From Myxococcota bacterium (lineage in GTDB: Bacteria > Myxococcota_A > UBA9160 > SMWR01): a DNA stretch of 64,000 nt. Position numbers and translations under genes: made by a program. Location: assembly GCA_039030075.1 (NCBI GenBank), contig JBCCEW010000010.1:1-64000 (forward strand). The letters run 5' to 3'. Below, piece after piece: positions 1 through 64,000 of the stretch (position 1 is the stretch's first letter; the number at the start of each line of letters is the position of its first letter). The notes below the pieces were generated by a model that worked only from the letters and a program-made list of their open reading frames with translations, was not told the origin of the DNA and searched no databases.

Positions 1-63
1 AGAAAAGATTTCTTCATATCGACGGCGACCACGGGCGGTGCCTATCACCAAGGCGGCGTTAGC

Positions 64-351
64 CTATCTGCCTTGGTGAAGATCAAGCTTCTTCCTGATC
101 AGAAAATCGATTTGGGTGCTGGGCCCCGTGGTTCCGAGCGCGTGGAACAACGTCTCGTCGTAGCTGAAGCTTGCCTTCGCTGCGGACCCGACAATGTCCC
201 CGGCCTCGATCACCCCTTCGACGGTAATCGTGAACGTCTCGCCGGGAGACACGATCGATGCGCTCGAGTAGATCGTGAGGCTCGCCGCGCCCGCTTGTAA
301 CGAGGCGAGGAGCACGGCCTGGATCGCCAGGAGCGGAAGACGGTTCGGCAT
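64..351 (-). CDS. short secreted protein with a cohesin-like start, probably truncated
   Basis: About 95 residues from an ATG at 351; upstream in-frame starts are possible but would put sequence ahead of a clear signal peptide (MPNRLPLL..., hydrophobic run, AGA/ASL cleavage region). The mature part has the strand pattern of cohesin-like or PEP-CTERM surface proteins: a Ser/Val-rich start, PGETFTITV, then SFSYDETLFHALG. Such domains normally run to well over 100 residues, but this frame stops at a TAG at 64-66, in mid-domain. The same frame stays open beyond the stop as far as base 1. It may be a real short protein or the front of a gene broken by a nonsense codon or frameshift. It is divergent from the nuclease gene to its right. 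Confidence 0.45.
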   Translation of the reverse strand: MPNRLPLLAIQAVLLASLQAGAASLTIYSSASIVSPGETFTITVEGVIEAGDIVGSAAKASFSYDETLFHALGTTGPSTQIDFLIRKKLDLHQGR

Positions 352-477
352 TGGCGCGAATGCTAGAACTGCGTTTGGCACCTGAGCAAGGCGCAAGCCC
401 GATTGCCCAGCCAGGGCGGGGGCAAACACCAACAATCGCGCCGATCATCGGCCCCGAATCTGCGCCACACTCCGCGC

Positions 478-981
478 GTGCGCGCCGCCCCCTCTCGCCG
501 TTGGCCCTGGTTCGTGTTCGTGGCACTCGTACTCGGAATCGTTTCCGGGCGCTGGACCGCCGAGCAACCCGGCCTGCTTCCCGGCGAAGCGACCGTCCCG
601 AGCGACGCCGTGGGCCCCTGCCAGGTGAAGCAGGTGATCGACGGCGACACGATCGACGTCCAGTGCCCGGGCCAGAAACGCGAGCGCATCCGGATGCTGC
701 GCATCGACACCCCCGAGCGTGAAGAGCCCGGCTATGCCGAAGCCCGCAGCGCCCTGCGCTCGATGCTGCGCGGCCAGGACGTCCACCTCGTCTACGAACG
801 CCCGGGCGAACCCGCCCGCGGCGGCCACGGGCGCGTGCTCGCCTACGTCTACGTCGGCGATACCAACGTCAACGTCGAGATCGTGCGCCAGGGCCACAGC
901 CACTTCGACACCCGCTGGGGCGAAGGCCGCTTCGCTCGTGACTTCGAGGGTGCCGAACGCGCCCAGACGGTTCCGCGTTAG
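478..981 (+). CDS. SNase-like (thermonuclease) family nuclease, membrane-anchored or secreted
   Basis: A staphylococcal-nuclease (TNase) fold protein expected to cleave DNA/RNA with Ca2+ outside the cytoplasm. After a basic N-terminus and one hydrophobic segment (WPWFVFVALVLGIV) comes VIDGDTIDV, the typical first strand, then LRIDTPERE, which carries the Asp/Thr/Glu of the active site, and HGRVLAYVYV, equivalent to the KYGRGLAYIY segment with the catalytic Arg. The Ca2+ and phosphate-binding residues therefore look intact. The start is uncertain: GTG at 478 places the hydrophobic segment near the N-terminus; an in-frame TTG at 403 would add 25 mostly polar residues and overlap nothing coding except the divergent gene's upstream region. 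The role (nutrient scavenging or DNA turnover) cannot be told from context. Confidence 0.85.
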   Translation: MRAAPSRRWPWFVFVALVLGIVSGRWTAEQPGLLPGEATVPSDAVGPCQVKQVIDGDTIDVQCPGQKRERIRMLRIDTPEREEPGYAEARSALRSMLRGQDVHLVYERPGEPARGGHGRVLAYVYVGDTNVNVEIVRQGHSHFDTRWGEGRFARDFEGAERAQTVPR

Positions 982-1021
982 TCGGCGCGCGCAGGGAACG
1001 CGCGGCTCCCGAACCGAACGC

Positions 1022-2533
1022 TCAGCCCAGGCGCGGCATCCAGAAGCCCGACTCCGCAGAGAAGGGAGCGGACACGATCCGGGATTCGGCGTTGAATTCG
1101 ATGGTGCGGCGCTTCCCGGTGTCGTAGGCCGACCATTCCGGGAGCCGCGCGTGCCCCGGGTTCCCGCTGCGAGCGAACGCGATCCAGGCCTCCTGCATCC
1201 GGCTCGACAGACTTCGGGCGCCGCGCGTCACGCCCAGGGTGCCCCGCAAGGTGCGCGCCCGGAGCGTTCCGAAGACGAACGGAAGCTCGAGGCCGTGGCA
1301 CGCCCCCATGAAGCGCCCGACGACGGGCGGCCGCCACGAAAAGAGATAGCGCCACACGGGCACGCCGAGCTCGGCGAGACCATCGGCGGCGCGCTGGGCC
1401 GGATGGTGGAACACGCGATCGCCCTGCGTGCGCTCCCAGACGCGTCCGGCCTCGGGGCCGTGTCCCAGGCCGCGGTAGAACTCGATGGCGCCCTGCGCAT
1501 CTTCGACGCTGCCCAGCTGCCGCTGGAGGCGCCGCACCAGGCCGTCGTCGTCGAGGTTGCGGCCCGCGCGATCCGCCAGCATGAAGAGCCGCCACTCGTC
1601 GCGGTTGCTGCCGACCAGCGTGGGAACCCGCGCCACCTCGCCGGCTTCGAGCGCCGCGAGTGCCGTCTTCGGAAGGAGTTCGCCGTCGACGCTCGGCTGC
1701 CAGGGCAAGAGCGTGACCGCTTGGCGCAGCATGGCCTCCCGCTGCTGACGGACCAGCCGCGACACGGGCACCTCGCGCAGTGCGCCGGGATCGGTGGGGT
1801 CGACTCCAAGGGTGTCGAGCAGCGACTCGGCCACCCGCGAGGACTGCGCCTCGGTCGACACGTTGTGGAGGGCTCCGCTCTGGAGCACGGCGCGGTGGAA
1901 GAGGCCGTTCGCCCGGGGCGTGGCCAGCAGCGTCCCGACGCTCATGCCTCCCGCCGACTCACCGAAGATCGTGACGTTGTCGGGATCGCCGCCGAAGCCC
2001 GCGATGTTCTCGCGCACCCATTCGAGCGCCCGGATCTGGTCGCGTAGGCCGAGATTGGATTCGAAGCCGAGCGCGCGCAGCTCGGGATGATTCAAGAAAC
2101 CCAGAACGCCGAGCCGGTAGTTGATGGTGACCACCACGACGTCACCGCGTTTCGCGAGCCGTCGGCCGTCGTAGAGCCCGCCCGAACCGGCTCCCATCGT
2201 GAAGGCGCCGCCGTGGATCCAGACCAGCACCGGGCGGCGACCGCTGTCCGGCGCCGGGGTCCAGACGTTGAGTGTCAGGCAATCCTGGGACTGGCGATCC
2301 TCAGGCACCCCGATCATCCGGCGCACCAGCACCACCTGGGCGGCCGACTGGGGGGCCGCGTGCCCGAACCGCACCGCCTCGCGCACGCCCGCCCAAGGCG
2401 CCGCCGGCTCGGGAGCGCGGAAGCGGAGCTTGCCGGTGGGCGGCGCCGCGTAGGGAACCCCACGGAACACCGTCGCCCCAGAAAGGGATTCCCCCTGCAG
2501 CTTACCGCTCGAGATCTCGACCACGTTGGGCAC
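1022..2533 (-). CDS. type-B carboxylesterase (para-nitrobenzyl-esterase family)
   Basis: An alpha/beta-hydrolase of the carboxylesterase type-B family, hydrolysing carboxylic esters. FRGVPYAAPPTGKLRF near the N-terminus is the family's opening block, WIHGGAF forms the oxyanion hole, GESAGG carries the nucleophile Ser, the Glu is in GSNRDEW and the His in ACHGLELPF, so the triad is complete. About 500 residues, the normal family length. The frame is open up to an ATG at 2653, but this would add about 40 Arg/Gly-rich residues and run into the divergent gene; the GTG at 2533, directly before VVEISSGKLQG, matches the usual family start better. No signal peptide is seen from that start, so it is probably cytoplasmic. 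Natural substrate unknown. Confidence 0.88.
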   Translation of the reverse strand: MPNVVEISSGKLQGESLSGATVFRGVPYAAPPTGKLRFRAPEPAAPWAGVREAVRFGHAAPQSAAQVVLVRRMIGVPEDRQSQDCLTLNVWTPAPDSGRRPVLVWIHGGAFTMGAGSGGLYDGRRLAKRGDVVVVTINYRLGVLGFLNHPELRALGFESNLGLRDQIRALEWVRENIAGFGGDPDNVTIFGESAGGMSVGTLLATPRANGLFHRAVLQSGALHNVSTEAQSSRVAESLLDTLGVDPTDPGALREVPVSRLVRQQREAMLRQAVTLLPWQPSVDGELLPKTALAALEAGEVARVPTLVGSNRDEWRLFMLADRAGRNLDDDGLVRRLQRQLGSVEDAQGAIEFYRGLGHGPEAGRVWERTQGDRVFHHPAQRAADGLAELGVPVWRYLFSWRPPVVGRFMGACHGLELPFVFGTLRARTLRGTLGVTRGARSLSSRMQEAWIAFARSGNPGHARLPEWSAYDTGKRRTIEFNAESRIVSAPFSAESGFWMPRLG

Positions 2534-2669
2534 GCCGAAACCATAGCCGCCCGTTGCATCAGGCCCGGCAACCCGCCGGCAAGTCCCGCGCGCCCGCCCC
2601 GTGCGCTCGCTCCCAGGTGCCAGAAACGACTCGTCGGCCTCGGGGAACCTCATCGGCTACCCTGCCAAC

Positions 2670-3083
2670 GTGAGTCGGCGAAGACGGCGTTTCGGGACGA
2701 GAGCCCGCGTCCTGCTGATCGGCGCAGCGGTACTGCTGGGTGCCGACTGCCCGCACCACGGCAGCGTCTGGGATCTCACCGGCAGCGTCGGGGAAGCCGC
2801 GACCGCAGCGGCCGAGCCGGCGATGGCGTCGTGCCACGGCGCGCCCGCCGATGCCGCGCCGAGCGAGGCCGATGCCCCCCTCGCCATCGACTGCGAATGC
2901 CCGAGCTGCGGCTTCGAGGGCAGCGTCGTCTCGATCGCGCTCGGCGCACTGCCGTCGGCCCCAATAGCTCTCGCGGCGCTGCCCGACGTGCGGCCCAGCC
3001 GCAGCGAGCCGCGCCCGACCGGCGTGTGGGCGCCCCCGCCCTATCCAGGGTTCTTCGAGCACACGATCGTTCTGCTGGGTTGA
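2670..3083 (+). CDS. small secreted Cys/His-rich protein upstream of a copper-storage gene
   Basis: About 137 residues from a GTG at 2670 (an in-frame ATG at 2601 is possible but would overlap the divergent esterase gene further). A basic start (SRRRRRFGTRAR), a hydrophobic stretch and a Cys (LLGADCPHHG) look like a signal or lipoprotein signal peptide. The mature part is Ala/Pro-rich and holds few but clustered metal-type residues: CPHH, CHG and CECPSCG. It resembles in outline the small periplasmic proteins found in copper loci, but I do not recognise a named family. The next gene on the same strand encodes a Csp1-type protein, so a role in copper handling is a reasonable inference and not a demonstration. 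Confidence 0.6.
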   Translation: MSRRRRRFGTRARVLLIGAAVLLGADCPHHGSVWDLTGSVGEAATAAAEPAMASCHGAPADAAPSEADAPLAIDCECPSCGFEGSVVSIALGALPSAPIALAALPDVRPSRSEPRPTGVWAPPPYPGFFEHTIVLLG

Positions 3084-3092
3084 TCCGACCTT

Positions 3093-3114
3093 TCGCGGGC
3101 TCAACCGCCCGCGA
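3093..3114 (+). promoter_or_regulatory. intergenic hairpin between the two metal-locus genes
   Basis: TCGCGGGC (3093-3100) and GCCCGCGA (3107-3114) form a perfect 8-bp stem with a 6-nt loop, ten bases after the upstream stop codon. There is no U-tract after it, so it may limit read-through or stabilise mRNA ends between the two genes instead of being a complete terminator. Confidence 0.4.
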
Positions 3115-3197
3115 GCTGGATCCCATCAACCACGAACCGGCAGATGCGCACGCCCCGAGGCGGGCCGTGCGCGCCGGTTTCCGAGAGGAACGATTCC

Positions 3198-3656
3198 ATG
3201 GAACGAAGAGACTTTCTGATCGGGGCGACCACGAGCGTCGCCGCCATGGCCATGGCGAAGGCATCGCTGGCCGACATGCATGCCCACGACCACGGTGCGG
3301 CCATGACCGCCGACCCGCGCGTGGACGCGCTCCGCGAGTCGACGCTCGCCTGCCAGGAGGCCGCAGCGGACTGCGTGCGGCACTGCATCGCGAGCCTCGG
3401 GGCGGGCGACAAGTCGCTCGCCGCTTGCATGGAGAGTGTGCTCCGCATGCAGGCCATCACCGGGGCCATGCACGACGTGGCGGCCAGTGAGGCGAAGCCC
3501 AGCGAGCGCGCGCAGGAGCTGGCCGCCGTGTGCGCGGGCTTCTGCAAGGACTGCGCGGCCGAGTGCGAGCCGCACGCGGAGAAGCATGCCGCCTGCAAGG
3601 CGTGCCTGGACGCATGCCTCGCCTGCGTCGAGGCCTGCGAGGCCTACGCCGCCTGA
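3198..3656 (+). CDS. Csp1-type four-helix-bundle copper storage protein
   Basis: A periplasmic or exported copper-storage protein that binds many Cu(I) ions inside a four-helix bundle through inward-facing cysteines. The start is the ATG at 3198, with a purine-rich RBS (GAGAGGAA) ahead; upstream in-frame ATGs lack one. The N-terminus, ERRDFLIG followed by an Ala-rich hydrophobic run, is a twin-arginine signal, as in Methylosinus Csp1. The mature part is helical with Cys spaced on one helix face: ACQ..DCVRHC, AACM, VCAGFCKDCAAEC, ACKACLDACLACVEAC. I count 13 cysteines in the bundle, the number reported for Csp1. A His/Met-rich piece (DMHAHDHGAAM) follows the signal. No copper-sensing regulator gene is adjacent. 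Confidence 0.9.
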   Translation: MERRDFLIGATTSVAAMAMAKASLADMHAHDHGAAMTADPRVDALRESTLACQEAAADCVRHCIASLGAGDKSLAACMESVLRMQAITGAMHDVAASEAKPSERAQELAAVCAGFCKDCAAECEPHAEKHAACKACLDACLACVEACEAYAA

Positions 3657-3669
3657 CCCTGCCCAGAAC

Positions 3670-3701
3670 GAGCCCCCGGGAGCATGTGCTCTCGGGGGCT
3701 C
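3670..3701. terminator. strong bidirectional hairpin between convergent genes
   Basis: Fifteen-base arms (GAGCCCCCGGGAGCA at 3670-3684 and TGCTCTCGGGGGCTC at 3687-3701) pair with a single mismatch and a 2-nt loop. It lies between the convergent copper-storage gene and the beta-helix gene, 13 bases after one stop codon and 18 from the other, so it can end transcription from both sides although neither flank has a long U-tract. Confidence 0.75.
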
Positions 3702-3719
3702 TTCGGGATCGCGGGCGCT

Positions 3720-5195
3720 CTACGGGCAGACGCTCGAAGAGACGTACTTCGCGGTCAGCTTCTCGGTAGCTCCCGAGGTGTCGATCGCGAGTTCCCATTC
3801 GTCTGCATCGTCCGGGACCCATTCGGCATGCGTCGACGTCGCGCCCCAGCTGCCAGCTTCGGGCTCCAGGTGGTTCTGGAGGTTCCCGGAGATGATCAGC
3901 TGGTCGGCTTCGATCAGCGTCAGTACCTGATCGCAGGTCGGTCGGACCGGGTCTCCCAACACCACGCCGGTCTGGACCCCGTTGGCGAGGTCGATGTCGA
4001 TCACGACGTCGAGGCGAATCACCACGGCGTCGGTCACGACGATCGGCGTGATCATGGGCGTCGTGTCGTTCACGATGAACGTCAGTCGCGACTCGTCCTC
4101 GATGATGAGGTCATCCCCCACATCGACGGTTCCGCCACCGATCACGAGGCTGCCGCGGCTCTTGTAGGAGCCGACCTTCAGATCGTCTCCGATGTCGAGG
4201 TTGCCGCCCGTGATCGTGAAGACCCCGTAGCTGCCGGGTCGGAACCCGACGTTCAGGCTCTTGATGTCGACATCGCCACCGGACTGGAGCGCAGCGCCGA
4301 CGCCGTAGGTGCCGATCTTCACCGCGCCTTCGAAGTTCGAGGTGTCGCTCGTATCCTCGAGGGCCTCGAACACGGCATCGCCTCGGACGGTGAGCATCCC
4401 GAAGGAGCCGGTTCCGCGCGCGAGGTCCATGTTCTCGGCCTTGAAGGTCCCGCCCGACTGCAGGATCGCGCCGAAACCCGGGTTGTACTGACCGTCGTCG
4501 GTGAGCCCGCGGCCTGCGGAGGTGTACCCAGGCGAGGACCCAGTCGAATCCACCGTGCCGCCGGACATGTCGAAGATGCCCGTGCCCTGCCCGCCCACGG
4601 TGATCCCGAGCGCGTTGATGGTCCCAGCGCTGAGGTTGTACTTCCCGAGCGTGGCCTCGCCCGCGTAGCCGAGCGTGATGCTGGTGCAGTTCGTGACCGT
4701 GCCGCCGGACTGGTTGACCGTGCCGCGCGCACCGCGCGTCCCGACTCGGATATAGGGGAGATTCGAGCACGAGCCGGCGTCGTACCCGGTGAGCGTCCCG
4801 CCGGTCATGTTCAGGACGCCATAGCGCCCGTCGGGGTCTCCGTGCGGATCGGCCGCGGGAATCGTGTCGAAGGTGTCGAGCCAACCGCCGACGTAGAGCC
4901 GGTAGTGCACGGCGCTCACCGACGAATCGATCAACGCCGTCGGATCGAAGCCAGTCGTGACATCCGGATTCAGCGCGTCGTGATCACTCGTGGTGATGTA
5001 GACGTCATCGGTCTGAGGAGGAACCCCTTGGGCATGGTTGTCGTCCCTCCAGTTGTCACTGGTGCTCCAGAGCTCGTCGGTGGGTCCGTCGAACCACCAC
5101 CAGGTGGGCGTGGCGTTGGCTTGCCACGCGAAGATCAAGACGATCGAGAAAACCGGAACGATCGAGAGAACGAGGAGTGTTCGAGAGGTCGACAT
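3720..5195 (-). CDS. secreted right-handed beta-helix repeat protein
   Basis: About 491 residues from the ATG at 5195, chosen because GGAGG lies at the right distance before it and a classic signal peptide follows (MSTSRTLLVL..., cleavage near ANA-TP). The mature start (WWWFDGPTDELWSTSDNW) is typical of extracellular array proteins. The body repeats short TGGTL / QSGGTV / MSGGTV / TGGNL units about every 20-45 residues, each a probable turn of a beta-helix, as in autotransporter-associated repeats. Just two cysteine pairs are seen (GSCSN/TNCT and PTCDQ/SSVCP). No enzyme motif, outer-membrane barrel or PEP-CTERM tail is present, so export and attachment are unexplained. Likely a surface or matrix protein; function unknown. 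Confidence 0.8.
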   Translation of the reverse strand: MSTSRTLLVLSIVPVFSIVLIFAWQANATPTWWWFDGPTDELWSTSDNWRDDNHAQGVPPQTDDVYITTSDHDALNPDVTTGFDPTALIDSSVSAVHYRLYVGGWLDTFDTIPAADPHGDPDGRYGVLNMTGGTLTGYDAGSCSNLPYIRVGTRGARGTVNQSGGTVTNCTSITLGYAGEATLGKYNLSAGTINALGITVGGQGTGIFDMSGGTVDSTGSSPGYTSAGRGLTDDGQYNPGFGAILQSGGTFKAENMDLARGTGSFGMLTVRGDAVFEALEDTSDTSNFEGAVKIGTYGVGAALQSGGDVDIKSLNVGFRPGSYGVFTITGGNLDIGDDLKVGSYKSRGSLVIGGGTVDVGDDLIIEDESRLTFIVNDTTPMITPIVVTDAVVIRLDVVIDIDLANGVQTGVVLGDPVRPTCDQVLTLIEADQLIISGNLQNHLEPEAGSWGATSTHAEWVPDDADEWELAIDTSGATEKLTAKYVSSSVCP

Positions 5196-5684
5196 CTGTC
5201 CCTCCAGCCAAAGGCCGTTGAGTGCGTTGTCGTGGAACCCGCCCGAATCGCGCCCAGCAAACAACGCCGGACACGCGTCGCGCGGTGACTGCAATCACAC
5301 GCATCGTTGTCGCCTTTGACGCAGCGATTCGGTGTGTCGAATTGCGACAGAGATCACTCGCAACCGTTCGCAACGGACCAGAGGCGTGGGGACGCGGCAG
5401 ACCGCGGCTCACTTCATCCACGGACCGATTACCGCAAGCATCGTTGACGCGGGCGGGTTGCTGCGCAGTCTTCTCGAACACGAATCCCCGATCCCGCTTC
5501 GACGACATCCGTTATCTTTCGCCGCGGTGCAACGGCTTTAGACGAGAACAGCCCCCCAGACCTATCGTTGTTGGGTCGAAATCCCCAGCTGTCGGTTCAG
5601 ATTCAGACTGAGCCGCAAAAGCGGTTCCGGGACGCCTCCGTATTTGAGTGCGCGGTAGACCTGGCGTGCCGCAAGGAGCGAACG
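5196..5684. other. 489-bp divergent intergenic region, no recognised feature
   Basis: Lies between two divergent secreted-protein genes and must hold both promoters. GC content is somewhat lower than the flanking core genes. I see no strong -35/-10 pair, tRNA, hairpin or small coding frame with good codon bias that I would defend. Confidence 0.5.
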
Positions 5685-7088
5685 ATGAACTTGCGATCAC
5701 AAGCCACCCCCTTGGCTCTGCTCTTCGTCCCGGTTCTCGGCGCGCCCACGGCCTCTGCAGTGCCTCAGACCAATCTTTGCCCGACACCTTCCTCAGCGGG
5801 TGAGGCGATCACCGACTGTTCCGCGACCGAGACTGTCTACGTTCTGGATGCTGACACCCTTCAAGGCGGTCAACTCGATGTCTGGATCGATCAAGACGTC
5901 CAGTGGCCAGGTATTTGCGGGGCTACCCACGAGATCGAGTACACGGCGAGTTGCCTGGCGCCACTTCAGCTCGAGAATCTTCAAGAGGGCGGAACGCACC
6001 CGACTTCTACGAGCTGGATAGACATCGTTGAGTGGAATGCGTTCCTCCCGGGCCACCCAGCAGGAGCAAATCTCACCTACGCGGCCTGGCCGGACCCGGA
6101 GGGGAATTGTCCGGCATGCGACTACCGAGGCGCCTTCGGAGTCTCGTATGACCTCCCCCACCTGTTCTTTCCGCCGCAGGCGCCCTTCCCTGATGGCTCG
6201 CCCGAGCTGCAGATGAGTTTCTCCGCATCCGATCCGTCTCCGGGCGAGGCCTGCATGGTCAAGCTTGGGCGAACTTGGACGGGACAGGTTTTTGCGAATC
6301 CGCTCCCTTCCGATCCAAGCAACGTCTCTTGCTTTCCTCACCCTGGATTGAGCCCGTCTCACCACACGGAAGTCGACTCCGTGGGCAGTGCGATCGCACT
6401 CACGGAGATCTTCGATATCAAGTACGCGAGCTTCATCCCGACAGACAGCATTCCTTCTCCGGGGCCCGTTCCGGGCGGGTTCTGCTTCCCCGAACCAGAT
6501 ATTCCGATCCCGACGCTGCTGCGCTTCGGTGGAGATAGTCGAGGATTCGACCCCGACCCCGCAGCGCCGGCGCGGCTCACCGCGTTGGTGAGCTTGGTCC
6601 CGGACGAGTGGGTGTCCGAGATGGCGAATTCGCCGGTGAACGCGACTGGAGTAGTGGCAGGCAGTGAGAAGATCTTCGCTGGCGCTACCAAGACCTTCGC
6701 TCCGCCCGCATACGCAGACGGCGTGATCAATGCGAGCGATGAAGACGCCACCTTGAACGACTGCTACCTGCTGCACGAGAGAGACACGTACGAGGTCAAA
6801 GAGGCCATCTCGCCTTCGCGGATCGAGCCAGATCGCGTCGCCGTGGTGTTTCAAGGCTCTGCGGACAATCCGCTCGTGTCAGTGGCCTGCGCCATTGACT
6901 GGGACATCTATCTCGCGATCGATAGCTCCGGGGCGTGGGATCTCGCCGCCATCGTCGACGCCTTTCCGTCGCACGAGCTCTACGTGAATGGAACTCCAGT
7001 TCTCGAGATCCAAGCGAGCGATTTTGGCGTCGTCGAGCTTTGCAACCCCTTCAGCAAGAGAGTCATCACGACGTCGGGGAACCTCTGA
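5685..7088 (+). CDS. secreted protein of unknown function
   Basis: 467 residues from the ATG at 5685, with AAGGAG seven bases upstream; the frame is open further upstream but without a better start. The N-terminus (MNLRSQATPLALLFVPVLG...ASAVPQ) is a clear signal peptide. The mature protein has many paired cysteines (NLCPT..DCS, GICG, SCLAP, NCPACDY, EACM, SCFP, GFCF, NDCYL, VACAI, ELCNP), pointing to disulfides outside the cytoplasm. I recognise no catalytic motif or family. The following gene starts 24 bases after its stop on the same strand and also encodes a secreted protein, so they probably form a two-gene operon. Codon use is less GC3-biased than in the core genes nearby, consistent with accessory origin. 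Confidence 0.7.
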   Translation: MNLRSQATPLALLFVPVLGAPTASAVPQTNLCPTPSSAGEAITDCSATETVYVLDADTLQGGQLDVWIDQDVQWPGICGATHEIEYTASCLAPLQLENLQEGGTHPTSTSWIDIVEWNAFLPGHPAGANLTYAAWPDPEGNCPACDYRGAFGVSYDLPHLFFPPQAPFPDGSPELQMSFSASDPSPGEACMVKLGRTWTGQVFANPLPSDPSNVSCFPHPGLSPSHHTEVDSVGSAIALTEIFDIKYASFIPTDSIPSPGPVPGGFCFPEPDIPIPTLLRFGGDSRGFDPDPAAPARLTALVSLVPDEWVSEMANSPVNATGVVAGSEKIFAGATKTFAPPAYADGVINASDEDATLNDCYLLHERDTYEVKEAISPSRIEPDRVAVVFQGSADNPLVSVACAIDWDIYLAIDSSGAWDLAAIVDAFPSHELYVNGTPVLEIQASDFGVVELCNPFSKRVITTSGNL

Positions 7089-7112
7089 GTCCGCAAGAAT
7101 GGAGGGCGAACC

Positions 7113-8228
7113 ATGAGTATGAAGCGTGCCGCGATGCTACTGGCAGGTTTCGCGATTCTCACGAGTCCGAGTGCCTCTCTCGGCCAATCGCTCGAGTCCC
7201 TTGTCCTGGATATCCAGAGCACCGATGACGCGGTCAGACTGCCGTCGGGGAATACGCTCTTTGGCCGTCTGGCAGCGGAGTACGCGCAGATCGTCCCGCT
7301 GCTTGTCCCCCTTGCCTCCAGCTCAGTCGAGCAGACCCGATACGACGTGACGATGTTGATACTGGGTGGCGCGATCATGTCCGAATCCAACCAGGCTGTC
7401 GCCGCCCAGAATCAAGCGACGCTCATCCAGCTCGCGTCGGATTCCAGCGAGAGAGTATCGGTTGCGGCCATCGAGACGCTGTCCCTGCTTCCTGACGGAA
7501 CGCCAGCCACACTGTCGGCTGCGCTCGTCGGATTGTCGTCCAACGAGGCCCCGAAGCTTGCGGAAGTCGCGGTCCTGGCACTCGGGCGACGACAGAGTGC
7601 AACGATCGCAGAGGTGGGTGCACTGGTGGTCGCGCTTGCTTCGGCGCCCGACAGTCGAGTGAGATCGAGGGCCGCGTATTCGCTCGGCGAGCTCCGAATC
7701 CCCGATGGTGGCGTGGTGGACGCACTGATCGACGCCCTCGCCGATGCAGACGCTTCTGTCAGAGGTCGCGCGGTGTCGGCGTTGGTGAAGCTGGGCTGGT
7801 ACGCAATGGGCGCAGTTCCGGCGCTTCAGGTGTCGGCGTCCACGGACGCCGACGAATCAGTGCGGAGCACGGCGTCGTTGGCAGTGACCACACTGCAGTC
7901 GCTCGACACGGATGGGGACGGGATGGTCGACCTAGCCGACAACTGCGCCCTCACGCCGAACGCTGCCCCGGATGACTGCGACTCGGACGGAGACGGCTAC
8001 GGGAACGCGTGCGACGCTGATTTCAACGGGGATTTCCTGGAGACCGGTGGTGATTTGGGGCCGTTCATCACCGCGATCGGAAACAACGAGATAGCGGCGG
8101 ACCACAACTGCGACGGCCTCGTGTCCGGAGGCGACATCGCGCCGTTCATCGCGGAGCTCCAAGACGCCGACCAGGAGCCGGGTCCGTCCGGCCTGGCTTG
8201 CGCGGGCACAAGCGGATGCACGCCGTAG
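7113..8228 (+). CDS. secreted HEAT-repeat protein with Ca-binding and dockerin-like tail
   Basis: 371 residues. A signal peptide (MKRAAMLLAGFAILTSPSASLG) is followed by about five HEAT/armadillo-type helical repeats (residues ~25-265; for example RSRAAYSLGELRIPDGGVVDALIDAL), normally a protein-binding solenoid. Next comes a thrombospondin type-3-like acidic segment (DTDGDGMVDLADNC, DCDSDGDGYGNACD), then two dockerin-like Ca2+ loops (DADFNGDFLETGGDLGPF and DHNCDGLVSGGDIAPF), ending in a short Cys-containing tail. Dockerins bind cohesins on other extracellular proteins, so this may be a cell-surface adaptor; the truncated cohesin-like protein at the left end of the window is the only possible partner seen. 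Coupled to the upstream secreted protein. The repeat and loop assignment is by eye. Confidence 0.75.
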   Translation: MSMKRAAMLLAGFAILTSPSASLGQSLESLVLDIQSTDDAVRLPSGNTLFGRLAAEYAQIVPLLVPLASSSVEQTRYDVTMLILGGAIMSESNQAVAAQNQATLIQLASDSSERVSVAAIETLSLLPDGTPATLSAALVGLSSNEAPKLAEVAVLALGRRQSATIAEVGALVVALASAPDSRVRSRAAYSLGELRIPDGGVVDALIDALADADASVRGRAVSALVKLGWYAMGAVPALQVSASTDADESVRSTASLAVTTLQSLDTDGDGMVDLADNCALTPNAAPDDCDSDGDGYGNACDADFNGDFLETGGDLGPFITAIGNNEIAADHNCDGLVSGGDIAPFIAELQDADQEPGPSGLACAGTSGCTP

Positions 8229-8321
8229 CGGAACCGGGAGGCGCGTTCCCGGGGCAACGTCTCCGCTGCAGGACGAAACGAGGGGCTGGTTCCATCGCGA
8301 GCTTGCGCGAGAAGCGATTCT

Positions 8322-8361
8322 GCTTCGAATTGGTCGGGCCGGGGAGATTCGAACTCCCGAC
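8322..8361 (-). repeat. left direct repeat: tRNA-Pro 3' fragment (attachment-site copy)
   Basis: Forty bases identical to 12844-12883, covering 11 bases beyond the tRNA plus CCA, the acceptor 3' strand and T-arm. Beyond base 8361 the match to tRNA-Pro ends and no anticodon arm or 5' acceptor strand can be built, so it is not a working tRNA gene. It is followed by a 10-bp palindrome, GTCAGCTGAC (8367-8376). Confidence 0.85.
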
Positions 8362-8462
8362 AGCCTGTCAGCTGACCCGGGGGCCTTGTGTTGGAAGGTC
8401 GCCCCGAAAAACGGCGCTCGTTCCCAAGTTCATATCCCGAGTCTCAGTCGGGGCTGGATCAA

Positions 8463-9074
8463 TCAGAGCGTCTCCGAGAGCCTCACTGGCGCCGACACTG
8501 ATACCTCTCCACGCTGGGTGGCTACCACTTGGACCCTCCACCGTGCTCCCATCGCGTCTGTGAACCCAAGCGCGGCCGGACGTCCAGCCATAATTCTGAC
8601 CTTGATGGTCTTGCCAGATTCAATGACGGGAGACTCGGGAAGCTCGAATACCCGACGCTCACATTCGGGGTTGAGCGCACGACCGCCCTTGTTGACAAGC
8701 TGTACCTCCACGATGCCGTTGAACCCGAGGTTCTCACTCCCGGGTACGACCTCAAACACTGCGCGGTCTTGTCCGATCTCCCTTGCAAGCCTGGCACTAT
8801 CCAAATCCACTAGCCGAGTTGTGGCCTCCACCTGAGCCTTCAACTCGTCCGCCTGGAGCCTCAACGCCTCCGTGTTCTGCCGCAGCTCCTTCTGCTGCTG
8901 CCAGAAGGTCAGCATCACCCAGAAGATGGCGACGGGGGCCATGGTGCCGGCCAGGAAGTCACCGACGGCGTTGGGTTCCATGTCCCGAAGCTTGCCTGGT
9001 CCCCACCAAGCCAGGGCCCCGTGGACGACCACGACCACGTAGGCCAGCGTTGCCCAGATGGCCTTGTTCCACAT
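8463..9074 (-). CDS. membrane protein with coiled coil, unknown function
   Basis: 203 residues from the ATG at 9074 (MWNKAIW...; an upstream in-frame ATG at 9089 adds five residues). Two transmembrane segments (IWATLAYVVVVVHGALAWW and FLAGTMAPVAIFWVMLTFW) are followed by a Gln/Glu/Leu-rich coiled coil (QQQKELRQNTEALRLQADEL) and a soluble beta-rich domain. This two-TM plus coiled-coil layout is common in uncharacterised proteins of phage and island regions. No catalytic motif is seen. It is the first gene inside the left boundary of the island. Confidence 0.6.
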   Translation of the reverse strand: MWNKAIWATLAYVVVVVHGALAWWGPGKLRDMEPNAVGDFLAGTMAPVAIFWVMLTFWQQQKELRQNTEALRLQADELKAQVEATTRLVDLDSARLAREIGQDRAVFEVVPGSENLGFNGIVEVQLVNKGGRALNPECERRVFELPESPVIESGKTIKVRIMAGRPAALGFTDAMGARWRVQVVATQRGEVSVSAPVRLSETL

Positions 9075-9128
9075 GCCCCGAGGGTACACCCGGTGGGTGC
9101 GCCTTGCGGATGATCATGATTCAGCGAC

Positions 9129-9530
9129 CTAGGGACGGGGTGGGCTGCTCGTAGGAGACGTGGCTTCCCGGTCAGCTGCAACGCCTAGTGGATCCTCGGA
9201 AGACATGTCGAGCCGTGGGTCGAGTGGATCGAGGAGCTTCCATCCGTCGGGATAGATCCGGTCCAGACCCTCGCGCGTCTCGCGCAGCTCCTCTGGGCTC
9301 ATGGCCGGAAAGCAGAACCCACCTGCCTCCGAATGCCCAGGGATCACAAGGTCGCGCCTACGCTTGCCTTCAGGACAAGGTACGCAGCCAGCCTGGCCCT
9401 TCACAAAATCGTAGGAGAAGTACTCGTAGGGCGTGCACCCGCGCTCGACGGCGACCATCCGTACAGGCTCAGTCCCTGGCGAGCATGAGCAAACGAGTGT
9501 GGCTACTAGTGCAAGCTCAGCGCGAGTCAT
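9129..9530 (-). CDS. putative lipoprotein, paralogue of the gene at 10080-10463
   Basis: 133 residues with a short signal and lipobox-like LVCSCS. The mature part contains RGCTPYEYFSYD, GCVPCPEGKRRRD, GGFCFPAMSPEELRE and the ending WKLLDPLDPRLDMSSEDP. All of these blocks recur in the island gene at 10080-10463 on the opposite strand, so the two are clear paralogues. The conserved cysteines suggest disulfides in the periplasm. Family and function not recognised. Confidence 0.65.
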   Translation of the reverse strand: MTRAELALVATLVCSCSPGTEPVRMVAVERGCTPYEYFSYDFVKGQAGCVPCPEGKRRRDLVIPGHSEAGGFCFPAMSPEELRETREGLDRIYPDGWKLLDPLDPRLDMSSEDPLGVAADREATSPTSSPPRP

Positions 9531-9566
9531 AGGCGTCGGCGTCGGTCATCAACAGGTGTAGACCCC

Positions 9567-10013
9567 GTGCGACCCCGGAGTGTTCCACGCCGCCTGCCCA
9601 CGAATCGCCTCCCGCAGCGCCAGCAACCGCCACCACCGAATCCGAGCATCAACGCTGCGTCGGTTTCGGGCAACTCAACCACCAGGAAATGCCCCAACAT
9701 CCTGGCTATTGGCGGCGGCTTTGTCGCGGTGCTTCTGGACCCAGAACTCAACAGTTCACCGGTGGTAGCCATGACTCTCGGTGTTCTGGTCGTCGCACTC
9801 GGAGGCATCGGCTACAGCGCCACCGTCGCCACGGAGAAGGCAATCAACAAGCACATCGCTCGCGCTCGATTCACGCGGCAGCAGATTGAGACCGTCGAGG
9901 CCGCGGCAGCCGCTGGCGGCAAGTTCGAACCAGTAGCTCGCTACTATCTCGCATTGCACTGCCTGGTCATGGTCTTCGGCGTTCTCGTGATTGTGTGGTC
10001 GGTCGTCAGTTAG
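9567..10013 (+). CDS. small membrane protein, unknown
   Basis: Up to 148 residues from a GTG at 9567; the first 40 are Pro/Arg/Asn-rich and may be untranslated, with a later start possible. The rest has two hydrophobic segments (NILAIGGGFVAVLL and VVAMTLGVLVVALGGIGYSA), a soluble stretch (INKHIARARFTRQQIETVE) and a C-terminal membrane segment (LHCLVMVFGVLVIVWSVV). No family recognised. It stands between, and is probably divergent from, the inverted lipoprotein paralogue on its left. Confidence 0.5.
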   Translation: MRPRSVPRRLPTNRLPQRQQPPPPNPSINAASVSGNSTTRKCPNILAIGGGFVAVLLDPELNSSPVVAMTLGVLVVALGGIGYSATVATEKAINKHIARARFTRQQIETVEAAAAAGGKFEPVARYYLALHCLVMVFGVLVIVWSVVS

Positions 10014-10079
10014 GGCGTCGCTTAACAGGGCGATGCAAAAGCTGCCGACCGAGGTTGCTAGACGGCGGTGCCAGCGACT

Positions 10080-10463
10080 ATGCCCCGCGCTGAGCTTACG
10101 CTAGTGGCCGCCTTCGTCTGCTCATGCGCGCCAGAGGCTGAGCCTGTGCGGGTGGTCGCCGTAGCGCGCGGGTGCACGCCGTGCGAGCACGTCTCCTACG
10201 ATTCTGTGGATCATCCGAACCACGCCTTCCCGGTCCACGCCGGCTGCGTACCGTGTCGCGAAGGAACTAGCAGGCGCGACATTGCGGTCCCGGGGTTCCC
10301 GAACGCGCATGGCGTCTGCTTTCCGGAATCCGCGAGCCCAGACGAGTTGCGCGAGGTTACGGACCGCATTTACACGGATGGCTGGAAGCTCCTCGACCCA
10401 CTCGACGCACGGCTGGACATGTCTTCCGAGGATCCACCAGGCGTTGGACCTCACGGCGCCTGA
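10080..10463 (+). CDS. putative lipoprotein, paralogue of the gene at 9129-9530
   Basis: 127 residues from the ATG at 10080; a GTG at 10068 adds four. Lipobox-like FVCSCA follows a short hydrophobic signal. It shares RGCTPCEHVSYD, GCVPCREG, the GVCFPE block and WKLLDPLDARLDMSSEDP with the oppositely oriented island gene at 9129-9530. Its last codons overlap the relic reading frame on the other strand (10451-10618). Function unknown. Confidence 0.62.
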   Translation: MPRAELTLVAAFVCSCAPEAEPVRVVAVARGCTPCEHVSYDSVDHPNHAFPVHAGCVPCREGTSRRDIAVPGFPNAHGVCFPESASPDELREVTDRIYTDGWKLLDPLDARLDMSSEDPPGVGPHGA

Positions 10464-10618
10464 ACCGCATTCCGCAACGCTCCGTTGAGCGTCGGCAGCC
10501 CCGCGCCTCCCAGGTACGCCTCGAACACAGGCCCCGGTACGTCCGCCAGCTTCTGCCAGCGCGAGGACTGATGCTTGTTCACACCCTCCGGCAAATTCTG
10601 GCATGCGGTTCCAGCGGG
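10451..10618 (-). pseudogene. relic of a phage/plasmid-type gene (C-terminal fragment)
   Basis: Reading leftward, the frame that follows the stop of the 155-residue membrane protein encodes a coding-like tail: QNLPEGVNKHQSSRWQKLA, then DVPGPVFEAYLGG and LPTLNGALRNAV, ending at TGA 10451-10453. The block K-x-QSSRWQKLA-x-(V/I)P-x-x-x-F-E followed by PT-x-N/G is, as I remember it, characteristic of DNA-modification or ParB-associated proteins carried by phages and plasmids; it would normally be the C-terminus of a much longer protein. Here there is no upstream remainder, only a possible GTG at 10582 giving 43 residues. I read it as a deletion remnant of the element that founded the island. Confidence 0.5.
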
Positions 10619-11086
10619 TCAGTGGTTGAGCCGTTCCTGCGCAGCGGCCCGCATACGCTCGCGTTCGCGGGCGGCAGAGTATGCCCATCGGGCGAGCAAG
10701 AGAGGAAAAGCTGTAACCGGGAGCGCGAACCAAGCCGAATTGATCACGACGAATACGAACAGTGCGAGCGATCCAAGGGCGAATACGCCGCCTACGATGT
10801 ACCAGGTGGTTGGTGTGATGGCCGCAGGGTCGTCGCGCCTCCGGGGGAACAGCATCTGGACGGCCAGGTAGGCGAACGGGAATCCAATGGCAAGAAGCAC
10901 CAAGAGGACCGGGATCGCTCCCTGGGCGGGGCCGGGCCGAGTGACCAGGGCGTAGACGACAACTCCTGCCAGATAGAGGAAGCTCGCGCCAACTGCGCCA
11001 CACGCCAAACCGACACCAATCGTGACGGATCTGGGCGCGCTGACATCACCGCCGGACGATTGGTTGGGATGGGGCGGTTGCTCCAT
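10619..11086 (-). CDS. four-helix membrane protein, unknown
   Basis: 155 residues with four predicted membrane segments (IGVGLACGAVGASFLYLAGV, AIPVLLVLLAIGFPFAYLAV, WYIVGGVFALGSLALFVFVV, WFALPVTAFPLLLARWAYSA) and a basic, Arg/Glu-rich C-terminus (ARERERMRAAAQERLNH). No known family recognised. It ends exactly where the relic frame on the same strand begins, so its own C-terminus may be defined by a deletion join. Confidence 0.55.
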   Translation of the reverse strand: MEQPPHPNQSSGGDVSAPRSVTIGVGLACGAVGASFLYLAGVVVYALVTRPGPAQGAIPVLLVLLAIGFPFAYLAVQMLFPRRRDDPAAITPTTWYIVGGVFALGSLALFVFVVINSAWFALPVTAFPLLLARWAYSAARERERMRAAAQERLNH

Positions 11087-11194
11087 AAGGCCCTAGATCG
11101 GGCAGACACGGGCCGGGCTGGAGCCTCTCGTTCAGTAGCGCAAAGCGCAACGACGCCAGCCCGTGTGTCGGGCTCCGTTGCGGGGCCAGAGGCA

Positions 11195-11509
11195 CTACCT
11201 CAGGCACTCTATCGTTGCGACGTACTCAGCGATCTGAGCGTCGGTTGGGTACTGCCGGAACGAAACGACCTCGCGCTGGCGACCGGACTTACCCTCGAAC
11301 TCAACCAAGATGTCAAACTCTTCCAGGTCAACATCGTGATTGACGCCCCCGATCTCTGCGGAGTAGACGTTCTGGCAAGCCTCGAACGCACGGATGGCAC
11401 GGTTCGGGTAGCGCCAGTAGCCGACCGTGAGGCCCACATTGGGATACGGAAAGCACTGGAAGAAGAGGAGTGCGACCGCGCAAGATGCGAAGAGTGCTAC
11501 CCGAGCCAC
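11195..11509 (-). CDS. small exported protein, unknown
   Basis: 104 residues. A hydrophobic start with Cys (ARVALFASCAVALLFFQCFPYP) is a signal peptide, possibly lipidated. The mature part (VGYWRYPNRAIRAFEACQNV, VDLEEFDILVEFEGKSGRQR) is acidic and ends in ECLR. No family recognised. Between this stop and the next gene (11087-11194) is a GC-rich inverted repeat with GCCCG/CGGGC cores. Confidence 0.5.
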   Translation of the reverse strand: MARVALFASCAVALLFFQCFPYPNVGLTVGYWRYPNRAIRAFEACQNVYSAEIGGVNHDVDLEEFDILVEFEGKSGRQREVVSFRQYPTDAQIAEYVATIECLR

Positions 11510-11526
11510 TTGTCTTCCTCGACTGC

Positions 11527-11994
11527 CTAGTTCTGGCTCCTTGCCTGGATCAGTTCCGCGGCCCTCTCGACCAGCGGCGCCAAGATGTCCTCGTCAGTAC
11601 AGCGCCCGGGCCAAGCGATGCGCCCACGGGCGTCAACCACGGCCACCAGCTCCCGCACATCGGTGATCTCGATCGTCACCAGTCGAGTGTGGCCACACGG
11701 GCTCTCGCCTCTCGATCTCCCGAACCTGACCTGGACCGCGACGTTGGCGCCGCTCAGATCGCGTGACACGGAGATACCTGCCGCTTCAAACAGCTCCGAA
11801 ATCAGCCCCTCGTACAGCGACGGGTATACGTGGAAGGCTAGATGGACGACGGGTGGCCCATCCAGCTGGAGGGCTTTCAGAACTGTGACACGCGGCCCGG
11901 ATGACGTGGCGTGCGTGGCGCAGGCTGCCAAAGCCGCGCAGCAAAGGGCGACGGCAGCCACCAAGCACGAGCGACGGCTATCACCATCGCTCAC
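11527..11994 (-). CDS. putative lipoprotein, unknown
   Basis: 155 residues with a lipoprotein signal (SCLVAAVALCCAALAACATHA). The mature part has an alternating strand pattern (VTVLKALQLDGPPVVHLAF, ANVAVQVRFGRSRGESPCG, LVTIEITDVRELVAVVDARG) and a helical end (ILAPLVERAAELIQ). It resembles small periplasmic lipoproteins whose beta-strand domain assembles at the outer membrane, but I cannot name the family. Overlaps the PEP-CTERM gene by 4 bases (ATGA), so the two are translationally coupled. Confidence 0.55.
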   Translation of the reverse strand: MSDGDSRRSCLVAAVALCCAALAACATHATSSGPRVTVLKALQLDGPPVVHLAFHVYPSLYEGLISELFEAAGISVSRDLSGANVAVQVRFGRSRGESPCGHTRLVTIEITDVRELVAVVDARGRIAWPGRCTDEDILAPLVERAAELIQARSQN

Positions 11995-12644
11995 GCGCCA
12001 GCGCGCCCCCGCAGTTTCCGGAGCGCAAGAACTCCCAGTCCTGCAGCCAAGAGAAGCGCGGTGGAAGGTTCCGGGACCGCGCGCACGAGGAAGTGCCCGA
12101 AATCGCGTTGCGCTTCGTCAGAAAACCGCTGGCGAACCGAGACCGCAAAGATGCCTAGGTCATTGGATTCCGGGACGTACCGTTGGGCAGTCACCCGATC
12201 ACCGACGAGCGCGAGGCCGACTGTCTTGCCCGATGGCCCCGGGGTCGGGAAGTAGCCCGCGGTGTATTCGCCGAACAGTTCGTTGGTCAGCCCGAACAGA
12301 TCCAGGAACTGGTCGACTTCGTCCAGAAGCGGCTCAAAGAACAGGATTCCCACAGGCTCGGGACAAGGTGAGGGAACGGCCAAGTTGCGTTCGAAGAGGC
12401 CACACACTTCCGAGGCAGATGCGTAGCGCCATCCTCCAGGTATCCAACCTCCGGCCCCGCCGAGCACGGCGTCGGTGGACAGGTTGGTGGTCTCGGAGAG
12501 GTCTAGCCAGACCAAGCCCGACTCTTCTTCAAGAGTGCCCAGGCCATCGCCTGGCGCCAGCACGTCCACGCTGATGAGGGCTGCGTGTGACGGTGCCACC
12601 GCGAGCAGGAGAGCCACGAGTGCCCTGACGACCCCTATTCGCAT
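11991..12644 (-). CDS. PEP-CTERM sorting-domain protein
   Basis: 217 residues from the ATG at 12644. A signal peptide (RIGVVRALVALLLAVAPSHA) leads into an exported domain with the line ESGLVWLDLSETTNLS, common in secreted PEP-CTERM proteins, and ends with VPEPSTALLLAAGLGVLALRKL plus basic residues. This tripartite tail is the signal for the exosortase/EpsH sorting system, known from exopolysaccharide-producing Gram-negatives. No exosortase gene is in the window. Function of the exported domain unknown. Confidence 0.8.
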   Translation of the reverse strand: MRIGVVRALVALLLAVAPSHAALISVDVLAPGDGLGTLEEESGLVWLDLSETTNLSTDAVLGGAGGWIPGGWRYASASEVCGLFERNLAVPSPCPEPVGILFFEPLLDEVDQFLDLFGLTNELFGEYTAGYFPTPGPSGKTVGLALVGDRVTAQRYVPESNDLGIFAVSVRQRFSDEAQRDFGHFLVRAVPEPSTALLLAAGLGVLALRKLRGRAGA

Positions 12645-12843
12645 GCGTGGAGCGTACATCCAATCTCAGTGTGGAGGCCGTCTCGCTCTCAGCTCAAGCC
12701 ATCGCGCCCCCCGGCACGCTCGAACCACCCGTCGCCGAGGAGCGGGAGCGGCGAGATGAGGTTCGCGTGTACCTCGACCCTTGAGAGCTGCTCCAACCTG
12801 CCGCTATCACGGGTCTATCGAGACGAGCAGTCGAAGCAGAAGG

Positions 12844-12883
12844 GCTTCGAATTGGTCGGGCCGGGGAGATTCGAACTCCCGAC
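12844..12883 (-). repeat. right direct repeat within and beyond the intact tRNA-Pro
   Basis: Identical over 40 bases to 8322-8361. It covers the 3' part of the tRNA gene and bases just beyond the CCA. Because the tRNA stays complete at this end, integration would not have cost the host a tRNA. Confidence 0.85.
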
Positions 12884-12930
12884 CTCCTGACCCCCAGTCA
12901 GGCGCGCTAACCAGGCTGCGCTACGGCCCG
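12853..12930 (-). tRNA. tRNA-Pro (anticodon GGG)
   Basis: Reading leftward: acceptor CGGGCCG pairs fully with CGGCCCG, discriminator A and an encoded CCA (complement of 12853-12855). The anticodon arm is CCTGA-CTGGGGG-TCAGG, giving anticodon GGG. T-arm GGGAG-TTCGAAT-CTCCC is perfect. 78 nt in all. It is the integration target of the island to its left. Confidence 0.95.
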
Positions 12931-13054
12931 AACCGAGACAGGAGGTAGCGGCTGCGCCGGGCCCTGTCGAGCGCCCGGCGGGCGGGCGGCGGCGGAAAAG
13001 GCCCGCGCTGGCTGGGGGATGCGGCGCTGCGTCCCTCGCTTCCGCTCGGGCGCC

Positions 13055-15364
13055 CTACTCGAAGACGAGCGTGTTGTTCTCGGGGCTGATGTAGACCATC
13101 TGCTCCCGCACCGAGCCGTCGGGCATATGGGCGCGGAAGCTGTGGGGCCCCATCTCGATGGGCACGCCGGCGAGCGGCGTCTCGCCGAGCTCGCGGCCGT
13201 CGATCTCGATGATCGCCCAAGGCGTCGCGTTGATCGCCACCGACACCACCGTCGCGGTGGCCGGCGGCGGACGGAAGCTGCCACCGGGCAGCGGCGCCGC
13301 GGCGCGTTCGGGGCCCGCGACCCGCGGCGTCGGCGGGTCGGGCATGGGCAGCGGCGTCGGCGGCTCGCTGGTGGTCATCCACGCCAGCGCCAGCGACACG
13401 CCCACGGCAAGGGCCGGCCAGCGCAGCCAGTGGAAGGCCGTGGCAACGGGACCACCGAACGGATCGCGCTCGCGCTCCTGTCCGGGCAGCGGCGGGAACG
13501 GCTCGACGATCTCGGTGAGGTCGGGCTGCTGCACCAGGCGCCCTGCCCCAGTCTCGGCAAACTCGCGCAGCGCTTCGACGGCCGCGGCTTCGCGCGAATC
13601 GTCCACCGGGATCTCGAGAGTCGCGTCGACGTCGGGCGCGTCGGTGACCGGCGTGGGCTCGACGGCAGCAGCCGCGTCGACGGGAATCGCGATCGGCGCC
13701 GAGTCTTCGACAGGCTCGGCCGCGCGCGGTCTCGCGTAACGGTACGCCCCCGATGCTTCGGGCGTGGGCAGCTCGGCGAGCGGGGTCTCGGGCGCTTCGT
13801 TCGCTTCCGGTTCGGGCGGCGCCACCGGAGCCGCCGCCTCGACCACCGGCGGCTCGGGAGCCGGCGTCGGCGCGCGCTTCTCGCCCGCGCGCGGCACGCG
13901 TCGGCGCGGGAGCTCGGGCGGGAACGGGTCGGGGATCACGCGACCCGCGAGCATCGGCGGCGGGTGGTCTTCGGGAATGCCCCACTTGCCGTTCGTCGCA
14001 GCGCCGTTGGTTGGCGTCGGTGCGGTCTCGGGTGCCGGCGGCGTCGGGTCGTCGATCAGGATCGACGGCTCTTCGGTGGCATCGCCCGCGTTGTCTTGAT
14101 CGCGGGTGCGCGAACGCGCGATCGACACCAGACGCGACGTGCGCGGCGGCGGATCGGGCGTCGCCTCGGCTTCGACCTGCGGCGCCACCGGCTCCGGGTC
14201 CACCTCGAGTGCGGGCTCGGGATCGGGATCGGGATCGACTTCGAGCTCGGGCTGCGGCTCCGGGGCCGCAGTCACGACGACGGACACGGGCGCCGTGGGC
14301 TGGGCAGGCTCGGAACGGGCGGGCGCCGCTGCGGCTTCCTGCGCAGCCACCGGCTCGTTCGGCGCCTCGACTTCGTCGGGCACCGCGGGCTGCTGCGGGC
14401 GCCAGCCGGCCGGCGCACCGTTGCCGTTGGCTGCGTGCGGTTCGGCAGCGGCGGTGCTCGCGTCACTGCTCGTGGCCGGCGTCGGCACGGGCACGATCAC
14501 CGGCGGTGCGGGAACGCGCGCGAGCTCTTCGGCTTCGGTGGGTGCCGTCGGAGCCGGGGGCCGCGCCATCTGCACGGGCGGCGGGGGCGTCGCCGGGCGC
14601 GGCAATGCGTTCGGCCCCTCGGTCAGGTCGCGCAGCTTCGGCATCGCCGACGGCGCCACGCGGCGCACCAGGGCTTCGGCCACCTGGTTCAACTTGCGCG
14701 GAACGCCTTGGGAGGCCTGGTGCAGCTCGCCGATGGTCTCGTCGTCGAACGCCGCCACCAGGTCGGGACGCGCGCCCGCATACGCGAGACGCGTCTCGAC
14801 GTAGGTCTGGGTTTCGCTCGCGGTGAGGCCCTGCTCCAGGCGCACCACGTCGATACGTTCACCGAAGGCGGCACACACCGCTTCGGCTTCGGGGCTGGCC
14901 ACGGCAGTGAGCGCCAGGCGCAACGCACCACGCGCTTCGTCGAGCAGGCCGGTCAACGCACGCGCGGTTTCGATCGGCATCGCCTGGGCATCGTCGATGA
15001 GCAGGACGATGCCACCCCGCGGCACCATCTCTTCCGCCAGCGCCAACAAGGCGTCGCGCGGCGCCGCACCGTTGCGCTGCGCGCCGAGTTCGTTGAGTAC
15101 GATCGCGCAGAGGTCTTCGGGCGTGAGCGTCGAGAACGGCACGTAGGCGATGCGCGCACGTTCCTGCTCGCGTCCGCCCACCATGCGCAAGAGCGTCGTC
15201 TTGCCGTGACCGGGTGGTCCCACCAATGCCGCCACCCGCCCCGCATCCATCGCCGCTTCCATGGCCGCACGCGCGCGTTCGCACCCGGCCAGGGCCACGT
15301 AGGCCGCCGGGTTCGCGGAGGGACCAAAGGGTTCGTAGGTGAAGGGGGTGGGATCCGTGCTCAC
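13055..15364 (-). CDS. ExeA-like AAA ATPase fused to a PEGA domain
   Basis: 769 residues, GTG start at 15364 overlapping the upstream stop by 4 bases. Residues ~1-260 are an ExeA/GspA-type AAA ATPase: GPPGHGKTT (Walker A), IVLLIDDAQ (Walker B) and the typical GVPRKLNQVAEALV end. Then about 330 residues of Pro/Ala/Glu-rich linker, a membrane segment (ALAVGVSLALAWM) and a C-terminal PEGA domain (WAIIEIDGRELGETPLAGVPIEMGPHSFRAHM). ExeA proteins bind peptidoglycan and help insert secretin rings; PEGA is a surface or wall-associated domain. Here the usual peptidoglycan-binding domain is replaced by PEGA. It probably uses cytoplasmic ATP hydrolysis to act on an envelope partner. No secretin or GspB gene is near. 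Confidence 0.85.
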   Translation of the reverse strand: MSTDPTPFTYEPFGPSANPAAYVALAGCERARAAMEAAMDAGRVAALVGPPGHGKTTLLRMVGGREQERARIAYVPFSTLTPEDLCAIVLNELGAQRNGAAPRDALLALAEEMVPRGGIVLLIDDAQAMPIETARALTGLLDEARGALRLALTAVASPEAEAVCAAFGERIDVVRLEQGLTASETQTYVETRLAYAGARPDLVAAFDDETIGELHQASQGVPRKLNQVAEALVRRVAPSAMPKLRDLTEGPNALPRPATPPPPVQMARPPAPTAPTEAEELARVPAPPVIVPVPTPATSSDASTAAAEPHAANGNGAPAGWRPQQPAVPDEVEAPNEPVAAQEAAAAPARSEPAQPTAPVSVVVTAAPEPQPELEVDPDPDPEPALEVDPEPVAPQVEAEATPDPPPRTSRLVSIARSRTRDQDNAGDATEEPSILIDDPTPPAPETAPTPTNGAATNGKWGIPEDHPPPMLAGRVIPDPFPPELPRRRVPRAGEKRAPTPAPEPPVVEAAAPVAPPEPEANEAPETPLAELPTPEASGAYRYARPRAAEPVEDSAPIAIPVDAAAAVEPTPVTDAPDVDATLEIPVDDSREAAAVEALREFAETGAGRLVQQPDLTEIVEPFPPLPGQERERDPFGGPVATAFHWLRWPALAVGVSLALAWMTTSEPPTPLPMPDPPTPRVAGPERAAAPLPGGSFRPPPATATVVSVAINATPWAIIEIDGRELGETPLAGVPIEMGPHSFRAHMPDGSVREQMVYISPENNTLVFE

Positions 15365-16290
15365 GGTGGGGGCTCGGAGACCGGCGGCTGGTTCAACCAG
15401 CGCCAGTCCCGTGTGGGCGGGTCCATGGAGGGAAAGTCCAGCACTTGTAGTACGTATCGTTTCCCCGGTGAAAAGTTTGCCTCTAATCGCAGGGGCGGGT
15501 CCAGGTCCACTACAACGGCGTTTTTCCCCGGAGGGACCTGGATCGGCAGACCGCCGGCTTCACTACAGCCCACCACCCGCGGCTCGGGCTCCTGGGCTTC
15601 GACGCGCACGTGGACGTTGGTCTTCGCCGGCGGCGGTGGGGCCAGGTCCACGAGCCCCTTCGGCTCGCTCAGACAGGCGGGCTCGGCGGTGCTGCCCAGG
15701 GCCACGAAGTCCACGCGGGCCCCAGCGGCCACCAGAGCCTGGGCCGCCGCGCAGACGTCGCCTCCGCACTCGTCGCCCAAGTCGCCGAACACCACCACGC
15801 GGGCGCCCGAGGCCTGGTTGGCGGCGGTCAGGTCGGCCCGCAGGCCGTCCAGCGAGGCCGTGAGCGAGGCCTCTCCGCGAGCCGAGAGCCCGTTGATCTC
15901 GCTCATCAGGGCGTCGCGCTCGGCGGCGTTGGCGGCGCGCGCCCCGCGATAGACGCGCTGGCAGGCGTCGGCCGGGCCGGCGCCCGAGCCCATTGCGTAG
16001 AGCCAGACGGGGCCGGGGTCGAGCTGGCCGAGGAAGCGCTGCACGGAGCGGCGCGCGGCCACCGAGTGGCTGGCCCCCGCGCCCGTCCGCCGCGCCATCG
16101 ACCGCGTCGAATCGAAGAGGACCACGACCGGCGCGTCGCTCTGGGTGGGCGTCAACTCCTCTACGGAGAGGCCCCTCAGCACTTCCACTTCGAGGAGCAC
16201 CGGAGCCGGTGCGGCCGGCGGCGGCGCGGCGCAGGCCAGCCCCAGCAACGAGAGCAGCGCGAGGCCGGACCCGTTCGAGCGGCGCTTCAT
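15361..16290 (-). CDS. VWA-like lipoprotein in the ExeA-PEGA operon
   Basis: 309 residues. Lipoprotein signal (MKRRSNG...LLSLLGLACAA). The next ~190 residues have a von Willebrand A-like fold: PVVVLFDSTRSMA at the first strand with the DxTxS form of the metal site, VWLYAMGSG, and RVVVFGDLGDECGGD then ARVDFVALG. Asp/Ser/Thr for the MIDAS are largely present. A beta-rich tail (VVVDLDPPLRL, YVLQVLDFP) follows. Both ends overlap neighbouring genes by 4 bases, so all three are translationally coupled. A surface-attached metal-dependent adhesion or scaffolding role is inferred. Family not named. Confidence 0.7.
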   Translation of the reverse strand: MKRRSNGSGLALLSLLGLACAAPPPAAPAPVLLEVEVLRGLSVEELTPTQSDAPVVVLFDSTRSMARRTGAGASHSVAARRSVQRFLGQLDPGPVWLYAMGSGAGPADACQRVYRGARAANAAERDALMSEINGLSARGEASLTASLDGLRADLTAANQASGARVVVFGDLGDECGGDVCAAAQALVAAGARVDFVALGSTAEPACLSEPKGLVDLAPPPPAKTNVHVRVEAQEPEPRVVGCSEAGGLPIQVPPGKNAVVVDLDPPLRLEANFSPGKRYVLQVLDFPSMDPPTRDWRWLNQPPVSEPPP

Positions 16291-17249
16291 CGCGTGGCTC
16301 CTTCGCGCGCCTGTTCGAGCGCCCGCACCACTTTTCGCGGTGTCGTGATCGGATCGAGCTCGAGCTTCGGATTGGCCGCGAGCGCCCGGCGCAGGCTCGT
16401 CACTGCCGCGCCCTGGCGCCCGAGCGCGAGCTCGGCGGTGGCCACCAGCACTTCGGTGTCGGCCAGGAGCTTGCGCGCGTTGGCGCCGCCGTCCGCGCTC
16501 AGCTGTTCGCGCACACTGACGGCGCGGTCGATCGCTGCCTGGAAGCGTGCCCCGCGCACATCGCTACGAATGGCGGCGACGTCCTCGGCGGTCGAGCCGC
16601 TGGCGGCCGGCGGGCTCGGCGGCGTCGGCGCGGGCTTCGGCTTGGGCGCGGCCGCGCGCGGTGCGGGCGGTCTCTGGGGTGTGGGCTTCGGAGGCGTCGG
16701 CTTCGGAGTGGCGCGCTGCGGAGTCGGTGCCGGTGCGGCACGCGGCGGTGCGGGCCGCGGCGAAGGCGCTCGCGTCGTCGTGGTCGGGCGCGGCGCGCTC
16801 GCCGTTGGCCGCGGCGAAGAGGCGCCACCGGCGCGCACGATCTCGACCCCGAGCGGCGCGTCGAGTGCCCACGCATCGCCGGCCCGGTCGAACTCGAGCG
16901 GTGCCCAGCTCAGTGCCGGACGATGCACCCGCACGGGCGGCGTGCGCATCAGCCCGGCCACGGCCGCGTCGTTCGACGGGTCCATACAGAGCAGGCGCCG
17001 CCAGAGCTGGCGCGCGCGCATCGGGTCGCTCTCTTCGAAGCGACGCGCCACCTGGGCCAGCTCCTGGGTACGCAGGTTCGCCCAGGTCGCCCGGAGCGAA
17101 TCGGGGTCGGCCACGGTCGGAAGTGGCTGGGGCTCACCCGGCCAGGGTTCACAGGCTTCGGTCTGCGCTGCGACGGGGGTCGTCATCACGACGCACCCCG
17201 CCAACGCGAGACCCGGAAACCACCGTCGTCTCTGCTGCTTGTGTCGCAT
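16287..17249 (-). CDS. Pro-rich exported protein with TPR-like ends
   Basis: 320 residues. A signal peptide (WFPGLALAGCVVMTTPVAAQ) is followed by a helical part (ANLRTQELAQVARRFEE, RARQLWRRLLCMDPSNDAAV, TPR-like), about 90 residues rich in Pro/Ala/Thr/Lys, and a C-terminal helical repeat (VATAELALGRQGAAVTSLRR, ALAANPKLELDP). The central segment could span the cell wall. Starts 22 bases after the merR stop, so it may be transcribed from the pheST-ihfA-merR unit. Function unknown. Confidence 0.65.
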   Translation of the reverse strand: MRHKQQRRRWFPGLALAGCVVMTTPVAAQTEACEPWPGEPQPLPTVADPDSLRATWANLRTQELAQVARRFEESDPMRARQLWRRLLCMDPSNDAAVAGLMRTPPVRVHRPALSWAPLEFDRAGDAWALDAPLGVEIVRAGGASSPRPTASAPRPTTTTRAPSPRPAPPRAAPAPTPQRATPKPTPPKPTPQRPPAPRAAAPKPKPAPTPPSPPAASGSTAEDVAAIRSDVRGARFQAAIDRAVSVREQLSADGGANARKLLADTEVLVATAELALGRQGAAVTSLRRALAANPKLELDPITTPRKVVRALEQAREGATR

Positions 17250-17270
17250 TTTGGGAAACCGCTGGAAGGG

Positions 17271-17672
17271 CTAGAGCGAAGCCCGAATCTGAGCCAGCTC
17301 TTCGCGGATCTTCCGGTAGCGCGCCCGGTGGTCCGTCTCGAAGGGCAGCCCGCCGCTCTCGAGCGCATTGCCGACGCCCATCTCGCGAAGCTTCTTGCGG
17401 GCCCCGGCGATCGTGTAGCGCTGGCCGTAGAGCAGCTTCTTCACGAGCAGGATCATGTCGATGTCGCGCCGCCGGTAGAGTCGCTGCTTCGAGCGCGACT
17501 TCTGGGGCGCCATCCAACGGAACTCGGATTCCCAGTACCGCAACACGTACGGCTTCACGCCGGTGATGCGACTGACCTCGCCGATGCGGTAGTAGCGCTT
17601 CTCGGGAATCTCGGGCGTCGCTTCGTCGAGCTCTTCGCCGCCGACCTCGTCCCGCGCGTTCGTCTCTTCCAT
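17271..17672 (-). CDS. MerR-family transcriptional regulator
   Basis: 133 residues from the ATG at 17672. YYRIGEVSRITGVKPYVLRYWESEF is the helix-turn-helix, YRRRDIDMILLVKKLLYGQRYTI the wing and second helix. No effector-binding domain or metal-site cysteines follow, only a helical end, so it binds DNA as a small dimer. MerR genes at this place, after ihfA, are widespread in deltaproteobacteria and Myxococcota, but target genes are not established. An upstream extension to 17864 is Arg-rich and not credible as protein. Confidence 0.85.
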   Translation of the reverse strand: MEETNARDEVGGEELDEATPEIPEKRYYRIGEVSRITGVKPYVLRYWESEFRWMAPQKSRSKQRLYRRRDIDMILLVKKLLYGQRYTIAGARKKLREMGVGNALESGGLPFETDHRARYRKIREELAQIRASL

Positions 17673-17890
17673 CCTGCACCCCCCGTGGTCGATGGACGAC
17701 CGCCTCAGCCTCTCAATGCGGTGGCGCGCGCGATCGTCACGATCACGACACACCGTGGCGGTCGGTGACGTCCCGACAGTAGAGCGCCTGCGCCCCCGAC
17801 GCGATGCGCTTTCCCACCTTCGCTGGCCGCCGTCGGCCGGTGGGTTCCCTGCGTGTCCAGCCATCTCCGACCCTGCGCCGGAGCGTGGTG

Positions 17891-18229
17891 CTAGACCGGA
17901 CCGTCCCCTTCGCTACCCGAGTCGGTCGCCGGCGAACCCCCTTCGGTTACAGGGACTTCGTTCAGCAGGTTCTTCAGAACGAGGCTCGGTTTGAAGGTGA
18001 GGACCTTGCGGGCCTCGAGCAGGATCTCTTGTCCGGTCTGTGGGTTGCGACCCTTGCGCGAGTTCTTGTCGCGCACGACGAAGTTGCCGAAGCCCGAGAT
18101 CTTGACCTTTTCCCCGTCGGCCAAGGTCTCTTTGATGGCCTCGAATACCTTCTCCACGAGCTCCGCCGACTCCTTCTTCGAGAAGCCCACCTGCTCGTAG
18201 ATCTGTTCGACGATGTCGGCCTTCGTCAC
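17891..18229 (-). CDS. ihfA: integration host factor alpha subunit
   Basis: 112 residues; HU/IHF-family DNA-bending protein that works with IHF-beta in recombination, transcription and replication. MTKADIVEQIYEQVGFSKKE starts the dimerisation helices; VKISGFGNFVVRDKNSRKGRNPQTG is the arm that enters the minor groove, with the conserved Pro at its tip, and FKPSLVLKNLLN ends the fold. An acidic 15-residue tail (GGSPATDSGSEGDG) is extra. It lies 31 bases downstream of pheT, as in E. coli. Confidence 0.95.
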   Translation of the reverse strand: MTKADIVEQIYEQVGFSKKESAELVEKVFEAIKETLADGEKVKISGFGNFVVRDKNSRKGRNPQTGQEILLEARKVLTFKPSLVLKNLLNEVPVTEGGSPATDSGSEGDGPV

Positions 18230-18260
18230 GGCCCTTCCCTCCTGGCTCCGGGACTCGGCG

Positions 18261-20684
18261 CTACCTCAACTCGGCTCCGAACCGGCGGTCCAGCGCCTTC
18301 ACCATGCGATCGGTGTGGCGCGTGACCTCCGCGTCGGTCAGCGTGCGGTCGGCTCGCTGAAAGACCAAGCGAAAAGCAACACTTACGCGACCTTCGGGTA
18401 CGCCCCGACCTTCGTATCGATCGAAGATCGTGACGGACACGAGATCCGGACCTCCGATCTTCCGGATCTCTTGCTGCAGCTCCCCCGCCGGTTGCGCTCG
18501 ATCGACGAGCACGGCGAGATCGCGTTGCACCGAAGGCTCCCTGGATACCTCCCGAAACTGAAATTCTCTTGTCTTTACGGTCAGTAGCGCGCTGAGGTTC
18601 AGCTCGAATATCGCGCAGCGCTCTTCGATCTCGAACGCAGCCGCCACTGCCGGATGAAGCTCTCCGACGCACCCGACCGATTTCTTGCCCACACGCAGCT
18701 CGGCCGAGGCTCCGGGATGCAGGTAGGAAGGACCCCCCTCGCCTCGCAACGATGCCACATAACCCAGCCCAGACAAAGCCTTTTCCGCGATTCCCTTGGC
18801 CTGGAAGAAGGCTGGCGCCGGGGCGCCGCTCCAGAGGCCCTGGTGGACGTCCTCGGTGAGGACGCCCGCCGCCCAGAGCGTCTCCTGAGGCAGCCCCGCC
18901 TCGCCTGCATCCGACGCGGCGCCCGCTTTGGGGCGAAAAACCCGCGCCACCTCGAAGAGCCCGATCTGGGCGACCTGGCGCGAGGCGTTCTGGCGGACCA
19001 GCCGGAGGAGCGAGGGCAGCAGCGTGGTCCGCAGCAGCGGGTCCTGCTCCTGGATGGGGTTCGCGAGCCGCAGGGCGTGGAGCAGCGGGTCGTCGTCGCC
19101 GTCGGCCAGGGCCGCGAGGTCGGCGGGATTGGTGAAGGGGAAATTGGCCACCTCGACGAGGCCGGCGGCGGCCAGCTGGTCGCGGGCGTGCTCGGCGATC
19201 TGGTGGGTAGGCGGCACGCGAGCGGCGGCCAGCTCGGCCACGGGCATCGTGGTGGGGATCTGGTCGTAGCCGTGCATCCGGGCGACCTCTTCGGTGAGGT
19301 CCTGGTGCACCTGCAAATCGTTGCGGTGGCTCGGGATGCGGCACACCAGCGCGTCGTCGCCCGACGTCGTGGGCTCCACTTCCACCCTCTGGAGGAGCCG
19401 CGCCATCCTGTCGCGATCGAGGTCGAGCCCCAGCAGGCGATTCGCCTGGGGCACGCGCAGGGTCACTTCGTCGACGAAGGGCGCCGCATCGCCCTGGGCT
19501 TCGACGCGTCCGGGCGCGACGGTCCCGCCGGCCAGCTCCTGGATCCAGCGCGCGGCTCGGTCGGCCGCGCGGGCCACGCCCATGCGATCGACGCCGCGCT
19601 CGAAGCGGTAGGACGCCTCACTGTGGATGCCGTGGCGGCGCGCCGAAAGCCGCACCGACACGGGGTCGAAGTGGGCGCTCTCGATCAACAGATCGGTGGT
19701 GCCCTCCCCGACTTCCGTCGCGGCACCGCCCATCACGCCGGCCAGCGCGATGGGTCGCGAGGCGTCCGCGATCACCAGGTCGCGGGGGTCGAGCTTGCGC
19801 TCCTGCCCATCGAGCGTCTCGAGGGTCTCGCCCGCTTCGGCGGCGCGCACCCGGACCTCGCCGCCCCCGAGCTTCGCGAGGTCGAAGGCGTGGAGCGGTT
19901 GACCGAACTCGAGGAGGACCGCGTTCGTGACGTCGACGATGTTGTTGATCGCGCGAATCCCCGACGCCTCGAGGCGCGCCTGGAGTTCCGGCGGCGACGG
20001 GCCGACCCGCACGCCCCGCACGATCCTGGCGACGTAGTGGAAGCAGCCGCTCGGCGCGTCGATCCGCAGCTGGATCGCGTCGGAAGCCGGCGCGCCGTCT
20101 TCGTGCGGATCGATCGGGGGCAGCGTCAGCGCGTCTCCGAAGAGCGCCCGCACTTCGCGCGCGATGCCCAGCAGCGACGCCGTGTCGCCCCGGTTCGGGG
20201 TGATCCCCACTTCGAGGATGCGCTCGCCGGTCGAGACGGCGCTCGCGATCGGCGCCCCGATCTCGGCCGCTTCGGGCAGCACCCAGATGCCCTCGTGGGA
20301 TTGCCCGAGACCGAGCTCGCGCTCGGAGCAGATCATCCCCTCGGACGCGACACCGCGGAGCTTCGACTTCTTGATCTTCGTCCCGTCGGGCAGCCGCGTG
20401 CCCGGCAGCGCCACCGCCACCTTCTGGTCGGCGGCCACGTTCGGCGCGCCGCACACGATCGCGCGCAGGGTGCCATCGCCGACGTCCACCGAGCACACCG
20501 AGAGCCGCTCGGCGTTCGGGTGGGCCTCGCGCGCTTCCACGCGCCCGACGACGACGCCCGAGAGATCCGGTCCGGTGTCCTCGACGAAGGCATCCTCGAA
20601 GCCGCTCATATTGAGCTTGTCTTCGAGCGTCTTGTCGTCGGGCAGATCGACGAACTCGGAGAGCCACGACAGGGGCAGCCGCAT
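18261..20684 (-). CDS. pheT: phenylalanyl-tRNA synthetase beta subunit
   Basis: 807 residues, normal length. Forms the alpha2-beta2 enzyme charging tRNA-Phe. In order: N-terminal OB-fold tRNA-binding domain (VGRVEAREAHPNAERLSVC), B1/B5 core, B3/B4 editing domain (KLDPRDLVIADASRPIALAG, YRFERGVDR), and the C-terminal ferredoxin-like anticodon-binding domain (REVSREPSVQRDLAVLVD, to RRFGAELR). Follows pheS with a 17-base gap, in the same operon as infC, rpmI and rplT. Confidence 0.97.
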   Translation of the reverse strand: MRLPLSWLSEFVDLPDDKTLEDKLNMSGFEDAFVEDTGPDLSGVVVGRVEAREAHPNAERLSVCSVDVGDGTLRAIVCGAPNVAADQKVAVALPGTRLPDGTKIKKSKLRGVASEGMICSERELGLGQSHEGIWVLPEAAEIGAPIASAVSTGERILEVGITPNRGDTASLLGIAREVRALFGDALTLPPIDPHEDGAPASDAIQLRIDAPSGCFHYVARIVRGVRVGPSPPELQARLEASGIRAINNIVDVTNAVLLEFGQPLHAFDLAKLGGGEVRVRAAEAGETLETLDGQERKLDPRDLVIADASRPIALAGVMGGAATEVGEGTTDLLIESAHFDPVSVRLSARRHGIHSEASYRFERGVDRMGVARAADRAARWIQELAGGTVAPGRVEAQGDAAPFVDEVTLRVPQANRLLGLDLDRDRMARLLQRVEVEPTTSGDDALVCRIPSHRNDLQVHQDLTEEVARMHGYDQIPTTMPVAELAAARVPPTHQIAEHARDQLAAAGLVEVANFPFTNPADLAALADGDDDPLLHALRLANPIQEQDPLLRTTLLPSLLRLVRQNASRQVAQIGLFEVARVFRPKAGAASDAGEAGLPQETLWAAGVLTEDVHQGLWSGAPAPAFFQAKGIAEKALSGLGYVASLRGEGGPSYLHPGASAELRVGKKSVGCVGELHPAVAAAFEIEERCAIFELNLSALLTVKTREFQFREVSREPSVQRDLAVLVDRAQPAGELQQEIRKIGGPDLVSVTIFDRYEGRGVPEGRVSVAFRLVFQRADRTLTDAEVTRHTDRMVKALDRRFGAELR

Positions 20685-20701
20685 CTATCGGGCCTCCGCC
20701 G

Positions 20702-21724
20702 TCACAGCTGACCCAACACGCGCAGGTCACCCTCGAAGAGGTGGCGCAGGTGGGGAATGTTGAAGCGGCGCATCGCCGTGCGGTCGATGCCCATGCCGAA
20801 GGCGAAGCCCTGGTAGCGCTCCGAGTCGATCTCGCAGCGCTCGAGCACCTTCGGGTGGATCATTCCGCAGCCGCCCCACTCGATCCAACCGGTATACGAG
20901 CAGACCTTGCACCCCTTGCCACCGCAAAGGGGGCAGGAGTAGTCGAGCTCGGCCGAGGGTTCGGTGAAGGGGAAGTTGTTGGCGCGGAAGCGCAGGTCGA
21001 CGCCGTCTCCGAAGAGGTGTCGGCCGAACGCGAGCAGCACGCCCTTCAGGTTGCCGAAGGTGACCTTGTCGTCGACCAGGAAGCCCTCGATCTGGTGGAA
21101 CATCGGGCTGTGGCGCGGCGAGAGGTCGTGGCGATACACGCGCCCGGTCGCGATGAAACGGAACGGCGGCGTGCGCCCGGTCATCGCGCGGATCTGCACG
21201 TTCGAAGTGTGGGTGCGCAGGACGTGACCACTCTCGAGGTAGAAGGTGTCCTGCATGTCCCGCGCCGGGTGGTCCGGCGGGATGTTGAGCGCCTCGAAGT
21301 TGTTCCAGTCGGTCTCGACCTCGGGGCCCTCTTCCAGCGAGAACCCGAGCGAGGTGAAGAAACCGACCATCTCCCGGGTCACCTGGGTGATCGGGTGGAG
21401 CGCACCGGCGCTCGGGCCGGCGCCCGGCAGGGTCACGTCGAGGCGGTGGTCCGAGAGGGCCTGGGCGGTGGCATCGCTCTCGAGCGTGCGCTTCCGATCG
21501 GAGACCCAGTCTTCGATGGTGTGCTTCGCCTGGTTCGCTTCGGCCCCGACCCGCGCGCGTTCTTCGGGCGCGAGCCCACCGATGCTCTTCAAGAGCGCCG
21601 AGACCGAGCCCTTGCGGCCGAGGAAGCGCGCTCGCACCTCGGTCAGGGCCTGGGCCGTATCCGCGCTCGCCACGGCGTCGCGGGCCTCGGCGAGCAGCGC
21701 GTCGAGGTCGACACTCGCCGACAC
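20702..21724 (-). CDS. pheS: phenylalanyl-tRNA synthetase alpha subunit
   Basis: 340 residues from the GTG at 21724, chosen because it sits nine bases after rplT and the sequence then matches the N-terminal coiled coil (SVDLDALLAEARDAVASADT). The class II catalytic domain follows, with HPITQVTREMVGFFTSLGF, the substrate motif VLRTHTSNVQIRAM (motif 2), FHQIEGFLVD and GMGIDRTAMRRF (motif 3). A Cys4 group (YSCPLCGGKGCKVC) forms a zinc-type knuckle seen in some bacterial PheS. Partner of pheT directly downstream. Confidence 0.97.
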   Translation of the reverse strand: MSASVDLDALLAEARDAVASADTAQALTEVRARFLGRKGSVSALLKSIGGLAPEERARVGAEANQAKHTIEDWVSDRKRTLESDATAQALSDHRLDVTLPGAGPSAGALHPITQVTREMVGFFTSLGFSLEEGPEVETDWNNFEALNIPPDHPARDMQDTFYLESGHVLRTHTSNVQIRAMTGRTPPFRFIATGRVYRHDLSPRHSPMFHQIEGFLVDDKVTFGNLKGVLLAFGRHLFGDGVDLRFRANNFPFTEPSAELDYSCPLCGGKGCKVCSYTGWIEWGGCGMIHPKVLERCEIDSERYQGFAFGMGIDRTAMRRFNIPHLRHLFEGDLRVLGQL

Positions 21725-21732
21725 GGTTGCGC

Positions 21733-22089
21733 CTAAGCCGCCTGGGACTTCGCCAATGCCGCCAGCTCGCCAAAGGCCTTCGGGTCGGAGACCGCGAGCT
21801 CTGCCAGGATCTTGCGATCCACCTCGACGCCAGCCTGCTTCAGGCCGTGGATCAGTCGGCTGTAGGACGTGCCGTGCTCGCGGGCCGCGGCGTTGATGCG
21901 CGCGATCCACAGGCCGCGGAACTGGCGCTTCTTCTGCTTGCGATCGCGGTAGGCGTACTTCCAGCCCTTCTCGACGGCCTCGCGCGCGGTCTTCAGCAGA
22001 CCGTGGCGGGTGCCGTAGTAGCCCTTGGCTTCCTTGAGGATGCGGTTGCGTCGCTTGCGAGCGGCGACGCCGCGTTTCACGCGCGGCAT
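21733..22089 (-). CDS. rplT: 50S ribosomal protein L20
   Basis: 118 residues, full length, with [20 protein letters not shown] and the conserved [19 protein letters not shown]. Binds 23S rRNA early in assembly and, in several bacteria, represses its own operon through an infC-rpmI leader structure. I did not model such a structure here. In the infC-rpmI-rplT-pheST operon. Confidence 0.98.
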
Positions 22090-22129
22090 GGCGTTCTCCT
22101 GTCGTTCGGGGGCAGCGCCTGGGCGCGCG

Positions 22130-22327
22130 CTAGAGGTTCGGAAGCATCTGCTTCAGACGCTTCTCGTCGACCGTCGCCACGAGAGCCGACTGGCGGAGCC
22201 GTCGCTTCCGCTTCGCCGACTTCTTGGTGAGGATGTGCTGCTTGTTGTTCTTTGAGCGCACGATCTTGCCGGTGCCGGTCTTCTTGAACCGCTTCGCGGC
22301 GCCTCGGTGCGTCTTCATCTTGGGCAT
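22130..22327 (-). CDS. rpmI: 50S ribosomal protein L35
   Basis: 65 residues: [20 protein letters not shown], then [16 protein letters not shown], the expected short basic protein. Located between infC and rplT as usual; the intergenic gap to infC is 10 bases. Confidence 0.98.
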
Positions 22328-22337
22328 GACGCCCTCC

Positions 22338-22949
22338 TTAGGTGCGAGCTTCCTCGCTGGGGGTCTCGGGGGTGTCGGTCTTCCCCGACTCCTCCGCGGC
22401 TTTCTTCTCCGCTTCCACCGCCTCGCGATTGGGCACGAGGATCATCGAGAGGAAGCGTCCTTCCATCCGCGGCGGGTTTTCGACGGCTGCGAGCGGCCCC
22501 AGGAGTTCGACGACCTTGTCGAGCTGCTTGCGGCCGATGTCGCGGTGCACCATCTCCCGTCCGCGATACATCACTGTCACTTTGACCTTGTCACCGTCCA
22601 TCAGGAAGCGCCGGGCGTTCTTGAGCTTGAAGTCGAGGTCGTGTTGGTCCGTGCGCGGGCGCAGCTTCACCTCCTTGAGGCTGGCCGCATGTCCCTTGCT
22701 CTTGTTGGCCTTCTTCTTCTGCTCGTACTTGTAACGCCCATAGTCCATGATCCGGCACACCGGCGGCCGTGACCCCGGGGCCACCTCCACCAGGTCGAGT
22801 CCCACGTCTTCGGCACGGGCGATGGCGTCTTCGGGAGTCATCACTCCCAACTGTTCGCCGTCGTCCCCAATGACGCGGATCTCCGCGGCTCGAATCATTT
22901 CGTTGATGCGCGGTCCGTCGTTCTTGGCGTTCCTTCTGAACTCAGCGAT
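22338..22949 (-). CDS. infC: translation initiation factor IF-3, apparent AUC start
   Basis: Keeps 30S subunits free and checks start-codon/initiator pairing. The N-domain starts at [21 protein letters not shown], the linker and C-domain include [15 protein letters not shown] and [23 protein letters not shown], and the end is a Glu-rich tail. No ATG, GTG or TTG fits the family start; the nearest ATG (23069) would add 40 unlikely residues. An ATC at 22947-22949 lies seven bases after GGAGGGA, giving an N-terminus (I/M)[15 protein letters not shown] of the usual length (203 residues). IF-3 genes start at AUU in E. coli and AUC in Myxococcus xanthus (dsg), which lets IF-3 limit its own translation; the same control is inferred. 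Confidence 0.9.
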
Positions 22950-22956
22950 TCCTCGG

Positions 22957-22963
22957 TCCCTCC
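22957..22963 (-). promoter_or_regulatory. ribosome binding site supporting the AUC start of infC
   Basis: GGAGGGA on the minus strand, seven bases before the ATC at 22949. It is the best Shine-Dalgarno match in the region between 22900 and 23069 and decides the choice of this rare start codon. Confidence 0.75.
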
Positions 22964-23203
22964 GCGGAGCGACGCGAGAGGCGCCCTCCTCGATCGAGTT
23001 GGACGCTTTCGGGCAAACCCTTGCCCGACGCGTAGCTTCGAGCGCGCAAGGCCCGAACCCGCGCACCACACCGCTGGCGTGCCTCCTCGCGGAGGCGCGT
23101 GCTGCTCATGAATGCGGGTGGTGCAGTTGATTCATGTTTCTCGTTCGACGTGTGGCCCCGCACCGCTCGAGCGTCCCGGCTCCCGGTCCGCACTCGTGCG
23201 ATG

Positions 23204-23278
23204 TGGTAGGCACGGGCGGGATTGAACCGCCGACCCCCACCGTGTCAAGGTGGTGCTCTCCCACTGAGCTACGTGCCT
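23204..23278 (-). tRNA. tRNA-Val (anticodon GAC)
   Basis: Acceptor AGGCACG pairs with CGTGCCT, discriminator A and encoded CCA; D-arm GCTC...GAGC; anticodon arm CCACC-TTGACAC-GGTGG with GAC at 34-36; T-arm GGCGG-TTCAATC-CCGCC. 75 nt. It lies upstream of infC on the same strand. Confidence 0.95.
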
Positions 23279-23393
23279 ATACGCGACCGACCCCCGCGAC
23301 ACCACGAGCCACGCACGAGGCGCGGCTCGGTTTCGCGAAGACCATCCCGCCCGGCTGCCCGCAGATGCGCGGCCCCGTGCTAAGGACGCGAAA

Positions 23394-23422
23394 TCAATAC
23401 CGATTTCGGCAATGCGTGTCAA
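23394..23422 (-). promoter_or_regulatory. sigma-70-type promoter for tRNA-Val
   Basis: On the minus strand, TTGACA (complement of 23417-23422), a 17-base spacer and TATTGA (complement of 23394-23399). A perfect -35 and a 5/6-type -10 at ideal spacing, about 115 bases before the tRNA 5' end. It overlaps the stop of the preceding gene. It may also feed infC. Confidence 0.75.
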
Positions 23423-24333
23423 TCGGTCTCGAGCACGTCGTCGAAGTCGCCCGCCGCAGGCCCCAGGGCCTCGTCGAAGGCCGCCGGACCGGCCCCCTCG
23501 GCGTCGGCCTCGGCGGGATCCAGCTCGGCGGGCGCCAGCACCACCGGGGGCCGCCACTCGACCAGCAGGGTCGCCCGGTCCTCTTCCAGCTCCACCGGGA
23601 CGAGCTTCAGACCCTCGGGGGCGGTCCGCTCGAGCTCGGCCAACAGGTCGCGCGGGCTGCGGTCGGCATCCACCCGCAGGACCGCTCGGGAGACGGTGAA
23701 TTCGACCGGGACGACGGCCTCGACCCCGCCCCGCTCGGCCAGGCTGCGGCGCAGCACGGCCAGGGGCGCGTAGTCGTGGAGGTCCTCCACCACGAGAGTC
23801 CAGGCGCGCTCGGCATCCGGTGACCCCGCGGCCAGCAGGCCCAGGGCGCCGAGCCGGTCCCGGATCGAGGAGACGTCCACGAAGACGGCGGCGAGCACCA
23901 CGTACTCGAACTCGACATCCGGGGTCTTCGAGAACATCGCCGGCCGGCGGCCGCGGTCCTCGAGAATGCTGAAGCGGGTCGCATAGACGAAGGGGTCCCC
24001 GCCGAGGCGCTCGGCCAGCCATTCGTCCGGGGTGGGCTCGGGCGGGGGCTCGGTGCCCGGCACCTCGGGCGGCTCGGGCTCCGGCGGCAGGAAGTCGGCG
24101 GGCAGCAGACTCTTCGCCGTGCGCAGCACGGCCGCACCGATCGCCGCTTCGAGGGCCGCATCGCGCGGGATCCCGTCCGGCTCGCTGCCGTCCTCGGCCA
24201 GCACGATCGGCGCGACGCCGACCGACTCTTCCCGGCGCTCCTCGGCGGCCGCCGCGAAGCCCATAGAAACCACGAGCACCAGGGCCACGCCCCAGTGCGC
24301 CACGCGGGCTCCCCGAAAGAGGCGCTCGCTCAT
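23419..24333 (-). CDS. exported protein of unknown function, coupled to dnaE
   Basis: 304 residues from the ATG at 24333, which overlaps the dnaE stop in an ATGA. A signal peptide (RVAHWGVALVLVVSMGFAAAAE) is followed by acidic, Glu/Pro/Val-rich sequence: a mid part FVYATRFSILEDRGRRP, then FEYVVLAAVFVDVSSIRDRLG and LVVEDLHDYAPLAVLRRSLA, TLLVEWRP, and an acidic Ala-rich end. The strand-helix pattern is reminiscent of repeated small ferredoxin-like modules. No known family or catalytic residue is recognised. Why an exported protein is coupled to the replicative polymerase is unclear. Confidence 0.7.
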   Translation of the reverse strand: MSERLFRGARVAHWGVALVLVVSMGFAAAAEERREESVGVAPIVLAEDGSEPDGIPRDAALEAAIGAAVLRTAKSLLPADFLPPEPEPPEVPGTEPPPEPTPDEWLAERLGGDPFVYATRFSILEDRGRRPAMFSKTPDVEFEYVVLAAVFVDVSSIRDRLGALGLLAAGSPDAERAWTLVVEDLHDYAPLAVLRRSLAERGGVEAVVPVEFTVSRAVLRVDADRSPRDLLAELERTAPEGLKLVPVELEEDRATLLVEWRPPVVLAPAELDPAEADAEGAGPAAFDEALGPAAGDFDDVLETD

Positions 24334-27300
24334 ACCCGTACCTCCGTCACGACCCTCCCGAAGAGCGCGTCGACGTCGCGACGCAGCTCCCCATCGGGCC
24401 GCACCCCCCGGAGCGACGAGACGTGGAGGATCGTCTCGCTCTCGTCGGGAATCACCAGGTGGACACGGACGGCACAATCCCCGGGGCTTCGCTCGAGGCG
24501 CTCGCGCAAGGCGACCAGTCGGTCCGGCGTGGCCTCTTCGGCCCCGATCCGCACCGCCAGCTCGCGCGCCAGTCGTTCCTCGGCCCGCTCCAGTTCGAAT
24601 ACCTCCCGCACCAGGATCTTCGGGGGATCCCCAGCCTCGAGCTTTCCAGACACGAGGAGCGGGATCGGCCCCTCCTCTCCATCGGCTTGCTGGGCCTGTT
24701 TCAGGAGACTTCCGTACTGAGCGTAAGGTTCCGCGAACACCACAAGATCGAAGGCCCCTTCCAGGTCTTCCAGGGTGGCGAACGCCATCAGCGAGCCCCG
24801 CCGGGTGCGGGTCTCGCGGAAGGACGTGATCAGGCCGCCGGCGCGGATGTCGCGCTGGTCCTTGCCCTCGGTTTCGCTGGCCTTCGTATCCGCGAAGCGG
24901 TCGAGCTCCTTGCGGACGGCGGCCAGCGGATGCCCGGTGACGTAGAAGCCGAGCACCTCCTTCTCGAACTCGAGGCGCTGGCGGTCGGTCCACTCGGCGG
25001 CGGCGGTCAGCTCGGGTTCGGGTACCGCGTCGGCGCCGGCGCCCCCGAACAGACTCTCCTGGCCGATCTCACGATCGCGCTGGGCGGCGGCCCCGGCTTC
25101 GAGCGCGACATCGAGCGTCGCCCAGACGGCGGCCCGCTCGGCGTGGAGCGGATCGAAGGCTCCGCATTTCACCAGGCTCTCGACCACCCGCCGGTTCACC
25201 TTGCGGCCGTCGATGCGCCCGGCGAAGTCGAAGAGGCTCTCGAAGGCGCCGTCCTCGGTGCGGGCCGCGAGGATCGACTCGATCGCGCCCTCGCCCACGT
25301 TCTTGACGCCCGCGAGTCCGAAGCGGATGCCCTCGGGCACCACCGTGAAGTCGCGCTCGGAGCTGTCGACCGACGGCGGCAGGATGTCGATGCCCAGCTG
25401 CTGCGCGTGGTGGATGTAGCGCGAGAGCTTGTCGTGGTTCGCCGACTCGGTGGTGAGCAGCGCGGCCAGGTATTCGCGCGGGTGGTTCGCCTTCAGGTAG
25501 GCCGTCTGGTAGGTGATCAGCGCGTAGGCGGTGGAGTGGCTCTTCGCGAAGCCGTACCCCGCGAACTCGGCCATCAGCGCGAAGACCTCTTCGGCCTTCT
25601 TCTTGTCGATGCCCCGCTCGACCGCGCCCGACACGAAGCGCTCGGCCTGCTTCGCCATCTCCTCGGGCTTCTTCTTGCCCATCGCGCGGCGCAGCAGGTC
25701 GGCCTCGCCCAGGCTGTAGCCCGCCAGCCGGTTGGCGATCTGGAGCACCTGGTCCTGATAGACGATCACGCCGAGGGTCTCGGCGGTGAGCTCCTCGAGC
25801 TCGGGCAGCAAGTACTCGATCTTCGTCAACCCGTTCTTGCGGTTGATGAAGTCGTCGACCATGCCCGAGCCCAGCGGACCCGGCCGGTAGAGTGCGACGA
25901 TCGGGATCAGCTCCTTGAACGCCTTCGGCTTGAGCTTCACCACGAGCTCGGTCATGCCGCCGGACTCGACCTGGAAGACCCCTTCCGTGTCCCCGCCGCC
26001 GAGCATCGCGTAGGTCTTCGGGTCGTCGTAGGGGATCGCGTCGATGTCGAAGTCGGGCTGGTGGTCGCGCACGCGGCGCGCGGCAGCGGCGATCGTCGTC
26101 AGCGTGCGCAGCCCGAGGAAGTCGAACTTGATCAGCCCGATCTTCTCGACGCAGCGCATGTCGAACTGGGTGACGGTGTCGCCCGACTTCGGGTCGCGGT
26201 ACAGCGGCACCGTCTCGATCAGGGGCTCGGTCCCGATCACCACGCCCGCGGCGTGGGTGCTCGCGTGGCGGGTCAGCCCCTCGAGACGCAGCGCCGTATC
26301 GAAGAGCTTCCGCACCTGGCCGTCGGCATCCATCCGCGCCCGCAGCTCGGCCGACTGCTCGATCGCCTCCTCCAGCTTGATACCCAGGGTCTCGGGGATC
26401 AGCTTGGCGATCCGGTCGACGTCGCCGAAGGACATGCCGAGGACGCGGCCCACGTCGCGGATGGCCGCCCGCGCCTGGAGCTTCCCGAAGGTGATGATCT
26501 GGGCGACGCGTTTGCCGTCGTCGCCCTCGCCGTCGTACTTGTCGGCGACGTAGCGGATCACCTGGTCGCGGCCCTTCATGCAGAAGTCGACGTCGATGTC
26601 GGGCATGCTGATCCGCTCGGGGTTCAGGAACCGCTCGAAGATGATGTCGTACTCGATTGGATCGACACCGGTAATGCCGAGCGCATAGGCCGCGAGGCTG
26701 CCCGCGGCGGAGCCGCGCCCGGGACCGACCGGGATGTCCTGATTCTTCGCGTAGTTGATGAAGTCGGCGACGATCAGGAAGTAGCCGGCGAAGCCCATCG
26801 AGGTGATGACGCCGAGCTCGTGTTCCATGCGCTTGCCGTACTCGGCGAGCTTCTTCGGGAGCGGCTCGTCCGGGGCCAGGCCCAGGCGTTCGCGCAACCC
26901 GGCCCAGGCCTGCTCCTGCACCACCTGCTCGCGGGTCTTCCCGGCGGGCACCTGGTATTCGGGCATGTGGTAGTCGCCCGTGTCGATGCCCAGCTCGAGG
27001 TTGCAGCGCTCGGCCAGCTCGAGGGTGTTCGTGACGGCCGAGGGGTGATCGCGGAAGACCTCCGCCATCTCGTCCCCGTCCTTCACGTAGAAGCCCTGAC
27101 CGTCGAACTTGAAGCGGTCGGGGTTGTCGAGGTTGGTGGCGGTGCCGATGCAGAGCAGCGCATCGTGGTGCTCGTGATCACAGGCCTCGAGGTAGTGGGC
27201 GTCGTTGGTCGCCAGCAGCGGCAACTTCATGTCGACGGCCATCTTCGTGAGCTCGGCGTTCACCGTGTCCTGCAGCCCGATGCCGTGGCGCTGCATCTCG

Positions 27301-27833
27301 AGGTAGTAGCGATCGGGGAAGATCCGCGAGAACTCCTCGACCAGCTGCCAGGCGGTGTCGACCTGTCCACCGGTGATCGCCCGGGAGACCATCGAGGAGA
27401 GACATCCCGAGGTCGCGATCAGCCCCTGGCTGTGATCCCGCAGAATGTCCATGTCGATCCGAGGCTTGTAGTAGAAGCCTTCGAGATACCCCTTCGAGAC
27501 CAGGTAGATCAGGTTCTTGTAGCCGGTCTCGTTCTGCGCGAGCAGCAGCAGGTGGTTGATGGCGTCGTAGCCGCTCTCGTCGCGCTCGCGCTTCTCCTTC
27601 TCGAAGCGCGACCCCGAGGCGATGTACACCTCGCAGCCGATGATCGGCTTGACGCCGTTTCGACGGGCGGCTTCATAGAACTCGACGGCCCCGAAGAGGT
27701 TGCCGTGATCGGTGAGGCCCACCGCGGGCATGCTCAAGGCCTTCGCGCGCTCGAAGAGCGGGTCGATCTTGATGGCGCCGTCGAGCAGCGAGTACTGGCT
27801 GTGCAGGTGCAGATGGACGAACGGCCGGGGCAC
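24330..27833 (-). CDS. dnaE: DNA polymerase III alpha subunit
   Basis: 1167 residues, the normal DnaE1 size. The replicative polymerase catalytic subunit. N-terminal PHP domain (FVHLHLHSQYSLLDGA, GLTDHGNLFGAVEFY) with most metal ligands; polymerase palm with PDIDVDFCMKGRDQVIRYV carrying the catalytic Asp pair; GRGSAAGSLAAYALGI; helix-hairpin-helix region (FGLAGVKNVGEGAIESI); C-terminal OB fold (FRETRTRRGSLMAFATLED). No proofreading exonuclease domain, as expected for DnaE. Confidence 0.98.
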   Translation of the reverse strand: MPRPFVHLHLHSQYSLLDGAIKIDPLFERAKALSMPAVGLTDHGNLFGAVEFYEAARRNGVKPIIGCEVYIASGSRFEKEKRERDESGYDAINHLLLLAQNETGYKNLIYLVSKGYLEGFYYKPRIDMDILRDHSQGLIATSGCLSSMVSRAITGGQVDTAWQLVEEFSRIFPDRYYLEMQRHGIGLQDTVNAELTKMAVDMKLPLLATNDAHYLEACDHEHHDALLCIGTATNLDNPDRFKFDGQGFYVKDGDEMAEVFRDHPSAVTNTLELAERCNLELGIDTGDYHMPEYQVPAGKTREQVVQEQAWAGLRERLGLAPDEPLPKKLAEYGKRMEHELGVITSMGFAGYFLIVADFINYAKNQDIPVGPGRGSAAGSLAAYALGITGVDPIEYDIIFERFLNPERISMPDIDVDFCMKGRDQVIRYVADKYDGEGDDGKRVAQIITFGKLQARAAIRDVGRVLGMSFGDVDRIAKLIPETLGIKLEEAIEQSAELRARMDADGQVRKLFDTALRLEGLTRHASTHAAGVVIGTEPLIETVPLYRDPKSGDTVTQFDMRCVEKIGLIKFDFLGLRTLTTIAAAARRVRDHQPDFDIDAIPYDDPKTYAMLGGGDTEGVFQVESGGMTELVVKLKPKAFKELIPIVALYRPGPLGSGMVDDFINRKNGLTKIEYLLPELEELTAETLGVIVYQDQVLQIANRLAGYSLGEADLLRRAMGKKKPEEMAKQAERFVSGAVERGIDKKKAEEVFALMAEFAGYGFAKSHSTAYALITYQTAYLKANHPREYLAALLTTESANHDKLSRYIHHAQQLGIDILPPSVDSSERDFTVVPEGIRFGLAGVKNVGEGAIESILAARTEDGAFESLFDFAGRIDGRKVNRRVVESLVKCGAFDPLHAERAAVWATLDVALEAGAAAQRDREIGQESLFGGAGADAVPEPELTAAAEWTDRQRLEFEKEVLGFYVTGHPLAAVRKELDRFADTKASETEGKDQRDIRAGGLITSFRETRTRRGSLMAFATLEDLEGAFDLVVFAEPYAQYGSLLKQAQQADGEEGPIPLLVSGKLEAGDPPKILVREVFELERAEERLARELAVRIGAEEATPDRLVALRERLERSPGDCAVRVHLVIPDESETILHVSSLRGVRPDGELRRDVDALFGRVVTEVRV

Positions 27834-27922
27834 CCCCTCCCCCTTCCCTTCTCAGTCTTTGGAACCCAGCGCGCCCATCGCGCGCTGTCGAGAGACGCCC
27901 GCCCGACGCCCCGTGTGAACGG

Positions 27923-29497
27923 CTATTCCCACTCGATGGTGGCCGGGGGCTTCGACGAAATGTCGTAGACCACCCGGTTCACGCCCTTGACCTCGTTGAT
28001 GATGCGCGTCCCGAAGGCCTGGAGCACCTCCTGGGGCAACGGCGACCAGTCGGCCGTCATCGCATCGACGGATGAGACACAGCGCACGGCGATGGCGTTC
28101 TCGTAGGTACGCTCGTCGCCCATCACGCCCACGCTCTGTACCGGCAGGAACACGGCGAAGGCCTGCCACAGCGAGTCGTAGAGCCCCGCCCGGCGGATCT
28201 CCTCGACGACGATCGCGTCGGCGCGGCGCAGCACGTCGAGCCGCTCGCGCGTGATCTCGCCCACCACCCGGATCGCCAGACCGGGGCCCGGGAACGGATG
28301 GCGACCGATCAGCGCTTCCGGGAGCCCGAGGGTGCGCCCGACCTCGCGGACCTCGTCCTTGAAGAGCTCGCGGAGCGGCTCCACCAGGTCGAGCGCCATG
28401 CGCTCGGGAAGCCCGCCCACGTTGTGGTGGGTCTTGATCGTCGCGGAGGGCCCGCGCACGGAGACGCTCTCGATCACGTCGGGATAGAGCGTGCCCTGCA
28501 CGAGGAAGCCGACCTCTCCGAGCTTCTTCGCCTCTTCCTCGAACACCTCGATGAAGGTGTGGCCGATGATCCGCCGCTTCTTCTCGGGATCGGCGATGCC
28601 CGAGAGGCGATCCAGGAACCGGTCCTCGGCGCGCACGGTGATCATCGGGATGTGGAGGTGGGCGCGGAAGAGATCCTCGACCTCTTCGCGTTCGTTCAGC
28701 CGCAAGAGGCCATTGTCGACGAACAGGCAGGTGAGCTGGTCGCCGATGTCCTTGTGCACGAGGGCCGCGGCGACCGACGAGTCGACGCCGCCCGACAAGC
28801 CGCACACGACCTGCCTGTCGCCGACCTGGGCGCGGATCCGTTCGACGGCCTCGTCGATGAACGCCTCCATGGTCCAGCTGCCGGTGCAGCCGCAGATGCG
28901 CTTCGCGAAGTTCTCGAGGATCTGGCCGCCGCCTTCCGAGTGGACGACCTCCGGATGGAACTGCAGCCCCCAGATGCGCTTCTCGGGATGGCGGACCGCG
29001 GCGAAGGGCGAGTTCTCGCTGGTCGCCGAGACCACGAAGCCCTCGGGCAGGCGCAGCACGCGGTCGCCGTGGCTCATCCAGACGACGCGCTCGGCGCCCC
29101 CCGGCAGATCGGCGAGCAGCGGGTCCTCGGACTCGCACTTGAGGAGCGCGCGGCCGTACTCGCGGTCTTCTGCGGGCTCGACCACTCCGCCCATGCGAGC
29201 GGCCAGGAGCTGCAGGCCGTAGCAGATGCCGAGCACCGGCCGATCCATCGCCAGGATCGCCAGGTCGAGGTCGGGCGCGCCGTCGTCGAGCACGCTAGAC
29301 GGACCGCCCGACAGGATGATCCCGGCCGGATCGAAGGCCCGCACCTCTTCGAGCGAGATGTCGTAGGGATGGATCTCGCAGTACACGTGGAACTCGCGCA
29401 GACGTCGCGCGATCAGCTGGGTGTACTGGGAGCCGAAGTCGAGGATCAGCAGACGATCGCGGGCAGCGGACGCGTCGCCAGGGGGAGCGGTGGTCAC
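27923..29497 (-). CDS. guaA: GMP synthase (glutamine-hydrolysing)
   Basis: 524 residues. Converts XMP to GMP with glutamine as nitrogen donor. Class I glutamine amidotransferase ([18 protein letters not shown]; nucleophile Cys in [18 protein letters not shown] with His and Glu), ATP pyrophosphatase loop ([13 protein letters not shown]), and the C-terminal dimerisation domain ending KPPATIEWE. Downstream of guaB on the same strand, so they form the usual guanine-nucleotide operon (guaBA). Confidence 0.98.
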
Positions 29498-29635
29498 CGG
29501 AGTTCCTGCGCTGGGGAGGTCCCAACGGCCCCGCGTCGCCGACCGCGGAGTGGCGCTCGGTGTCGAGGGGTGCTGGCTGTGGTTCGTGGGTTGGGGGGAA
29601 ACGAGACAGTAGAGCGTCGGCCGAAGGGCCGTCGA

Positions 29636-31138
29636 CTACTCGATGCGGTAGTTCGGCGCCTCTTTGGTGATGATGACGTCGTGGACGTGGCTCTCGTTGA
29701 GGCCGGCGCCCGAGATGCGCACGAAGCGGGCCTGGGAGCGCAGAGCGCCGAGATTCGCCGCTCCGACGTAGCCCATGCCCGAGCGGAGCCCGCCGACCAG
29801 CTGATGGATGTTGCTGGTGAGGCTGCCGCGGTAGGGAATCCGACCCTCGATGCCCTCGGGCACCAGTTTGCTGGCCTCGGTCACCTCGCTCTGGAAGTAG
29901 CGGTCGGCGCTACCGGCGGTCATCGCGCCGATCGAACCCATTCCCCGATAGACCTTGTAGGAGCGGCCCTGGTAGAGGACCACCTCGCCCGGAGCCTCGT
30001 CGGTGCCGGCGAACAGGGAGCCGATCATGACGGCCGAGGCGCCGGCGGCCAGCGCCTTCACCACGTCGCCCGAGAACTTCACGCCCCCGTCGGCGATCAC
30101 CGGGATGTCGGCTCGCCGGGCCACCTGGGCGGCGTCGAGCACCGCGGTGAACTGGGGTACGCCGACGCCCGCGATGATCCGGGTCGTGCAGATCGAGCCG
30201 GGGCCCACCCCGATCTTCACTGCGGACACGCCTGCCTTCACCAATGCCTCAGTGCCTTCCGCGGTGGCGACGTTCCCACCGACCAGGGGCAGTTCGGGGA
30301 AGGTCCGGCGCAGCTCGGCGACCGTCTCGAGCACGCCCTTCGAGTGGCCGTGGGCGGTGTCCACGACGACGACGTCCACGCCGGCATCGATCAGGGCCTG
30401 GGTGCGCTCGGCGGTGTCTCCGCCGACTCCCACCGCGGCTCCGCAGCGCAGGCGGCCCCAGGCGTCCTTCGAGGCGGCCGGGAAGCGCTCGCTCTTCTCG
30501 ATGTCCTTGATCGTGATGAGCCCGCGGAGCATGCCCTGCTCGTCCACGACCAGGAGCTTCTCGATCCGGTGGGCGTGGAGGAGCTCCTTTGCCTTCTCGA
30601 GGCCCGTCCCCGGCGGCACCGTGACGAGCCCCTCGCGGGTCATGAACTGGGAGATCTCCTGGTGCGTGTCGCGCACGAAACGCAGGTCGCGATTCGTGAG
30701 GATGCCGACCGCCTTGCCGTCGCGGGTGATCGGAACGCCCGAGATCTTGTAACGGGCCATCACCTCGAGGGCTTCGTGGATGCGCTGCTCGGGCCGCATC
30801 GTGATCGGGTCGACGATCATCCCGGCTTCCGAGCGCTTCACCTTGTCGACTTCCGCGGCCTGGGCCGGGATGGACAGGTTCTTGTGGACGATCCCGATGC
30901 CGCCGTTCTGCGCCAGGCAAATCGCCGTTTCGTGCTCGGTGATCGTGTCCATCGCCGCCGAGACGAGCGGTGTGTTCAGGGTGATCTCGGGGGTGAGCCG
31001 GGTTTGAATGTCCACGCCGTCGGGGAGCACTTCGCTGGCTCCCGGTACGAGCAGGACGTCGTCGAAGGTCAGACCTTCGCGGATCCGACTACTCGGGGAA
31101 TCGTCGCGCTCCAAGACTCCGTCTCGCCCGTCCGTCAT
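29636..31138 (-). CDS. guaB: inosine-5'-monophosphate dehydrogenase
   Basis: About 500 residues; the ATG at 31138 is preferred, though a GTG two codons upstream (31144) is possible. Oxidises IMP to XMP with NAD+. FDDVLLVPG opens the barrel; two CBS domains are inserted (residues ~95-210); [15 protein letters not shown] carries the catalytic Cys, and [12 protein letters not shown] the mobile flap. Followed by guaA. Confidence 0.98.
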
Positions 31139-31404
31139 ATGCACGTCACCCGTCCGACCGTAGGATCACGCCAGCGACGCCCGGGGCGCGGCACTCCCAC
31201 CGGGGCCCCTTGGGCAGGATGCACGAACCCCGGCGGCTTGCCGCAATCTTGCGCGTTCGCCGTCGCGTCCCGGTTTTGGTGGTGGCTTCCCGTCCCCTGC
31301 GCTGTGCCTGGGTTGCGCTGGACTGTGGATCGCCGTGGCCCTCGAAGAGGGTCGCTCTCGCCCCCGGGAGCTTTTGCCAAGACTACGCGGAGGGGCCTGG
31401 GAGG

Positions 31405-31512
31405 TCAACCGATCGGGCGCCGGGGCGACTGCTCGAAGCAGTAGAAGCTCGAATTCGTGAAGCCGTTGTTCTGGTCGCGCTCGGTCCAGCCCGAGTCGCT
31501 GAGACCTGTCAG
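31405..31512 (-). other. cryptic coding-like stretch, possibly a small gene or a relic
   Basis: Between guaB and the sorting-signal gene, one minus-strand frame ending in TGA (31405-31407) reads GLSDSGWTERDQNNGFTNS then SFYCFEQSPRRPIG, with a strong GC3 pattern over about 35 codons that weakens upstream. No ATG, GTG or TTG precedes it in frame nearby (a CTG at 31512 does). It could be the tail of a decayed gene. The rest of 31145-31531 shows nothing I can name. Confidence 0.25.
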
Positions 31513-31531
31513 CCCGCGAATGCCACGCGCG

Positions 31532-32143
31532 TCATGCCAGCCGCCTTCGGCCGCCGGACCGGCTCACCCAAGCGGCGCCGAGGAGAACGGCCGCCACGCT
31601 CACCCACGCCGCGACGCGACCGACCGGTACGGCGAGGGCGCTCGGCGCCGAAGCCGCGCTGGTGGGATCGGTGCCGACCTGGATCTCGAAGCGGTCGCGG
31701 TAGAAGTCGCCATCTGTATCCGCGAGCACCGAGCTCGTTCCGGGGTCGCTCGCGGACACGAAGAGACCGGTGTTGCGCTCGATCGCATCGGCCAGACGAT
31801 CGCCGTCGTCGTCGTCATCGAGCCACGACGGGATCCCGTCTCCGTCTACGTCGTGGTTCGGGAAGCCCCCGAGCGCCAGGGGCCAGAAGCCGGGCGCGAG
31901 GGTGTCGAGGCCGCCCGCCGCGCGCGAGAACCCGACGGCATCGGCCTGGCCGACCGACACCGACCCGCCCGAGAAGCGCGGACCCGAGGCAGTCAGCGCG
32001 CCGCTCGCAAGACTCGCCTCATGCGCGCCACGCAGCGTGTAGCTCGGGCTCGTCAGATCCCCGGCCTGGGCCGAAGCCGCGATCCCCAGGCAGAAGGCCC
32101 CAGCAGCCACCCCGCGGATCCAATGCCCACGAAAACCGACCAT
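31532..32143 (-). CDS. secreted Ca-binding-repeat protein with C-terminal sorting anchor
   Basis: 203 residues. Signal peptide (GVAAGAFCLGIAASAQAG). The N-terminal part (SPSYTLRGAHEASLASGALT) resembles the start of other secreted repeat proteins. An acidic Ca2+-binding segment of thrombospondin type-3 style follows (DVDGDGIPSWLDDDDDGDRL, ADTDGDFYRDRFE, GTDPTSA). The end is a hydrophobic helix (VGRVAAWVSVAAVLLGAAWV) plus SRSGGRRRLA, a sorting or anchoring tail like the CTERM families, though no exact tag motif is recognised. Probably displayed on the cell surface. Function unknown. Confidence 0.65.
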   Translation of the reverse strand: MVGFRGHWIRGVAAGAFCLGIAASAQAGDLTSPSYTLRGAHEASLASGALTASGPRFSGGSVSVGQADAVGFSRAAGGLDTLAPGFWPLALGGFPNHDVDGDGIPSWLDDDDDGDRLADAIERNTGLFVSASDPGTSSVLADTDGDFYRDRFEIQVGTDPTSAASAPSALAVPVGRVAAWVSVAAVLLGAAWVSRSGGRRRLA

Positions 32144-32209
32144 GCGCCACCTCGTCCACGAGATGGTGCGCCCCGGCCCAGCCCCGGGTCAAGAACCGCG
32201 CGGTGTTGC

Positions 32210-33730
32210 CTAGGGGAGCAGCCGCCCCAGCAGCTCGCGCAGGGCCTTGGACGTGCCCCCGCCTTCTTCGTCGCGGGCCTGGACGACGTGCCGGTCATCG
32301 AGCAGCCCGACGCGCTCGCAGAGCTGGTCGACGGTCGCTGGGTCCTTCTCGTCGAGCAGCAGGTGGAAGCTGCGCGCGCGTGGCGCGCCGCCGAAGACCT
32401 CGACCGCCTCCCGGAGCGCATCGAGCGATGTCTCGAGGCCGGCGCCGTGGACGAACACGGTGGCGAGCGCCCCGTGCTGGGCGATCGGCCAGACCGCCGC
32501 GAAGTCGCTCGAAGCAGGTACCTCGAAGAACTCGATCGCGACGTCACCATCGACGGGCACCCGCAGCAGCGGCCGTACGCCCGGTTCCGAACTCAACTCG
32601 GCCGGCTCCACGCCCGGCAACCCGCCGAGCGCCCGATGGAAGCTCGCCCGCGCTTCGGCATGCGCCGCGACCACGGCCACCTTCGCGTCCAGGGGCGCCG
32701 CGTCGCGAGAGCGTCCCTGCTCGAGCCAGTCGCGCAGACGCGACGCCAGCGCCGGCGCGAACAGTCCCCCGGCCGGCGCTTCGGGGCGCGCAGGCTCCGC
32801 GCGGATCTCCACCATCCCGCGTCGCGCCAGGGTCTGCAGGGTGCGCAGGACCTGATAGTCGGGGAAGCGGCTGCCGTCGAGCACGTCCTGGACGCGATCC
32901 GAGAGGTCGAGGAGCAGGAGCACTTCCTGGGTGAGCGGGTGCAACACGTTCGGCAGGGACGAGCGCGAGACCTTCATCGCCACGCGCGCCTGGGGATCCG
33001 GAAGCTCCGCGGCCTCCCGCTCCCACTCGCGCTGCTGCCGACGCCACTCGCGGACCACCGCCCGGGTGGGTCGCTCGATGCCGACACCTTCGTCGTGGCC
33101 CTCTTCCCGGAACGCGAAGGAGCCTCGCCGCCAGCTGAGCAGGCGGTAGAGCGCCTTCTCGCCCGACACGGCACCCGTGCGCGCCTCGACGACGTTGCCG
33201 CCGCGCAGGAACACACGCCCCGTCTCGGCGCGACGTCCGCCGCCCTTCCGGAGCTCGACGATGCCGGTCTTGCGGTTCACCTGGAAGAGCTCGATCAGCT
33301 CGGCGAGGGAGACCTGGTTGAGCTTCCCCTCGACGCCCGGCGTCTCCTCGACGGGGGCTGCCACCGGCTCGGGCTTGCGCTTCTCGAGCAGCGCCCCGAT
33401 GAAGTGGGCGAGCGTCTCGGGATCGGCGTGGCTGGGCATGCGCGGACTGTCTGTGGTCGTGTCCTCGCCGGGCTCGCCTTCCCCGACGAAGAGGATGCCC
33501 ATGCCCTGGGTGTGCGGATTCGCCTGCAGGATGTCGGCGAGCCGCGCCCCATCGATCAGGGGCAGCCCCAGCTCCACCACCATCGCGCGCGGCTTCTCGC
33601 TGAGCGCGTACTCGAGCGCCGCAGCGCCGTGCGCCACGAGGTTCGCTTCGATCGCATGGCTCTGGCATGCCGCGGCGATGCGGCGCCCGCGCTGGATATC
33701 GCTGTCCGCGATGAGGACGGTTTCGTTCAC
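32210..33730 (-). CDS. pseudo-receiver + DUF4388 (PATAN) protein
   Basis: 506 residues. Residues ~1-120 are a CheY-like receiver: ETVLIADSDIQRGRRI gives the acidic pocket, but the phosphorylated Asp position reads VVELGLPLIDG (Glu) and the Thr/Lys switch is missing, so it is probably not phosphorylated. Residues ~135-240 are a DUF4388/PATAN domain (VEGKLNQVSLAELIELFQVN, ...TGIVELRKGGG, GRVFLRGGNVVEARTG), which typically pairs with other signalling proteins in Myxococcota. The C-terminus (KVAVVAAHAEARASFHRALG, IEFFEVPASSDFAAVW) looks like a small-GTPase fold without a P-loop. Fifteen bases separate it from the canonical response regulator upstream. Partners unknown. Confidence 0.7.
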   Translation of the reverse strand: MNETVLIADSDIQRGRRIAAACQSHAIEANLVAHGAAALEYALSEKPRAMVVELGLPLIDGARLADILQANPHTQGMGILFVGEGEPGEDTTTDSPRMPSHADPETLAHFIGALLEKRKPEPVAAPVEETPGVEGKLNQVSLAELIELFQVNRKTGIVELRKGGGRRAETGRVFLRGGNVVEARTGAVSGEKALYRLLSWRRGSFAFREEGHDEGVGIERPTRAVVREWRRQQREWEREAAELPDPQARVAMKVSRSSLPNVLHPLTQEVLLLLDLSDRVQDVLDGSRFPDYQVLRTLQTLARRGMVEIRAEPARPEAPAGGLFAPALASRLRDWLEQGRSRDAAPLDAKVAVVAAHAEARASFHRALGGLPGVEPAELSSEPGVRPLLRVPVDGDVAIEFFEVPASSDFAAVWPIAQHGALATVFVHGAGLETSLDALREAVEVFGGAPRARSFHLLLDEKDPATVDQLCERVGLLDDRHVVQARDEEGGGTSKALRELLGRLLP

Positions 33731-33745
33731 GTGTGGCTCCGTGGC

Positions 33746-35581
33746 CTAGACGAGCTGGGGCGTATCCAGCTCGCGCTGCATTCGGAAGGCGAGTTCCTCG
33801 GCAAGGGCGCGATCACTCGAGTGGAAGAGACGGACGCCGTCTCCCTCGGCCTCCGGCGCGGCCACCCAGACGTAGGAGCCGCTGTCGCCAAAGAGCACGG
33901 CGAACGCCGGGCAATCCGGCAGACGGTCGCTCGGCACCCAGACGATGCCTTCGTCGGAGACGCCGGTCTTCGGTCCGTTGCCGAGCACCACGAGCTCGGT
34001 GCCGCTCTGGCAGTCACGGCGGAGCTGCAGGCCTTCGCCCAGCGCTTCGGTGAAGGTGTCGCCGGCGTGACAGAAGAACAGGTTGCGCTCGCGGGGGCGC
34101 CGGCCGGTCTCGGAGATGGCGAACGACAGCAGCGACTCGGCGCTTCCCAGGGCCTCGGTCTTGCCCGAGGCAAGGAGTGTCTCCAGCGCCTCGGCGAGGG
34201 GCTGGATCGCGAGGTCGGATTCGCGGCTGCGTCCCTGACGCTCCTCATCGACCCGGGCATCGAGGACCCGCTGCAGGGATTCCAGCTGGCTCGCATCGCC
34301 CGGGTAGCTGACGCAGCCCAGGTACACCTCGGGCCGCACGTCGGCCTGAACCCCGGCGAGGGGCTCGCCCTGCTCCAGCGCGACGCGGGTCCGCTGCTTG
34401 AAGGTGGCGGCGCCGATCGCGTCGCTCTCGGCGAGCATCACGAGGAACTGCCCGTCGCTCTCGGTGGCGAGGATGTCGGTGGCGCGGAGCAACCGGCCCA
34501 GATAGCGGATCAATGTGCCGTGCCAGTGACGGAAGGCGTTGGCGTCGAGTCGCTCGCGCAGCCCGTCCACGGGCTCGACCGCCACCTTCATCAGGCCAAA
34601 GCTGCGCCCGAAGCGGTTCGCCTTCTCGATCTCGTTCCGGACGACGTCCTGGAGGTACTCGAGGTGATACGCGCGGGTCTCCGGGTCCTGGAGCGTCCGC
34701 CGCTCGAGCCGCGCGAAGCGCTCGGCGTTGGCGAAGGCGACGCTGCAGAGCTGGATCAGCCGCTCGGCGCAGGCGCCGTCGATCTCGTCGAAGGACTCGC
34801 CACCGAGCTTGTCGGTCAGACGAATCACCGCCCGCAGCGCGCCGGCGCGGCGCATCGCCACCACCAGGGCCGGCCGCGGCAGACCACGCGGGTCGTGCCA
34901 ATCGACCCGCACCGACTGGACGCTCGGATCGCTGAGCGCGCTCGGCAGCTCTCGATCGGCGAGCACGGGGCGCTCCTCGTCGACCCGGACCAGGCCCTGG
35001 GCCGCGACCATGCGGAAGTCGCCCGAGCCTTCTTCGGCGGCCCACAGCACGCCGCCCTGCGCTCCGGTCTCGTCGCAGAGGGCGGCGAGGGTGCGTTGGG
35101 CCAGGGTGTCGAGCGAGAGACAGGAGAACAGGGCGAGCGCACGCTCGTAGAGCGAGCGTTCGCCCATGTACTCGATGTTCTCGGCCAGCAGTCGATCGCG
35201 CTCCTGCTGGAGCTGGGACTTCTGGAGAATCGCTTCGAGACAGGCGGCGAGCGTGTCGCGATCGAAGGGCTTGAGCAGGTAGTCCGTGGCGCCGCCCTTC
35301 ATCGCGTCGACGGCGCTCTTCACGTCGATCACACCGGTGACGACGACGATGGGCTGCTCGGGATCCTGCGCCTTGATCTGAGCGACGAGGTCGCGGCCGG
35401 AAACGCCGGGCATGACGAGGTCGGTGACCACGACGTCGAAGCGGTCCGCCGCGAGACAGTCGAGGGCCTCCTGGGCGCTCGACGCCGTCTGGACGTCGTA
35501 CCCCTCTTCCGTCAGCAGCCCCTCGAGGAGCTCGCGGAAGTAGCGCTGGTCGTCGACTGCGAGAACCCGACCCTTGCCCAT
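33746..35581 (-). CDS. response regulator: receiver, GAF, degenerate GGDEF
   Basis: 611 residues. Residues 1-125: intact receiver (LAVDDQRYFRELL, VVVTDLVMPGVSG with the phospho-Asp, VVVTGV, LLKPFD). Residues ~150-300: GAF-like sensor (RTLAALCDETGAQGGVLWAA). Residues ~310-450: GGDEF-like domain in which the signature is replaced by ESDGQFLVML, so it is unlikely to make c-di-GMP. The last ~130 residues (NLFFCHAGDTFTEALGEGLQ, ELVVLGNGPKTGVSDEGIVW) are an unassigned domain. No histidine kinase is next to it. It is followed by the pseudo-receiver protein and probably co-transcribed with it. Confidence 0.75.
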   Translation of the reverse strand: MGKGRVLAVDDQRYFRELLEGLLTEEGYDVQTASSAQEALDCLAADRFDVVVTDLVMPGVSGRDLVAQIKAQDPEQPIVVVTGVIDVKSAVDAMKGGATDYLLKPFDRDTLAACLEAILQKSQLQQERDRLLAENIEYMGERSLYERALALFSCLSLDTLAQRTLAALCDETGAQGGVLWAAEEGSGDFRMVAAQGLVRVDEERPVLADRELPSALSDPSVQSVRVDWHDPRGLPRPALVVAMRRAGALRAVIRLTDKLGGESFDEIDGACAERLIQLCSVAFANAERFARLERRTLQDPETRAYHLEYLQDVVRNEIEKANRFGRSFGLMKVAVEPVDGLRERLDANAFRHWHGTLIRYLGRLLRATDILATESDGQFLVMLAESDAIGAATFKQRTRVALEQGEPLAGVQADVRPEVYLGCVSYPGDASQLESLQRVLDARVDEERQGRSRESDLAIQPLAEALETLLASGKTEALGSAESLLSFAISETGRRPRERNLFFCHAGDTFTEALGEGLQLRRDCQSGTELVVLGNGPKTGVSDEGIVWVPSDRLPDCPAFAVLFGDSGSYVWVAAPEAEGDGVRLFHSSDRALAEELAFRMQRELDTPQLV

Positions 35582-35617
35582 GCTCCCCCCTGAGAGCGCG
35601 GCGAGATCGGGAAACCC

Positions 35618-37075
35618 CTAGACGCGCGCGCTCTGCCTGGGCTCATCGGCGCATTGCGGGTTCGGCACAAGGCCCATCCTGCCCTCGAAGCGCCGCGGCG
35701 GGCCGCAGGGCTCCCCGATCAGCGAATGGGGCGTCGCCTCCACCACGGCCACCGGCAGCCGGTCGCCCGGTGCGAGCTCGAGATCCGCTGGCACTGCGAG
35801 ATTTACCACTCGGTGGTAGGGATCGTGCCCGGTCCACTGGCCTCCGCGCCGACTGGTGCCTTCCACCAGCACCTCGGTCTCGGTGCCGACGCGCGCCCGA
35901 TGGGCTGCCAACGTGAGGCCGCGCTGCAGGGACTGGAGGCGCTCGAGTCGCTCCTGAGCAACCTCGGGGGGCACCGGGTCCGACAGGGTGGCGGCCGCGG
36001 TCTCGGGGCGCGGCGAGTACTTGAACGAGAAGGCGTCGACGAACGCGGACTCTTCGACGACCGCCAGCGTGGCCTCGAAGTCGGCGTCGGTCTCGCCGGG
36101 GAAGCCGACGATGAGATCGGTCGTAAGCACGAGGTCCGAGCGGGTCGCGCGCAGGTCGCGCACGATCGCGCGGTACTCGTCGGCGGTGTAGCGCCGCCGC
36201 ATGCGTTCGAGCACCGCGTCCGATCCGCTCTGAAGCGGGAGGTGCACGTGGGGGCAGAGATTCGGCAGCGTCGCGTGCGCACGGATCAGATCGTCGTCGA
36301 AGAAGCGCGGGTGGGGGCTCGTGTAGCGGATCCGCTCCAGCCCGGGGATCGACGACAAGCGCTCGAGCAAGTGCGTGAAGCTCTCGGTGCCCGCCTGGGG
36401 GGCCTTGCCGCGACGCACGTCGTGGCGCCCGTAGGCGTTGACGGTCTGACCGAGCAGGGTCACCTCGCGCACTCCCTGATCGACGAGGACGCGCACCTCC
36501 GACGCGATCGCCTCCGCCGGCCGACTGATCTCTCGGCCGCGGGTGTTCGGCACCACACAAAACGTGCAGAACATGTCGCAGCCTTCCATCACGGTGACGA
36601 AGGAGCGACCGGGTGTCGTCGGCGCGAGGTCGGGGTGTCGCTCGGGGAGCGCGAAGCGATCCGGCGACCGGTCTTCCTCGGTGGCCGCGCGACGGCCCCC
36701 GGTCTCGGCCGCAGCGACCAGCTCGGGAACCCAGCGCAGGTTGTGGGTTCCGTAGACGAAGTCGATCTGGCGGAAGCGACGCAGCAGGGAGTCGCCCTCT
36801 TGTTGCGCGACGCACCCGGCGATTCCCAGGATGCGGCCGGCCCGCTCTTCCTTCCACGCCCGGAGCCGACCGAGGTCGGTGTAGAGACGGTGCTCCGCCT
36901 TCTCGCGAATCGAACACGTGTTCACGATCAGGACATCCGCCTCATCGGCGTCGTCGCTGGCGCGATAGCCCGCGTGTGTGAGCAGGTTCGCCACTTTCTC
37001 CGAGTCGTGGACGTTCATCTGGCACCCGTAGGTGCGAAGATGGAAGCGGCGCGGCGGGTTCATGGACTGGGTCAT
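35618..37075 (-). CDS. miaB: tRNA-2-methylthio-N6-dimethylallyladenosine synthase
   Basis: 485 residues. Radical-SAM methylthiotransferase modifying A37 of tRNAs that read U-starting codons. N-terminal UPF0004 domain (RTYGCQMNVHDSEKVANLL; three Cys binding the auxiliary cluster: YGCQ, NTCSIR, AGCVAQ); CDMFCTFCVVPNTRGRE is the radical-SAM CxxxCxxC; C-terminal TRAM domain. The ~120 bases before its start hold no other gene. Confidence 0.96.
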   Translation of the reverse strand: MTQSMNPPRRFHLRTYGCQMNVHDSEKVANLLTHAGYRASDDADEADVLIVNTCSIREKAEHRLYTDLGRLRAWKEERAGRILGIAGCVAQQEGDSLLRRFRQIDFVYGTHNLRWVPELVAAAETGGRRAATEEDRSPDRFALPERHPDLAPTTPGRSFVTVMEGCDMFCTFCVVPNTRGREISRPAEAIASEVRVLVDQGVREVTLLGQTVNAYGRHDVRRGKAPQAGTESFTHLLERLSSIPGLERIRYTSPHPRFFDDDLIRAHATLPNLCPHVHLPLQSGSDAVLERMRRRYTADEYRAIVRDLRATRSDLVLTTDLIVGFPGETDADFEATLAVVEESAFVDAFSFKYSPRPETAAATLSDPVPPEVAQERLERLQSLQRGLTLAAHRARVGTETEVLVEGTSRRGGQWTGHDPYHRVVNLAVPADLELAPGDRLPVAVVEATPHSLIGEPCGPPRRFEGRMGLVPNPQCADEPRQSARV

Positions 37076-37278
37076 GATGCGGTGGACCGGAGAAACTCGG
37101 CGGACGAGGCGGGCACCCTACCCGACGCTCGGCGGGGCGTCTGCGGCAGGGCGGGCCCGCAGCTCATGTATCGTGTGCACTTCAGACCGCAGTGATCCAA
37201 TTTTGCTGACCTTTTTCGAACACTGATTTTCCGAGTTCGGAGCGCTGACCGGCGCCCGTTCCAATGGAGAAATAGCGT

Positions 37279-37307
37279 TTGACAACTGCTGTGCTTCCCA
37301 TCACAAT
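37279..37307 (+). promoter_or_regulatory. sigma-70-type promoter ahead of a candidate small RNA
   Basis: TTGACA (37279-37284), 17-base spacer, CACAAT (37302-37307): a perfect -35, four of six -10 bases, optimal spacing, on the plus strand. It lies in a relatively AT-rich patch, unlike the surrounding chromosome, and there is no plus-strand gene after it before the terminator at 37422-37456. Confidence 0.65.
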
Positions 37308-37313
37308 GCCTCC

Positions 37314-37460
37314 CATAGACGGGTACCCCCCGTTTTGTGGAGAGGCGGTGGATCTGGCATTTCTACCCGAAATGTCCAACCTCTCACCCCCCATCATCCA
37401 TCCACCGCCCTCCCCCTCTCGAAACGCCCCGCTGGAACCCCTCCAGCGGGGCGTTTTCTT
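37314..37460 (+). ncRNA. putative structured small RNA of ~147 nt
   Basis: Starts 6-8 bases after the -10 element and ends in a rho-independent terminator. GGAGAGGCGGTGGAT (37339-37353) pairs with ATCCACCGCCCTCC (37400-37413) almost perfectly. Inside it, GGCATTT (37356-37362) and AAATGTC (37370-37376) close a seven-base hairpin with one G-U pair. No ATG/GTG frame with a ribosome site is open in this strand. I cannot match it to a known RNA family; a long stem with an internal loop recalls 6S RNA in outline only. It lies between miaB and the rtcB operon (both leftward). Confidence 0.55.
37422..37456 (+). terminator. rho-independent terminator
   Basis: AAACGCCCCGCTGGA (37422-37436), 5-base loop, TCCAGCGGGGCGTTT (37442-37456), then TTCTTT. 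Fifteen paired bases and a U-rich end on the plus strand: the best terminator of the window. In the minus direction the tail (GTTTCG) is poor, although it may also stop leftward read-through toward rtcB's neighbours. Confidence 0.9.
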
Positions 37461-37531
37461 TGTGCTCACCTCTCCAGCAAGAGATCAAGGGACGCCCCGA
37501 AGATCCTGTTTCTGCGGAGGTTCTGCGCTCG

Positions 37532-38767
37532 CTACCCCTTGACGCAAATCACCTGACGAAGCGCGTGCACGACCTCGACGAGGTCGCGCTGGGCCTCCAT
37601 GACGGCCTCGATCGGCTTGTACGCCCGCGGCGTTTCGTCGAGGACGCCGCGATCGGTCCGGCACTCGACGCCCTCCGTCGCGCGGCGGTGATCCGCGAGA
37701 CTGAAACGTCGTCGCGCGTCGCCGCGAGAGAGCACGCGCCCGGCCCCGTGACTGCAGCTCTCGAAGCTCTGCGGCTCGCCCTTTCCGCGCACGATGTAGG
37801 AGCGCGCCCCCATGCTGCCGGGGATGATGCCGAGGTCGCCCTTCCCCGCCCGGACGGCTCCCTTGCGTGTCACGTAGACGTTCGCGCCGAAGTGATGCTC
37901 GCGGGCGACGTAGTTGTGATGACAGTCGATCGCACGCGCGTCCGTCCGGAACGGCGGAAGGGCCTGTCGGAGGACCGTCAGCACCGCCTCGAGCATCAGC
38001 TCGCGATTGATGCGGGCGTACTCCTGGGCCCAGCCCAAGGCGGCCAGGTAGGCGTCGAAGAGCTCCGATCCCTCGCGCAGATACGCGAGGTTCTTGTCGG
38101 GCAGGCGGATCTGGTGGCGCTCCATCTCGCGCCGGGCCAGGTGGGTGAAGTGGGTGCCGACCCGATTGCCCGCGCCCCGGCTCCCGCTGTGGAGCATCAC
38201 CCAGACCCGCTCCTCCTCGTCTAGACACACCTCGACGAAGTGGTTGCCCCCGCCGAGCGTGCCGAGCTGCTCGACGGGTCTCCGGTGGGCCACGCGCGGG
38301 TAGTCGCGCACGATCTGGGCGTAGCCGTCGCTGAGCCCGCGCCACGCCCGCCCCACGTGGCGCGGCGCGTCCTCCCACTCCCCCACCGCTCGCCGGCCGC
38401 TGCCGTGGGGCACCGCGGCTTCGATCTCGCTGCGCAGCGCTCGGAGGTCGTCGGGGAGCCGGTGGGACTCGAGACTGAGACGCTGGGCCACCATGCCGCA
38501 GCCGATGTCCACGCCCACGGCCGCGGGCACGATGGCCCCGACCGTGGGCAGGACCGACCCCACGGTCGCCCCGACGCCCGGATGCACGTCGGGCATGACC
38601 GCCACGTGCGAGTGCACGAACGGCAGCCGCGCGACCTTCAGGAGCTGGCGCTGAGCGGCGTCCTCGAAGTGGACGCCGCGCGTCCAGGCGCGAATCGGAA
38701 CCCCCTGCTGGGCGCGGAACTCCTCGTATCGGACTTCGGTATCGCCTGCTCTTCGATCGCCCATCAT
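37532..38767 (-). CDS. rtcB: RNA ligase RtcB
   Basis: 411 residues from the ATG at 38767, which forms an ATGA with the upstream stop. GTP- and Mn2+-dependent ligase that joins 2',3'-cyclic-phosphate or 3'-phosphate RNA ends to 5'-OH ends. VGVDIGCGMVAQRL gives the Asp and Cys metal ligands, LGTLGGGNHFVEV the next His, and ESCSHGAGRVLSR the guanylylated His; YKPIEAVMEAQRDLVEVVH ends the fold. No archease gene, RtcA or RtcR regulator is nearby; instead it is the last of three overlapping genes with an RbfA-like protein and an unknown basic protein. That context suggests structured RNA, possibly 16S rRNA, as substrate. Confidence 0.95.
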   Translation of the reverse strand: MMGDRRAGDTEVRYEEFRAQQGVPIRAWTRGVHFEDAAQRQLLKVARLPFVHSHVAVMPDVHPGVGATVGSVLPTVGAIVPAAVGVDIGCGMVAQRLSLESHRLPDDLRALRSEIEAAVPHGSGRRAVGEWEDAPRHVGRAWRGLSDGYAQIVRDYPRVAHRRPVEQLGTLGGGNHFVEVCLDEEERVWVMLHSGSRGAGNRVGTHFTHLARREMERHQIRLPDKNLAYLREGSELFDAYLAALGWAQEYARINRELMLEAVLTVLRQALPPFRTDARAIDCHHNYVAREHHFGANVYVTRKGAVRAGKGDLGIIPGSMGARSYIVRGKGEPQSFESCSHGAGRVLSRGDARRRFSLADHRRATEGVECRTDRGVLDETPRAYKPIEAVMEAQRDLVEVVHALRQVICVKG

Positions 38768-39519
38768 TTCCCTCGCTTCCCGCCAGGTTGGCGGAGCGCC
38801 CGGAGCTCGCGCTTGCCGAGCTGACGCTTGGTGGCCGCGTACACCCGGTTCCGCCGGTACATCGCCGCGGCCCGGTGTCGCAACTCGGTGCGTCGCACCA
38901 ACCGGATGACCGGCTCGCCCAGCAACAGATCCCGAGCGCTTCGCTGCTCCACTTCTCCTGCGGGGAAGGCCTGGAGGTCGAAGGCGTACCAGACCCCATC
39001 GATCTCCTTGAGCACCCGGTCCCGCGCGACCCAGACCAGCCCGTCGTTCCGCGGCGGCGCCCCGCGGCGCTCCCTGGCCCGCACCGGCGCGGCCCGCAGC
39101 AGTCCGCTCCGGGGACACACGTAGAACTGCGACCCCCAGCGCCGGCCATCGATCTCCTCGAGCTCGCCCCGCCAGTACGACAGCACGCGACCGTCGTCCG
39201 CCTCCTCCACGTGCCGGGCCACGAAGTCCCAGAGGTGGTCGCGAACGTGCTGCTGCACCGCGCTCGTCGGTCGCAAACACTGACTGATCTCCGAGTACAC
39301 GTCGTCCCAGGGCCGCCCGACCTGCGAGCGGAGGTACCGGACCAAGGGGGCCAGATTCTCGTTCAAGCATTTCGTGCCCCGCCCCGGGCTCATCGGCTCG
39401 TGGCGCGGCGCCTGTTCCGGCCGGAGCCGCGCGCGCTGATACCTCTTCCCTCGCTTGAGGCGAGGGTGACTTCCAGCCCGCGGGCGTCCGACCAGAACGC
39501 GTGCCATGTCCTTTCTCAT
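38764..39519 (-). CDS. unknown basic protein between RbfA-like and RtcB
   Basis: 251 residues from the ATG at 39519, overlapping both neighbours by four bases. The first 45 residues are very basic (ARVLVGRPRAGSHPRLKRGK, RYQRARLRPEQAPRHEP) like ribosomal-protein tails, and the end is too (KRQLGKRELRALRQPGGKRGK minus its last residues). The middle is folded: NENLAPLVRYLRSQVGRPWD, DVYSEISQCLRPTSAVQQHV, RDHLWDFV, then two short beta-rich parts (YVCPRSGLLRAAP; KEIDGVWYAFDLQAF). I recall similar unannotated proteins (with a GRPWxxVYSEI block) in other bacteria, but no function. Its ends and coupling predict RNA or ribosome binding. Confidence 0.6.
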   Translation of the reverse strand: MRKDMARVLVGRPRAGSHPRLKRGKRYQRARLRPEQAPRHEPMSPGRGTKCLNENLAPLVRYLRSQVGRPWDDVYSEISQCLRPTSAVQQHVRDHLWDFVARHVEEADDGRVLSYWRGELEEIDGRRWGSQFYVCPRSGLLRAAPVRARERRGAPPRNDGLVWVARDRVLKEIDGVWYAFDLQAFPAGEVEQRSARDLLLGEPVIRLVRRTELRHRAAAMYRRNRVYAATKRQLGKRELRALRQPGGKRGK

Positions 39520-39938
39520 CGCGCTTCCCGTTCCGGCGGCTCCGCCGCCAGCAGCTCGAACACCAACTCGGGCGTTCGCTTGCGATGGATGGCCAGAGCG
39601 AGCTGGACCCGCAGGAAGCCCCGCGCCGCCCGAAGCCGCGCGATCACGTTCTCGCGTTCTTCGGGAGCCAGCGGCTCGGGTGCGACGACCCAGACGCGAA
39701 GCCTTCGGGTCGTCGGATCGGGCCAGACATCCATCACGTGCAGTTGGTTCAAGCGCTCGTCGCGACACTCGACCCCGATCGCGTGCTCCAGCGCGCGACG
39801 CGCCTGGGCGCAGAGCGGCAGGCACTTGGGATCGTCTTCAGCGGCAGCGGCGAGAGCGTCCTCGGGGCTCGCGGCGTCTTCGACGCGCACGTCTCCCCTT
39901 CGCCGGGACCTGCGTCCACGGCGCATCGCTTTCGACAT
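39516..39938 (-). CDS. RbfA-like ribosome-binding protein, divergent paralogue
   Basis: 140 residues from the ATG at 39938, six bases after GGAG. The last ~95 residues align with ribosome-binding factor A: CRDERLNQLHVMDVWPDPTT fits the DPRLG...V-x-V-S-x-D strand, RRLRVWVV the next strand, and ARLRAARGFLRVQLALAIHR, KRTPELVFEL the last helix and strand. RbfA binds near the 3' end of 16S rRNA during late 30S assembly. The normal rbfA sits in the nusA-infB cluster; this copy has an unusual Arg-rich N-terminus (MRRGRRSRRRGD) and two extra Cys (KCLPLC). Stop overlaps the next start (ATGA). Confidence 0.7.
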   Translation of the reverse strand: MSKAMRRGRRSRRRGDVRVEDAASPEDALAAAAEDDPKCLPLCAQARRALEHAIGVECRDERLNQLHVMDVWPDPTTRRLRVWVVAPEPLAPEERENVIARLRAARGFLRVQLALAIHRKRTPELVFELLAAEPPEREAR

Positions 39939-39975
39939 GCAAACTCCAGGCGACGCGCGCATGAACCGCGCACGT

Positions 39976-39992
39976 CGTCACGTTTGGTGACG
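39976..39992 (-). promoter_or_regulatory. inverted repeat upstream of the RbfA-like/RtcB operon
   Basis: CGTCAC-N5-GTGACG, a perfect 6-base inverted repeat 38-54 bases ahead of the first start codon, in the likely promoter region. A dimeric regulator site is possible; no regulator gene is linked. Confidence 0.35.
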
Positions 39993-40044
39993 TATCAGGA
40001 GCTCCCGCCTCGGGCGGGACGACAGCCGGATCGGGCTGGTCGCG

Positions 40045-40095
40045 CTAAACGCGAGCGAAGCGGGAGCGCATCGAGTCCTGCGATCGTGCAGACAT
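40045..40095 (-). other. possible 16-residue leader peptide upstream of the rtcB operon
   Basis: ATG at 40095 with GGGAG eight bases ahead, encoding MSARSQDSMRSRFARV, then TAG. Four of 16 residues are Arg. It sits about 100 bases before the RbfA-like gene. A leader-peptide role is only an inference; it may be chance. Confidence 0.25.
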
Positions 40096-40118
40096 GGCGT
40101 TTTCTCCCGTGACGCAGA

Positions 40119-40158
40119 GCTTCGCAGAGTGGCGAAGCGGTTCTCTCTGGGTAGAGAG
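40119..40158. other. two adjacent hairpins in the operon upstream region
   Basis: GCTTCGC (40119-40125) pairs with GCGAAGC (40132-40138); CTCTCT (40143-40148) pairs with AGAGAG (40153-40158). Together they may be the terminator zone of the CoxE gene (stop at 40291) or a structured leader of the rtcB operon. The 39939-40290 interval holds no other gene. Confidence 0.35.
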
Positions 40159-40290
40159 CGGCGAAACTTAACGCAGAACCGCGTCGCGTCAACGCCGTTC
40201 GTGCGCCGCTCGGGTTCTCGCGTACGCAACCGGCGGGTCTAGCTGCAGAGCCCAGCGTGCGAATCCGGAAAGGGAAAAAGGTGGAGTGCC

Positions 40291-41724
40291 CTAGAGCAGC
40301 AGGCCGTCCACGACCTTCGAGAGCTGCCGCAGGTTGCGACACTCCTCGGCGACATCGGTGTACGGCAGGTACTTGTCCATCACGCTGTCGCCGAACCCCC
40401 AGGCGCTGGGGTTCTCCGGATTCAGCCAGACGACGTTCTTCGCCTTGTTGTGGATCTCGCGGAGGCACCAGGCGCGCGAGTCGTTGTAGTTGTTCCGAGC
40501 GTCGCCCAGGATCAACACGGTCGTCTTGTTGTCGATGGACGACAGGAAGTTCTGCCAGAAGTGGTGGAACGCGTATCCGAAGTTCGAGCGCGTGTAGACG
40601 TTGATCACGTCGCCACCCTCGAGGGCTTCCTCGATGGCGTCGTTGATGTCCTTCTCCTGGAAGAGCGGCGTCACCTCGCCCAGCTCGGCCACGAACACGA
40701 AGGCGCGGATCTTCGTGAACGACTCCTGGAGTGAGTAGACGAACTGCAGCATGAACCGCGAGACGTTCGCCACCGAGGACGACACGTCGGTCAGGATCAC
40801 GAGCTTCGGCCGGTCCTTCTTGCGCTGCTTGAACACCAGCTCGAAGGGCGTCCCGCCGTGGGACATGTTGCGCCGCAGGGTCTGGCGCAGATCCAGCTTC
40901 CCCTTCTTTAGGCGACGGCGACGGATCGAGAGCACGTTCTTGATCCGCTGGGCGAGGCGCTCGACCACCTCGCGCATCTTGCGGATCTCTTCCTCGGTGA
41001 GGTGGTAGAAGCTCTTCTCCAGCAGGGTCTCCCGCCGGAATTTCTCCATGTAGTCGTGGTTCTGCTTCTGGAGCTCGCGCTCGGTGAACGAGCGCACGCT
41101 GCGTCGCAGGGCCTCGCCGAGGGCGTCGATCAGATTCCGCAGGGCTTCGAGCTGCTCGGGAGACATCCCCGCCTGCTCCATGGCGTTCGCCAGGTCCTGG
41201 AGCTGGTCGCTCGCCCCCTCCATGTCGAGCTGCTCGAGGGTGCGGCGGCTGAAGAAGCCGACCTGCAGGAAGTTCTCGATGCGGTCGATCCCCGCCTGCT
41301 CGGCGGCTTGCCGGATCAGGTTCTCGAGTTGGGTGAGGTCCTGGGTGAGCAGCGCCCGGGCGAGCTCGGACATGTCGCCGAGGTCGCCGTCCATGTTCTC
41401 GAGCATCTGGGCGATCTGGGCCAGCAGCTGGTCGAGGTCCATGCCGGCTTCGGCCAGGCCACCCCCGGCCTGTCCGAAGGACTCGCGGAGGCTGTCGTAG
41501 AAGCCGGACCAGAACAGGTCGAAGAGCTGGTCGTAGGTCGGGACCTCTTCGCCCCGCTTCACCATGGTGGAGCGCAGCGCGTCCTTGAAGATCTCGCGGT
41601 CGTCGATCGAGAGCTCGTCCAGCGCCGAGAACGCATCGAGCGCTTCTGCGGTCGAGACGCGGATCCCGCTCTTCCGGAGGATGTTCGTGAACTCGAGGAT
41701 GCGGTCTTGCACGACTTCGCTCAC
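40291..41724 (-). CDS. CoxE-like VWA-domain protein
   Basis: 477 residues. A long helical N-terminal part (NILRKSGIRVSTAEALDAF; Leu/Gln/Glu-rich helices, residues ~80-250) precedes a VWA domain: LVILTDVSSSVANVSRF carries the DxSxS metal site, FVFVAELGEVT, GDVINVYTRSNFGYA and TTVLILGDARNN follow. Such proteins work with a MoxR ATPase to mature metal or large enzyme complexes (as in CO dehydrogenase). The cognate ATPase is directly upstream. Which enzyme they serve is not indicated by nearby genes. Confidence 0.85.
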   Translation of the reverse strand: MSEVVQDRILEFTNILRKSGIRVSTAEALDAFSALDELSIDDREIFKDALRSTMVKRGEEVPTYDQLFDLFWSGFYDSLRESFGQAGGGLAEAGMDLDQLLAQIAQMLENMDGDLGDMSELARALLTQDLTQLENLIRQAAEQAGIDRIENFLQVGFFSRRTLEQLDMEGASDQLQDLANAMEQAGMSPEQLEALRNLIDALGEALRRSVRSFTERELQKQNHDYMEKFRRETLLEKSFYHLTEEEIRKMREVVERLAQRIKNVLSIRRRRLKKGKLDLRQTLRRNMSHGGTPFELVFKQRKKDRPKLVILTDVSSSVANVSRFMLQFVYSLQESFTKIRAFVFVAELGEVTPLFQEKDINDAIEEALEGGDVINVYTRSNFGYAFHHFWQNFLSSIDNKTTVLILGDARNNYNDSRAWCLREIHNKAKNVVWLNPENPSAWGFGDSVMDKYLPYTDVAEECRNLRQLSKVVDGLLL

Positions 41725-41804
41725 AGGGCGGCCGGCGTCACCGGCCGCTCGTGGTGTCGACGCCCCGCGCTACGGGCCGCGATGGCCCCGAGGCGCCAGG
41801 GAGA

Positions 41805-42800
41805 TCAGTGGAGGGCGCCTTTCTTCGTGGCCGCCGGCTCGGGAGCCGGCGCTGCGGCGGGCTGTGCCGCCCGCGCCTCGCCCGCCTTCTTCTGCAGGAG
41901 CTTGTCGAGCTCGGCCTGGGCCTTCCGAACGTCGCCCTCGTACTTGAGGATCACGTTGAAGGTCTGGTTCACCAGCTCCTCGTCGAGATTCTGGGCGTTG
42001 AGCGCCAACAGCGCCCGGGCCCAATCGAGGGTCTCGCTGATCGACGGCGTCTTCTTCAGGTCGAGCTCGCGGAGGCGGTGCATCATGCCCACGAGGTCTT
42101 CCACGAGGCCGCCCGCCGCGTCCGGCACCTTGGTCTCGAGGATGCGCTTCTCGAGCTCCTCGCTCGGGAAGTCGATGAACAGGTGCAGGCAGCGTCGCTT
42201 CAGCGCGTCGCTCATCTCGCGCGCGTTGTTCGAGGTGAGGAACACGAGCGGCTTGCGCTTCGCCTCGACCGTCCCGAGCTCCGGCACCGTGACCTGGAAG
42301 TCCGAGAGCACCTCGAGCAGGAACGCCTCGAACTCGGGGTCGGCCTTGTCGACCTCGTCGATCAGGAGCAGCACGGGTTCGTCGGACGTGATCGCCTGCA
42401 TCAGGGGGCGAGGTACGATGAAGTTGTCCGAGAAGAAGACGCTGTCTTCCTTCCCGACCCGCTCGGCCGCATCGCGGAGAGAAGAAGCTCCGGACATCGC
42501 CTCGGTGAACTTCTCCTTGAGGATCTGGGTGTAGAGCAGCTGCTTCGAGTACTCCCACTCGTACAGCGCCTTCGCCTCATCCAGACCTTCGTAGCACTGC
42601 AAGCGGATCAGCGTCCGGCCCGTGGCTTCCGCCACCACCTTCGCGAGCTCCGTCTTGCCGACGCCCGCCGGACCTTCGACGAGGACGGGCTTCTCCAGCT
42701 TGTCGGCGAGGAAGACGACCGTCCCGATCTGCTTGTCCCCGATGTAGTCCTGGGCCTCCAGCTTCTCGAGGACCTGATCAACCGATTCGAACATGGACAT
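41805..42800 (-). CDS. MoxR-type AAA+ ATPase
   Basis: 331 residues. VLVEGPAGVGKTELAKVVAE is the Walker A, LLLIDEVDKADPEFEAFLLE the Walker B and sensor region, FLTSNNAREMSDALKRRCLH sensor 1 and the Arg finger. The C-terminal lid is followed by a short Ala/Pro/Glu linker (QPAAAPAPEPAATKKGALH). It makes a pair with the CoxE-like protein 80 bases downstream. Confidence 0.9.
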   Translation of the reverse strand: MSMFESVDQVLEKLEAQDYIGDKQIGTVVFLADKLEKPVLVEGPAGVGKTELAKVVAEATGRTLIRLQCYEGLDEAKALYEWEYSKQLLYTQILKEKFTEAMSGASSLRDAAERVGKEDSVFFSDNFIVPRPLMQAITSDEPVLLLIDEVDKADPEFEAFLLEVLSDFQVTVPELGTVEAKRKPLVFLTSNNAREMSDALKRRCLHLFIDFPSEELEKRILETKVPDAAGGLVEDLVGMMHRLRELDLKKTPSISETLDWARALLALNAQNLDEELVNQTFNVILKYEGDVRKAQAELDKLLQKKAGEARAAQPAAAPAPEPAATKKGALH

Positions 42801-42861
42801 CTCTCTCTGGATTCCGCGGCGCGCACGAGCGCTGCAGGCCGCGGCGGGTCTCCGGTGGGGC

Positions 42862-44130
42862 TCAGCGACTGAGCCGTAGGACGTGACCCATCTTCTCTTT
42901 CTTGGTGCGGAGGTACTCGAGATTCTTCTCGTTGGGCTCGATCTCGAGGGGCACCCGGTCGACGATGGAAAGGCCGTAGCCTTCGATCCCGGCGCGCTTG
43001 CCCGGGTTGTTCGTGATCATGCGCATCTCGCGCACGCCGAGATCCACCAGGATCTGGGCGCCGACGCCGTAGTCGCGCATGTCGGCGGGAAAACCGAGGC
43101 GCTCGTTCGCCTGCACGGTGTCGAGGCCTTCCTCGTCCTGCAGGTGGTAGGCGCGAATCTTGTTCTTGAGGCCGATGCCGCGGCCCTCCTGGCGCATGTA
43201 GAGCAGGATGCCCTTCCCCTCGCGTTCGATCATCGCGAGGGAGGCATGGAGCTGCTCACCGCAATCGCAGCGCATCGAGCCGAAGGCGTCGCCGGTCAGG
43301 CACTCGCTGTGGACCCGGACGAGTACGGGCGCATCCCCGTCGATGTCGCCCTTCACCAGCGCCATGTGATCGATGCCGTCGATCTCGTTCTCGTAGACGA
43401 TGCACTCGAAGTCGCCGCCCGCGCGGGTGGGCATCACCGACACGGCCGCGCGACGCACCAGCTTCTCCTTACGGAGGCGGTACTGGATCATGTCGGCGAT
43501 GGTCACGATCTTGATGTCGTGCCGCTTCCCGAACTCGATCAAGTCGGGCATGCGCGCCATGGTGCCGTCGTCGTTCATGATCTCGCAGATCACGCCCGAC
43601 GGGTTCAGTCCCGCCATGCGCGCGAGATCGACGGACCCCTCGGTCTGGCCGGCGCGGCGCAGCACACCGCCGGTGCGGGCCCGCAGCGGGAAGATGTGAC
43701 CCGGCCGCGCGATGTCGGTGGGCCGGGCGTCGGGGGCGATGGCCGTGAGCACGGTCTGCGCCCGGTCGGCGGCCGAGATGCCCGTGGTCACGCCCTCGCG
43801 CGCCTCGATCGAGACGGTGAAAGCGGTGCCGTACCCCGAGGTGTTCTCCCAGTCGGGCACCATCATCCCGATCTGCAGCTGGTCGAGCTGCTGCTCGGTC
43901 ATCGAGAGGCAGATCAGCCCGCGCCCGTACTTGGCCATGAAGTTGATGGCCTCGGGAGTGACCTTTTCGGCCGCGATGGTGAGGTCGCCCTCGTTCTCGC
44001 GATCGGCGTCATCGACGAGGATGACGAACTTTCCCTGCTTCAAATCCGCAATCGCTGCGTCGACCGACGCGATGGCAACCCGGATCTCCTCCGGGGTCTG
44101 GGTCGAGGCAGGGCTGGAATCTTGCGTCAT
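42862..44130 (-). CDS. ribBA: bifunctional DHBP synthase / GTP cyclohydrolase II
   Basis: 422 residues. First half: 3,4-dihydroxy-2-butanone-4-phosphate synthase ([39 protein letters not shown]). Second half: GTP cyclohydrolase II with [20 protein letters not shown] (zinc Cys) and [20 protein letters not shown]. Together they start riboflavin synthesis. No FMN riboswitch-like sequence is seen upstream. Confidence 0.97.
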
Positions 44131-44323
44131 AGGGGGCCACCTCCCGTCCGGACCGGTGGGTTCCGGCGGGCGCGCTGGGGCTCATGGGCGGAACCCAGCC
44201 ACCCTATCAGTGGCCCTGAGGGGTGTCAAACCGCCGTCCCCGCGGGCTTTTTCCATTCCACCGCCCCGGGAGAAAAGGCGTCTTCAGGAACTCTCGCTGA
44301 CGCGCTCCGAGTCACGCGCCCGC
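44131..44323. other. upstream part of the ribBA-mglA intergenic region
   Basis: Contains GC-rich sequence and a pyrimidine-rich stretch but no gene or promoter I can support. The rest of the 408-base gap contains the long inverted repeat annotated separately. Confidence 0.4.
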
Positions 44324-44458
44324 CGACGGGATCCTCCGGCGAACTCGAGCGCAGCCGGCCACGGGCCGCCGAACGCCGACCGATCGCTTCGGATCGACCC
44401 AGGTGGCGAGCCTCGCAGCCCGCCCAGGCCGGCGAGCCATTCGCCGGAGGACCCGTCG
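44324..44458. repeat. long inverted repeat between ribBA and mglA
   Basis: CGACGGGATCCTCCGGCGAA (44324-44343) and TTCGCCGGAGGACCCGTCG (44440-44458) are inverted copies differing by one inserted base, ~96 bases apart; the interior can pair further (GCCGGCC with GGCCGGC; CCGATC-GCTT-CGGATCG-type hairpin near 44380). A second small hairpin (TCGAAC/GTTCGA) follows at about 44472-44491. It may be a structured RNA, a miniature mobile repeat or an extended terminator of mglA. I see no second copy in the window. Confidence 0.5.
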
Positions 44459-44538
44459 AAGGGCAAGTCCTTCGAACGGCGCCCTGTTCGAGGAGCAAGC
44501 TCTTCGTCCACGCAGCGCCGCTTCCGGCGCGATCGCGA

Positions 44539-45186
44539 CTACGAGAAGTTGCTGAAGACGCCCTTCAGGAAGTCTTCTTCGCCCACACCAAACTTCGCGG
44601 CGAAGTCATGGCGCTCGTCGATCGAGCGGTAGAGCTGGCGGAGCAGCTCACGGAAGGTCTCGCGCACGCCCTCGCCCTTCGTAGCCACCGCCGGGAAGGT
44701 GGGCATGTCGCCCCAGGCTTCCTTGATCTCGTCGAGGGGCTTCACGTCCTGGAGGTCGCGCTTGTTGAACTGGATCACCTTCGGGATCGCGTCGAAGTCG
44801 ATCCCGTTGCTCTTGAGGTTGGCTTCCATGTCGCGCCAGGAGTAGGCGTTGGCGGAAGCGCTCGAGCGCTGGGAATCGGCGATGAAGACGACGGCGTCCG
44901 CCCCCGAGAGGACCACCTTGCGGGTGGACTTGTGCATCACCTGGCCGGGCACGGTGAAGAGCTTCAGCTTCACCGAGAAGCCGTTGCTGGTACCGAACTC
45001 GACCGGCAGGAAGTCGAAATAGAGGGTCCGGTCGCCCGTGGTGTCGAGGGTGACCATCTTGCCCCGCGACCCGCTGTCGACCAGCTGGTGGAGCATCTGC
45101 AGATTCGTCGTCTTGCCGGAAAGCGCGGGGCCGTAATAGACCACCTTCACGACGATCTCGCGCTCGGACATGTTGATCTGGACCAT
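44539..45186 (-). CDS. MglA-type Ras-like small GTPase
   Basis: 215 residues from the ATG at 45186. [20 protein letters not shown] is the G1 loop (usual MglA: GPGLCGKTTN), [14 protein letters not shown] the switch, [25 protein letters not shown] and QFNKRDL (NKxD). MglA sets the front pole for motility in Myxococcus, with MglB as GAP; no roadblock/MglB gene is adjacent here, so it is an orphan locally. It is 107 bases downstream of meaB. Longer upstream starts would run into meaB's end and are Arg-rich. Confidence 0.88.
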
Positions 45187-45293
45187 GCGCTGCTCGAACC
45201 CCTCAGGAGACGACAGGTGCTGCAGGGGGTCATCGGCCACTCGCTCCCCCGAATGAAGGGCGCGGGCCACGGACCCCTCGCTTTCGCCGAGAT

Positions 45294-46282
45294 TCAGCCG
45301 TCCGCGTTCGCGTCGGAGCGGAACACTTCCAGCAGAGTGCGCGCGGCGCGGGCCGGGGTCGTCTGCTGACGCTCCACATCGGCTTCCAGGGCCGCGATCC
45401 GGTGTGCCACCCCGGGGTGGCTGCGGAAGGCACGCTGGAGGCCCTCCTGGACCAGGCTCCACATCCAGGCCCGGTTCTGCTCCCGGCGACGCTCGTCGGC
45501 CTCGCCGCTCTCGGTGAGCGCCGCGCGCTGGTCCAGGACCATCTGCCACACGTCCCCCACGCCGGCGCCGGTCAGGCTGCTGACCTTCACCACCGGGGGG
45601 CGCCAGTTCGGCGAGAGCGAGCGCAACAGCCCCAGCGCGCGCTCGTGCTCGAGCCGGGCACGCTCGGCCAGCTCCTCGGCGGCACCGTCGGCCTTGTTCA
45701 CGACGAGGCCGTCTGCGAGCTCGAGAACCCCCTTCTTGATGCCCTGGAGCTCGTCGCCCGAACCCGGCTGCAAGAGCACCAGGAAGAAGTCGACCATGCC
45801 TGCCACGGTGACCTCGGACTGGCCGATCCCGACCGTCTCCACGATCACGACGTCGTAGCCGGCGGCTTCGCACACCAACATCGATTCGCGGGTGCGCTGG
45901 GCAACGCCACCCAGCGAGCCGCCCGACGGCGACGGCCGGATGAACGCCTCGCCACGCTGGGCCAGGCGCTCCATGCGCGTCTTGTCGCCCAGGATGCTGC
46001 CGCCCGTCACCGGACTGCTGGGATCGACGGCCAGCACGGCGACGCGCAGCCCCTTGTCGATCAGGGCGAGGCCGAGGGCCTCGATGAAGGTGCTCTTGCC
46101 GACACCGGGCGGACCGGTGATCCCGAGCCGCACCGACCCCCCGGTGTGCGCGACCAGCGCGTCGAGCACGCCCTGCCCCTCGGCAGCGCGATCATCCCGC
46201 GTGCTCTCGAGCAGCGTGATCGTCTGGGCCAGCGCCCGGCGGTCGCCCGCGCGGATCGCCCCGGCCACCTCCTGCGGATCGC

Positions 46283-46286
<4 letters not shown>
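45294..46286 (-). CDS. meaB: MeaB-type G3E GTPase, methylmalonyl-CoA mutase chaperone
   Basis: 330 residues. Gates cobalamin loading and rescues inactivated mutase. [20 protein letters not shown] is the P-loop, [20 protein letters not shown] and [13 protein letters not shown] the switch segments, VNKADG the base-recognition motif. Overlaps the mutase stop by four bases (ATGA at 46283-46286), so both are made in step. Formerly called ArgK/LAO transport protein. Confidence 0.95.
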
Positions 46287-48430
<2,144 letters not shown>

Positions 48431-48689
48431 GGGTCTGGGGCTCCAGCTGTCGGGGGATCGGGTCCGGGGGGTGAGGAAGGGCCGGGACGGCGGCGAGTCC
48501 GAGGAGGCCGCGGGGCGCCCCGCGCTGCCCGGCGGCACCCGCGAAGCGGGACCGGGGCACGAGGCGAAAACGATAGCTGCCCCGGAGGGTTGGGGCACGG
48601 CCCGGGAGGAGCCCGCGAGGTTGGCTCCGGGCTCGTCTTCGGGCTTCCCAAGCCGCGACGCCATCGCCGCCACGCTACCGTGCGTCCCG

Positions 48690-50870
48690 GTGGGAGACCT
48701 TCGTCGACGCGGAACCCGGGGAACGCGGAGCTGGCGTGCACCGTTGGCTCTCGCCGCGATCGGCCTCTGGGGCGCCAGCGTGGCGGATGCCGAGTCGCCC
48801 CTGGCCGAGTCTGACCGCATCCCTGCCCCGACGGCCCGTCCCGCAGCCCACGACTGGCCCCTCCACGGCCGTGACGCTTCGGAGCAGCGCTTCAGCCCCC
48901 TCGATGCGATCAACCGCGAGACCGTCGAACGGCTCGGGCTCGCGTGGACCTTCGAACTCGGTTCGAAGCGCGGGATCGAAGCGACGCCGATCATGGTGGA
49001 CGGCGTGCTCTACGTGACGAGCACCTGGAGCGTCGTCTTCGCCCTGGACGCCCGCGATGGATCGCTCCTCTGGCGCTTCGATCCGGCGGTCGACCGGGCG
49101 AAGGGCCGCGACGCCTGCTGCGACGTCGTGAATCGCGGCGTCGCGGTCTCCCAGGGCCGCGTGTTCGTCGGCGCCCTCGACGGGCGGCTGATCGCGCTGG
49201 ACGCGAAGAGCGGCGAGAAAGTCTGGGAGACCTGGACCGTCGATCGCACCCTGCCCTACACGATCACCGGCGCCCCTCGCGTCGTGAAGGGGAAGGTGGT
49301 GATCGGAAACGGGGGAGCCGAGTTCGGCGTGCGCGGTTACGTGAGCGCCTACGACGCCGAGACCGGGAAGCGCGTGTGGCGCTTCTACACGGTCCCGGCG
49401 AGTCACGCGGGACCGCACGAGCACCCGGAACTGGCCGACGCCGCGAAGACCTGGTCCCCCGACTCGCTCTGGGAGACGGGCCTCGGCGGCACGGCCTGGG
49501 ACTCGATGGCGTACGACCGCGCTCTCGACCTGCTCTACGTCGGCGTCGGCAACGCCTCGGTCTACGAGCGCGAACGGCGCAGCCCGGGCGGCGGCGACAA
49601 CCTCTTCGTCGCGTCGATCCTCGCCCTGCGCCCCGATACCGGTGAGCTCGTCTGGCACTACCAGACGACGCCCGGCGACTCCTGGGACTACACCGCCACC
49701 CAGCACATGATCCTGGCCGATCTCGAACTCGGCGGGCGAACACGCCAGGTGCTGCTTCAGGCCCCAAAGAACGGCTTCTTCTACGTGCTGGATCGAGCGA
49801 CCGGCGAACTCCTGTCCGCCGAGAACTACGTACCCGTGAGCTGGGCGACCCACGTCGATCTCGAGACGGGCCGACCGAAGGAACGCGCGGCTGCGCTGTG
49901 GAGCGAAGGCCGGGCCGTCGTGACGCCCGCCGTACAGGGCGGCCACAGCTGGCACCCGATGAGCTTCCACCCCGAGACCGGGCTCGTCTATCTCCCGGTG
50001 CAGAACCTCGCGTACATCTTCGAACCCGATCCCGCGTTCGAATTCCAAACAGGAAGTGGCAGTTTCAACACCGCCGAAGACCTCGCGACGATCATGGCCG
50101 AGGTCGAGGGCCACGAACACATGAACCTGGCTTTCTGCGAACCCACCGAGCTGGTGGCTTGGGATCCGCGCCGGCAGCGGGCGGCCTGGCGCCTTCCTTC
50201 CCAGGCAGGGGTCCCCGGCGGCACCTTGGCGACGGGTGGCGGGCTCGTCTTCCAGGGAGACGGCGGCGGGTTCTTCCGCGCCTTCGACGCCGTGACCGGC
50301 GAGAAGCGCTTCGAGGCCGATGTCGGGACGGGGATCATGGCACCACCGGTGACCTACGCCCTCGACGGCACCCAGTACATCGCGGTGCTCAGCGGCCTCG
50401 GGGGCTCCCAGGGCGGACACAACACGACCCTCCGGAACCAGAACCGGGGCCGCGTGCTCGTCTGGGCGCTCGGCGGGAAGGCCCCGGTCCCGCGCGCCCT
50501 GCCTCGGCCCACGCCGACCATCGAGGCGCCGAAGCTCGAGGTCTCGTCGAAGCAGCTCGACCGGGGGCGCGCGCGCTACGCGAAACACTGCCTGCGCTGC
50601 CACGGCGTCGGAGCCCGTTCCTCCGGGCTCTACCCGGATCTCCGCCACGCGAGCGGAGCGGTCTGGGAATCCTGGGACGACATCGTGCTCCAAGGCACGC
50701 GAACCGGAGGCGGCATGGCGTCCTTCTCCGATGTGCTCGACACGGCCGCATCCCACGACATCCGGGCCTATGTCGCGTCGCGCGCCCACGCGTCGCCGAG
50801 CCTCGCGCAGCAGGCGACGCGCTGGTTCGCCGAGAACGGCTGCGTGCCGGCCAGCTGGATCGTGGACTAG
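48690..50870 (+). CDS. PQQ-dependent quinohaemoprotein alcohol dehydrogenase
   Basis: About 726 residues from a GTG at 48690 before a signal peptide ([21 protein letters not shown]). Periplasmic eight-blade propeller oxidising alcohols with PQQ. W-motif blades recur; [10 protein letters not shown] has the adjacent Cys pair that packs on [15 protein letters not shown] holds the catalytic Asp, with Thr two residues on, which fits the Ca2+ rather than the lanthanide type. A C-terminal cytochrome c domain has CLRCH with an axial Met probably in GGGMASF. Divergent from the mutase operon. Upstream 48431-48689 contains the shared promoter region. Confidence 0.92.
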
Positions 50871-50909
50871 AACCGAGCTAGAGCGAGCCCGGTCCCCCGC
50901 CGCGCGACG

Positions 50910-53900
50910 CTACATCGAGCGCCGATAGCTCCCGCCCACCTCGAACAGCGCGTTCGTGATCTGCTCGAGGCTCGCGACCTTCACCGTCTCCATCAACTCG
51001 GCGAAGACGTTGCCCCCCGAGCGCGCCACGTCCTGCAAACGCGCGAGCGCTGCCGGCGTTCGCTCGGCGTGGCGATTCTGGAAGTCGGCGAGATGGCCGA
51101 GCTGGGACCGCTTCTCTTCTTCACTGGAGCGCATCAGGTCGCGCGGCTCGGGCGCGGCTTCGGGCGCCGGGTTCTCGAAGGTGTTGACCCCGATGATCGG
51201 GAGCTCGCCCGAGTCCTTGCGCGACTCGTAGTGCATGCTCTCTTCCTGGATCTTGCCGCGCTGGTACAGCGTCTCCATCGCTCCCAGCACGCCGCCGCGC
51301 TGTGACAGTCGCTCGAACTCCTGGAGCACCGCCTCCTCGACCAGGTCGGTGAGCGCGTCGATCACATAGGCGCCCTGCAGGTTGTTCTCGTTCTTGGCGA
51401 GACCCAGCTCGCGGTTGATGATCAGCTGGATCGCCACTGCGCGCCGCACGCTCTCTTCGGTGGGCGTCGTGACCGCCTCGTCGTAGGCGTTGGTGTGGAG
51501 GCTGTTGCACTGGTCCTGGATCGCCGTGAGCGCCTGGAGCGTGGTGCGGATGTCGTTGAAGGCCATCTCCTGGGCGTGCAGCGAGCGACCCGACGTCTGG
51601 ACGTGATACTTCAGCTTCTGGCTCTGCTCGCTGCCGCCGTAGCGCTCCTGCATCGCGATCGCCCAGATGCGGCGCGCCACGCGACCAATCACGCTGTACT
51701 CGGCATCGAGGCCGTTGCTGAAGAAGAACGAGAAGTTCGGCGCGAAGGCGTCGACGTTCATCCCGCGCGCGGCGTAGTACTCGCAATAGGTGAAGCCATT
51801 CGCGAGCGTGAACGCGAGCTGGGTGATCGGGTTCGCCCCCGCCTCGGCGATGTGGTAGCCCGAGATCGACACCGAGTAGAAGTTCCGGATGTCGTTCTCG
51901 ATGAAGTAGGCCTGGACGTCGCCCATCACCTTCAGCGAGAAGTCCGTGGAGAAGATGCAGGTGTTCTGGGCCTGGTCTTCCTTCAGGATGTCGGCCTGCA
52001 CGGTGCCCCGTACCTGGGACAGCACCTCGGCCCGGATCCGCGCGTAGGTCTCGGCATCGACGACCTCGTCGCCGGAGACGCCGAGCAACGCGAGCCCCAG
52101 CCCATCGTGGTCCGGCGGGAGCGCGCCGTCGTAGCTCGGCGCGCCTCGCTCGGCGAGCTCACGGCGCACCGCATCGAGTCTGCCGGTCTCGCGGAGGTGC
52201 TTCTCGACGCCCTGGTCGATCGCCGCGTTCAGGAAGAAGGCGAGGACGGTCGGGGCGGGGCCGTTGATGGTCATGGACACCGACGTGCTCGGCGCGCAGA
52301 GGTCGAAGCCCGAGTAGAGCTTCTTCGCGTCGTCGACGGTGCAGACCGACACGCCCGAGTTGCCGACCTTCCCGTAGACGTCCGGGCGCTCGTGCGGGTC
52401 ACGGCCGTACAGGGTCACCGAGTCGAAGGCGGTCGAGAGCCGCGCGGCGGGCATACCCTCGGACACGAGATGGAAACGCCGATTCGTGCGCTCGGGCGTG
52501 CCCTCGCCGGCGAACATCCGGGTGGGGTCCTCGCCCTGTCGCTTGAAGGGGAACACCCCGGCGGTGAACGGGAAGTGGCCCGGCCGATTCTCGCTACGGA
52601 AGTAGCGGGTCAGCTCACCCCAGTCTTCGGTGCGCGGCAGCGCCACCTTCGGGACATCGCTCCCGGCGAGGGTCGGCGCGAAGTTCTCCACCTCGATCGG
52701 GCGCCCGCGCACCTCGTAGGACTGGGTGGCCTCCGCGTAGCGCGCACGCACCTCGGGCCAATCGCGCAGGGCCGCCGCCAGCTCGGCGCCGACCTCGCGC
52801 TCGGCCGCCACGCGCGCGTCCGCCAGCTGGCGCGCAGCGTCCTCACTCACGTCACTCGCACGCTCGTAGGCGGCGAGGTCGCGCGCGTGCTCGGCCAGGC
52901 GCTGGGTCTCGCCGTGCCAGCCGCGCACGGTGGCCGCGATCTCGGCCAGGTAGCGCACGCGTTCGCCCGGGATCAGCCCCGCCGCAATCGACGCCGCATC
53001 CGAGCTCTCTGCCGCGGCACTCACCAGCCCCAGCTGCGGGGCCAGGTGTTCGTAGAGCCGATCGATCCCCGGATCGTTCCACTGGCGCGCGATCGTCGCG
53101 AACACCGGGACTGCGTCGTCCGCGGTATCGAAGGCCTGGCGATTGCGCTTCCACTGCTTCCGGACGTCGCGCAGGGCGTCGAGAGAGCCCTGGCGATCGG
53201 CCTTGTTCAGCACCACCACATCGGCGAGATCGAGCATGTCGATCTTCTCGAGCTGGGACGGCGCACCGTACTCGGGCGTCATCACGTAGACCGAGGTGCC
53301 CACGAGGTCGACGATCTCCGAATCGCTCTGACCGATCCCGGCCGTCTCCACGAGAATCAAGTCGAAGTCGGCCGCCTGGAGCACCCGAACCGCGTCGGCC
53401 ACCGTGTGCGAAAGGGCCAGGTGCGCCCGTCGTGTCGCCAGGCTCCGCGCGAAGATGGTGCCGCCCTGAATCGCGTTCATGCGGATCCGGTCGCCGAGCA
53501 GGGCACCGCCGGTGCGGCGCCGGGTCGGATCGACGAGAAGCAGCCCGATCTGCAGCTCCGGGTGGGCGCGACGCATCCGCAGCACCACCTCGTCCACGAC
53601 GCTCGACTTTCCTGCGCCCCCGGTCCCGGTGAAGCCCAGCACCGGCGCTGCCGGCCGCTTGCGGTTCTCGGCGAGCGCGGCGCGCCAGCCGTCCGCCTCG
53701 GCGCCTTCCGGGTCGGCCTCTTCGAGCCGCGTGATCCAACGCGCCACCTCGGCCGGCGCGGTGGCCAGCAGCGCGGTCAGGTCGGGCTCGGTGCGAGCGG
53801 GTCTCGCTCGACATGCCTCGATCATCGAGCGGATCATTCCCTCGAGACCGAGCTCCCGTCCATCGGCCGGGCCGAAGATCCGCGCTACGCCGTGCGCGTG

Positions 53901-54254
53901 CAGGGCCTCCGCCTCTTCGGGCGTAATGGTCCCGCCGCCGCCGCCATACACCTGAATGTGCCCCGCTCCGAGCTCGCCGAGGCGATCGACGAGATAGCGG
54001 AAGAACTCCATGTGCCCGCCCTGGTACGACGACACGGCGACCGCATGGGCGTCTTCCTGGACCGCCGCGGTCGCGATCTCCTCGACCGAGCGGTCGTGCC
54101 CGAGGTGGATCACCTCGGCGCCCTGGGCCTGGAGGATGCGACGCATGATGTTGATGGCCGCGTCGTGCCCGTCGAAGAGCGACGCCGCGGTCACGACGCG
54201 CACGCGACCCGCGGGCTCCTGGGGTTCGAGCGGCGTCACGGTGGCCTGACTCAT
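50910..54254 (-). CDS. icmF: IcmF, fused isobutyryl-CoA mutase
   Basis: 1114 residues, normal IcmF length. Interconverts isobutyryl-CoA and n-butyryl-CoA with adenosylcobalamin. N-terminal B12 domain (VTAASLFDGHDAAINIMRRI with DGHD, SSYQGGHMEFF), MeaB-like GTPase (GFTGTGGAGKSSVVDEVVLR, VLNKADRQG), and C-terminal mutase (GKVGNSGVSVCTVDDAKKLY, SGYHIAEAGANPITQLAFTL). All parts of a self-chaperoning mutase in one chain. Its start overlaps the MerR stop (ATGA). Confidence 0.95.
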   Translation of the reverse strand: MSQATVTPLEPQEPAGRVRVVTAASLFDGHDAAINIMRRILQAQGAEVIHLGHDRSVEEIATAAVQEDAHAVAVSSYQGGHMEFFRYLVDRLGELGAGHIQVYGGGGGTITPEEAEALHAHGVARIFGPADGRELGLEGMIRSMIEACRARPARTEPDLTALLATAPAEVARWITRLEEADPEGAEADGWRAALAENRKRPAAPVLGFTGTGGAGKSSVVDEVVLRMRRAHPELQIGLLLVDPTRRRTGGALLGDRIRMNAIQGGTIFARSLATRRAHLALSHTVADAVRVLQAADFDLILVETAGIGQSDSEIVDLVGTSVYVMTPEYGAPSQLEKIDMLDLADVVVLNKADRQGSLDALRDVRKQWKRNRQAFDTADDAVPVFATIARQWNDPGIDRLYEHLAPQLGLVSAAAESSDAASIAAGLIPGERVRYLAEIAATVRGWHGETQRLAEHARDLAAYERASDVSEDAARQLADARVAAEREVGAELAAALRDWPEVRARYAEATQSYEVRGRPIEVENFAPTLAGSDVPKVALPRTEDWGELTRYFRSENRPGHFPFTAGVFPFKRQGEDPTRMFAGEGTPERTNRRFHLVSEGMPAARLSTAFDSVTLYGRDPHERPDVYGKVGNSGVSVCTVDDAKKLYSGFDLCAPSTSVSMTINGPAPTVLAFFLNAAIDQGVEKHLRETGRLDAVRRELAERGAPSYDGALPPDHDGLGLALLGVSGDEVVDAETYARIRAEVLSQVRGTVQADILKEDQAQNTCIFSTDFSLKVMGDVQAYFIENDIRNFYSVSISGYHIAEAGANPITQLAFTLANGFTYCEYYAARGMNVDAFAPNFSFFFSNGLDAEYSVIGRVARRIWAIAMQERYGGSEQSQKLKYHVQTSGRSLHAQEMAFNDIRTTLQALTAIQDQCNSLHTNAYDEAVTTPTEESVRRAVAIQLIINRELGLAKNENNLQGAYVIDALTDLVEEAVLQEFERLSQRGGVLGAMETLYQRGKIQEESMHYESRKDSGELPIIGVNTFENPAPEAAPEPRDLMRSSEEEKRSQLGHLADFQNRHAERTPAALARLQDVARSGGNVFAELMETVKVASLEQITNALFEVGGSYRRSM

Positions 54255-54733
54255 CGGGACTTCCTCCCGGTGCGGCCCGTCGGCTCCTCGATCCGCTCGC
54301 GGATGTGGTCGCGGTAGCGGTCGATTTCCGTCCGCAAGGTCTGGAGCTCTTCGACCCGCCGATCGACCTCCGCCGAGTGGTGGGCCAGAAGCTCCTCGAG
54401 CCGGCCCAACATCGAGGCGGTCGAGCCCCCGATCGCGTAGACCGCGTTCAGATCCTTGATCTCCGCCAGCGAGAGGCCGAGCGCCTTCAGGCGCTGGATG
54501 AAGCGAAGCCGTTCGAGCTCGTCCGGGCCATAGACCCGGCGACCCCCGGCGCGACGGCGCACGCCTGGGAGCAGCCCGAGTTCCTCGTAGTACCTGAGGG
54601 TTCGGGCAGAAACCCCTGCCAGAGCTTGGATTTCCCCGATCGTCCAGACGGTTTCCCCGGCGCCCCCAGACTTCTGGGAGGCCGAGTCCTTCGCGGATCC
54701 CGGGGCCTGCAGCGCTTCACTTTGCCAGTTCAC
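54251..54733 (-). CDS. MerR-family regulator of icmF
   Basis: 160 residues if the GTG at 54733 is used (an ATG at 54838 is in frame but nearly reaches the divergent start codon). VWTIGEIQALAGVSARTLRY is the recognition helix, YEELGLLPGVRRRAGGRRVY the wing, then a long helical dimer arm (ELLAHHSAEVDRRVEELQTL). No Cys metal site, so an acyl-CoA-type or no ligand is possible; MerR proteins such as LiuR control branched-chain acid catabolism, which fits the coupling to icmF. Start codon uncertain, see the palindrome covering it. Confidence 0.8.
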   Translation of the reverse strand: MNWQSEALQAPGSAKDSASQKSGGAGETVWTIGEIQALAGVSARTLRYYEELGLLPGVRRRAGGRRVYGPDELERLRFIQRLKALGLSLAEIKDLNAVYAIGGSTASMLGRLEELLAHHSAEVDRRVEELQTLRTEIDRYRDHIRERIEEPTGRTGRKSR

Positions 54734-54741
54734 GTTAACTG
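54726..54741. promoter_or_regulatory. 16-bp palindrome, possible MerR operator
   Basis: CAGTTCACGTTAACTG: inverted repeat with two mismatched positions and an ACGT centre. It overlaps the proposed GTG start of merR and faces the divergent recombinase-like gene 121 bases away. If it is an operator, the true merR start could lie elsewhere. ACGT-centred palindromes are known for MerR-type LiuR. Confidence 0.4.
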
Positions 54742-54861
54742 TGTATCGTACTCCCGTCGGTCCCGCCAAAGCCCTTTTCTGACGTCCCCGGCCCGCTCGG
54801 CCCTTCGCGATCGCCACATCGCTGCGTTCGAACTCCAACCCTCGCGTTATCTTTCGAACGC

Positions 54862-55593
54862 ATGAAGGCGGGCACGCGTGCGGTCACCTACTTCTCGCTG
54901 CCGGGTGGAGCCCGGAGCCGCAGCACGCGGCCCCGACTCGACGCGGCCACCCTGGTGACCCAGTCCTTCGCCCGCCGCCGTCGCTGGGTGGTGGTCGAGC
55001 CCTTCGTCGAACTCGGTTCGCGGCGGGGCCGCCCCGAGCTCGCTCGCGCCCTCGAGCGCTGTCGCGAGATGGAGGCGGTCCTGCTCGTGCCCTCCCTGGT
55101 GGCGGTGGGCGGCGATGCTCGTTTCCTCGACCCCCTGCTCCATGCCGGCGTCCGGCTGGCGAGTGCGGATCGCGGGCCGGTCGGCAACGCCACGCTGCGC
55201 CTGCTCCAGGACGTGGCCCACCAAGCCCAGCAAGAAGCCTCGGACCGCAGCCGGACCGCCCTCGACGCGGCTCGGCGGCGCGGGGTGACGCTCGGCTCAC
55301 CGCGACCCGAGATCGGATCGCGGGCAGGCGTCGCCGCGCTGCGCGCCCAGGCCGACGCCCATGCCGAGGGCCTCACCCCGGTCCTGGTCGAGCTCCTGCT
55401 CTCGAACCCCGACGCCTCGCTCCGCGACCTCGCCGCCCTCCTCGACGCGCTCGACGTGCCGACGCCGCGTTCGGGTCGCTGGGGGCCGAGCGCGGTGCGC
55501 AACAGCCTGGCCCGCGCGGGCCTGACCGCCTTCCGCGAGGCGCTGCGGGCAAAGCCCGATCGGAAACGCCCTGGGCGGACGGGAGACGGGTAG
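54862..55593 (+). CDS. serine-recombinase homologue lacking catalytic residues
   Basis: 243 residues from the ATG at 54862. Overall it follows a serine resolvase with its helix-turn-helix: VTYFSLPGGAR (where active members have Y-L-R-V-S-T), WVVVEPFVELGSRRGRPELA (V-E-V-E-S-G-K-x-x-R-P-E-L), ALERCREMEAVLLVPSL, then VAVGG where L-D-R-L-A-R-N is expected, AGVRLASADRGPVGNATLRL, and DRSRTALDAARRRGVTLGSP. The nucleophile Ser is replaced (Pro at that place) and both DRxxR arginines are gone, so it should not cut DNA. C-terminus is a LysR/Arg-rich helical DNA-binding region (SGRWGPSAVRNSLARAGL). It ends one base before the molybdopterin enzyme starts. Confidence 0.7.
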   Translation: MKAGTRAVTYFSLPGGARSRSTRPRLDAATLVTQSFARRRRWVVVEPFVELGSRRGRPELARALERCREMEAVLLVPSLVAVGGDARFLDPLLHAGVRLASADRGPVGNATLRLLQDVAHQAQQEASDRSRTALDAARRRGVTLGSPRPEIGSRAGVAALRAQADAHAEGLTPVLVELLLSNPDASLRDLAALLDALDVPTPRSGRWGPSAVRNSLARAGLTAFREALRAKPDRKRPGRTGDG

Positions 55594-55594
55594 G

Positions 55595-57790
55595 ATGCGG
55601 CCAGGAGGCGCCGTGCCCGAGACCAAGATCAGCTTCTGTCGGATCTGCGAGGCCACCTGCGGCCTCGAGGTGGACGTCGAGGACAACCGGGTCGTCGCGA
55701 TCCGACCGGACCCCGAACACGTGGTCAGCCGCGGTTACGCGTGCGTGAAGGGCACCCGCTTCGCGGCGGTGCAGCACAGCCCGGACCGCCTGTTGGCTCC
55801 CCAGCGACGCCAGGAGGACCGCTGGTCCGAGGTCGGCTGGGACGCGGCGCTCGGCGAGATCGGCGACCGGCTGAACCAGATTCGCAGCGCGCACGGGCCC
55901 CAGACGATCGGGCACTTCGTGGGATCGGCCGGGGGCGCCAATGTCCTGGCGCCGCTCTTCCGCGGCGCTTTCATGAACGGGATCGGCTCCCGGCGCCTCT
56001 ACGGCACCGGCACCTGCGACACGATGAACAAGTTCCGGGTGAACGACGACATGTACGGCTCACCCATGCGGCTGGCGCATCCGGACGTCAACCGGGCCGA
56101 GTTCCTGATGATCCTGGGCGCGAACCCGGCCGTGTCGGGCAACACGCTCTATCACCTGCCGCGTGCCGCCGAACGCTTCCGCGACGTCGTCGCGCGGGGC
56201 GGCCGGGTCGTCTTCGTGAACCCGCGACGCATCGAGACGGCCCAGGCCGGTGAACACCTCTTCATCCGGCCCGACACCGACCTCTTCTTCCTCGCGGCCT
56301 TCTGCCATGAGCTGATCCGCACCGGCGGCGTCGCGCGCGAGCGCGTCGACCGCTTCATGAACGGCTTCGAGGGCGTCGCGTCGGCGGTATCGGCCTGGAC
56401 CCCGGAGCGTCAGGCGGAGGTCACCGGGATCTCGGCCGAGACCCTGCGCGAGCTCGTCGCGGCCCACCGCGCAGCCGACGGCGCCGCGCTCTACATGGCG
56501 ACCGGCGTCAACCAGGGGCGCAGCGGCACGCTCTGCTTCTGGATCCTCGAAGCCATCAACGCGATCTCGGGCAACCTCGACCGTCGCGGCGGCACGCTGA
56601 TGGGCGAGGGGCTCTTCGACATGGCCAAGGAGGTCGCCGAGGCCGGCGATCTCACCACCCGCTACGACCGCGAGGACGGCTTCCCCACGGTCTCGGGCCA
56701 GCAGCCGTCGGGCATGCTCGCCGACGACATTCTGTCGGGGCGCGTGCGCGCGCTGATCGTCGAGGCCAGCAACCCACTGCTCGCGTGCAGCAATCCGAAT
56801 GGGCGCCTCGAGGAAGCGCTGTCGCGGCTCGACCTGCTGGTGTCGATCGACCTGTTCCGGAACGAGACCGGTAACCTCGCCGACTTCGTCCTGCCCGCCC
56901 CGACCTGGCTGGAGCGGCCGGAGATTCCCTACGCGCTCCAGAGCTTCGCCGGCTGCACGCCCACGCCCTACATCATCTACAGCCCGGCGGCCCTCGAGCC
57001 GCCGCCGGGCGTGCGCCACGAATGGTGGATCTACACCCGGTTGGCCGACGTGATGGGCGTGAAGCTCTTCGACCACACGCTGGCGAGCGGGGCCGCGAAG
57101 CTGAACGCCCGGCTCGCGCACTCGTGGGCCTCACGCCTCGCCGTCCCGATGGAGAAGCTCTTCGACGGAATGCTCAAGAAGGCGAAGCTGCCGGGCGCGC
57201 GCCAGCTCGCGCGCGAGCACCCCCACGGTCTGCTGCTTCCCGAGAACGACGGCGACAACTTCCTCGGCAGCGAGCGCGTCCTCACCGAGAGCGGGAAGAT
57301 CGAGCTCGCTCCCGAGCCCTTCGTGGCCGCCTTCGCGGAGCGCGCCGAGCCCCTCTACGCAGACGAACTCGCCCACCGGGACCGCCTGAAGCTGATCGGC
57401 AAGCGCGAGATCCGCCGCATGAACACCTCGTCGGCGAACTGCGAACGGCTGGTCCGCGACAAGACGAACTTCGCGTACCTCAGCGAGCGCGATGCCGAAC
57501 GCCTCGGAATCTCAGAGGGCGAGCTCGTCGAGGTCGCGTCCGCGTTCGGGAAGGTGCAGATCCCGGTCCGGGTCACCGACGAGATGATGCCCGGCACCCT
57601 GGCGATCCCTCAGTGCTGGGGGCACGAGAAAGCCGATGGCCTGCGTCACGCCCAGACGCACCCCGGGGTCAACTCGAACCACCTGGCCGGCGACGGTCCC
57701 GAGAACATCGAAGCGCTGTCGAGCATGTCCCACCTCTCGGGGATCCTGGTCGACGTACGACGCTGCGAGCCCGACCGCGCCCAGGCCTAG
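55595..57790 (+). CDS. molybdopterin oxidoreductase (DMSO-reductase family)
   Basis: 731 residues from ATG 55595. Bis-molybdopterin-guanine-dinucleotide enzyme. FCRICEATCGLEVDVEDNRV and RGYACVKG hold the four Cys of a [4Fe-4S] cluster; TGTCDTMNKF has a Cys where the Mo ligand is expected; GANPAVSGNTLYHLP and VEASNPLLACSNPN are cofactor-binding loops; the last domain includes NTSSANCERLVRDKTN. No Tat signal is seen, so it is probably cytoplasmic, and no FeS or membrane subunit gene follows. Substrate unknown. Confidence 0.9.
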   Translation: MRPGGAVPETKISFCRICEATCGLEVDVEDNRVVAIRPDPEHVVSRGYACVKGTRFAAVQHSPDRLLAPQRRQEDRWSEVGWDAALGEIGDRLNQIRSAHGPQTIGHFVGSAGGANVLAPLFRGAFMNGIGSRRLYGTGTCDTMNKFRVNDDMYGSPMRLAHPDVNRAEFLMILGANPAVSGNTLYHLPRAAERFRDVVARGGRVVFVNPRRIETAQAGEHLFIRPDTDLFFLAAFCHELIRTGGVARERVDRFMNGFEGVASAVSAWTPERQAEVTGISAETLRELVAAHRAADGAALYMATGVNQGRSGTLCFWILEAINAISGNLDRRGGTLMGEGLFDMAKEVAEAGDLTTRYDREDGFPTVSGQQPSGMLADDILSGRVRALIVEASNPLLACSNPNGRLEEALSRLDLLVSIDLFRNETGNLADFVLPAPTWLERPEIPYALQSFAGCTPTPYIIYSPAALEPPPGVRHEWWIYTRLADVMGVKLFDHTLASGAAKLNARLAHSWASRLAVPMEKLFDGMLKKAKLPGARQLAREHPHGLLLPENDGDNFLGSERVLTESGKIELAPEPFVAAFAERAEPLYADELAHRDRLKLIGKREIRRMNTSSANCERLVRDKTNFAYLSERDAERLGISEGELVEVASAFGKVQIPVRVTDEMMPGTLAIPQCWGHEKADGLRHAQTHPGVNSNHLAGDGPENIEALSSMSHLSGILVDVRRCEPDRAQA

Positions 57791-58653
57791 ACGTAGCCGA
57801 GCGACTCGATCCGGGCGGGCTTCTTCGTCCAGTTGGGCTCGATCTTTACCCACAGCTCGAGGTGCACCCGGGTGTCCAGGAGCTTCTCGATCTCGTGCCG
57901 TGCGCGCGTCCCGATCCGCTTGATGCGCCGCCCTTCCCGTCCGATCACGATCGGCTTCTGGCTCTTCCGCTCGACGATCAGGTTCGCACGGATCTTCACG
58001 AGCTCGGGGCGCGACTCGTCGAACTGCTCGATCTCGACCGCCAGGACATAGGGAAGCTCCTGCTCCAGGCTGTCGAAGGCCGCTTCGCGCACCAACTCGG
58101 CCACCAGAAAACGCAGGGGCCGGTCGCTGAGATCGTCTTCCGGGTAGAGCGGCGGCGACTCGGGCAGGAGCGCTGCCGCCGCGTCGACCAACGCGTCGAC
58201 CCCTTCCCGGCGCCGCGCGGCGACCCGGAACGCGCGCTCGACTCCCGGAGGCGGCCATTCGACGTCCTCCTTCGCGAGATCGTCCTTCGTGCCGACGACC
58301 AGCACGGGCTTGCCCTTCGACTCGAGATCGGCGAGCAGCGCGGTGTGATCGGCCCCCCAGCGTCCCGTCAGGTCGACCAGCAGGAGCGCCACGTCGCAGT
58401 CGTCGCCGGCCTCGAGCGCCTGACCGATGAGCGCTCCGTTCAGCACCCGCTCGCTCTCGTGGAGACCCGGCGTATCCACGAAGAGCAGCTGGGCGTCGGG
58501 GCGGGTGTGGATGCCGAGAATGCGACTGCGTGTGGTCTGGGGCTTCGCCGTCACGATCGCGAGCTTCTCGCCGAGGATCGCGTTCAAGAGGGTCGACTTC
58601 CCCGCGTTCGGCCGGCCGAGGATCGCCACGACGCCTGCGCGATACGCGCTCAT
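57787..58653 (-). CDS. era: GTPase Era
   Basis: 288 residues. Essential GTPase that binds the 3' end of 16S rRNA and helps 30S assembly. VAILGRPNAGKSTLLNAILG (G1), PQTTRSRILG, FVDTPGLHES (G3), and a C-terminal KH domain (RANLIVERKSQKPIVIGREG). The base-recognition motif reads VGTKDDLAKE, TKDD in place of NKxD, unusual for Era. Last gene of the lysC-to-era operon; its stop codon and that of the convergent molybdopterin gene overlap in CTAG. Confidence 0.95.
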   Translation of the reverse strand: MSAYRAGVVAILGRPNAGKSTLLNAILGEKLAIVTAKPQTTRSRILGIHTRPDAQLLFVDTPGLHESERVLNGALIGQALEAGDDCDVALLLVDLTGRWGADHTALLADLESKGKPVLVVGTKDDLAKEDVEWPPPGVERAFRVAARRREGVDALVDAAAALLPESPPLYPEDDLSDRPLRFLVAELVREAAFDSLEQELPYVLAVEIEQFDESRPELVKIRANLIVERKSQKPIVIGREGRRIKRIGTRARHEIEKLLDTRVHLELWVKIEPNWTKKPARIESLGYV

Positions 58654-59348
58654 GCCGAGTCCGCCCGCGCCAGTGCGTCCTCGGCGGCCGCGCGCTCGGC
58701 GAGCCGTTTGCTGCGCGCCGTGCCCTCACCCCAGGCCTCGCCCGACACCCGCACCTCCACGGTGAAGCGTTCTTCGTCGGCGTCGACGCCCGAGTCGGTG
58801 ACGGTGTGATAGCTCGGCGTTTCGCGGAAGCGCGCGTGCGCCCACTCTTGGAAGGCGGTCTTCGCGTCGCGGGCGCCCGCACCGCGCCCGTCCGCTTCGG
58901 CGTCGAGCCAACCGCGGACCAACCGCTCGACCGGCGCGAGTCCCCCATCGAGGTAGAGCGCTCCCACGACGGCCTCGAGGGTATTCGCGAGGATGCTGTC
59001 CTTCTCGGCGCCGCCCGAGAGGAGCTCGGTGCGTCCCAACCGCACGAGCTCGGGCAAGCCGATCTCGCGCGCGCGATCGGCGAGGCTCTCGCGCCGGACC
59101 CAGGCCGCGCGCGCCCGGGTCAGGCGGCCTTCGGGCCAATCCGGATGGGCGTGGTAGAGGGCTTCGCCCACCACCAGGTCGAGCACCGCATCGCCGAGGA
59201 ACTCGAGCCGCTCGTTGCCGCGATCGCCCGCCGCGGCTTCGTGCGAGTACGAGGGGTGGGAGAGCGCCCGCTCCGCGCGGGGTGCGTCGACGAACCTGTG
59301 CCCGAGGGCCCGGCCCAGCCGGTCGACCGTGGAGTCACCGTCACTCAC
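58650..59348 (-). CDS. rnc: ribonuclease III
   Basis: 232 residues. Cuts double-stranded RNA and processes rRNA precursors. ERLEFLGDAVLDLVVGEALY is the signature helix; ILANTLEAVVGALYLDGGL has Asn at the usual second Asp position, as in several families, with the Glu retained; the dsRNA-binding domain covers residues ~160-230 (GARDAKTAFQEWAHARFRET, GEGTARSKRLAERAAAEDAL). Overlaps era and mnmA by four bases each. Confidence 0.96.
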   Translation of the reverse strand: MSDGDSTVDRLGRALGHRFVDAPRAERALSHPSYSHEAAAGDRGNERLEFLGDAVLDLVVGEALYHAHPDWPEGRLTRARAAWVRRESLADRAREIGLPELVRLGRTELLSGGAEKDSILANTLEAVVGALYLDGGLAPVERLVRGWLDAEADGRGAGARDAKTAFQEWAHARFRETPSYHTVTDSGVDADEERFTVEVRVSGEAWGEGTARSKRLAERAAAEDALARADSA

Positions 59349-60415
59349 GCCGGCGGCGTCGCGGCGATCCAGCCGCCTCCCAGGACCACGTCGCCCTGGT
59401 AGAAGACCGCGGCCTGTCCGGGCGTGATGGCGCGCACCGGGGCGTCGAAGCGCACCCGCGCCACATCGCCGTCGGGTTCGAGCGTCGCATCGGCCCCTTC
59501 GTGGCGGTAGCGGACACGCACGCGCGCCCGGGTTCCCGCCGGCGGGGCCGCGCCCGCGATCCAGTGGACGAACTCGACGCGGGCCTCTTCGACATCGAGG
59601 GCAGCGGCGCTGCCCACCACGACCCGGTTGCGTCCGGCATCGATGCGGGTGACGTAGCGCTTCTCGCCGCCACCCAGTCCCAGCCCCTTGCGCTGACCCA
59701 CCGTGAAGTGGTGGATGCCGGGGTGATGACCGAGCACCGTCCCCGCTTCGTCCACGATCTCACCCTCCCCCGGGAGCGCGTCGGGGCGGATCTTTTCGAC
59801 CACGGCCGCGTAGTCGCCGTCGGGGACGAAGCAGATCTCCTGACTCTCGGGCTTCTCCGCCGTGCCGAGCCCGAGCTCTCGGGCGCGCGCGCGCACATCG
59901 TCCTTCGTCATCTCGCCCAGCGGAAACTCGACGGCTTCGAGCTGCTCCTGGGTCAGACCGAAGAGGAAGTAGCTCTGGTCCTTCGGCAGATACACCGCAG
60001 TCCGCAGACGCCGCAGCCCGGTCTCGGGGTCGCGATCGACCCGGGCGTAGTGGCCCGAGGCCACCCGCTCGGCGCCGAACACCTTCGCGCGCTCCAGCAG
60101 ATAGTCGAACTTGAACTGCTGGTTGCAGGCGACGCAGGGGATCGGCGTGCGGCCGGCGAGGTAGGCGTCCGCGAAGGCCTGGATCACCTCCCGCTGGAAG
60201 CGCTCCTTGTAGTTCGCCACGTAGAAACGCATGCCGAGCCGATCGGCGACGCGCCGGGCGTCGTCGGCGTCCTCGAGCGAGCAGCAGCGCGACTGGGCTC
60301 CCGCCAGGTGCATGGTGACCCCGATGGCTTCGTCACCGCGCCCGACGATGCAGGCGGCCGCCACCGAGGAATCGACGCCACCCGACATGGCGACCACGAC
60401 CCGCTCGCCGCTCAT
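59345..60415 (-). CDS. mnmA: tRNA-specific 2-thiouridylase
   Basis: 356 residues. Makes 2-thiouridine at U34 of tRNA-Glu, -Gln and -Lys using sulfur from a cysteine desulfurase. [20 protein letters not shown] is the PP-loop; PIPCVACNQQFKFDYLLE and QEICFVPDGDYAAV give the two catalytic Cys. Its sulfur source, iscS, is directly upstream and overlaps it (ATGA). Confidence 0.97.
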   Translation of the reverse strand: MSGERVVVAMSGGVDSSVAAACIVGRGDEAIGVTMHLAGAQSRCCSLEDADDARRVADRLGMRFYVANYKERFQREVIQAFADAYLAGRTPIPCVACNQQFKFDYLLERAKVFGAERVASGHYARVDRDPETGLRRLRTAVYLPKDQSYFLFGLTQEQLEAVEFPLGEMTKDDVRARARELGLGTAEKPESQEICFVPDGDYAAVVEKIRPDALPGEGEIVDEAGTVLGHHPGIHHFTVGQRKGLGLGGGEKRYVTRIDAGRNRVVVGSAAALDVEEARVEFVHWIAGAAPPAGTRARVRVRYRHEGADATLEPDGDVARVRFDAPVRAITPGQAAVFYQGDVVLGGGWIAATPPA

Positions 60416-61554
60416 GCGGCCTCCCGCGCGCGTCGCACGAGGTCCGGCAGCAGCGCCACCACGCGGTCGATCTGGGCCTCGTCGACCCCCTCGCCCACGC
60501 TGAGCCGCAGGGTGGCACGCGCCTGGTCGGGGGTGAGGCCCATCGCCGACAGCACATGGGACGGCTCGATCGAGCCCGACGCGCAGGCGGCGCCGGCCGA
60601 CGCCGCAACACCCTCGAGATCGAGGGCCTGCAGCAAGAGCTCGCCCGCGGCGCCATCGAAGCGGAGGTTCAGGGTATTCGCGAGCACGTGGTCCGCGTCT
60701 CCGTGACGCGTCACGTCCGGGACCTTCTCGCGGATGCCGTCCCAGAGCCGATCGCGGAGCTGGGCGTAGCGCGCCACGCGTGCGTCGAGCTCGGCTTCGG
60801 CCAGCGCGCAGGCCAGGCCCAAGCCGACGATCCCGGCCAGGTTCTCGGTGCCCCCGCGGCGCCGCCGCTCCTGGGGGCCGCCGCGCACGAAGGCGCGGTC
60901 GGGCAAATCGCCGCGCACCACCAGCGCGCCCACGCCCTTGGGCCCGCCGAACTTGTGGGCGGACAGCGAAAGCGCGTCGATCGGAAGGGTTCCCAGCGGC
61001 ACCGGATGTTTCCCGACGGCCTGGGTCGCGTCGGTGTGGAACCAGACGCCGCGCTCCCGCGCCAGCGTCGCGAGCGCTTCCACCGGCTGCAGCACGCCGG
61101 TCTCGTTGTTCGCCCAGATGACCGAGAGCAGGGCCGTGTCCGCTTCGAGGGCCGCGCCCACCGACTCGACCGCGACGCGTCCACCTGCGTCGACCGGTAC
61201 CTGGGTCACCGGGAATCCCTGCTCGCCCCAGGCCTCGAGGGAGGCGTCGACCGAGGGATGCTCGACGGTCGTCGTGACGATGCGCGTGCGCTCGGGCCCA
61301 CGCGCCGCGGCGAGGGTCCGCACCACCGTGTTGTTCGCCTCAGTGGCGCTGCCCGTGAAGATCACATCGCCAGGCGCGACACCGAGCAGGCTGGCCACCC
61401 GGTCGCGCGCGAGATCGAGCTCGCGACGAGCCGCGGCGCCTTCGGCGTGCACGCTCGAGGGATTGCCGTGGACCTCCCGGAGCACCTTCGACATCGCCTC
61501 GGCCACTTCGGGCCGGACTGGCGTGGTCGCATTGTGATCCAGGTAGATCCGCAT
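60412..61554 (-). CDS. iscS: cysteine desulfurase
   Basis: 380 residues, NifS/IscS class. Removes sulfur from cysteine as an enzyme persulfide. IYLDHNATTPVRPEVAEAM, WANNETGVLQPVEAL, ALSAHKFGGPKGVGALVV (PLP Lys), and the mobile loop GAACASGSIEPSHVLSAMG with the active Cys. Group I features (the Cys loop is long) point to IscS. No iscU/iscR is near; adjacency to mnmA suggests tRNA thiolation as a main job. Confidence 0.95.
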   Translation of the reverse strand: MRIYLDHNATTPVRPEVAEAMSKVLREVHGNPSSVHAEGAAARRELDLARDRVASLLGVAPGDVIFTGSATEANNTVVRTLAAARGPERTRIVTTTVEHPSVDASLEAWGEQGFPVTQVPVDAGGRVAVESVGAALEADTALLSVIWANNETGVLQPVEALATLARERGVWFHTDATQAVGKHPVPLGTLPIDALSLSAHKFGGPKGVGALVVRGDLPDRAFVRGGPQERRRRGGTENLAGIVGLGLACALAEAELDARVARYAQLRDRLWDGIREKVPDVTRHGDADHVLANTLNLRFDGAAGELLLQALDLEGVAASAGAACASGSIEPSHVLSAMGLTPDQARATLRLSVGEGVDEAQIDRVVALLPDLVRRAREAA

Positions 61555-61566
61555 TTCGCGGCGACC

Positions 61567-62928
61567 CTACCCGGGGGCCTCCGACTGGTCAACGTCGCCG
61601 CTCCGCTGGCGCAACTCGACCAGCAGATCGGCCAGGCTGCGATCGCCGGCGGCCTTGAAGGCAGCCGACTCGAGCTCGCCGAGGAGCCCCTGGACGAGCT
61701 CGGCACCCGCCCGCTCGCCGCGCGGCGCTTCCCGGCGCCCGCGCAGGGCATTGAGCACGTCGGTCACGGCGATCGTGTCCCCGGGCCGTCCGAGCTGGAG
61801 TGCGTCGTCGCGCTCGCCGTCGCTCCGCGTCGAGAGGATTCCGGACTCGATCAGGGTCGTGGTCACCGCCCGCACCGTACGCACCGGGACACGGAGCTCC
61901 TCGGCCAGAGCCTCCGCAGTCGGCGGCTCGTCCCGCGATCGAAAACAGCGGGCCACCTCGAGGGCGATCCGCAGCGCGATCGCCTCACGCTCGGCCGGGC
62001 CGGCCGGATCCCCGCGTACCTCTTTCCGGTAGAGCTCGAAGTTCTGGTGCGCGAAGGCGATCTGGGCCCCGAAGAGCACGACGGCCCAGAAGACGTACAT
62101 CCAGGCGAAGAGCAGCGGGATCAGCGCGAAGCCGCCGAAGAACATCTCCGCCCGCGCCAGCCCGACGCTGAACTCGATGTAGATCGCCTGCACGATCGTG
62201 ACGGCGATGCCCGCCACCACCCCGCCGATGGCGGCCGAGACTTGATTCACGCGTGTGTTCGGCAGGAACCAGTAGAGGAAGGTGAAGGTGATCGAGAGCA
62301 GGAAGACGGGCACCAGGGCCCCGCCGAGATCGTCGAGCCAGCGGAGCGCCGGGACCTCGAAGAGCCAGGTAGACGCCCACCTCGTGCGCAAGGTCGTCGC
62401 GAGGGAGAGCGCCACACCGGTGAGCACCGGCGCGACGATCAGCACGGCCAGGTAGTCGGAGAAGCGGCGCAGCCAGCTGCGCCCTGCGGCGACGCCCCAG
62501 ATGTCGTTCAGCGTGCTCTCGATGCTGCTGATCGCGAGCACCGTGGTCAGGAAGAGCACGCCGGCACCGAGGGTCCCGATGCTCGCGAAGTCGACCCCCT
62601 CGATGACGCCGCGGATCTGTGCGGCCGCGCCCGGCGCCCCGGCGGCGAGGGTGCCCACCACCCAGTCGACGAAGGTCCCGCTGCCCACGCCGACCGCGCT
62701 GGCGATCGCGACGGCCACCGCCAGCAGCGGCACCACCGAGAGCACCGTGAAGTAGGTGAGCGCGCTGGCGCGCAGGAGCAGCTGGTCGCGGACGAAGCCC
62801 TCGCCGAGCATGATCGAGAACTGCAGAAAGCGCAGTGCCGAGAGCCGGGAGCGCTCCTCGGGCTCGATCTCCCAGAGCTTGTGGGAGAGGAAGTCGCGGA
62901 TTCGCGCGGGCCAGTCGAGCCACTTCAC
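61567..62928 (-). CDS. YihY/BrkB-type inner membrane protein with winged-helix tail
   Basis: 453 residues from the GTG at 62928, which overlaps the comEA-like stop (GTGA). Six membrane segments in the usual YihY order (LRASALTYFTVLSVVPLLAV, ASIGTLGAGVLFLTTVLAIS, FLLSITFTFLYWFLPNTRVN, SAAIGGVVAGIAVTIVQAIY, IPLLFAWMYVFWAVVLFGAQ). A C-terminal helix-turn-helix-type part (PTAEALAEELRVPVRTVRAV, TTTLIESGILSTRSDGERDD) is often present in long members. Once annotated as RNase BN, which is not supported. Function unknown. Confidence 0.9.
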   Translation of the reverse strand: MKWLDWPARIRDFLSHKLWEIEPEERSRLSALRFLQFSIMLGEGFVRDQLLLRASALTYFTVLSVVPLLAVAVAIASAVGVGSGTFVDWVVGTLAAGAPGAAAQIRGVIEGVDFASIGTLGAGVLFLTTVLAISSIESTLNDIWGVAAGRSWLRRFSDYLAVLIVAPVLTGVALSLATTLRTRWASTWLFEVPALRWLDDLGGALVPVFLLSITFTFLYWFLPNTRVNQVSAAIGGVVAGIAVTIVQAIYIEFSVGLARAEMFFGGFALIPLLFAWMYVFWAVVLFGAQIAFAHQNFELYRKEVRGDPAGPAEREAIALRIALEVARCFRSRDEPPTAEALAEELRVPVRTVRAVTTTLIESGILSTRSDGERDDALQLGRPGDTIAVTDVLNALRGRREAPRGERAGAELVQGLLGELESAAFKAAGDRSLADLLVELRQRSGDVDQSEAPG

Positions 62929-63404
62929 GGCGCTGTCGCCTCCCCGCCCCCTGGTTTCGGCCGTCGCACGCCAGCGCTGGAGCCGCCGTCGGGTTCCGGA
63001 AACGCCAGCCAGTCTGCCATGCGTTCGAGCGTCACGGGCCCGATGCCAGGAACCCGCGCGAGGTCCGCCAGCCGCTCGTACGGTCCGGTGGCCCGCCCCG
63101 CCACGATGGCGGCCGCCCGCGCCGGACCGATGCCCGGAAGCGCCTCGAGTGCCCCTGCCGTGGCCTGATTGGGATCCAGCCCCTGGCCGAAGAGCGCGCG
63201 CGCGGGGCCACGCAGCGGTGGACCCGCCGGGTCGCCGCAGCCCACCGCGGTGCTCCCGTCGGGGTTGCCCGCCTGCTCGAAGGGCGCGGCGCAGGGGTCC
63301 AGGGGCGTGACGCCCTCGGGTCCCTGGCTGACGTGTACGAGGGCCCAGGCCGAGAGCGCCAACCACCAGGCGCCCCGCGCGGCGTGGGACGAGGGACGCC
63401 TCAG
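62925..63404 (-). CDS. ComEA-like helix-hairpin-helix protein
   Basis: About 150-160 residues; start uncertain (CTG at 63404 overlapping the lysC stop, or a TTG/GTG further in). A hydrophobic start (GAWWLALSAWALVHVS) and linker precede a double helix-hairpin-helix domain: QATAGALEALPGIGPARAAA, IVAGRATGPYERLADLARVP, GIGPVTLERMADWL. ComEA-like domains bind DNA, usually outside the cytoplasm. No other competence gene is near. Confidence 0.78.
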   Translation of the reverse strand: MRRPSSHAARGAWWLALSAWALVHVSQGPEGVTPLDPCAAPFEQAGNPDGSTAVGCGDPAGPPLRGPARALFGQGLDPNQATAGALEALPGIGPARAAAIVAGRATGPYERLADLARVPGIGPVTLERMADWLAFPEPDGGSSAGVRRPKPGGGEATAP

Positions 63405-64000
63405 GACTCGGCCACCGGCTCGGCGGCGCCGGCTTCCACGAAGGCCGCGTGCAGCGCGCGCACCGCCAGCTCGGTGTATTTCTCTTCGACCACCACCGAC
63501 ACCTTGATCTCGCTGGTGGAGATGAGCTGGATGTTGATGGCTTCGTCGGCGAGCACCTGGAACATCTTGCTCGCGACGCCCGCGTGATCCTTCATGCCCA
63601 GGCCCACCACCGAGATCTTGGCGATCTCCGGATCGCCGTCGACGGCCACCGCACCCAGTTCGCTGCAGGTGCGCGTCGTGACTTCGAGCGAATGGGTGTA
63701 GGCGTCCCGGGGCACGGTGAAGGTGAGGTCCGTCGCGCCATCCTGCGAGAGGTTCTGAATGATCATGTCGACCACCACCCCATCGCCCGAGAGCGGCGAA
63801 AACACCTTCGCGGCGATTCCCGGTACGTCCTTCACGCCGCGCACGCGGATCTTCGCCTCGTTGCGGTTGTAGGTGACGCCGGAGACGACCAGCTGCTCCA
63901 TCACTTCCTCCTCCGGGACCACCCACGTGCCCGTCGTGCGCTCGAAGGACGACCGCACGTGGAGCGGAACGCCGTAGCGCATCGCGAACCGGACGGAGCG
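63401..64000 (-). CDS. lysC: aspartate kinase, C-terminal part (window edge)
   Basis: The last ~199 residues; the gene continues past the end of the window. Two ACT domains are visible (VVSGVTYNRNEAKIRVRGVK, NLSQDGATDLTFTVPRDAYT; ISVVGLGMKDHAGVASKMFQ, INIQLISTSEIKVSVVVEEK), the regulatory half that senses lysine or threonine. RSVRFAMRYGVPLHVRSSF at the cut end is the end of the kinase domain. First gene of the operon in this window, ending within the comEA-like start. Confidence 0.93.
   Translation of the reverse strand, partial: RSVRFAMRYGVPLHVRSSFERTTGTWVVPEEEVMEQLVVSGVTYNRNEAKIRVRGVKDVPGIAAKVFSPLSGDGVVVDMIIQNLSQDGATDLTFTVPRDAYTHSLEVTTRTCSELGAVAVDGDPEIAKISVVGLGMKDHAGVASKMFQVLADEAINIQLISTSEIKVSVVVEEKYTELAVRALHAAFVEAGAAEPVAES

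Follow-up and report, generated by a model that had tools for sequence, protein, structure and literature searches.

A class-wide small RNA family of Myxococcota with an invariant loop complementary to ftsZ and ftsA translation starts

What is encoded at positions 37279-37460 of a Myxococcota contig, beside miaB and rtcB, and what might its product do? The window analysed here is the whole 64,000-nucleotide stretch covering positions 1 to 64,000 of contig JBCCEW010000010.1 (assembly GCA_039030075.1). A preliminary description, made from the sequence alone, had interpreted the locus as a structured small RNA, so far unannotated, that is equipped with both a promoter and a terminator; sequence analysis confirmed that this is a real small-RNA gene. 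The proposed promoter elements are all present (TTGACA at 37279-37284, a 17-nt spacer and CACAAT at 37302-37307) and constitute the only sigma70-like site between positions 36000 and 39000, where shuffled sequences gave a mean of 0.2. Near-consensus promoters of the TTGACN/CATAAT type precede the RNA in 41 of 64 relatives under a strict pattern, with 7 to 104 nt separating the –10 box from the conserved core. The RNA, of about 147 nt, ends in a strong intrinsic terminator, whose stem at 37421-37457 is followed by a U-rich tail and contains 16 pairs by our count rather than the 15 first given. The features of the locus are as follows, with the transcription start placed from the –10 box.

37279..37307, + strand: sigma70-type promoter (TTGACA, 17-nt spacer, CACAAT)
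37314..37338, + strand: variable 5′ leader, beginning at the predicted transcription start
37339..37353, + strand: outer stem, 5′ arm (GGAG, bulged A, GGCGGUGGAU)
37356..37377, + strand: inner hairpin (GGCAUUUC-UACCC-GAAAUGUCC)
37378..37393, + strand: invariant single-stranded C-rich loop AACCUCUCACCCCCCA, the proposed seed
37400..37413, + strand: outer stem, 3′ arm (AUCCACCGCC, then CUCC)
37421..37457, + strand: intrinsic terminator hairpin, with a U-rich tail to ~37461

The transcript is predicted to fold with an energy of –72.4 kcal/mol, compared with –39.5 ± 3.3 kcal/mol for dinucleotide shuffles (z = –9.9). What had been described as a 14-bp outer stem consists of 4 + 10 bp with a single bulged base: GGAG at 37339-37342 pairs with CTCC at 37410-37413, and GGCGGTGGAT at 37344-37353 pairs with ATCCACCGCC at 37400-37409. 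The inner 7-bp hairpin is present as originally drawn. Between the hairpin and the closing arm lies the loop AACCUCUCACCCCCCA, which is identical in 70 of the 71 sequences of the RNA family and has a predicted unpaired probability of ~0.98-1.0 across its C-rich part.

Comparison with relatives, a check suggested at the outset, revealed the compensatory base changes expected of a functional fold. Across an alignment of 71 sequences, pairing is retained in 97.1% of cells and 16 pairs have changed on both sides, giving a covariation score of 0.260; shuffles scored 0.108 and slid structures no higher than 0.057. Most of this covariation lies in the terminator, where both partners have changed in 11 of 13 pairs, and the main stem contributes too, with substitutions of U-A to C-G, G-C to A-U, and A-U to G-C. 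For the outer stem, 98% of cells are paired in relatives.

The statement that the site has no open plus-strand frame did not hold, as frames of 73, 87, and 295 codons cross it; none is conserved as coding among the relatives compared. A small protein (e.g., MSNLSPP...) would be compatible with an ATG that 67 of 71 sequences have ahead of the loop in one frame. However, this ATG sits inside the paired hairpin, the spacing after the loop differs by non-multiples of three, and the frame continues through the terminator. Third-codon positions within the loop vary no more than the others (70 of 71 sequences show no change), which further disfavours coding, and we assign this explanation almost no probability.

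The RNA forms a single-copy family. Among 91 genomes of this class of uncultured Myxococcota, probably the UBA9160 group, a covariance model built from 49 sequences found a single strong match in each of 77, including 38 of the 43 with good assemblies, with both orders represented and nearly all full-length members scoring 71-144 bits. A nucleotide search of 61 relatives gave matches in 51, at ~75-94% identity and usually one per genome. Outside the class, no covariance match exceeded 37 bits among 379 genomes of the phylum, and the matches at or below that score were taken as chance, suggesting that the RNA is confined to its Myxococcota class, with no convincing member elsewhere among these genomes. 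An exact 25-base pattern scanned against 84,980 species genomes hit 55 contigs labelled as uncultured Deltaproteobacteria, Myxococcota, Proteobacteria or bacteria, isolate UBA9160 among them. In both orders the RNA is flanked by miaB, pointing away, on one side and by a VWA_CoxE and MoxR-type AAA gene pair (assigned by Pfam) on the other. Thus, of the two neighbours originally noted, miaB is a conserved one; rtcB adjoins the RNA only in the present genome among those examined, which is a local insertion, and the suggested link to rtcB is unsupported.

Could this be a known RNA that has drifted beyond recognition? No Rfam family reached its gathering score at the locus in the window or at the loci of 13 relatives, and a cmscan of 4227 Rfam families, 6S and SRP among them, placed the RNA in none of them and excluded the known families. 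The best sub-threshold match was ar7 (RF02342), an alphaproteobacterial sRNA whose order of stem and terminator resembles that of the present RNA but whose gathering score of 60 bits was not reached, the match scoring 26.1 bits. A diverged 6S RNA or another housekeeping RNA (SRP, Y RNA) would suit a single-copy, class-wide gene with a housekeeping-type promoter and, in this genome, an adjoining rtcB. Yet no match to 6S RNA (RF00013) at or above its gathering score of 46.4 bits was found in the window or the whole genome, and the central bubble of the 6S type is absent. The RNA is also not the only 6S-like gene of its clade, since two genomes that carry it have separate 6S genes at other places (G029:C39:24291-24481, 55 bits; G065:C25:18089-18267, 51.8 bits). 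The SRP RNA (RF00169) of the present genome lies elsewhere, at G000:C2:106735-106834, and a Y RNA linked to rtcB was rejected, as rtcB is not a conserved neighbour. A housekeeping identity is therefore very improbable, and the RNA appears to be a new, previously undescribed family and a candidate for Rfam. In a separate observation, 6S RNA was detected in only a few genomes of the class, in contrast to its frequent occurrence in the rest of the phylum; the 6S RNA of the class has therefore probably diverged strongly.

The invariant loop points to a likely function, a link to ftsZ and ftsA that is new here; the preliminary description had offered no function. Its complement, GGGGGGUGAGAG, directly precedes the ftsZ start codon, and GGGGGGTGAGAG stands immediately before the ATG of ftsZ in many species of the class; the corresponding stretch of the RNA proposed to pair with the target is CACCCCCC. 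When tblastn was used to locate gene starts, G6 was found within 20 nt of the ftsZ start in 57 of 73 class genomes, compared with none of 23 other Myxococcota, and within 20 nt of the ftsA start in 29 of 44 class genomes (1 of 13 in other Myxococcota). At ftsZ starts, the longest match to the loop complement has a mean length of 8.8 nt in the class (n = 73), compared with 4.0 nt in other Myxococcota (n = 23). The rank-test p of 1e-11 overstates independence because the genomes are related; the recurrence in 6-7 families and the lack of such matches outside the class are stronger evidence. Matches of at least 8 nt are found at the ftsZ start in 45 of 73 class genomes and none of the 23 outside, and at the ftsA start in 17 of 44 class genomes and none of 13 other Myxococcota. 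As would be expected of an antisense RNA of the DicF and DinR kind, the RNA thus has an unpaired stretch that complements the ribosome-binding site of ftsZ, and this complementarity is conserved across species.

Genome-wide searches place these two genes apart from the rest. Near-complements of the loop over 16 nt show no genome-wide excess (~63 compared with 58 for reversed-pattern controls), and the best of these sites included the ftsZ and ftsA start codons and one dnaA 5′ UTR. An unbiased screen for GGGGGGTGAG-N0-7-ATG returned 120 sites, distributed over 61 genomes, whereas the reversed pattern gave ~18; the sites were assigned through ftsZ coordinates and fetched proteins. The most recurrent genes were ftsZ, in 25 genomes from 7 families, and ftsA, in 10 genomes, and beyond these no gene was seen recurring across families. 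The present genome has only two such sites, one of which is ftsZ (G000:C2:357833), and among 296 genes sampled from it ftsZ ranks first by duplex energy with the loop, at –30.8 kcal/mol. G6 is found at none of 50 VWA, 41 MoxR, and 111 miaB starts in the class and at 5 of 47 response regulator starts. The present genome also carries a second, weak match to the FtsZ family at G000:C4:77207-77941 (68 bits to TIGR00065).

Part of the match could nevertheless reflect ribosome binding, because GGGGGGUGA is itself a usable Shine–Dalgarno sequence. Taken further, the agreement with ftsZ and ftsA would be a coincidence, in which a G-run Shine–Dalgarno is kept for its own reasons and the RNA acts otherwise, for example by binding a protein through its loop. 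It would accord with the ability of GGGGGUGA to pair with the 16S tail using G-U pairs and with the possibility that some ftsA and ftsZ starts form hairpins of their own (L201, L375), and the strict sequence conservation of the stems plus the loop would also suit a protein ligand. We nonetheless consider a coincidence unlikely: G6 is found near the start of only 12 of 296 genes sampled from the present genome, it is missing at ftsZ in the 23 other Myxococcota, and the complementarity runs on into the spacer. Of 40 ftsZ sites, 30 have the complementary G immediately after GGGGGTGA, in the spacer beyond the Shine–Dalgarno core, as do 10 of 16 ftsA sites.

The correspondence between RNA and target varies among lineages. 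In one order (f12), most ftsZ matches extend to only 6-8 nt and the loop is unchanged. Three genomes (G046, G072, and G073) contain the RNA and have little match at ftsZ; two of them, G046 and G072, match the loop complement over 10 nt at ftsA. G047 (67% complete), in which no RNA was detected, retains a match of 12 nt at ftsZ. Family f9 likewise yielded no RNA, and there the ftsZ match falls to 7 nt in G024 (99% complete) and 4 nt in G031 (74% complete), which is suggestive, from two genomes, of a shorter match where the RNA is missing. Compensatory change between RNA and target is not visible because the loop never varies. Some G-rich starts may also fold on themselves (ftsA in L201 and L215; ftsZ in L373, L375, L376, and L383) by pairing CCUCUC with GAGAGG or CACC with GGUG, which might control these ftsA and ftsZ sites in cis.

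A broader reading is that the RNA is a general regulator of G-rich sites with many mRNA targets, of which ftsZ and ftsA are merely the most conserved, and with a wider role in growth or lifestyle. The conservation of the loop far exceeds the apparent need of two targets, and further candidates include pilQ-type secretins, pilC, the dnaA 5′ UTR, and the nrdJ 3′ UTR: matching starts occur at PilQ-like secretins in six genomes of family f1, at a PilC-like gene, and at ParA/MinD-like ATPases, a 15-nt match lies in one dnaA 5′ UTR, and matches follow nrdJ in two genomes. These extra sites, however, recur within one family or a few genomes only, whereas recurrence over 6-7 families is limited to ftsZ and ftsA, and dnaA starts are generally without G6. 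We regard a regulon of this breadth as possible but doubtful.

In family f1, the secretin starts (L285, L287, L289, L290, L291, and L292) read GGGGGGTGAG(TT)CGATG and are complementary to the loop, suggesting PilQ-like secretins as a lineage-specific extra target. A 15-nt uninterrupted complement of the loop lies ~90 nt upstream of dnaA at L202 (G026:C4:59580) and is mostly absent at other dnaA genes. As a general target dnaA was rejected, with G6 at only 2 of 28 dnaA starts. In two genomes from two families, TGGGGGGTGAGAGGCG is found just past a stop codon on the minus strand near position 1000 (L195 in G006 and L196 in G038); the preceding gene ends in CPNCGATSGCS, an nrdJ-like C-terminus, and TGGGGGGTGAGAGGCG is a possible 3′ UTR target site.

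Weighing these observations, we consider it likely that the RNA is a core-genome antisense regulator that represses ftsZ and ftsA translation by occluding the Shine–Dalgarno sequence, in a manner resembling DicF and DinR. Since the invariant loop matches their ribosome-binding sites, lowered ftsZ and ftsA translation would be the most likely outcome. In the proposed mechanism, a trans-acting RNA of ~147 nt, part of the core genome of the class, would use its rigid 14-bp stem and small hairpin to display the 16-nt single-stranded C-rich loop. Through 7-14 consecutive bases (mostly 9-13), the loop would pair with the ftsZ mRNA across its Shine–Dalgarno region and spacer (GGGGGGUGAGAG-AUG), and with the ftsA mRNA in many species; the pairing would block ribosome binding and limit synthesis of the division ring. 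The gene, its structure and conservation, and the conserved complementarity particular to ftsZ and ftsA can be read from the sequence; transcription, pairing in the cell, repression as the effect, and the timing of the action are inferred. A more ambitious form of this proposal, which we offer only tentatively, is a core class-wide cell-cycle regulator that sets FtsZ and FtsA jointly and in some lineages also acts on the dnaA 5′ UTR and the nrdJ 3′ UTR, the ribosome-binding sites of the targets having evolved to fit an unchanging loop. Antisense repression of ftsZ and ftsA would provide the new RNA family, which could enter Rfam, with a concrete and testable candidate function.

A limited literature search found nothing joining Myxococcota, a small RNA, and ftsZ, and comparable systems come from other lineages. 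EcpR1 of Sinorhizobium and other alpha-rhizobia has a strongly conserved GC-rich loop that pairs with the dnaA and gcrA mRNAs, at sites that overlap the dnaA ribosome-binding site and start codon (PMC4414408). The proposed action of the present RNA is similar in directing a conserved loop against cell-cycle mRNAs; the targets and the lineage are different, and no common Rfam family was found. DinR of Klebsiella pneumoniae represses ftsZ by occupying its ribosome-binding site, the same site proposed here, but is processed from the dinI mRNA, is SOS-controlled, and depends on Hfq (PMC10907235), whereas the present RNA is an independent gene for which no SOS link was seen. DicF, a 53-nt RNA processed from an operon of the E. 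coli Qin prophage, likewise represses ftsZ translation, base-pairing at its ribosome-binding site (PMC5069750). The present RNA is proposed to act at this site too; it is unrelated to DicF by sequence, and the DicF model was absent from the cmscan matches up to E = 10 among all 4227 families. Unlike DicF, it is chromosomal and class-wide, has its own promoter, and would target ftsA as well. RNA control of ftsZ has been described for accessory enterobacterial RNAs, for example one from a prophage and one a by-product of an SOS mRNA. In contrast, the RNA described here is a core-genome component of an entire class and has a near-frozen loop matching the ftsZ and ftsA ribosome-binding sites. If the proposal is true, control of the division ring by RNA would be ancient in this lineage and would form a housekeeping part of its cell division.
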